Shown: positions 1-24,852 of the stretch, one piece after another
How positions within the stretch are numbered: position 1 is the stretch's first letter
Layout: every line of letters starts with the position of its first letter
From: a virus
Length of the DNA stretch: 24,852 nt
Direction: 5' to 3' (one strand)
Virus record (IMG/VR): IMGVR_UViG_3300034122_000081
Location: 1-24,852 of that record
Made by a program: the position numbers and the translations under genes
The notes under the pieces: generated by a model
Told to the model about the DNA's origin: nothing
The model's database searches: none
Seen by the model: the letters and a program-made list of their open reading frames with translations, nothing else

Positions 1-1
1 T

Positions 2-55
2 ATTTGGTACGATCCTTTGTATCAACCAATAACAATAGGAGTTGAGCGTGTCTGA
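2..55 (+). CDS. C-terminal end of an upstream protein (partial)
   Basis: Frame 2 is open from the window edge to a TGA at 53-55 and encodes an end reading WYDPLYQPITIGVERV. The stop overlaps the likely GTG start of the next gene (48) by 8 bases, the same style of overlap seen at other junctions here. The other two + frames stop at 28-30 and 43-45, and neither gives such a natural-looking protein end. The family cannot be named from 17 residues. In this type of genome the gene before the scaffold is often portal or a structural protein, but that is inference only. Confidence 0.4.
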   Translation: MWYDPLYQPITIGVERV

Positions 56-416
56 AGTTGTTGAATCCATGCAAGTAGTTGACAATGTTTTTGTCAAACT
101 ACACCAATTTTTAAGAGCCGGTGATACTCACCAAGGCCATGCACATGCGTTTGACCATGTCACATTGTTGGCAAGCGGCTCTGTATTGATGAAACATGAC
201 AAGGGTGAACAAGAATTTAAGGCTCCAACATTGATCGTCACCCCCAAAGGCGTGGCGCATCAATTTACCGCCAAAGAACCAAACACTGTGTTTTGTTGCA
301 TTCATGCCATACGAGAAGGTGAAGACCTCGACGATGTGGCATCACCAGAAATTTCGCAAGAAAAGGCTTGGGAACTTTTAACTAAGTATCAAGTAGCTTT
401 ACCAACTCAGCCCTAA
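48..416 (+). CDS. Small cupin-domain protein
   Basis: A 122-residue protein with a single cupin (small beta-barrel) domain. The metal-binding-like segment is GHAHAFDH at about residues 28-35, followed by a Gly-rich turn (LLASGSV) and a second His in PKGVAHQF near residue 70, which is the usual arrangement of the two cupin motifs. The start is chosen as GTG at 48 because AGGAG at 37-41 lies 6 bases upstream; a TTG at 42 is in frame but only one base from the same site. Phage cupins are found near structural genes, but their substrate is generally unknown and none can be assigned here. It lies 2 bases before the tail-fibre-like gene, so the two are probably co-translated. Confidence 0.75.
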   Translation: MSEVVESMQVVDNVFVKLHQFLRAGDTHQGHAHAFDHVTLLASGSVLMKHDKGEQEFKAPTLIVTPKGVAHQFTAKEPNTVFCCIHAIREGEDLDDVASPEISQEKAWELLTKYQVALPTQP

Positions 417-418
417 AC

Positions 419-904
419 ATGCCACAAATTGCCACTCTTAGCCCATCACCCAAAGTGCAGTTTTTTACTGCTGCGGGTGTGCCCCTTGTCGGCGGCAAAC
501 TGTTTACATACGCCAGCGGTACAACCGTACCTTTGGCTACTTATACGGATAGCACCGCAGTCACTGCAAACGCAAATCCCGTTATTTTGGACTCGCGTGG
601 TGAAGCAAATGTGTGGCTTGGCCCTTCGCGCTACACATGGCTGCTTAAAGATTCATTGGATAATTTGATTTGGACTGCCGATGGCGTTAACAGCAGCCCA
701 AGCGCTCAAAGTACTGCAATAGTTGCTAGTTCAGGACAAACAGTGTTTACTGTGCCTGAGTACGGCCTTGGTGGTTATTTGATGGTAATCGTAGATGGAC
801 TCGTCAAAGAATTCAATTACGACTATACTGAAACCAATACGACAACAATTACTTTTGGTACTGGCCTGACGGCTGGTCAAAGAGTTGTTACTCGAATGCT
901 TTAA
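419..904 (+). CDS. Tailspike/fibre-like structural protein with head-binding-like N-terminus
   Basis: A 161-residue protein. The N-terminal 90 residues carry a pattern well known from podovirus tailspike and fibre N-termini: a short strand (VQFFTAAGVPLVGGKLFTYASG), then TTVPLATYTDSTA, NPVILDSRGEANVWL, and a strand ending LKDSLDNLIWTADG. The C-terminal part (about 100-161) has VFTVPEYGLGGYLMVIVDGL and a YTETNTTTITF turn, a second small beta domain also common in phage fibre proteins. There is no long receptor-binding region, so this may be a virion attachment or adaptor piece and not a complete fibre. It starts with ATG 2 bases after the cupin stop and has no clear ribosome binding site of its own, which suggests translational coupling. 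Confidence 0.65.
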   Translation: MPQIATLSPSPKVQFFTAAGVPLVGGKLFTYASGTTVPLATYTDSTAVTANANPVILDSRGEANVWLGPSRYTWLLKDSLDNLIWTADGVNSSPSAQSTAIVASSGQTVFTVPEYGLGGYLMVIVDGLVKEFNYDYTETNTTTITFGTGLTAGQRVVTRML

Positions 905-910
905 ACCTTA

Positions 911-942
911 CCGGTGAGGTTCACCGGGAACTCTAAAGAGTT
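911..942 (+). promoter_or_regulatory. Double hairpin in the leader of the scaffold gene
   Basis: Two perfect inverted repeats sit back to back between the fibre-like gene and the scaffold gene. The first is CCGGTGA/TCACCGG with a 3-base loop (911-927); the second is AACTC/GAGTT with a TAAA loop (929-942). The only plausible ribosome binding site for the scaffold start at 948, AAAGAG at 936-940, lies in the loop and right arm of the second hairpin. Folding would therefore partly hide it. There is no T-run after either hairpin, so they do not look like terminators. Confidence 0.5.
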
Positions 943-947
943 AAAAC

Positions 948-1721
948 ATGACTGAAGAAGTCCAAAACCTAGCGGAAGTAGACTCCGCGCCAACGAAGGA
1001 TGTGACGGCCACACCTGAAGTTGCAGTATCTTCGCCGGAAGTAGCTGATAACCAGCCTGCCAAGACATTCTCGCAAGAGGAACTTGACGCTGCTATTGGC
1101 AAGCGCCTCGCAAGAGAACAGCGCAAGTGGGAACGTGAACAAGTTGCACGGCAAACCGTGCCAGTTGCTCCCAAGGAAATGCCGTCGATTGACAATTTTG
1201 AAAGCACTGATGCCTATGCGGAAGCACTGGCGCTCAGAAAAGCCGAAGAATTGATTGCTCAACGGGATCGCCAAAAGGAACAAGCTGAAATTGTAGAGGC
1301 TTATGGCGAACGTGAGGAAAAAGCACGGGACAAATACGACGATTTTGAAGATGTCGTGTACAACCCCAAGCTGCGAATCACCGACGTAATGGCTGAAACA
1401 ATTCAGTATTCTGATCTTGGGCCTGATCTAGCTTATTGGCTAGGTTCAAACCCCAAGGAGGCTGAACGCATTGCCCGTTTGTCACCTATTTTGCAGGCAA
1501 GGGAAATCGGAAAGATTGAAGTCAGATTGTCTGACAATCCTCCGGTGAAGAAAACAACTTCTGCGCCAACACCTATTAGTCCGGTGACTGCGCGGTCTTC
1601 GGGAAGCCCGAGCCATGACACGACTGACCCAAGGTCAATCAAAACCATGTCTACCTCGGATTGGATCGAAGCCGAACGCAATCGCCAGATTCGTAAGTAC
1701 GAAGCGCAACGCAACCGTTAA
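948..1721 (+). CDS. Capsid scaffolding protein (putative)
   Basis: A 257-residue, highly charged, Ala/Glu/Lys-rich protein with no sign of a catalytic fold, placed directly before the coat gene. The N-terminal 45 residues are acidic and low-complexity. Residues about 46-70 hold FSQEELDAAIGKRLAREQRK, a motif I know from phage scaffold and head-assembly proteins, and the predicted helix continues to about residue 130. The C-terminus (IRKYEAQRNR) is basic, as P22 gp8 needs for binding coat protein. Scaffolds guide assembly of the procapsid and leave before DNA packaging. Its leader contains two hairpins. Identification rests on position, composition and the EELDAAIGKRL motif, not on a long match. 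Confidence 0.75.
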   Translation: MTEEVQNLAEVDSAPTKDVTATPEVAVSSPEVADNQPAKTFSQEELDAAIGKRLAREQRKWEREQVARQTVPVAPKEMPSIDNFESTDAYAEALALRKAEELIAQRDRQKEQAEIVEAYGEREEKARDKYDDFEDVVYNPKLRITDVMAETIQYSDLGPDLAYWLGSNPKEAERIARLSPILQAREIGKIEVRLSDNPPVKKTTSAPTPISPVTARSSGSPSHDTTDPRSIKTMSTSDWIEAERNRQIRKYEAQRNR

Positions 1722-1741
1722 TCTTTTGAAAGGACTTTTAA

Positions 1742-2953
1742 ATGTCTAATAGTATTCTGACGATCGACATGATCACCCGTAAGGCTCTCGAAATCCTTGA
1801 GAACAACCTTGTAATTACCCGTAACGTGAACCGCCAGTACGACGACAGCTTTGCTGTTGAAGGCGCTAAAATCGGTTCTACACTGCGTATTCGCTTACCC
1901 GACCGCGCTTTGGTAACTGATGGTGCTGCCTTGCAAGTGCAAGACGACAACGAACAGTTCACAACTTTGACTGTTGCTTCACAAAAGCACATTGGTGTCA
2001 ACTTTACATCTGCTGAATTGACAATGCAGTTGGACGACTTTGCAGAACGTGTGCTTAAGCCTCGTATCAGCCAGTTGGCATCTTCTATTGATGCTGACGT
2101 CGCCAACGCATACAAAACCATTGGTAACACTGTTGGTACACCTGGCACTACTCCTTCTACTTCTTTGGTCTTGTTGCAAGCCCAACAGAAGCTGAACGAA
2201 AACGCTGCTGTGATGTCTCCACGTTACGCTACCGTAAACCCTGCTGCTAACGCTGGCTTGGTTGAAGGCATGAAAGGTCTGTTTAACCCAACAGACACTA
2301 TCAGCAAGCAATTCAAGAACGGCATGATGGGCATGGGCGTGTTGGGCTTTGAAGAAGTCAACATGTCTCAGTCTATCAAGCAACACACAACTGGTTCACG
2401 CAGCGCTTCTGCTTCTACATTGGTTAAGACCCCCGGCGTTACTTCCGAAGGTTCAGCAACCATTCTGTTGGAGCAAGGTTCTGTAGTCACCACAATCAAT
2501 GCTGGTGACGTGTTCACTATCAGCGGTTGCAATGCTGTTAACCCACAGACCCGTGAGTCTACTGGTTCATTGTTCCAATTCGTGGCTTTGACTACGGCTA
2601 CTGCCGTGGGTGGCACTTGGACTGTGACCGTTGCTCCTATGTACTCTGCTACACACGCTTTGGCCACTATGAGCGCATTGCCTGCAACTGGTGGTGTTGT
2701 AACCTTTGTTGGTGCTGCATCTACTCAGTACGCACAGAACTTGGTTTATCACAAAGATGCGATCACATTTGCGACCGCTGACTTGTTGTTGCCCCAAGGC
2801 GTTGACATGGCTGCCCGTGCCGTTCATAACGGTATCAGCTTGCGTGTGGTTCGCCAGTACGACATCAACAACGATCGCTTGCCTTGCCGTATTGACGTTT
2901 TGTACGGTTTCAGCACAATTCGTCCACAAATGGCCTGCCGTATCTGGGGCTAA
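1742..2953 (+). CDS. Major capsid protein, P22 coat family
   Basis: A 403-residue coat protein that forms the icosahedral shell. It starts ILTIDMITRKALEILENNLV and continues with NRQYDDSFAVEGAKIGSTLRIRLP, then a segment ending FAERVLKPRISQLASSIDAD, all characteristic of the P22 coat (HK97-fold) family. The stretch at about 215-340, rich in Thr, Val and Gly, sits where P22 coat has its inserted I-domain. The end (PLYGFSTIRP-like, ACRIWG) also fits, as coat proteins of this family end with a Arg-Pro and Arg-Ile/Val motif. P22 coat is 430 residues, so this one is slightly short but complete. AAAGGA at 1729-1734 is a good ribosome binding site 7 bases before the ATG. A hairpin follows the stop. 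Confidence 0.92.
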   Translation: MSNSILTIDMITRKALEILENNLVITRNVNRQYDDSFAVEGAKIGSTLRIRLPDRALVTDGAALQVQDDNEQFTTLTVASQKHIGVNFTSAELTMQLDDFAERVLKPRISQLASSIDADVANAYKTIGNTVGTPGTTPSTSLVLLQAQQKLNENAAVMSPRYATVNPAANAGLVEGMKGLFNPTDTISKQFKNGMMGMGVLGFEEVNMSQSIKQHTTGSRSASASTLVKTPGVTSEGSATILLEQGSVVTTINAGDVFTISGCNAVNPQTRESTGSLFQFVALTTATAVGGTWTVTVAPMYSATHALATMSALPATGGVVTFVGAASTQYAQNLVYHKDAITFATADLLLPQGVDMAARAVHNGISLRVVRQYDINNDRLPCRIDVLYGFSTIRPQMACRIWG

Positions 2954-2956
2954 TCT

Positions 2957-2977
2957 GAATGCCCCTTTGGGGGCTTC
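2957..2977 (+). terminator. GC hairpin after the coat gene (leaky terminator or mRNA end)
   Basis: GAA-T-GCCCC pairs with GGGGC-TTC across a TTTG loop, giving eight base pairs with one bulged T. It is followed by ATTTCGT, only a weak T-run. It lies 4 bases after the coat stop and before the next structural gene, so full termination here is unlikely. A partial terminator or a 3'-end stabiliser for abundant coat mRNA fits better. Confidence 0.5.
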
Positions 2978-3007
2978 ATTTCGTAACATCTTTTAAAGGA
3001 AATTATC

Positions 3008-3406
3008 ATGGCATTACCTAATGGCGCTGGTGGCTACCAGCTTGGCGACGGCAATACCGGCGAAGCACAACTGTTTGTTCAAGGCGCTCCAACAGCTTTG
3101 ACTGTTGACGCAACTTTAACTGCGGCTCAATTAGCAAATGGTTTGTTTACTAGCGACTCTGCTGCCGACATCACTGCAACTTTGCCCACCGTGGCTTTGT
3201 TGGAAGCTGATATTAGCAGCGCTTCCAAAGTAAACGCAGCCTTCGAGTTTGCAATTGTGGTGGTTGACGCTTCCTACCAAGTTACTATTGCCGCGGGCAC
3301 AGGTTGGACTTTGGTTGGCAACATGGTTGCGCTGGAAAGCACATCCGCCCGTTTCCTCGCCCGTAAAACTGGCGAAGGTTCTTGGACTTTGTACCGTATT
3401 GCCTAA
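3008..3406 (+). CDS. Small beta-rich structural protein (possible head decoration)
   Basis: A 132-residue protein directly after the coat gene, with AAAGGAAA at 2993-3000 before its ATG. It has few charged residues and is rich in Ala, Thr, Val and Gly. Its second half (VVVDASYQVTIAAGTGWTLVG, then a strand, then GSWTLYRIA) follows a small beta-domain pattern: TLP, a hydrophobic strand, VTIAAGTGWT, a strand, W-T-L-Y. Many phages carry such a protein next to coat as a decoration or fibre-tip piece. No family name is certain. Placement and composition support a virion role; function is inferred. Confidence 0.6.
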   Translation: MALPNGAGGYQLGDGNTGEAQLFVQGAPTALTVDATLTAAQLANGLFTSDSAADITATLPTVALLEADISSASKVNAAFEFAIVVVDASYQVTIAAGTGWTLVGNMVALESTSARFLARKTGEGSWTLYRIA

Positions 3407-3414
3407 ACTTAAAT

Positions 3415-3435
3415 GGGGGTTTCGGCCCCTGTTTT
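3415..3435 (+). terminator. Weak hairpin with T-run after the 132-residue gene
   Basis: GGGG (3415-3418 or 3416-3419) can pair with CCCC (3426-3429) across a TTTCGG-type loop, followed by TGTTTT. The four-pair stem is weaker than those after the flanking genes. It also contains an ATG (3413) in frame with the next gene, which is probably not used because it has no ribosome binding site. Confidence 0.35.
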
Positions 3436-3448
3436 AAAAGGAAACATC

Positions 3449-3913
3449 ATGCCAAATACAAAAGCTGTAGGCGTCGCGTTTAGCGACCCTGAATTTGAAA
3501 GCGTAACCGTAACTGGCGCGTCAGCGTTGCAAGCGGTAACTGCTACGACCATAACCGCTACAACCGTAACCGGCAATTTAACCGGCACGTCAACTGGCGC
3601 TATTCGTCTTCCTGTTGCCGCTGTTGCGGCGGCGGGCAGTACTCAAGGCAATGCTGCTGCACTAGCTGAGGGTATCAATGTCGTTTCGGCGGCAGATGGT
3701 ACTAAAGGCGTAATTTTGCCTACAGCGGTAGCTGGTATGGTAATTATTGTTAAAAACACCGCTGCTGGCGCGTTGAATATTTATCCCGCCACTGGCGGGG
3801 CAATCAATGCAGTTGCGGCTAACGGTGCGTATAGCATTACAAACCTTACCAGTTCATTGTTGGTAGCGTCTTCTACTACTCAGTGGTATTCTGTCCCATT
3901 GGTAGCATCCTAA
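3449..3913 (+). CDS. Small fibre- or decoration-like structural protein
   Basis: A 154-residue protein. The ATG at 3449 is chosen over one at 3413 because AAAGGAAA (3437-3444) lies just upstream of it and the earlier start falls inside a hairpin. The N-terminal half is a Thr/Val/Ala-rich repeat-like stretch (VTATTITATTVTGNLTGTST), typical of trimeric beta-structured phage fibres. The C-terminal half (GVILPTAVAGMVIIVKNTAA, then LNIYPATGGAINAV, then a Ser-rich strand and QWYSVPLV) is a small beta domain very common at the ends of phage structural proteins. A virion surface role is likely; the exact job is not known. A strong terminator-like hairpin follows. Confidence 0.6.
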   Translation: MPNTKAVGVAFSDPEFESVTVTGASALQAVTATTITATTVTGNLTGTSTGAIRLPVAAVAAAGSTQGNAAALAEGINVVSAADGTKGVILPTAVAGMVIIVKNTAAGALNIYPATGGAINAVAANGAYSITNLTSSLLVASSTTQWYSVPLVAS

Positions 3914-3915
3914 CC

Positions 3916-3940
3916 AAAAGGGGGCTAATCACCCCCTTTT
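3916..3940 (+). terminator. Strong rho-independent-type terminator
   Basis: A perfect nine-pair stem, AAAAGGGGG with CCCCCTTTT, around a 7-base loop (CTAATCA), ends in four T's and then CTT. This is the strongest hairpin in the late module. Because the gene order continues on the same strand, it should reduce expression of downstream tail genes compared with coat and decoration genes unless an antiterminator acts. Confidence 0.75.
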
Positions 3941-3946
3941 CTTAAT

Positions 3947-4156
3947 ATGAACATTTATCTTAGCCACCCTGATCATGGATGTAAAGTTGCCACAATGGAA
4001 CTTGAAGCCGAAGCAGATGAAAAAAATGGCTGGACACGCTACAATGTAGACACGCCTTCGGACTCCGAAGATGCGGCCCCTGTTAACGTATTGGGGACAA
4101 AACGCAAATCTACCCGTCGAACTCAAGTTGTCGAGGGTACAACCGAAGGAGTCTGA
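3947..4156 (+). CDS. Small acidic hypothetical protein
   Basis: A 69-residue protein starting MNIYLSHPDHGCKVATMELEAE. The middle is acidic and the last 25 residues are basic and Thr/Arg-rich. I do not recognise a named family, but short proteins beginning with a strand plus HPxHG and an E/D-rich helix are often found between capsid and connector genes in phages. The ATG comes 6 bases after the terminator stem and has no Shine-Dalgarno sequence in front of it, so it may be weakly translated. It ends 2 bases before the gp4-like gene, whose GGAG site (4149-4152) lies inside it. Confidence 0.55.
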   Translation: MNIYLSHPDHGCKVATMELEAEADEKNGWTRYNVDTPSDSEDAAPVNVLGTKRKSTRRTQVVEGTTEGV

Positions 4157-4158
4157 GA

Positions 4159-4875
4159 ATGGCAACGTACACCGCTGGCGAACAAATCAACCGAGCATTG
4201 CGCTTGCTAGGTGTACTGGCTGAAGGTGAAACACCTTCGGCAGACATGTCAAATGACGCGCTAACAGCGCTCGATCAGATGATCGACTCATGGAACACCG
4301 AGCGACTGTCGGTGTTTGCCACACAAGATCAAATTTTTACTTGGCCTGCTGGTCAAATTACACGAACGCTTGGCCCATCAGGTAACTTTGTGGGCTTGCG
4401 CCCCGTGTTGCTAGATGATGCAACGTATTACCGTGACCCTGGCACAAACGTGTCGTTCGGTATTAAGTTTATCAATCAGCAACAGTATGATGGCATTGCG
4501 GTTAAAACCGTAACTTCTACATACCCGCAAGTTATTTTTGTTAATAACACTTACCCCAATTTCACGATGACGGTGTACCCCCAGCCCACACGGGATTTGG
4601 AATGGCACTTTATTTCGGTTGAAAAAATCAATCAGCCTGCTACGTTGGCGACACAAATGTTGTTTCCACCAGGCTATTTGCGCGCATTTACCTACAATTT
4701 GGCGATGGAAATCGCGCCTGAGTTTGGCGTTGAGCCAAGCCCACAAGTGCAGCGCATTGCCATGACTAGCAAGCGCAATCTCAAGCGCATCAATAACCCA
4801 GACGATGTGATGTCGTTGCCTTATGCGATTGTGGCAACACGTCAGCGTTTCAACATTTACGCCGGTAACTACTGA
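4159..4875 (+). CDS. Head-to-tail adaptor, P22 gp4-like (DNA stabilisation)
   Basis: A 238-residue protein. Its N-terminus (GEQINRALRLLGVLAEGETP, then ALTALDQMIDSWNTERL) is the helical start typical of P22 gp4-like and related head-tail connector proteins, which bind below the portal and keep packaged DNA in the capsid. The middle is beta-rich with YPQPTRDLEWHF, and a helix (FPPGYLRAFTYNLAMEIAPE) follows near residue 170, a pattern I know from this family. P22 gp4 is about 166 residues, so this is a longer form. Its stop (TGA 4873-4875) shares a base with the ATG of the gp10-like gene. Confidence 0.75.
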   Translation: MATYTAGEQINRALRLLGVLAEGETPSADMSNDALTALDQMIDSWNTERLSVFATQDQIFTWPAGQITRTLGPSGNFVGLRPVLLDDATYYRDPGTNVSFGIKFINQQQYDGIAVKTVTSTYPQVIFVNNTYPNFTMTVYPQPTRDLEWHFISVEKINQPATLATQMLFPPGYLRAFTYNLAMEIAPEFGVEPSPQVQRIAMTSKRNLKRINNPDDVMSLPYAIVATRQRFNIYAGNY

Positions 4876-6524
4876 TGAAAACACCGATTCTGGGCGGCAC
4901 TTATGTTGCGCGATCGGTAAATGCTGCCGATGCCCGCATGGTCAATCTTTTCCCCGAGGTTGTTCCCGAGGGTGGAAAAGAGCCGGGGTTTCTAAACCGC
5001 GCGCCGGGGCTGCGCCTATTGGCAAACATGGGCGATGGCCCTATACGCGGGTTGTGGCAATTTAACGGGTACGGGTATGTTGTGTCTGGTGAAGTGCTGT
5101 ACAGAGTTGACAGTATTTGGCGTGTGTTTCCAATCGGCACTGTTTCAGGATCATCCGGCCCTGTCAGCATGTCTGACAACGGCACACAATTGTTTGTAGC
5201 TTGCAATGGCCCTAGTTTTATTTACAACAGCCTGACAAACCAGTTTGCACAGATCACCGACCCAGATTTTCCTGGCGCCGTTACCGTGGGCTACTTGGAT
5301 GGCTATTTTGTGTTTAACGAACCCAATAGCCAGCGCCTGTGGATCACCAGCTTGCAAGATGGTACATCCATTGACCCGTTAGATTTTGCAAGCGCTGAAG
5401 GCTCTCCAGACGGCTTGGTGTCGATTTTAATTGACCACCGCGAAGCATGGCTGTTTGGAACCAATTCTGTCGAAGTTTGGTATGACTCAGGCGCTGCTGA
5501 TTTTCCATTAAGCCCAGTTCAAGGCGCGTTTAATGAGGTGGGTTGTATTGCGGCCTTTTCGGTTGCCAAACTAGACAATGGTATTTTCTGGTTAGGTGCG
5601 GATGCGCGTGGCCGTGGTATTGTTTATCGCGCCAATGGCTACACGGCTCAACGCGTGTCCACCCATGCTGTTGAATGGCAGATTCAGCAATACGGCAATT
5701 TGTCGGATGCGATTGCATACACATACCAACAAGACGGCCATTCGTTCTATGTGCTGATTTTTCCTTCAGCCAATACCACATGGGTGTTTGATGTATCAAC
5801 AAATCTGTGGCATGAACGGGCGGCATTTATAAACGGGTCATTTACCCGCCACCGTTCAAATTGCCAAATGTCGTTTAGCAACGAAATTGTTGTAGGCGAC
5901 CATGAACTTGGCAACATTTACGCGTTTGATTTAGAAGTGTTTTCAGACGCCGGCGCAGTGCAGAAATGGCTTCGGTCATGGAGAGCGCTGCCGGTCGGCA
6001 CAAACGATCTTAAACGTACTGCCCAGCATTCGCTTCAGCTTGACGCCGAAACTGGCGCAATTGATTCCAATGTAACCACACCAATTGTTCTTATTGATAT
6101 TTCTGAGCCAAATGAAGATTTGCTTACCGAAAGTGGTGATTTTCTTGTTTGGGAAGAAAACGGCCCTGACTCATTGCTGGCTGAAAACGGGGACATTATT
6201 GTCCAAGAAAATGGCGATGCAATGTATTACAATGGCGCGCCCTCAATTGTAGGCGGCAAAATATTGATCCAAAAAGGGTTACTTACCGCAACTGCAATTG
6301 ACCCACAAGTTATGTTGCGCTGGTCGGATGACGGCGGGCACACTTGGAGTAACGAACACTGGCGATCTATGGGTCTGACAGGCCAATGGGGGCGGCGCGT
6401 GATCTGGCGTCGGTTGGGCATGACATTAAAGCTGCGCGACCGCGTTTATGAAGTGTCTGGCACAGACCAAGTAAAAATAGCAATCATGGGCGCTGAACTT
6501 AATGTGAGCGCAACCAATGCCTAA
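4875..6524 (+). CDS. Packaged DNA stabilisation protein, P22 gp10-like
   Basis: A 549-residue protein forming part of the tail hub that closes the head after packaging. Features shared with P22 gp10 are an N-terminal NLFPE-type segment, a PGL motif near residue 45, the repeated blade-like strands with YVVSGEVLYRV and VSMSDNGTQLFVAC, ASAEGSPDGLVSILIDHREA, and a C-terminal part with DDGGHTWSNEHWRSMG then RVIWRRLGM, which matches the end of the family well. Length is close to P22 gp10 (about 470) plus an insertion. Residues about 406-452 hold a low-complexity stretch with two imperfect copies of an LLxExGDxxVxExG unit, not expected in P22 gp10. It overlaps the next gene by 8 bases. Confidence 0.8.
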   Translation: MKTPILGGTYVARSVNAADARMVNLFPEVVPEGGKEPGFLNRAPGLRLLANMGDGPIRGLWQFNGYGYVVSGEVLYRVDSIWRVFPIGTVSGSSGPVSMSDNGTQLFVACNGPSFIYNSLTNQFAQITDPDFPGAVTVGYLDGYFVFNEPNSQRLWITSLQDGTSIDPLDFASAEGSPDGLVSILIDHREAWLFGTNSVEVWYDSGAADFPLSPVQGAFNEVGCIAAFSVAKLDNGIFWLGADARGRGIVYRANGYTAQRVSTHAVEWQIQQYGNLSDAIAYTYQQDGHSFYVLIFPSANTTWVFDVSTNLWHERAAFINGSFTRHRSNCQMSFSNEIVVGDHELGNIYAFDLEVFSDAGAVQKWLRSWRALPVGTNDLKRTAQHSLQLDAETGAIDSNVTTPIVLIDISEPNEDLLTESGDFLVWEENGPDSLLAENGDIIVQENGDAMYYNGAPSIVGGKILIQKGLLTATAIDPQVMLRWSDDGGHTWSNEHWRSMGLTGQWGRRVIWRRLGMTLKLRDRVYEVSGTDQVKIAIMGAELNVSATNA

Positions 6525-7239
6525 TACCACACCAAACGTCACCAAGATACCTTCGGCGCGGGTAGCCTTGATTGAGGAAAACACGAATCTAATTTCGCGG
6601 GAATGGTTTCGTTTTTTTAATAATGTCTACACCATATCGGGCGGCTCAACGCAAGGCATTACGCAGATTGAAAATGGCGGCACTAGCGCGTCTACAGCGG
6701 CTCAAGCGCGGGCAAATTTAGGTGCGGGTACAGTCAATCGCGTGACGGGTACGGGCTACGCTAGTGGGCTGTCATTGGTCGGCGACGTTACGACCACAGG
6801 CGCGCTTACGCTGACAGGCAATGTCGTTGTTACTTCGGCCGACCTTATAGGAACTATTAACATCAGCACTCAAACCACGGGTGATCTTGACCTTGCTACC
6901 CGCGTTACGGGCGTCTTGCCTGTTGCCAACGGCGGCACTGGTGTAGCAGCAACAACTGTTGTCACCAAAACAGCCGACTTTACGCTTGCTGACACTGAAA
7001 GTTGGGTCATCAACAATAAATCGGGTTCAACTTGCACGGTTACACTCCCCGCTGCGTCAGCTTGGGGTGGTAGGGCAGTAACGTTTAAAAACTTGCAACT
7101 TCAAACCCTTGTGTCGGCATCTAGCAATGTCGTACCATTAATTGGTGGCGCTGCGGGCACGGCAATTCTTCCAGGCCTAGTGGGTGCGTGGGCGACCCTT
7201 GTATCAGATGGTACAAATTGGGTGGTGATGGCAGCATGA
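6517..7239 (+). CDS. Tail-fibre-like structural protein
   Basis: A 240-residue protein. Residues about 25-42 (SREWFRFFNNVYTISGG) resemble a short phage adaptor helix. The middle contains ENGGTSASTAAQARANLG and VLPVANGGTGVAATT, two copies of the NGGT-type motif found in many phage tail fibres, separated by Thr/Gly-rich strands. The C-terminal 80 residues are a small beta domain ending LVSDGTNWVVMAA, as in the two proteins after the coat gene. It probably sits on the tail or hub. It starts inside the gp10-like gene and its stop overlaps the next start (ATGATGA), so all three genes are translationally linked. No receptor-binding domain is evident. Confidence 0.65.
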   Translation: MPNTTPNVTKIPSARVALIEENTNLISREWFRFFNNVYTISGGSTQGITQIENGGTSASTAAQARANLGAGTVNRVTGTGYASGLSLVGDVTTTGALTLTGNVVVTSADLIGTINISTQTTGDLDLATRVTGVLPVANGGTGVAATTVVTKTADFTLADTESWVINNKSGSTCTVTLPAASAWGGRAVTFKNLQLQTLVSASSNVVPLIGGAAGTAILPGLVGAWATLVSDGTNWVVMAA

Positions 7240-8090
7240 TGACATACGCGCCAACCTCAGTGACATACGGCAAAGGCTTTGCTATTGCGTTGCCTATGGC
7301 CAAAAAGGTCAAGGCGCTTGAGGCTGAACTATTTAAAATGCCGCAAGCTGACATTGTGACGACCCACACATTCTTACCCGGTGTGTATGAACGGGCAATT
7401 ACTATTCCCGCATGGACTGTGTTAACAGGCGCTGAACACAAAACCGCCTATCGCGTACGCTTGGAAAAAGGCACAATCGCCGTAAACACAGACAACGGCG
7501 TTAAAGTTCTTACCGCACCTTGTGAATTTCAAGCCAGTGCGGGAATGCAACGCGCTGGCCGCGTTTATGACGAAGAAGTAATTTGGGTCGACGTTTACGA
7601 CAACCCTGACAATTGCACCGACCTTGCGATTTTGGAAGACCGGTTGTACGTTGTCCCCGAATGTGGGCTGGCCGATAGCCGAACAGAAAGCCAAAAAGCC
7701 CAAATTGATTACAAATTGTTTTTGCACCAGTTGGGCACAACAGACGCTGAGATTTTAAAAATTGCGCAAAACGAATCTGATTTGATTGACATGCCCGATG
7801 GATTTTTTGTAGAACTCAAACCATCCCCAATTCACGGCATGGGTTTGTTTGCAACAAAAGATTTTGAGGCAGGCGAAACTGTCTGCCCTGGCAGACTTAA
7901 TGGGAAGCGTACGCCGGGCGGAAGATTTATCAATCATTCCCAAAACAGCAATATTCAACCGGAATTGGTTGAAAATAACATATTTGCTGTTGCTGCGCGT
8001 AAAATCAGCGTAGGTGATGAATTATTAGTTGACTATCGAGCGTCAATGAGAGTTAATTTTGGCTTTGTAATGCAAGGAGAACTATTATGA
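7236..8090 (+). CDS. Cupin-SET fusion protein (putative protein lysine methyltransferase)
   Basis: A 284-residue protein with two domains. The start is ATG at 7236 (ATGATGA overlap with the previous stop); an earlier in-frame ATG at 7188 would lie deep inside the fibre gene. Residues about 44-140 are cupin-like: strands around IPAWTVLTGAEHKTAYRV, a turn at LEKGTIAV, TAPCEFQASAG and EVIWVDVY. Residues about 190-270 are a compact SET domain with the usual signatures: SPIHGMGLFATKDFEAGE (GxG at 201-203), RFINHSQNSN at 230-239 and GDELLVDY at 260-267. SET enzymes transfer methyl groups from S-adenosylmethionine to lysine side chains. The segment between the first two motifs is very short (about 15 residues), so the substrate lobe is minimal and activity is uncertain. 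Its target is unknown. The next gene overlaps by ATGA at 8087. Confidence 0.75.
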   Translation: MMTYAPTSVTYGKGFAIALPMAKKVKALEAELFKMPQADIVTTHTFLPGVYERAITIPAWTVLTGAEHKTAYRVRLEKGTIAVNTDNGVKVLTAPCEFQASAGMQRAGRVYDEEVIWVDVYDNPDNCTDLAILEDRLYVVPECGLADSRTESQKAQIDYKLFLHQLGTTDAEILKIAQNESDLIDMPDGFFVELKPSPIHGMGLFATKDFEAGETVCPGRLNGKRTPGGRFINHSQNSNIQPELVENNIFAVAARKISVGDELLVDYRASMRVNFGFVMQGELL

Positions 8091-9427
8091 GTGGATGGGT
8101 AGCTGGTGCAGTATTAGTCGGTACGGTATATTCGGCCAACAAAGCGTCAAGTGCTGCCTCAGCCGCAGCAGAAACTCAAGTTGCGGCGGCTGAAAAAGCA
8201 GGCGACACTTCTCTTGAAATAGCAAATCTGCAAATTGGCGCTCAAACCAGTGCGATTGACAAACAGCTTGCGGCAAGTAAAGAAGCATTAGCGTTACAAC
8301 TTGCTGCTGACAAGGAAAATGTTGATAAGCAAATTACGCTTCAAACAACAACCCTTGACAGAACTCTTAAAGCTCAAGCTGACGCTGCCGCTGCGGGCCA
8401 AGCCGCCGCTGCTGCTGCGTTAAGTCAACAAATTGCTGCTCAAAAAGAAGCCCTCGACGCTCAGTTAAATTTGCAACGCGAACTGTTCAACAAACAAGTT
8501 GAAAACCTTAGTTCGTTTAAGCAAGCGGGTGAGGCTGGCCAATCTAAGATGATGGACCTTTTGGGCTTGAGTGGTAACACAAACGCCCCAGGCTATGGTT
8601 CAGCGGCCACCGCATTTAAAGTTGAAGGGTTTGACCCCAACACGCTATTTCAGCAATTTAACGCCAAAGAGATGGAGCAAGACCCTGGCTACGCATTTCG
8701 CTTGGCTGAAGGTCAAAAAGCCATTGAGCGCTCAACTGCTGCTAGAACTGGTTTGCAATCTGGCGCTGCCCTTAAAGCCGCTGCTCGATTTGGCCAAGAA
8801 ATGGGTTCTCAGGAATACCAGAATGCGTTTAATCGTTTTCAAGCCAACAAAGCATTCCAAGCCCAAGAATATGGCAACGCCTTTAATCGGTTTACATCTG
8901 AAAGGGCAAACATGTTGGCTCCTTTGCAAGCCTTGACCGCTAGTGGTCAGGCTTCAGCAGCAGGCCAAGCTGCGGCTGCGGGTAATTTTGCATCTGGTGC
9001 ATCGCAAGCCTTGCAAAACTATGGTGCTGGTCAATCTGCCGCGTATGGTGGTTATGGCGCAACTCTTGGAGATATTGCCGCACGAACTGGCGCAGGCGCA
9101 TCTGCTGCCCTTAGCAATTACGGCGCGGGTATGTCAAACACATACGCTGGCTCTGCTGCGGCGCGTCAAAGTGCTTATGGTCAAGCGGGAGCAACTGCCG
9201 CAAATGCTTACGGCAATCTTGGTAGCAACTTGACTAACATTTACGGCCAACAAGGCGCTAACCAAATCAATGCAATTACTGGCGCAGCAAACGCTAGAGC
9301 CGCAGGGCAAATTGGTTCAGCCAATGCTATAACACAAGGTGTCAACACAATGATTGGCGCGGGTATCAGTGGCTACAATGCGTACAACCAAAATCAGTTG
9401 TTGAACAAATACCTCATGAAAGGTTAA
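8087..9427 (+). CDS. Putative DNA ejection/internal virion protein 1
   Basis: A 446-residue Ala/Gln-rich protein. It starts with a short hydrophobic stretch (WVAGAVLVGTVYS), followed by a helical, Ala/Gln/Lys-rich region to about residue 150 that looks like a coiled coil. Residues about 190-280 contain the pattern ARTGLQSGAALKAAARFGQE, then two similar YxNAFNRF segments about 20 residues apart. The last 140 residues are a Gly/Ala/Tyr-rich repeat region (NYGAGQSAAYGGYG, YGQAGATAANAYGN). Podoviruses place such proteins after the tail hub genes, and P22 gp7, gp16 and gp20, which pass into the cell with DNA, have similar composition. The assignment is by position and composition. Confidence 0.6.
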   Translation: MSGWVAGAVLVGTVYSANKASSAASAAAETQVAAAEKAGDTSLEIANLQIGAQTSAIDKQLAASKEALALQLAADKENVDKQITLQTTTLDRTLKAQADAAAAGQAAAAAALSQQIAAQKEALDAQLNLQRELFNKQVENLSSFKQAGEAGQSKMMDLLGLSGNTNAPGYGSAATAFKVEGFDPNTLFQQFNAKEMEQDPGYAFRLAEGQKAIERSTAARTGLQSGAALKAAARFGQEMGSQEYQNAFNRFQANKAFQAQEYGNAFNRFTSERANMLAPLQALTASGQASAAGQAAAAGNFASGASQALQNYGAGQSAAYGGYGATLGDIAARTGAGASAALSNYGAGMSNTYAGSAAARQSAYGQAGATAANAYGNLGSNLTNIYGQQGANQINAITGAANARAAGQIGSANAITQGVNTMIGAGISGYNAYNQNQLLNKYLMKG

Positions 9428-9433
9428 TAAATC

Positions 9434-10828
9434 ATGCCACTTGATCCTAGTATTCCCCTTCAGGCTAGATTTTCACCAATCAACTATGAGATTCCGCAAC
9501 CCATCAATACACTGATGAGCGCGATGAAAATCAAACAGCTTGGCCAACAAAACGAGTTGGACGCGCTAAAAATGCAAGAGTATGAGCGCGCGCGTACTGA
9601 AGAAGAAGGCTTGCGTAACTACCTAAGTGGCGGCAGAGAAATGGGTGCGGCAGACCTTAGTTCGCCGGACACGCGAACAAATCTGTTGCGATACGGCAAA
9701 ACTGGCGTAGCGTATGCTAAGGCTTTGACCGAGCAAGAAACGGCAGCGTTGACGCAAAAAGAAACGCAATTCAAAGTTCAAAAAGCAAGAAAAGATTTTG
9801 TTGCGCAAGCACAACGCGACACAAGTCAAAACCCATCAGACGCCAACATTACGGCGTACAAAGAAGATTTGATGGCTAACCCGCTGTTTACTGAAGCTGA
9901 AAAAGCGCAAATGGCTGCGGGGGCTGACCGAATTTTGGCTATGCCAGTTAATGAACGAAAAGCGTTTATGGCTAGCCAAGGCGCAAGCGCAAGCGAGTTG
10001 AAGCCGGCAATTTCACAAGTCAACCGGTCTGGACAGACTGATGTAATATCAACGCCCGCGTTTGGCGGCGCGCCTACAACGCTTGGCAACTTTTCCGACG
10101 TTCCATTGCCTGCCAACGTACAAGCGCAAAAAATTCAAATTGCGCAGCAGAGTCGGCCACCAGCACAACCTTCTGCGCCGGTTGCGGTTATTGACCCAAC
10201 AACAGGTCAACCAATATATGTCAGCCGCGAAGAAGCGTTGCGCAACAAAATGCAACCCGCATCTAGCGCAGCTAATTTAAAACCTTTGACAGAAGGACAA
10301 ACAATTAAATTGCGCACTGATGTTGGCAAAGATTACAAAGCCGCATCAACTGCGCTGGCGCAAATGGACGATTTGCTTGACTCAATTGAGAGCGTCAAAA
10401 CCGCGCCTGGCTTGTCAGCCGCTACGGGCTTTACGGGTAAGTATCTGCCGTCATTCTCTGAAGGCAAAGCGGCCCAAGCTGAGACACGCCTTGCTAACTT
10501 ACGCGGTAAAGTAACTGCGCTAGGTAAGGCAACTGCGGCCATGTCAGGCGCCATTGGATCAATTGCCAACCAAGAATGGAAAATCTTGTCTGATCAAATT
10601 GCAGCGCTTGATGAAGTTAAAGGCAAAGGACCTTTGCTTGAACAGATTGACTTGGTTGAACAACAAGCGCGTGGTGCTATTGCCCGCGTTCGAGACACAT
10701 ACGAAAAGACGCGGTCTGAAGACTTTGAGCGCTTCCCTCAGTTTCGCGATTTACCCGCACCACGCGGTAAAAAAGATTCTGGTGGCGGTACTGGCGGGTT
10801 TAAATATCTCGGAAAAGAAGGTGGATAA
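9434..10828 (+). CDS. Putative ejection/internal virion protein 2
   Basis: A 464-residue protein. The first 230 residues are mostly helical, with charged coiled-coil stretches (TQKETQFKVQKARKDFVAQA). A Pro/Gln-rich linker at about 237-250 separates a second helical half, which contains KAASTALAQMDDLLDSIESV and a hydrophobic AMSGAIGSIANQEWKILSDQ segment near 370. The end is Gly/Lys-rich (GGGTGGFKYLGKEGG). Second members of P22-type ejection sets have this helix-linker-helix shape, and position between two other candidates supports the call. It begins 6 bases after the previous gene, without a strong ribosome binding site, and its TAA shares a base with the next ATG (10828). Confidence 0.55.
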   Translation: MPLDPSIPLQARFSPINYEIPQPINTLMSAMKIKQLGQQNELDALKMQEYERARTEEEGLRNYLSGGREMGAADLSSPDTRTNLLRYGKTGVAYAKALTEQETAALTQKETQFKVQKARKDFVAQAQRDTSQNPSDANITAYKEDLMANPLFTEAEKAQMAAGADRILAMPVNERKAFMASQGASASELKPAISQVNRSGQTDVISTPAFGGAPTTLGNFSDVPLPANVQAQKIQIAQQSRPPAQPSAPVAVIDPTTGQPIYVSREEALRNKMQPASSAANLKPLTEGQTIKLRTDVGKDYKAASTALAQMDDLLDSIESVKTAPGLSAATGFTGKYLPSFSEGKAAQAETRLANLRGKVTALGKATAAMSGAIGSIANQEWKILSDQIAALDEVKGKGPLLEQIDLVEQQARGAIARVRDTYEKTRSEDFERFPQFRDLPAPRGKKDSGGGTGGFKYLGKEGG

Positions 10829-13077
10829 TGGCTACCAAATACCGTGTTCAAGGCCCAGATGGCGTAGTCCATGTTTTTGAAGGACCGGATGACGCGACGC
10901 CGGCGCAAATAGAATCTTTTGCCGCGCAAACTTTTGGCGCCGCGCCCGCGCCCGCCCCTGCTGCACCGCGCGGCAAAGCAGGCATGTTTGACATGCTGTC
11001 TGCGCCGTTTGAGATGGGCGCTGCGCTTGCGGCCAAGCCGCGTAAAGAACAAGTAGAATTTGTCGCCCCTGCTGTTGAGGCATTGGGCAGCGCTGGCGGT
11101 GCAATTGTAGGAACTGGCGCAGGGCCGCTTGGCACAGTAGTTGGTGCAGGCGCTGGCTACGCTGGCGCTAAAGAACTATTGCGTTTGGCCGCTGGCGAAA
11201 GTGGTAGAGAAACACTTCCACAAGCCGCTACACGACAAGCACAAAATGTGCTTGAAGGCGCGACAATGGAAGCCTTTGGACGTGGGGTTGTAAGCCCTGT
11301 TATTGCCAAAGGCGCTGAATACGCAAACAAACTTAAAAACATCAAACTTGACCAATACATTAAAGCTGTTGGCGATAAGGGTGAAGAAATTGTTAATGCT
11401 TTGCGTGGCCGTACACAAATCGTTCCAGGCACATCGCCAACCGCCGGCGAAGTCGCCGCCCCTGTTGGTAGTGTAGGACTGTCGGTATTGCAAGCGCGCG
11501 CCCGTCAAGTGCCAGGCGCAGCAGATATTTACGCAACTAAAGAAGCGCAAAACATTGTTGCCCGTCAAAATCAAGAAGTACGCGCGGCGGCTAAATTTGA
11601 CGCATCTAAGCAACGTCTTCAAGCAAAAATTGATCGCGGCTTAGTTAATGTAACGCCGGGCGAAGTTGGCAGTACGTTGATTGACGCGGCCAAGGCTGAA
11701 CAAAAAGCTGTTAAAACAAAAGTAGTGCAGCCTGCTTACGACGCCGCGTTTGAAGCTGCTGGCGACGCAAAGATTGACGTATCAAAAGTTGTCAACGAAG
11801 CAGAACGTATTCTTGATCGTAAACTGTCAAGTTTTGCTACTGAAACTGCGCCAGATACTGTACGCAAACTGCGCGGGTTTATACCTTCTGTGCCTGAAGC
11901 GGAAGCAGTGTCTATTGGCAAAGCAGGGTTTAAAGCAGCTAAAGCGCCTACACCCCCGCCAGCAACGCCAGAAGCAACGCTGTTGCAGCTTGATGATGTT
12001 CGCAAAGCCATCAATGCAGATATTGCGGCAGCTTCATCTAGCAACGCGCCCATGGCGGCCACGACCCTGCGCAACCTAAAGCAGTTACACGCCGCAATTG
12101 ACGACGCCGTTAAGTCAAGCACTGCTTTACCTGAAGAAGCCAAAACGCTGTACAAAGGCGCGTTGGACACTTACCGCACACAATACGCACCGCGCTTTAA
12201 AGAAGGCATCAATGCAAATTTGTTTAAACAAACAAACTTGCAAGAAACCAAAATTAAACCAGAAGATGTTGTCAGCAAATACTTTCAACCCAAAGGTGAA
12301 AGCGAAGCTAAAGACTTCTTGCGTTTGTTTGACAAGAACCCAGATGCAATGAAAATTGCAAGGACCGGCATTGAAGACTTGTACCGCCGTGAAGTAACCG
12401 ACGCTACTGGTTTTGTAACACCTGAAGCGCATGCTACGTTTATGAAAAAATACGCAGAGCCGCTTAAGATTCTTGATGACGCGGGTATGAACATTAGCCA
12501 ACGCGTTGGTGTTGTTGCAAAAGACGCGGTTCGGTTAGCAAAAATTGACGAACTTGCAAAAGCTAGTGGTAATAGGTTGGCGCCAGCATTACCAGCAGGC
12601 ACTAACGCGCTTGCGGTAGAAAAAAGAATTGGCGAATTGACCAGAAGTTTTACGCCCGAACAATTAAGCCATGTAAACGCCGTGCGGCAAGATTTGCTGC
12701 GTGAAGGTGAATATCAGCGCTTGGTAAAAGCTGGCGCAGACGCAGGCACTGACATTAAAAGTTTGGCCACAAAAACTGGTAGAGAAGCTGGCTTGCCTTT
12801 ACCAAACTTTTTGTCAGTACCAATTACGGTGTTTAACAATGTCGTTAAACGCCTAGCGCTTCGTATGGACGATAAGATTGCGCTAGAAATTGCCCGTGAA
12901 TTAACCAACCCTGCCATAGCCGCTGATCAAATTGAGGCGGCTATTAAATTGCAAGCGACACGTCGTGCGGCCACGCCTGGCGTCGGTACTGCCGCAGGGT
13001 TGGCCGGCACACGGGCGCTTGGCGCTGAAATGTCACGCCGCGCAGAACCTGAAAACCAAAACGCATTGGCCCGATAA
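10828..13077 (+). CDS. Putative ejection/internal virion protein 3 (large)
   Basis: A 749-residue protein, the third of the set. It starts with YRVQGPDGVVHVFEGPDDAT followed by PAQIESFA, a short N-terminal domain seen on several phage and bacterial proteins, then an Ala/Pro-rich linker. A Gly-rich hydrophobic stretch (residues about 90-115, with GAIVGTGAGPLGTVVGAGAG) could insert into a membrane, as needed for a DNA-translocation channel. The rest is a long helical, Ala/Lys-rich body with no recognisable enzyme motif; the lytic transglycosylase signature sometimes found in such proteins is not visible. The end is basic. Similar in size and place to P22 gp16, but similarity by eye is low. Confidence 0.55.
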   Translation: MATKYRVQGPDGVVHVFEGPDDATPAQIESFAAQTFGAAPAPAPAAPRGKAGMFDMLSAPFEMGAALAAKPRKEQVEFVAPAVEALGSAGGAIVGTGAGPLGTVVGAGAGYAGAKELLRLAAGESGRETLPQAATRQAQNVLEGATMEAFGRGVVSPVIAKGAEYANKLKNIKLDQYIKAVGDKGEEIVNALRGRTQIVPGTSPTAGEVAAPVGSVGLSVLQARARQVPGAADIYATKEAQNIVARQNQEVRAAAKFDASKQRLQAKIDRGLVNVTPGEVGSTLIDAAKAEQKAVKTKVVQPAYDAAFEAAGDAKIDVSKVVNEAERILDRKLSSFATETAPDTVRKLRGFIPSVPEAEAVSIGKAGFKAAKAPTPPPATPEATLLQLDDVRKAINADIAAASSSNAPMAATTLRNLKQLHAAIDDAVKSSTALPEEAKTLYKGALDTYRTQYAPRFKEGINANLFKQTNLQETKIKPEDVVSKYFQPKGESEAKDFLRLFDKNPDAMKIARTGIEDLYRREVTDATGFVTPEAHATFMKKYAEPLKILDDAGMNISQRVGVVAKDAVRLAKIDELAKASGNRLAPALPAGTNALAVEKRIGELTRSFTPEQLSHVNAVRQDLLREGEYQRLVKAGADAGTDIKSLATKTGREAGLPLPNFLSVPITVFNNVVKRLALRMDDKIALEIARELTNPAIAADQIEAAIKLQATRRAATPGVGTAAGLAGTRALGAEMSRRAEPENQNALAR

Positions 13078-13298
13078 TGGACACGCAAGTTCTATTTAAC
13101 ATTGCGGTTAGTTTGGCGGGCTTCTTAGGCGGCTGGGTGTTAAACAACATCTACCGTTCGCTTGAGCGCCTAGACACTGACGTGCGGGCAATGCCATTGA
13201 ACTACGTCACGCGGGATGACTATCGGGCTGACATGCGCGAAATAAAAGACATGTTGGGAAAGATCTTTGACAAACTGGATGCTAAAGTTGACAAATGA
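13077..13298 (+). CDS. Small protein with N-terminal membrane segment
   Basis: A 73-residue protein. Residues 5-22 (VLFNIAVSLAGFLGGWVL) form one transmembrane segment, followed by a charged helix to the end (LERLDTDVRAM, REIKDMLGKIFDKLD), suggesting a coiled coil. This single-anchor shape occurs in phage proteins placed at the start of lysis cassettes. It is too short to be called an inner-membrane spanin with confidence. It shares a base with the previous stop and overlaps the next start by ATGA. Confidence 0.6.
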   Translation: MDTQVLFNIAVSLAGFLGGWVLNNIYRSLERLDTDVRAMPLNYVTRDDYRADMREIKDMLGKIFDKLDAKVDK

Positions 13299-13792
13299 TC
13301 ATCGACCCTATCACGGCGCTTGAGGGACTACAGCAAGCCATAGGACTTGTCAAAAAGGCAAGTAAAGTAGCTAACGATCTAGCGGGCCTAGCGCCCATGA
13401 TCGCTAAGATGTTTGACGCTAAAAGCGTGGCCACCAAAGCTATGGTGGAGGCCAAACGCTCTGGCAATAAGTCAAACCTTGGCACGGCCCTTCAAATTGA
13501 GATGGCGCTTGATGAAACCAAACGCTTTGAAGCGGAATTACAGATGCTTTTTATGCAGACGGGCCGCATAGACGTGTGGCAAAAGATTAAAGAGCGCCAG
13601 CAGCAAATGGACATTGAAGACGCGCATTTAGCACGTCAAGCCAAAGCTGAAGAAAAGAAACGCAAAGAAGCCGAAGATGAACAGATGGCGTGGGCAATAG
13701 GTATTGTTGCCATTGTTTTACTGATTGGCGGCATTGGCTGGGTTATTGCGGAGGTTTCCGAAGTTTGCGCCAGAGTACGGTGTGGTCGGTGA
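13295..13792 (+). CDS. Helical protein with C-terminal membrane segment
   Basis: A 165-residue protein of unknown function. Residues 1-125 are helical: an amphipathic start (ALEGLQQAIGLVKKASKVAND), then a highly charged Lys/Glu-rich part near 110-128. A hydrophobic segment, MAWAIGIVAIVLLIGGIGWV, at about 131-150 is a clear transmembrane helix, leaving a short Cys-containing tail. This is a tail-anchored layout. I recognise the general type from phage genomes near lysis genes, but not a named family. It lies between two small membrane proteins and ahead of the holin, so a role in lysis or in late virion-membrane events is plausible. Confidence 0.6.
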   Translation: MIIDPITALEGLQQAIGLVKKASKVANDLAGLAPMIAKMFDAKSVATKAMVEAKRSGNKSNLGTALQIEMALDETKRFEAELQMLFMQTGRIDVWQKIKERQQQMDIEDAHLARQAKAEEKKRKEAEDEQMAWAIGIVAIVLLIGGIGWVIAEVSEVCARVRCGR

Positions 13793-13941
13793 ATGAATAC
13801 CAGAAACAATTTGACCTGTTTCTCAAAGTGTTTGTGCGCCTGTGCATCGCTTGGTGGGTGCTTGGGCTGCTTCGCTTCTTACCTGACGATCTGTCAGACA
13901 AGATTGTCAATAAACTACTTGGAATGATTGGACTAGGATAA
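13789..13941 (+). CDS. 50-residue membrane protein, GTG start
   Basis: A short protein starting at GTG 13789, which overlaps the previous stop as GTGA. The residues run MNEYQKQFDLFLKVFVRL, then a hydrophobic helix (CIAWWVLGLLRFL) and an amphipathic end (DKIVNKLLGMIGLG). A longer reading from an ATG at 13690 would overlap the previous gene by 100 bases and begin with a Cys-rich, unnatural stretch. One transmembrane segment and its place before the holin suggest a lysis-associated or antiholin-like peptide, but this is inference. Confidence 0.5.
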   Translation: MNEYQKQFDLFLKVFVRLCIAWWVLGLLRFLPDDLSDKIVNKLLGMIGLG

Positions 13942-14456
13942 TGCTGACATTACTTTCAACCTTAATTTCTTTTTTAATGGGCGGCTTGCCCAAGTTATTG
14001 GATTTCTTTCAAGACCGGTCTGACAAAGCGCATGAGTTAAACCTTGCTCGGATGCAGATTGAGCGTGAACTAGAACTGCGCAAAGCCGGCTTTGAAGCGC
14101 AAGAACGCATTGAGCATATTCGGTCAGAGCAACTGGCCACCGAAAGCGCAGCCAATACCCAGCAAATCTTAATTGGTGCGCAGCAAGCTGAAATGCAAGC
14201 CATCTACGCCCACGATGAAAGTCTAAACGAAGGCACTAGCCAATGGATGCGTAACTTACGCGCTAGTGTTCGCCCTGTCATTACCTACGGGTTCTTTTTT
14301 CTGTTAGTCTTTGTTGACGTTGGCCTGTTTGCCTACGGATGGCACAACGGCGTCACGTTTGTTGAGTTGGCCGAAATGCTGTGGGACTCTGACACCCAAG
14401 CGCTGTTTGCCAGCATCATTGCTTTTCACTTTGGCGGTCGGGCCTTTGGCAAATGA
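13941..14456 (+). CDS. Holin of the 3TM (GTA-type) superfamily
   Basis: A 171-residue protein. It has an N-terminal hydrophobic helix (TLLSTLISFLMGGLPKLL), a long charged coiled region (about 25-95), then two hydrophobic helices. The signature WMRNLRASVRPVITYGFFFL, followed by LVFVDVGLFAYG and an end with FASIIAFHFGGRAFGK, is that of the 3TM holin family described for gene transfer agents and many phages. Holins make lesions in the inner membrane so that lysozyme can reach the cell wall. The TAATG junction with the gene before and ATGA overlap with the lysozyme gene after it support a lysis operon. Confidence 0.85.
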   Translation: MLTLLSTLISFLMGGLPKLLDFFQDRSDKAHELNLARMQIERELELRKAGFEAQERIEHIRSEQLATESAANTQQILIGAQQAEMQAIYAHDESLNEGTSQWMRNLRASVRPVITYGFFFLLVFVDVGLFAYGWHNGVTFVELAEMLWDSDTQALFASIIAFHFGGRAFGK

Positions 14457-14929
14457 ACGTCAGCCCCAAAACCATTGAGATGATCAAACACCATGAGGGT
14501 GTTCGATTTAAACCATACCAGTGCCCAGCCAAGCTGTGGACAATAGGAGTAGGCCATGTTCTTTACCCAAATCAAGGCAAAATGCCAATTGATCAAAGAG
14601 GCGCTTACGCGCTTCATCCAGAAGATAACCGATCGTTTTCAAAAGACGAAGTAAATGCAATACTTAGGGCCGATCTTGCTCGGTTTGAGAAAGGCGTGGC
14701 CACTTATTGTCCTGTGCCTCTTACTCAAGGACAGTTTGACGCACTTGTATCGTTTTCATTCAATGTTGGGCTAGGCACACTGCAACGCTCAACCATGCGC
14801 CAGAAAGTTCTTCGAGGCGACATGGCTGGCGCTGCCGAAGAACTTCTGAAATACTGCATGGCTGGCGGCAAAGTCTTACGGGGCCTTCAGAACCGGCGCA
14901 TCGACGAGCGCGCCGTGTTCCTTACTTAA
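14453..14929 (+). CDS. Phage lysozyme (GH24 muramidase), endolysin
   Basis: A 158-residue T4-lysozyme-type enzyme that cuts the sugar backbone of peptidoglycan. The catalytic Glu15 lies in HHEGVRFKPY, the second position is Cys24, and Thr30 begins TIGVGH; this is the E-8-C-5-T form of the E-8-D/C-5-T pattern. Asp is usual at the second site, while Cys is a known variant. QFDALVSFSFNVGLGTL and the end (GLQNRRIDERAVFL) are well conserved. No signal peptide is seen, so export should depend on the holin encoded directly upstream. Its last 54 bases overlap the - strand gene that ends at 14876, so transcripts run into each other here. Confidence 0.93.
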   Translation: MNVSPKTIEMIKHHEGVRFKPYQCPAKLWTIGVGHVLYPNQGKMPIDQRGAYALHPEDNRSFSKDEVNAILRADLARFEKGVATYCPVPLTQGQFDALVSFSFNVGLGTLQRSTMRQKVLRGDMAGAAEELLKYCMAGGKVLRGLQNRRIDERAVFLT

Positions 14930-15076
14930 CGCCCTGTACGCCTCAATAGCGGTCTTCAGATCGCATTGCAATTGCTGAATGCGGTCGTCTTGCTCACACA
15001 GCTTGGCGTAGGCTTCCTCGGCAAACTTGGCTAAGTTAGCCTGGCTCCACGTTGCAAAGTCTGGGCTGTTAGTCAT
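14876..15076 (-). CDS. Coiled-coil hypothetical protein
   Basis: A 66-residue protein starting MTNSPDFATWSQANLAKFAE and continuing with a heptad-like helix (LCEQDDRIQQLQCDLKTAIE). The ATG at 15074-15076 overlaps the end of the previous gene, since the stop at 15069-15071 is just inside it; a longer reading from 15136 would have to overlap that gene deeply. I know similar short proteins from phages but no function. It is the last gene of the leftward operon and ends inside the lysozyme gene. Confidence 0.6.
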   Translation of the reverse strand: MTNSPDFATWSQANLAKFAEEAYAKLCEQDDRIQQLQCDLKTAIEAYRALSKEHGALVDAPVLKAP

Positions 15077-15701
15077 TTCTCGCCTTAATATCGTAGAACC
15101 AATCATCGCCGGCTGACCACTTGCGTGTGCCGTCAACTGTCCACAATCTTTGCGCTGCTTGGAAGTCGGGAAACTTTGTCTCAGCGGGGATCAGGCTCTG
15201 GTCGTACCACAGGCATCGGTTGTTGGGCTGGCAGGCAAACTGACCGTTGTCCAAAGCAATCCAATTAAAGGATTTATGTTCCTCGGCCTGCTCGGTAAAG
15301 CCCGTGTCCAAGTCCATGCCGTCAGCACAGAAGTCCACCGTAAACAGATAGCGCCCAAAGTGCCACTCACGGTCTTTGCCCAAGAACTTCACGCCTAGAT
15401 TGCGCAGGCCAATTTTTTCAATGATGGTAAATCGGTAGCCCATACAGTCCCACAGTTGCAAAGTGTCAACAGGCAAGTTACCGGCGTCTGCATGCCAGAC
15501 GTAGGCGTGGATCGGCAGCTTGTCGTACAGCGCGCCGTAGGCCGGCAACAGCGATTCAATGCGGAACACTTGGCCACGCAAGGCTTTGAGGCTGACCCAG
15601 ATGGCCGGCTCTAACTCGCCGTGCCCCTTGTGGTCGTTGTATAAAAACTCGCGCTTTACAAAGCACTTAACTGGCGGCAACGATGCCACGATATAACTCA
15701 T
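15069..15701 (-). CDS. Conserved phage protein of unknown function
   Basis: A 210-residue, aromatic-rich protein. The start MSYIVASLPPVKCFVKREFLY and segments such as PAIWVSLKALRGQVFRIESL, YGALYDKLPIHAYVW and TLQLWDCMGYRFTI resemble proteins I have seen in other phage genomes, where no function was known. No catalytic or membrane motif is visible; the many Trp, Phe and Tyr residues suggest a folded beta-rich protein. AAGGAA (complement of 15707-15712) stands 5 bases before the ATG. It overlaps the next gene (ATGACTAA). Confidence 0.65.
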   Translation of the reverse strand: MSYIVASLPPVKCFVKREFLYNDHKGHGELEPAIWVSLKALRGQVFRIESLLPAYGALYDKLPIHAYVWHADAGNLPVDTLQLWDCMGYRFTIIEKIGLRNLGVKFLGKDREWHFGRYLFTVDFCADGMDLDTGFTEQAEEHKSFNWIALDNGQFACQPNNRCLWYDQSLIPAETKFPDFQAAQRLWTVDGTRKWSAGDDWFYDIKARND

Positions 15702-15710
15702 GTGTTTTCC

Positions 15711-15902
15711 TTAATCATTGGGTTCCCTTTTTGAAGGTGCGTCTACTTCCATGCGGTAATACTTGGCCGGCATCTTGGCGTTCTTATCCAGTTGCTTGCG
15801 CAGCCATTCAGCGCCGCCAAGTTCTTGCAAGATCATCCAATGTCTGTCTGACATTCGGACTTGTCGGCCTAATAGTGGTTCAGGTGGTTTTGGTCGTGGC
15901 AT
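15711..15902 (-). CDS. Possible ribbon-helix-helix DNA-binding protein
   Basis: A 63-residue basic protein. Residues about 13-40 (RQVRMSDRHWMILQELGGAE, then WLRKQLDK) show a strand with alternate basic residues, helix A, a Gly-Gly turn and helix B, the layout of MetJ/Arc-type regulators. The rest is Pro/Lys-rich and probably flexible. If it is a regulator, the divergent promoter at 18294-18394 and the operon it belongs to are natural targets, but this is speculation. It starts 23 bases inside the preceding gene and has no strong ribosome binding site. Confidence 0.45.
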   Translation of the reverse strand: MPRPKPPEPLLGRQVRMSDRHWMILQELGGAEWLRKQLDKNAKMPAKYYRMEVDAPSKREPND

Positions 15903-16068
15903 TTTGTCTTAGGTGTTTACCTGTAGTTCGTCTAACCCAGCAAAGTTGGCAGTGCCACTTTGCGCCCATTTCAACGCCGCCCTCTGGCGGTTTGCTTTCT
16001 TGACACTTGGTGCAAAACTTTAGTTGATGCACGGGCGCGATTCGGCCCATTTGAATCGCTGGCATCAT
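15880..16068 (-). CDS. Small zinc-ribbon-like protein
   Basis: A 62-residue protein with two Cys pairs, C19-x2-C22 and C39-x2-C42 (FCTKC and HCQLCW), spaced like a zinc ribbon. Residues after the second pair are basic and Thr-rich. Zinc ribbons of this size can bind nucleic acid or protein. It starts at ATG 16066-16068, one base overlapping the previous TGA, and a second ATG follows directly. Function is not known. Confidence 0.55.
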   Translation of the reverse strand: MMPAIQMGRIAPVHQLKFCTKCQESKPPEGGVEMGAKWHCQLCWVRRTTGKHLRQNATTKTT

Positions 16069-16253
16069 CAGCGCACTCTCCTAAGCGGCATGTCCATGAC
16101 GCGCTCTGGCGGCGGGGGCGTCATCTTTTCAGAAGGCGGTGTCCAGCCGTGCTTGCGCCAAATGGCTTGGACATCTGAGCCAGAAGACCATTTAAAATCC
16201 TTGTTTGCCACAGAGGGATAACTAATCTTTGAATAAGGTGGTTTTTCTAACAT
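16068..16253 (-). CDS. Small hypothetical protein
   Basis: A 61-residue protein with no family recognised. It has an aromatic-rich middle (FKWSSGSDVQAIWRKHGWTP) that may form a small helical domain, then a Pro-rich, basic tail (MTPPPPERVMDMPLRRVR). AAAGGAG (complement of 16261-16267) is 7 bases before the ATG, and both ends overlap neighbours by a few bases, so it is probably expressed. Confidence 0.5.
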   Translation of the reverse strand: MLEKPPYSKISYPSVANKDFKWSSGSDVQAIWRKHGWTPPSEKMTPPPPERVMDMPLRRVR

Positions 16254-16438
16254 TGTGTTGCTCCTTTGAGTAGTTCTAGTCTCTCCCGCGCTACGCGCAG
16301 GGTGTTGTAGCGCTGGTGAAGGCGCTGAAGCATGGTAGCGCGCTTGGCGCCAACACGTTCTTCATTGAGCAATCTGAGAACTTCTTCTTCGCTCAGACGG
16401 CTTAATTCGTTGTTAAGGCTTCGCCAGGTAGTTGTCAA
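16247..16438 (-). CDS. Helical small protein, TTG start
   Basis: A 63-residue protein beginning at TTG (16436-16438), supported by GGAG (complement of 16446-16449) 7 bases upstream. The sequence is helical and charged (LSRLSEEEVLRLLNEERVGA, then RLHQRYNTLRVARERLELLK), like a small helical-bundle or coiled-coil protein. No enzyme motif. It begins 26 bases inside the preceding 53-residue gene and ends inside the next. Confidence 0.5.
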   Translation of the reverse strand: MTTTWRSLNNELSRLSEEEVLRLLNEERVGAKRATMLQRLHQRYNTLRVARERLELLKGATQC

Positions 16439-16574
16439 TTTTCTTCTCCAATTGCGTTATTGTTGTTTGTACGCGAATGACAGCGCGGGCGGCGGCGTTG
16501 GCCTCGCGGCCTCTGATGCGCAGTTCTGCTTTGGCCATTTTGAGTTTGGCCTTCCATAAATCAAATCGTTTCAC
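16413..16574 (-). CDS. 53-residue basic coiled-coil protein, GTG start
   Basis: A small gene starting at GTG 16572-16574, which overlaps the helicase stop as GTGA, with GGAGG (complement of 16582-16586) 7 bases upstream. The product begins MKRFDLWKAKLKMAKAELRI and ends with QLEKKIDNYLAKP, a Lys/Arg/Ala-rich helix. It would be missed by tools that only take ATG or longer frames. The GTGA coupling and strong ribosome binding site make it a credible gene. Function is unknown. Confidence 0.55.
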   Translation of the reverse strand: MKRFDLWKAKLKMAKAELRIRGREANAAARAVIRVQTTITQLEKKIDNYLAKP

Positions 16575-17890
16575 TTTAATTCCTCCATTGCAATATCAGA
16601 TATGGCGCGCTTGTCGTGAAGCGCCGCCCAGATTTTTTCATCCACCGTTTTGTTGGTCATTAAGATGTAGCACCACACAGGGTATTTTTGCCCGCTGCGG
16701 TGCAAACGGCCAATGGTCTGTTCGTACAATTCCAGACTCCACGGCAGTGACAGAAACACCATGTGACAGCCGCCGTGCTGAAGGTTAAGCCCGTGGCCGG
16801 CTGACTTTGGATGTACAGCAAGCAATCGTATTTTGCCTTCATTCCATCGCTCAATGGCTCTGTCGTCGTCAAGGGTTGTGACGTTAAAGCGCCGCTTGAG
16901 TTCGGCAAGTTCTTCTTGGTATGTGTAAGCAATGATGGTGTTGGCATGTTGGTTTTCTTGAATGATTTCCTCTAACCTTTCAAACTTGTGCATGCTGTAC
17001 CAGATTGGCTTTTGCGTCACGGTAAACTTGCCAGGCGAGTCAGACGGCGTGGTGGTCGTGTTGTAAACAAAACCTGACGCCAGTTGTTGTAGCTTGCCGG
17101 TGACAACCGCCGCGTTGATAGCCGTGATGCCATCCAGCACAAAGTCTTTTTTAAGGGTCTGGTAAGGCGTCAAATCCATGTCGCATTTGACCTCGACTGT
17201 ATGCAAAGGCGGCAGCTTGTCCTTATACTCGCCTGCCTCCAAGACAAATGTGGCAGGCTTGATCACGTTCATAACCTTCTCAAGCGAACCCACTCTGGGC
17301 GCCCATTCGCCAAACTCTTTATTGATCAGCACAAAATATTGCTGCATGAACGCGCCCTTGGAACGGCCAAGCAGGCTTTGGTCAACAATCTTGCACTGGC
17401 CAAAAACATCTTCCAAGCCGTTGCTGGTAAATGAGCCTGTCAAGCCCCACCGCGTTGTCATAGGGTCAACCACTTTAAGGAACGCTTTAAAGCGTGTGCC
17501 AGAAGGGTTCTTGAGCCGTGTCAGTTCGTCAAACACCACGCCATCAAAGTTCAGGCTTTGCTCGGCCAACCACTGCAAATTGTCGTAATTGGTCACAACT
17601 ACTTGGGCGTTGCTTTTAAGGGCGTCCAAACGCTGCTTAGGTGTGCCAACGCACAAAGCCATGCTGATGCGGTCAGCCCACTTAAGGCGCTCGATTGGCC
17701 ACACGTCGGTACACACGCGCTTAGGCGCCAGCACTAGCCAGCGTTTGACGTGGCCGTCGCGCAACATCTCCCACATGGCCGTGAGCGTGATGGCTGTCTT
17801 GCCTGCACCCACCGGCGCCAAGATCATGGCGCGGTCATGCTCAAAGAGAAAATCAGCGGCTGTCTCTTGATACGGTCGTAATGAAACCAT
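16571..17890 (-). CDS. SNF2-type superfamily 2 helicase
   Basis: A 439-residue ATP-dependent DNA translocase. The start is ATG 17888-17890 with AAGGAA (complement of 17898-17903) 7 bases upstream; a longer reading runs into a Cys-rich stretch that overlaps the nuclease gene. Motifs: Q-motif-like LRPYQ (4-8), Walker A GAGKT (28-32), DELT at 121-124 in place of DEAH, LTGSF where LTGTP is usual, and QTIGRLHRSGQ (391-401) with the arginine finger, typical of SNF2-like proteins. Phages often encode it beside a VRR-NUC nuclease; it may remodel DNA or replication forks. It overlaps the nuclease gene by 38 bases. Confidence 0.85.
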   Translation of the reverse strand: MVSLRPYQETAADFLFEHDRAMILAPVGAGKTAITLTAMWEMLRDGHVKRWLVLAPKRVCTDVWPIERLKWADRISMALCVGTPKQRLDALKSNAQVVVTNYDNLQWLAEQSLNFDGVVFDELTRLKNPSGTRFKAFLKVVDPMTTRWGLTGSFTSNGLEDVFGQCKIVDQSLLGRSKGAFMQQYFVLINKEFGEWAPRVGSLEKVMNVIKPATFVLEAGEYKDKLPPLHTVEVKCDMDLTPYQTLKKDFVLDGITAINAAVVTGKLQQLASGFVYNTTTTPSDSPGKFTVTQKPIWYSMHKFERLEEIIQENQHANTIIAYTYQEELAELKRRFNVTTLDDDRAIERWNEGKIRLLAVHPKSAGHGLNLQHGGCHMVFLSLPWSLELYEQTIGRLHRSGQKYPVWCYILMTNKTVDEKIWAALHDKRAISDIAMEELK

Positions 17891-18140
17891 CAACTTGTTC
17901 CTTAGTCCACAAACATGCGTAGTTTTGGCGCAACAGCGCCATCTCTGACTGAAATAATTTTTGCAGTTCAGACATGCGCCCGCCTTTGGTTTTGAGTTCC
18001 ACAAACCATGTCTGGCCATCGGGTAAACACGCAATGCGATCTGCTACACCTTTGCGTCCAGGCGAAGTAAACTTCCAAGTCCGGCCACCGATGCGCTGCA
18101 CCGCCCAATCAAAATAAACTTCAATTTCTTTTTCACGCAT
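17853..18140 (-). CDS. VRR-NUC domain nuclease
   Basis: A 95-residue PD-(D/E)xK nuclease of the VRR-NUC family, which cuts branched DNA such as replication or recombination intermediates. The expected residues are present: Glu5 (REKEIEVYFDW), RKGVADR with Asp34, and VELKTK with Glu48 and Lys50, followed by Gln60 in SELQKLF. This is a stand-alone domain, as in many phages. Its start overlaps the previous gene by 8 bases (ATGCGTGA) and its end overlaps the helicase start, so the three genes are translated together. Confidence 0.85.
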   Translation of the reverse strand: MREKEIEVYFDWAVQRIGGRTWKFTSPGRKGVADRIACLPDGQTWFVELKTKGGRMSELQKLFQSEMALLRQNYACLWTKEQVDGFITTVSRDSR

Positions 18141-18294
18141 CTGTTTGCGCTTTTTTAATCGCTTGAATGGCGGCGTGAACCTCTCGCAAGGTTTTGCTTT
18201 CTAATGCTTCTTCATAAGTTACTGTGTCAAATAAATCCCACGCCGCGCTATGAAGCGCATGCATGGCCAAACTTAATGCTTCGTCTTTTGTCAT
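18133..18294 (-). CDS. First gene of the leftward operon, small helical protein
   Basis: A 53-residue acidic helical protein (MTKDEALSLAMHALHSAAWD). The ATG at 18292-18294 is chosen because AAAGGAAA (complement of 18301-18308) precedes it; a start at 18324 would lie inside the promoter. Residues about 30-50 contain a second helix ending LREVHAAIQAIKKA. No function is recognised. Being first after the promoter, it will be made early with the nuclease and helicase. Confidence 0.55.
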   Translation of the reverse strand: MTKDEALSLAMHALHSAAWDLFDTVTYEEALESKTLREVHAAIQAIKKAQTDA

Positions 18295-18315
18295 TTCATT
18301 TTTCCTTTGCCGTAA

Positions 18316-18343
18316 AGTATACATGTAAAAAAGATTTGCACAA
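18316..18343 (-). promoter_or_regulatory. Leftward sigma70-type promoter
   Basis: Read on the - strand, TTGTGC (complement of 18338-18343) and TATACT (complement of 18316-18321) are separated by 16 bases. The -10 matches TATAAT at five of six positions, the -35 at three. It would start RNA just before the 53-residue gene. It shares bases 18338-18341 with the rightward -35. Confidence 0.5.
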
Positions 18344-18364
18344 CAATTATTTCTGTGCTATATT
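18336..18364 (+). promoter_or_regulatory. Rightward sigma70-type promoter
   Basis: TTGCAC (18336-18341) and TATATT (18359-18364) are separated by 17 bases, the ideal spacing. The -10 matches the consensus at five of six positions and the -35 at three. RNA would start near 18371, about 20 bases before the GTG of the DUF2800 gene, leaving room for its AAAGGAC ribosome binding site (18381-18387). Confidence 0.55.
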
Positions 18365-18393
18365 TGAGTCTCAATAAACAAAAGGACAGTACA

Positions 18394-19521
18394 GTGCAAC
18401 ATTCAAATATCGTCGGCGGTAGCACCGCCAAGCGCGTCATCAATTGCCCAGGCAGTGTGGCGCTGGTGCAGAAAATGCCGCCAAGACCTTCTAACAAATA
18501 CGCTGACGAAGGCACACTCCTACACAACGTCATGGCCGAACTCATCATGGGCGACGAAGCCCCTGAGCATTACCTTGGCGCGCGTTATGAAGACCAAGTC
18601 CTGACGCAAGAACTCATTGACAACAAAATTAAACCAGCACTGGAGGCGCTAGATGCAATCGACCCACAGCGAATCATGGAAATCGAAGCCGAGACAAGCG
18701 TCAATTTTGGTGACTTGCTTGATGGTGTCTTTGGGTCTACTGATCTTATTGGTCGTCTTGGCAATCGTGCCGTTGTATTGGATTGGAAATTCGGCGACGG
18801 CGTTATGGTTGAGGTTGAGGAAAACCCGCAGCTGATGTTCTACGCGGCGGCCGCTATGCGCACGCCAGAAGCGCAGTGGGCGTTTGAGGGTGTGACTGAG
18901 ATCGAATGCGTCATTGTGCAACCACCTGAAGTGCGCCGCTGGGTGACAACGCCTGCGCGTATTGCTGAGTTTGAATTGCAGTTAGTGCAAGCGGTCAAGC
19001 AAGCAGAGAAGCCAGACGCAAAGCTGGCCGTGGGCGATCACTGTAAGTGGTGCGCGGCCAAGCCCATCTGCCCCAAGATGACCGGCGCTGCTGACCGCGC
19101 TTTGAAGGTGCAGATCGAAGCGTTGCCGGCGCCGCAGATCAGCGCCTATCTTAAAACCGCTGACATGCTTGAAGATTGGATCAAAGACTTGCGCGCCCTT
19201 GCATTGCAGATGCTTGAGTCTGGCGCCAAGCTGCCCGAATACAAACTGGTGGCCAAGCGCGCCATCCGGTCATGGTCAGACGACGAGAAAGCGAAAGTCG
19301 CTTTGTTCGCGTGTGGCCTCACAGAATCTGAAGTGATGGAGACTTCTGTCGTCTCCCCCGCCAAGGCCGAAAAGGCGCTTAAAAAGCGCAAGATTGGCCT
19401 ACCGGAAGACTTAGTTGTCGCCATTTCTTCAGGTAACACTTTGGCAAGCGCGGATGACCCGCGCCCCGAAGTGATGCTCCTTGGGAAGCAGTTATCTGCG
19501 GCCCTTTCTAAACTTCAGTAA
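18394..19521 (+). CDS. DUF2800 RecB-like nuclease
   Basis: A 375-residue protein of the DUF2800 family, related to RecB/AddB-type PD-(D/E)xK nucleases. The start is GTG 18394 with AAAGGAC 6 bases upstream; a reading from 18355 would begin at the promoter -10. It has the family's N-terminal pattern with NCPGS (Cys18), the nuclease core with Asp117 (GSTDLIG) and the DWK motif at 130-132 in VVLDWKFGDG, and Cys217, Cys220 and Cys226 in CKWCAAKPIC, which with Cys18 may hold an iron-sulfur cluster as in AddB. Such proteins trim DNA ends during phage recombination. It is first in the replication operon. Confidence 0.82.
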   Translation: MQHSNIVGGSTAKRVINCPGSVALVQKMPPRPSNKYADEGTLLHNVMAELIMGDEAPEHYLGARYEDQVLTQELIDNKIKPALEALDAIDPQRIMEIEAETSVNFGDLLDGVFGSTDLIGRLGNRAVVLDWKFGDGVMVEVEENPQLMFYAAAAMRTPEAQWAFEGVTEIECVIVQPPEVRRWVTTPARIAEFELQLVQAVKQAEKPDAKLAVGDHCKWCAAKPICPKMTGAADRALKVQIEALPAPQISAYLKTADMLEDWIKDLRALALQMLESGAKLPEYKLVAKRAIRSWSDDEKAKVALFACGLTESEVMETSVVSPAKAEKALKKRKIGLPEDLVVAISSGNTLASADDPRPEVMLLGKQLSAALSKLQ

Positions 19522-19530
19522 AGGACAATC

Positions 19531-20187
19531 ATGTCAAATTTAGTAACCTTCTCTCAAGCTAATCTTCCCGCTGTTTCAACTTTGTCAAGCGCTTTGCGTT
19601 CGATCCAATCCGAAGTAGGCCCTGCTGGTATTGTCATCCTCAAGATGGACAAGACCGGCCACTGGGTCTTTGGTGCAGATCAAACCGAAGTCGAAGACGA
19701 CGCTATCTGGGCTGTCAATCCTTTCTCTTTTGTGCATGGCTTTATCGCTTGGGGCGATGGCGAAGTGCTGGGCGAGAAGATGACCAGCGTCAGCAACCCA
19801 CTGCCTGAATTGGATGAGGCGCCACCTCAAGCCAAGAAGGGTTGGGAGACTCAAGTCGGCATGTCACTTAAGTGCATTTCCGGCGAAGACAAGGGCATGG
19901 AAGCGCGCTTTACCACCACGTCAGTTGGCGGCAAACGTGCGGTTCAAACCTTGGCCGTGCAACTGGCCGAACAGGTCGAGAAAGACCAAACTAAGCCAGT
20001 GCCTGTCGTGCGTCTGAAGAAAGACCACTACGCTCACAAATCCTACGGCAAGATTTACACGCCAGTGTTTGAACTTGTTGAGTGGGTGAGCATGGATGGC
20101 GAGACACCAAAGGCCGATGAGCCAGCTTGGCCAACTGCCGAACAGGAAGCTGCTAAAGCGCCTGCACGTCGCCGCCGCGCAGCGTAA
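19531..20187 (+). CDS. Unassigned replication-operon protein (possible ssDNA-binding)
   Basis: A 218-residue protein directly after DUF2800, with AAAGGAC before its ATG. In many phages the gene beside DUF2800 encodes a DUF2815 single-stranded DNA-binding protein; this one has no clear DUF2815 motif. Visible features are an aromatic-rich stretch (VNPFSFVHGFIAWGDGEVLG), a middle with KCISGEDKGMEARFTTTSVG, and a strand near 175 (KSYGKIYTPVFELVEWV). The last residues are Ala/Pro/Arg-rich and basic (APARRRRAA), so it does not have the acidic tail of SSB. The job is inferred from position only. Confidence 0.6.
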   Translation: MSNLVTFSQANLPAVSTLSSALRSIQSEVGPAGIVILKMDKTGHWVFGADQTEVEDDAIWAVNPFSFVHGFIAWGDGEVLGEKMTSVSNPLPELDEAPPQAKKGWETQVGMSLKCISGEDKGMEARFTTTSVGGKRAVQTLAVQLAEQVEKDQTKPVPVVRLKKDHYAHKSYGKIYTPVFELVEWVSMDGETPKADEPAWPTAEQEAAKAPARRRRAA

Positions 20188-20195
20188 TTTTTCTG

Positions 20196-20216
20196 ATGGG
20201 CGTTATGAGCGCCCAT
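20196..20216 (+). other. Intergenic hairpin before the polymerase gene
   Basis: ATGGGCG pairs with CGCCCAT across a 7-base loop (TTATGAG). There is no T-run after it, and the polymerase ribosome binding site (AAGGAG 20221-20226) begins 4 bases downstream. It may set translation or protect mRNA. It lies in the only gap within the replication operon wider than 40 bases. Confidence 0.45.
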
Positions 20217-20232
20217 TGGAAAGGAGATGCCA

Positions 20233-22134
20233 ATGCTTTGGTTAGATTTTGAAACCCGCAGTGAATGCGACCTACGCGCCAAAGGCGTGTACAACTATGC
20301 GCAAGACGCCAGCACCGACGTGCTGTGCATGTCGTATGCGTTCGACGACGAAGACGTGGTGACGTGGTTGCCTAGCCAGCCTTTCCCCGCCCGTGTGCGC
20401 AACTACACCGGCCAGATCAGAGCGCATAACGCCGCGTTTGAGCGCTTGATCTTTTGGTATGTTTTACAAATAGATTTTAAGTTGGAGCAGTTTTATTGCA
20501 CTGCAACACAAGCCCGCGTCAATTGCGCGCCTGGCAGTCTGGAAGACGTTGGCCGCTTTGCTGGCGCGTCCATGAAGAAAGATCACCGAGGTGCGCAACT
20601 GATCCGCTTGATGTGTGTGCCGCCATTCAAAGACTCGCCAGAACTTATGGCCGAAATGATCCAGTATTGTGAGCAAGACGTGCGCGCTATGCGGGCGATC
20701 AGCAAGGCCATGCGCGATCTGTCTGACGAAGAATTATTGGACTACCACGTTAACGAACGCATCAACGATCGCGGCGTATTGGTCGACGTGCCGCTGTGCC
20801 AAGCGGCCGTTAAGTTTGCCTCAGAAGAATTAACTGAGATTGAGCAAATCGTGCAAGAAGTTACGGGCGGCGCCATTGCGTCTGTCCGGTCGCCGCGCAT
20901 GCGTGAGTGGGTACTTGAGCGTGTCGGGCCAGAGGCCAAGAAGCTGATGGAGAAAGACGGCAAGTATTCGATTGACAAAACAGTCCGAGCCAATTTACTA
21001 GCAATGGAGAACCCCGATGAAGTCCCAGCCGACGTCCAAGAAGTCATTCAATGCGCAGACGACCTTTGGGCATCGTCAGTCGCAAAATTTAGTCGACTTG
21101 CAGCTTTGGCAGATGTCGAAGATGAGCGAGTCCGAGGAGCGTTTGTATTTGCAGGCGGCTCTGCAACAGGACGCGCATCGTCCTACGGCGCCCAGGTTCA
21201 CAACTTCACCCGAAAATGCGCCGATGAACCCGACGAAGTCCGTCACGCCATGGTCAGAGGACACGCAATCGTCCCTCGGTATGGAAAGCGCGTTACCGAT
21301 GTTCTCAAAGGAATGCTTAGGCCCGCCATCATTCCCGCAGCAGGGAAGCATCTTGTGGTTGCCGACTGGTCGGCCATCGAAGCGCGGGTCAACCCGTGGC
21401 TTTCAGGACGCGGCGCCGATAAACTGGAACTATTCCGCAGTGGGGAAGACGTCTATAAAGTTAATGCAGCCGCGACGTTTAACATTCGCGTCGATGACGT
21501 CACCGACGACCAGCGCCAAATTGGCAAGGTTCAAGAACTTGCCTGCGGATTTGCTGGCGGCGTGGGCGCTTTTGCTGCTATGGGCCGGGCTTATGGGATC
21601 AGTCTTCCTGAACACGTTGCCAAACGCATGGTGGATGGCTGGCGCCGTGCTAATTCTTGGAGCGTACCTTATTGGTCGGCGCTTGAGGAATCGTACACCA
21701 GAGCAATGAGAAACAAGGGGCGTGAGTTTAAGGCCGGCCGTATAACATATTTGTTTGACGGTTTGCACCTATGGTATGCCCTACCCTCTGGCCGGATTTT
21801 ATGCTACCCCTATGCAAAATTAGAGCCCGAGGGCGTCAGTTATGCCAAAGCGGCATGGAAGCCTGCGCAAGATGCAAAAGAATGGCCACGCGCCCGCCTT
21901 TGGAAAGGCTTGGCATGTGAAAATGTGACTCAGGCCGTGGCCAACGATTTGCTTCGCCACGCCCTGCGCCAACTCGACGACGTTGTGCTGCATGTGCATG
22001 ATGAAATCGTACTTGAGACCTCTGACCCCGATGCAGAACAAAATCTAAAACGTGTGATGTGTACAGCGCCAGTATGGGCAGATGGCCTGCCCTTGAACGC
22101 TGAAGTTGAAACTATGAAAAGGTATGGCAAATGA
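20233..22134 (+). CDS. Family A DNA polymerase with 3'-5' exonuclease
   Basis: A 633-residue replicative polymerase, similar in layout to the large fragment of DNA polymerase I. The start is ATG 20233, 6 bases after AAGGAG; the ATG at 20227 is too close. The proofreading domain shows DFET (Asp5, Glu7), RAHNAAFERLIF and YCEQDVRAM. The polymerase motifs are A (VADWSAIEARV, Asp378), B (RQIGKVQELACGFAGG, Lys432) and C (VHDEIVLE, Asp590 and Glu591). There is no 5'-3' exonuclease domain, as usual in phages. It should copy the phage genome. Its stop overlaps the next ATG (ATGA at 22131). Confidence 0.95.
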   Translation: MLWLDFETRSECDLRAKGVYNYAQDASTDVLCMSYAFDDEDVVTWLPSQPFPARVRNYTGQIRAHNAAFERLIFWYVLQIDFKLEQFYCTATQARVNCAPGSLEDVGRFAGASMKKDHRGAQLIRLMCVPPFKDSPELMAEMIQYCEQDVRAMRAISKAMRDLSDEELLDYHVNERINDRGVLVDVPLCQAAVKFASEELTEIEQIVQEVTGGAIASVRSPRMREWVLERVGPEAKKLMEKDGKYSIDKTVRANLLAMENPDEVPADVQEVIQCADDLWASSVAKFSRLAALADVEDERVRGAFVFAGGSATGRASSYGAQVHNFTRKCADEPDEVRHAMVRGHAIVPRYGKRVTDVLKGMLRPAIIPAAGKHLVVADWSAIEARVNPWLSGRGADKLELFRSGEDVYKVNAAATFNIRVDDVTDDQRQIGKVQELACGFAGGVGAFAAMGRAYGISLPEHVAKRMVDGWRRANSWSVPYWSALEESYTRAMRNKGREFKAGRITYLFDGLHLWYALPSGRILCYPYAKLEPEGVSYAKAAWKPAQDAKEWPRARLWKGLACENVTQAVANDLLRHALRQLDDVVLHVHDEIVLETSDPDAEQNLKRVMCTAPVWADGLPLNAEVETMKRYGK

Positions 22135-24434
22135 ACTTTCTTGAATTTTTAACGTCCTTGGCTCCCGAAGGCGAGACGGCGCTGATCGTGCGTCAGAAGC
22201 CCCAATTAAAAGATGGGCAGATGCAATTCTTCCCAGACGGCGCGATCAAATGCACATGGCCGGCCATGTTGCCGACCGCCAAGATTAAGTCCGAATGGGC
22301 GATCTATGGCAACACCGCCAGCTTTATTGTCGACCGCTTCAAAGACGGCTATCCAAGCGCCAGCGTGGCTCATTGCGAGTATGTGTTGGTGATGGTGTTG
22401 GACGACGTGGGCGACCCTGAGAAGGCGCCTAACATTCCGACCCTAGACCCCACTTGGAAAATAGAAACGTCGCCTGGTTCTTTTCAATGGGGCTATGCTT
22501 TTGTCGAGCAGCCCACCAAGGCCGATTTTGCCGCCGCCATCAAAGCAATTGCCGACGCGGGTTATACCGACAAGGGCGCGGTCAACGCCGTGCGCAATTT
22601 TCGCCTGCCCGGTTCGATCAACTTAAAGCCCGGCCGTGATAACTTTGCGGCCAAGCTGGTGGCATTTAACCCTGAACGTGATTTTACTTTAGACCAAATC
22701 TGCACCGCTCTGAACGTGACGCCCGCGCCCGCTGAGTCGGTTGGTGTGCGTCCGATCCGATTGTCAGATGACGGCGCCGATGATGTCATGGCATGGCTTA
22801 GTGGCCATGGCGCGCTACTGTCACGCCCCAACAATGAAGGCTGGGCTGGCGTGATCTGCCCCAACAACGCCGAGCATACCGATGGCAACCCCGAAGGCCG
22901 CTACATGCCGGCCAACCGCGCCTACCGTTGCCTGCACAGCCATTGCATCGAATTTGACTCTAATGCGTTTCTCAAGTGGGTCGCTGACAATGGCGGCCCT
23001 AAGCATGCCCCTGGCTTACGTGATGAGCTACTGACCTTGGCCATGGATCAAGCCCTGTCTAAAATCAAGCCAACCGAAGCATTCCCCGACGCGGCGGCGG
23101 CCATCATCGCCGAGGTCGAACGCAAAGAACTGGGCCGCGTTGAGAAGGCGCAGTGGTACGGCCGTTTTGCCTACATTCAAGACGACGAATCTTATTTTGA
23201 CATGCAAGACCGGCGGGAAATTTCCCGCAGCACTTTTAACGCTTTGTACCGTCACATATCTTGCAATTCAATCCATGGCAAGCGCCCCAAGGTCGAGGCG
23301 TCAATTTGCTTTGATGAGAACCGCCAGGAATACGGCGCCAAAGCGCTTGTGGGGATCACTTACGCCGCCGGCGAATCGGTCATTGTGGCCCGTGATGGAG
23401 ATCTGTACGGTAACCGCTGGCGCGACGCTCGGCCGCCAGTGGCCGCCGGTGACATTGGTTTGTGGATGGACCACTGCAAAACCCTTGTGCCCGATCAGCG
23501 CGAACTAGATCACATTTTGAATGTGATGGCCTTCAAAATCCAATTCCCCGGCATCAAGATCAATCATGCCGTGTTGCATGGCGGCGACCAGGGGTCGGGG
23601 AAAGATACCATGTGGGCGCCGTTCATTTGGGCCGTGTGCGGCCCCCACCTTAAAAACCGTGGCCTGCTGGATAATGACACAATGAGCAGCCAATTTGGTT
23701 ATGCTCTCGAATCTGAAATTTTGATTTTGAATGAGTTGAAAGAACCGGACGCCAAAGAGCGCCGAGCGCTGGCCAACAAATTAAAGCCCATTATTGCCGC
23801 GCCGCCTGAAATGCTGACAGTGAACCGCAAGGGCCTGCACCCCTACCAGATGGCGAACCGCGTGTTCGTGCTGGCCTTTTCCAATGACCCCGTGCCGATT
23901 AGCCTAGATTCGCAAGACCGCCGGTGGATGTGCATTTGGTCGCATGCGCCGCGCATGACCACCGACGCCGCCGCCCGTATGTGGGCCTGGTACAAAGCCG
24001 GAGGGCTTGCGGCCGTGGGCGCCTGGCTGCATGCCCGCGACGTCTCCGCGTTTAACCCTGGCGCTGCGCCCATGATGACCGAGTTTAAATTAAACCTTGT
24101 CGAGCATGGAATGAGCATGGCCGAATCGTATCTTGTCGAATTGATGCGCGGGCGCCTGGGCGAATTTTCAAAGGGCGTGGTGGCATCTCCCTTCCATGCA
24201 TTGTGTGACCGCGTGGCTGGCGCCGCTCCGGCCGGTGTGAAGGTCCCCCAGCCGGCGCTATTGCATGCGCTTAAAGAGGCTGGCTGGGTCGATCTTGGCC
24301 GCGTTGCGTCCGGTGACTTCCAAAGTAAAAAACATATGTTTTGTGCGCCAGAGATGGCCGGCCGGCCAAAGTCAGAGCTGCGCCGCATGGTCGAGGATAT
24401 ACCGGCGCCCCTGGCTGTGCGCTTGGTGAAGTAA
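22131..24434 (+). CDS. Primase-helicase: AEP-like N-terminus and SF3-type ATPase (DUF5906)
   Basis: A 767-residue protein likely to open and prime DNA for the polymerase encoded upstream. The N-terminal 230 residues resemble archaeo-eukaryotic-type (RepB-like) primases: VLVMVLDDVGD (Asp91, Asp92), then ETSPGSFQWGYAFVEQ and AVRNFRLPGSINLKPGR. Residues about 250-285 include CPNNAEHTDGN, followed by YRCLHSHC, a possible zinc-binding site. The C-terminal half is an SF3-type ATPase: Walker A GGDQGSGKDT (484-493, Lys491), acidic ILILNELKEPDAKERRAL, then LTVNRKG and ANRVFVLAFSNDPVPI with DRRW after it. This matches phage DUF5906 helicases. No separate helicase loader is visible. Confidence 0.85.
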   Translation: MNFLEFLTSLAPEGETALIVRQKPQLKDGQMQFFPDGAIKCTWPAMLPTAKIKSEWAIYGNTASFIVDRFKDGYPSASVAHCEYVLVMVLDDVGDPEKAPNIPTLDPTWKIETSPGSFQWGYAFVEQPTKADFAAAIKAIADAGYTDKGAVNAVRNFRLPGSINLKPGRDNFAAKLVAFNPERDFTLDQICTALNVTPAPAESVGVRPIRLSDDGADDVMAWLSGHGALLSRPNNEGWAGVICPNNAEHTDGNPEGRYMPANRAYRCLHSHCIEFDSNAFLKWVADNGGPKHAPGLRDELLTLAMDQALSKIKPTEAFPDAAAAIIAEVERKELGRVEKAQWYGRFAYIQDDESYFDMQDRREISRSTFNALYRHISCNSIHGKRPKVEASICFDENRQEYGAKALVGITYAAGESVIVARDGDLYGNRWRDARPPVAAGDIGLWMDHCKTLVPDQRELDHILNVMAFKIQFPGIKINHAVLHGGDQGSGKDTMWAPFIWAVCGPHLKNRGLLDNDTMSSQFGYALESEILILNELKEPDAKERRALANKLKPIIAAPPEMLTVNRKGLHPYQMANRVFVLAFSNDPVPISLDSQDRRWMCIWSHAPRMTTDAAARMWAWYKAGGLAAVGAWLHARDVSAFNPGAAPMMTEFKLNLVEHGMSMAESYLVELMRGRLGEFSKGVVASPFHALCDRVAGAAPAGVKVPQPALLHALKEAGWVDLGRVASGDFQSKKHMFCAPEMAGRPKSELRRMVEDIPAPLAVRLVK

Positions 24435-24462
24435 ACAATGCCGCCGCCTACGGCGTCGACAT

Positions 24463-24491
24463 AAAAAAAGGCCCCTAGCGATAGGGGCCTT
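24463..24491. terminator. Bidirectional rho-independent terminator
   Basis: A perfect ten-pair stem, AAGGCCCCTA with TAGGGGCCTT, encloses a GCGA loop. It is preceded by a run of A's (24463-24469), so on the - strand it is followed by seven T's, which makes it a strong terminator for the leftward genes. For the rightward operon the T-run is weak (TTGTG), but the stem should still stop most RNA. A smaller CGCCG/CGGCG stem lies at 24442-24455. Confidence 0.85.
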
Positions 24492-24507
24492 GTGAGGTAG
24501 GCAACTG

Positions 24508-24570
24508 CTACAGGTCAAGCAAAACGGCCAGCAGCGCCGCCAGTATAACCGCGATCAATAAATAAGTCAT
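24508..24570 (-). CDS. 20-residue membrane peptide
   Basis: A short gene coding for MTYLLIAVILAALLAVLLDL, almost purely hydrophobic, with an Asp near the end. The ATG overlaps the stop of the upstream 71-residue gene by one base (TGATG), a strong sign of translational coupling. The stop is 17 bases before the terminator stem, so it is the last gene of the leftward unit. Such peptides can act in membranes as toxins, regulators or antiholins; which applies here is not known. There is no other ribosome binding site of its own to support it. Confidence 0.55.
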   Translation of the reverse strand: MTYLLIAVILAALLAVLLDL

Positions 24571-24785
24571 CAATAGGCGCTCCGCATCGCTTCCATGGCG
24601 CCTCGGCCCATAAGCCGGCGCGCTTCGGGGCCTTCGGCCAGGGCCATTTTGTATTCATGCTCCGATACCTGGCCGCGCTCGAATCTATAACCTAGGTCCA
24701 CATAATAATGGTCGGCGTAAGTGAGCGGCGCCCAGGGCGCGATTATTTCCCGCATGAGCGGGTGTAGATTATCCTTCGTTTTCAT
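24570..24785 (-). CDS. Small hypothetical protein (71 residues)
   Basis: A mixed-charge helical protein starting MKTKDNLHPLMREIIAPWAP and containing LGYRFERGQVSEHEYKMALA, then basic residues and an end with GAMEAMRSAY. GGAGAC (complement of 24793-24798) lies 7 bases before the ATG. No family is recognised. It lies between a partial gene upstream (overlapping by 17 bases) and the membrane peptide downstream, so all three are read from one leftward RNA that enters from the right. Confidence 0.65.
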   Translation of the reverse strand: MKTKDNLHPLMREIIAPWAPLTYADHYYVDLGYRFERGQVSEHEYKMALAEGPEARRLMGRGAMEAMRSAY

Positions 24786-24852
24786 ATGTATCGTCTCCGG
24801 TGTAAGTGGCCGCTGGGGCCGTGTTTAAATTTTCATAGAAGCCAGTCAACGT
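24769..24852 (-). CDS. C-terminal end of a leftward gene (partial)
   Basis: The - strand frame is open from the window edge to a TAA at 24769-24771, giving a 27-residue end that reads FYENLNTAPAATYTGDDTYE and two more codons. It overlaps the start of the 71-residue gene, as other junctions do here. The acidic, Thr/Tyr-rich end fits a real protein, but the length is too short to be sure. Confidence 0.3.
   Translation of the reverse strand, partial: TLTGFYENLNTAPAATYTGDDTYENEG

Follow-up and report, generated by a model that had tools for sequence, protein, structure and literature searches.

A widespread phage protein family, encoded in the virion gene block of P22-like podoviruses, joins a cupin-like domain to an ultra-compact, putatively functional SET domain

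The window analysed here is the whole 24,852-nt stretch of the viral record IMGVR_UViG_3300034122_000081, and the Pfam and PHROG matches to its genes identified it as part of a P22-like podovirus. Its genes are arranged in the order scaffold, P22-type coat protein, gp4-like and gp10-like genes, a fibre-like gene, the cupin-SET gene, and then the ejection genes. As claimed in a first-pass annotation made from the sequence alone, the ORF at 7236..8090 on the plus strand, which encodes a 284-aa protein with Pfam and PHROG matches, is real, and it is located between the fibre-like gene (6517..7239, +) and the DNA-ejection gene ej1 (8087..9427, +), the latter assigned by its match to PHROG 598 'DNA ejection' and by synteny. 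The stop codon of the fibre-like gene (7237-7239) is contained in a 4-base ATGA overlap with the cupin-SET start (7236-7239), and the ej1 start at 8087 creates a second 4-base overlap with the cupin-SET stop. The sequence AAGGAG at 8074..8079 (+), which probably serves as the ribosome site of ej1, is placed within the 3′ end of the SET gene. The annotation had also proposed that the gene is translationally coupled to both neighbours; the short overlaps are present on each side, and they imply such coupling but do not prove it. Among the fetched relatives, the gene directly 3′ was ej1 whenever a homologous gene was recognised, and the gene directly 5′ was fibre or gp10, with gp4 in one contig. 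When starts were taken from the longest ORFs, the overlap with ej1 was 4 bases long in 55 contigs and 16 bases long in 53 contigs. Another cupin gene, distinct from the cupin-SET gene and carrying an HxH-type metal motif, is located 5′ of the scaffold gene (42-416, +); it matched PHROG 12032 (E 1.2e-7) and, under the cut-off, Cupin_2, and it gave no BLASTP match to the cupin-SET protein of the window.

The N-terminal part of the protein, described earlier as cupin-like at about residues 44-140, was predicted to adopt a cupin fold spanning residues 25-137 (7308..7646, +). The beta-barrel predicted by AlphaFold2 matched cupins in Foldseek at E ~1e-5, and PHROGs 12032 and 24280 ('short tail fiber protein', 'tail fiber adhesin') matched the cupin half only (E 1.6e-21 and 2e-20, respectively). 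The Pfam cupin profile did not match the window protein and matched weakly 2 of 61 relatives, and a search by sequence for a solved structure of a cupin homologue returned none. The tail-fibre role of this cupin family comes from annotation, and the literature search found no experiment on it. The positions corresponding to metal ligands are A66, H68, Y72, and V74 in the clade of the window, and H66, Q/H68, H72, and N74 in the other clade. In the window protein the HxH...E ligands and the motif-2 histidine of catalytic cupins were not found, with no histidine present at the motif-2 columns examined. The reading of the cupin as a JmjC-type demethylase was rejected on the ligand residues. The fact that the cupin superfamily includes histone demethylases, a link already raised for a Cellulophaga baltica host protein (PMC13288928), could suggest that the cupin is a JmjC-like eraser partnered with a SET methyltransferase as the writer, but the ligand positions are not conserved between the clades and the best PDB matches are small cupins, not JmjC enzymes, which makes such a pair highly improbable.

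The C-terminal part consists of a helical linker (residues 148-185; 7677..7790, +) and an ultra-compact SET domain (residues 186-272; 7791..8051, +), the latter supported by Pfam, by AlphaFold2 and Foldseek, and by a PDB profile search. A profile search, which the annotation had named as a check, and a structure prediction agreed with its proposal of a compact SET domain at about residues 190-270 with GxG, RFINHS, and GDELLVDY motifs. The Pfam SET profile PF00856 matched with 40.2 bits versus a cut-off of 22.4, well above chance, and it matched 59 of 61 diverse relatives; the domain was also recovered by a six-frame search of the window. The linker and SET modeled alone reached a pLDDT of 93 and a pTM of 0.85, and all 50 of the 50 best PDB matches of this model were SET lysine methyltransferases, including SET8, MLL1, vSET, PRC2, and NSD1. 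The full-length model, built with 61 relatives, had a mean pLDDT of 88, most of each domain exceeding 90, and its Foldseek matches included small cupins next to SET methyltransferases, while its pTM of 0.56 leaves the relative placement of the two domains unsure. The linker helices go together with the SET and not with the cupin, and they are conserved with the SET even where the cupin is absent. The GxG cofactor motif occupies residues 201-203 (7836..7844, +), RFINHS residues 230-235 (7923..7940, +), and GDELLVDY residues 260-267, in which ELLVDY (8019..8036, +) carries the presumed catalytic Tyr267. The hallmark residues and the predicted fold suggest that the cofactor site is apparently intact.

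The spacing from GxG to NHS was exactly 29 residues in 134 of 134 distinct intact homologues, which came from a first family set of 136 distinct full-span proteins, a few of them with a deleted SET; the same spacing was found in 14 relatives from genome contigs. In comparison, stand-alone mini-SETs of phages have a spacing of 36 residues, and most of the bacterial SETs recovered have one of 56-63. In all 34 representatives, which are members less than 70% identical to one another, residues S197, G201, G203, R225, T226, G229, R230, N233, H234, E262, and Y267 were invariant, even though some of these proteins are only about 30% identical to that of the window; in the R(F/Y)xNH(S) motif, S235 may be Ala. 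The SET-I insert, which is common but not defining in SET domains, is nearly missing from the phage domain, and its position is taken by the family motif GxRTPxGR (GKRTPGGR at residues 223-230 in the window; 7902..7925, +). SET-I helps substrate binding in known SET enzymes, and its near absence leaves this binding without explanation, which counts against reading the domain as an enzyme. The stand-alone mini-SETs (L052-L067; ORFs of about 103-130 aa) were found elsewhere among phages, for example in the Prochlorococcus phages P-SSM7 and P-RSM6 and in the Pelagibacter phage Kolga, and they are hypothetical where annotated.

The short segment between the first two motifs had been taken to raise the chance of a narrow or lost activity. 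This suggestion was not supported, because the fixed spacing and the invariant hallmark residues across the family argue that the segment does not result from decay. The median dN/dS among near relatives, about 0.095 for the SET and 0.063 for the cupin, indicates that the SET is under purifying selection. Further support comes from three contigs of three metagenomes (L033, L035, and L036), which have in common a 201-nt in-frame deletion removing the region from GxG to NHS. In L033 and L035 the cupin is 94% identical to that of the window, the left-over SET half is 54-57% identical, and the tyrosine of the DY motif (Tyr267) is lost, while an intact relative with a cupin identity of 93% kept 86% identity over the same SET remainder. 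The decay of the SET remainder next to a cupin staying at about 94% suggests that the constraint on the rest of the SET was gone once the cofactor site had been deleted, which supports a maintained enzymatic role. It also matches the expectation for selection acting on catalysis, and not on the fold alone. The alternative that the SET serves a tail protein structurally or in binding, without methyl transfer, would agree with the naming of cupin-only homologues as tail fibre proteins, with the near absence of SET-I, and with the fact that the domain can be lost. However, it is made improbable by the invariance of the cofactor and catalytic residues down to about 30% identity and by the decay in the deletion lineage. 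A decayed SET was rejected on the invariant residues, the purifying selection, and the decay seen after loss of the cofactor half.

Relatives of the protein were found in at least 536 virus contigs of IMG/VR, and PHROG 34170 ('unknown function') covers residues 22-276 (E 5.8e-42). Among deposited sequences, the family is carried by, for example, Rhodoferax phage P26218, Pseudoalteromonas phage PH1, phage zth2-2, and spring-water podoviruses, in one of which the copy is annotated after the PBCV-1 methyltransferase structure. No description of the family was found under Bbp23, phage SET genes, or cupin virion proteomics in the literature searched, which omits most subscription journals. Cupin-SET is a real and widespread phage family, apparently undescribed, with an ultra-compact and putatively functional SET in the virion block. 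Cupin-only relatives are present inside the clade of the window (L041, L048, L319, L323, L330, and L331), and the cupin tree requires at least nine changes of SET status, of which four are imposed by well-supported branches. The sample is biased toward SET-positive forms, since SET-containing queries served for most scans, and it gives no prevalence of SET among cupins. The linker or the C-terminal tail is still present in several SET-less forms, which suggests that the SET was lost from them and had not been missing from the start. The repeated losses indicate that the SET is an accessory, dispensable part of the protein. One SET-negative relative has a major capsid protein (MCP) identical to that of the window, and the loss of SET in such a lineage counts against the enzyme reading.

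The two domains also occur in other arrangements. In L224 (Paraburkholderia ferrariae; 7114-8561) the cupin and the SET are two overlapping adjacent genes, and in L236 (a phage contig in a Methylobacter MAG; 7911-8768) their order is swapped to SET-cupin, still directly 5′ of the ejection gene. This co-occurrence, kept even in the split and swapped forms, argues for the enzyme reading. The linker and SET without a cupin were found in integrase/primase islands (L225, 7860-8567; L226, 7773-8339; L233, 7890-8447). GC3 was 0.36 in the linker and SET part versus 0.51 in the cupin part, which is weakly in line with the SET being a shuffled module. The loci L224, L225, L226, and L233 are small chromosomal islands with an integrase, with primase/helicase genes in three of them; L225 also has an AlpA-like gene. 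No capsid gene was recognised near these four islands, and they look like phage satellites or remnants. A strong match was rare among related genomes, being carried by 1 of 198 and by 1 of 399.

On balance, it is somewhat probable that the product of the gene is a late, accessory lysine methyltransferase of P22-like podoviruses that depends on SAM, is docked by its cupin, and acts on virion or ejection proteins. The predicted folds, hallmark residues, fixed spacing, purifying selection, post-deletion decay, and conserved position all point to an enzyme; from them we infer activity, and we likewise infer the docking role of the cupin, the timing, and the target. The N-terminal cupin, a module which stands alone in the same slot of many podoviruses, probably docks on a tail or ejection-protein assembly, and the C-terminal SET would bind S-adenosylmethionine and methylate lysines. 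The likeliest substrates would be virion or ejection proteins encoded in the same gene block and modified during assembly, and a host protein after injection would be a less likely target. Alternatively, an active methyltransferase could be packaged in the particle and ejected with the DNA to methylate early a host protein, for example a nucleoid protein, RNA polymerase, or a translation factor. The gene adjoins the ejection genes, repeated SET loss would fit a host-dependent effector, and there is a precedent in PBCV-1, which packages the SET enzyme vSET that trimethylates host H3K27 (PMC7019647). An early rise of host protein methylation was also observed in C. baltica infected by phages for which no encoded methyltransferase is known (PMC13288928). 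Against such an effector, the annotations of the cupin homologues name tail or structural proteins and not ejected ones, and the fusion to a cupin standing alone in many podoviruses suggests a role on the particle side, so that we regard it as possible but rather unlikely.

The search for the target of the putative methyltransferase gave mostly null results, which count against the enzyme reading. No lysine in MCP, gp4, gp10, or fibre was kept in SET-positive yet lost in SET-negative relatives; this result covers those four proteins, and the SET-negative sets of ej2 and ej3 are small and strongly diverged. Ejection proteins did not covary with SET status, with ej1 identity of 0.48 versus 0.46 at equal gp10 distance. 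The lysine content of ej2 and ej3 is ~7%, among the richer virion-block proteins, as compared with less than 2% in fibre and gp10, which mildly favours ej2 and ej3 over fibre and gp10 as candidate substrates. The ejection genes (8087-13077) and their counterparts in relatives diverge much more rapidly than gp10 or the cupin within the clade. The identity of ej2 and ej3 is about 25% where that of gp10 is 65-75%, regardless of SET status.

A lone cupin just 5′ of internal virion or ejection genes was found in T7-like phages (Sphaerotilus R1, Variovorax VAC_51), Zobellviridae, and Vibrio and Shewanella podoviruses. In BPP-1 (L303, 6456-7375) the cupin homologue bbp23, located near terminase, overlaps the GNAT acetyltransferase gene bbp24. 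GNAT matches were found in 2 of 20 SET-bearing genomes, one of them above the cut-off, a count that indicates neither mutual exclusion nor pairing of the two, and T7 gp13 gave only a marginal GNAT match (E 0.39). The GNAT of cobaviruses has been suggested to be a counterpart of gp13 and to act in virion morphogenesis (PMC6775973). The occupants of this slot and the cupin/GNAT overlap in BPP-1 raise the suspicion that lysine modification is a recurring theme near these proteins. A tentative and doubtful extension is that short-tailed phages keep an ejection-side slot for interchangeable lysine-modifying enzymes, which would be a cupin-docked SET here and GNAT-type proteins in T7/cobavirus-like phages. 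If so, modifying the lysines of ejected proteins would be a step of virion assembly or takeover that is general but has gone unrecognised, and satellite-like chromosomal islands would use the same SET too.

The family is a widespread phage-encoded candidate methylation writer, which hints that these phages methylate either proteins of their own particles or a host protein. Phage protein methylation, free virions included, was reported as new in 2026, and methylated structural proteins are present in the particles of other phages (PMC13288928). Because the family is widespread and present in the cultured phages P26218 and PH1, methylation of self or host proteins by phages is directly testable. 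A natural SET that has almost no SET-I insert also helps to ask what the minimal needs of a lysine methyltransferase are.

Among known proteins, the closest in architecture are the members of PHROG 34170, such as P26218 gene 30 and PH1 ANY29560.1, which have the same cupin-linker-SET order. P26218 gene 30 is located after a gp10-like gene, and ANY29560.1 has a similar place. They are about 30% identical to the window protein, with clade differences in the cupin, and most members of this PHROG, unlike the window protein, have an insert of 6-8 residues before GEE. The PBCV-1 vSET (PDB 1n3j, 3kma) is likewise a small viral SET (25% identity, TM 0.64 on the target). However, vSET comes from an algal virus, stands alone as a domain, is packaged, and acts on histone H3K27, while the window protein is a cupin fusion of a bacterial virus with a much shorter GxG-NHS segment. 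The SET domains of SET8/KMT5A and MLL1/KMT2A have the fold and the RFINHS and EEL..DY motifs in common with the window SET, which lacks their SET-I insert and does not match their other parts. The podovirus cupins annotated as 'short tail fiber protein' (PHA00672; VPMS1 MS_018, VvAW1, BPP-1 bbp23) belong to the same cupin family without a SET. In VPMS1 and most other PHA00672-type cupins the slot is as in the window, before DNA ejection or internal virion genes, while BPP-1 bbp23 differs. The T7 gp13 and cobavirus GNAT proteins differ from the window protein in fold and chemistry, and their likeness to it is positional only.
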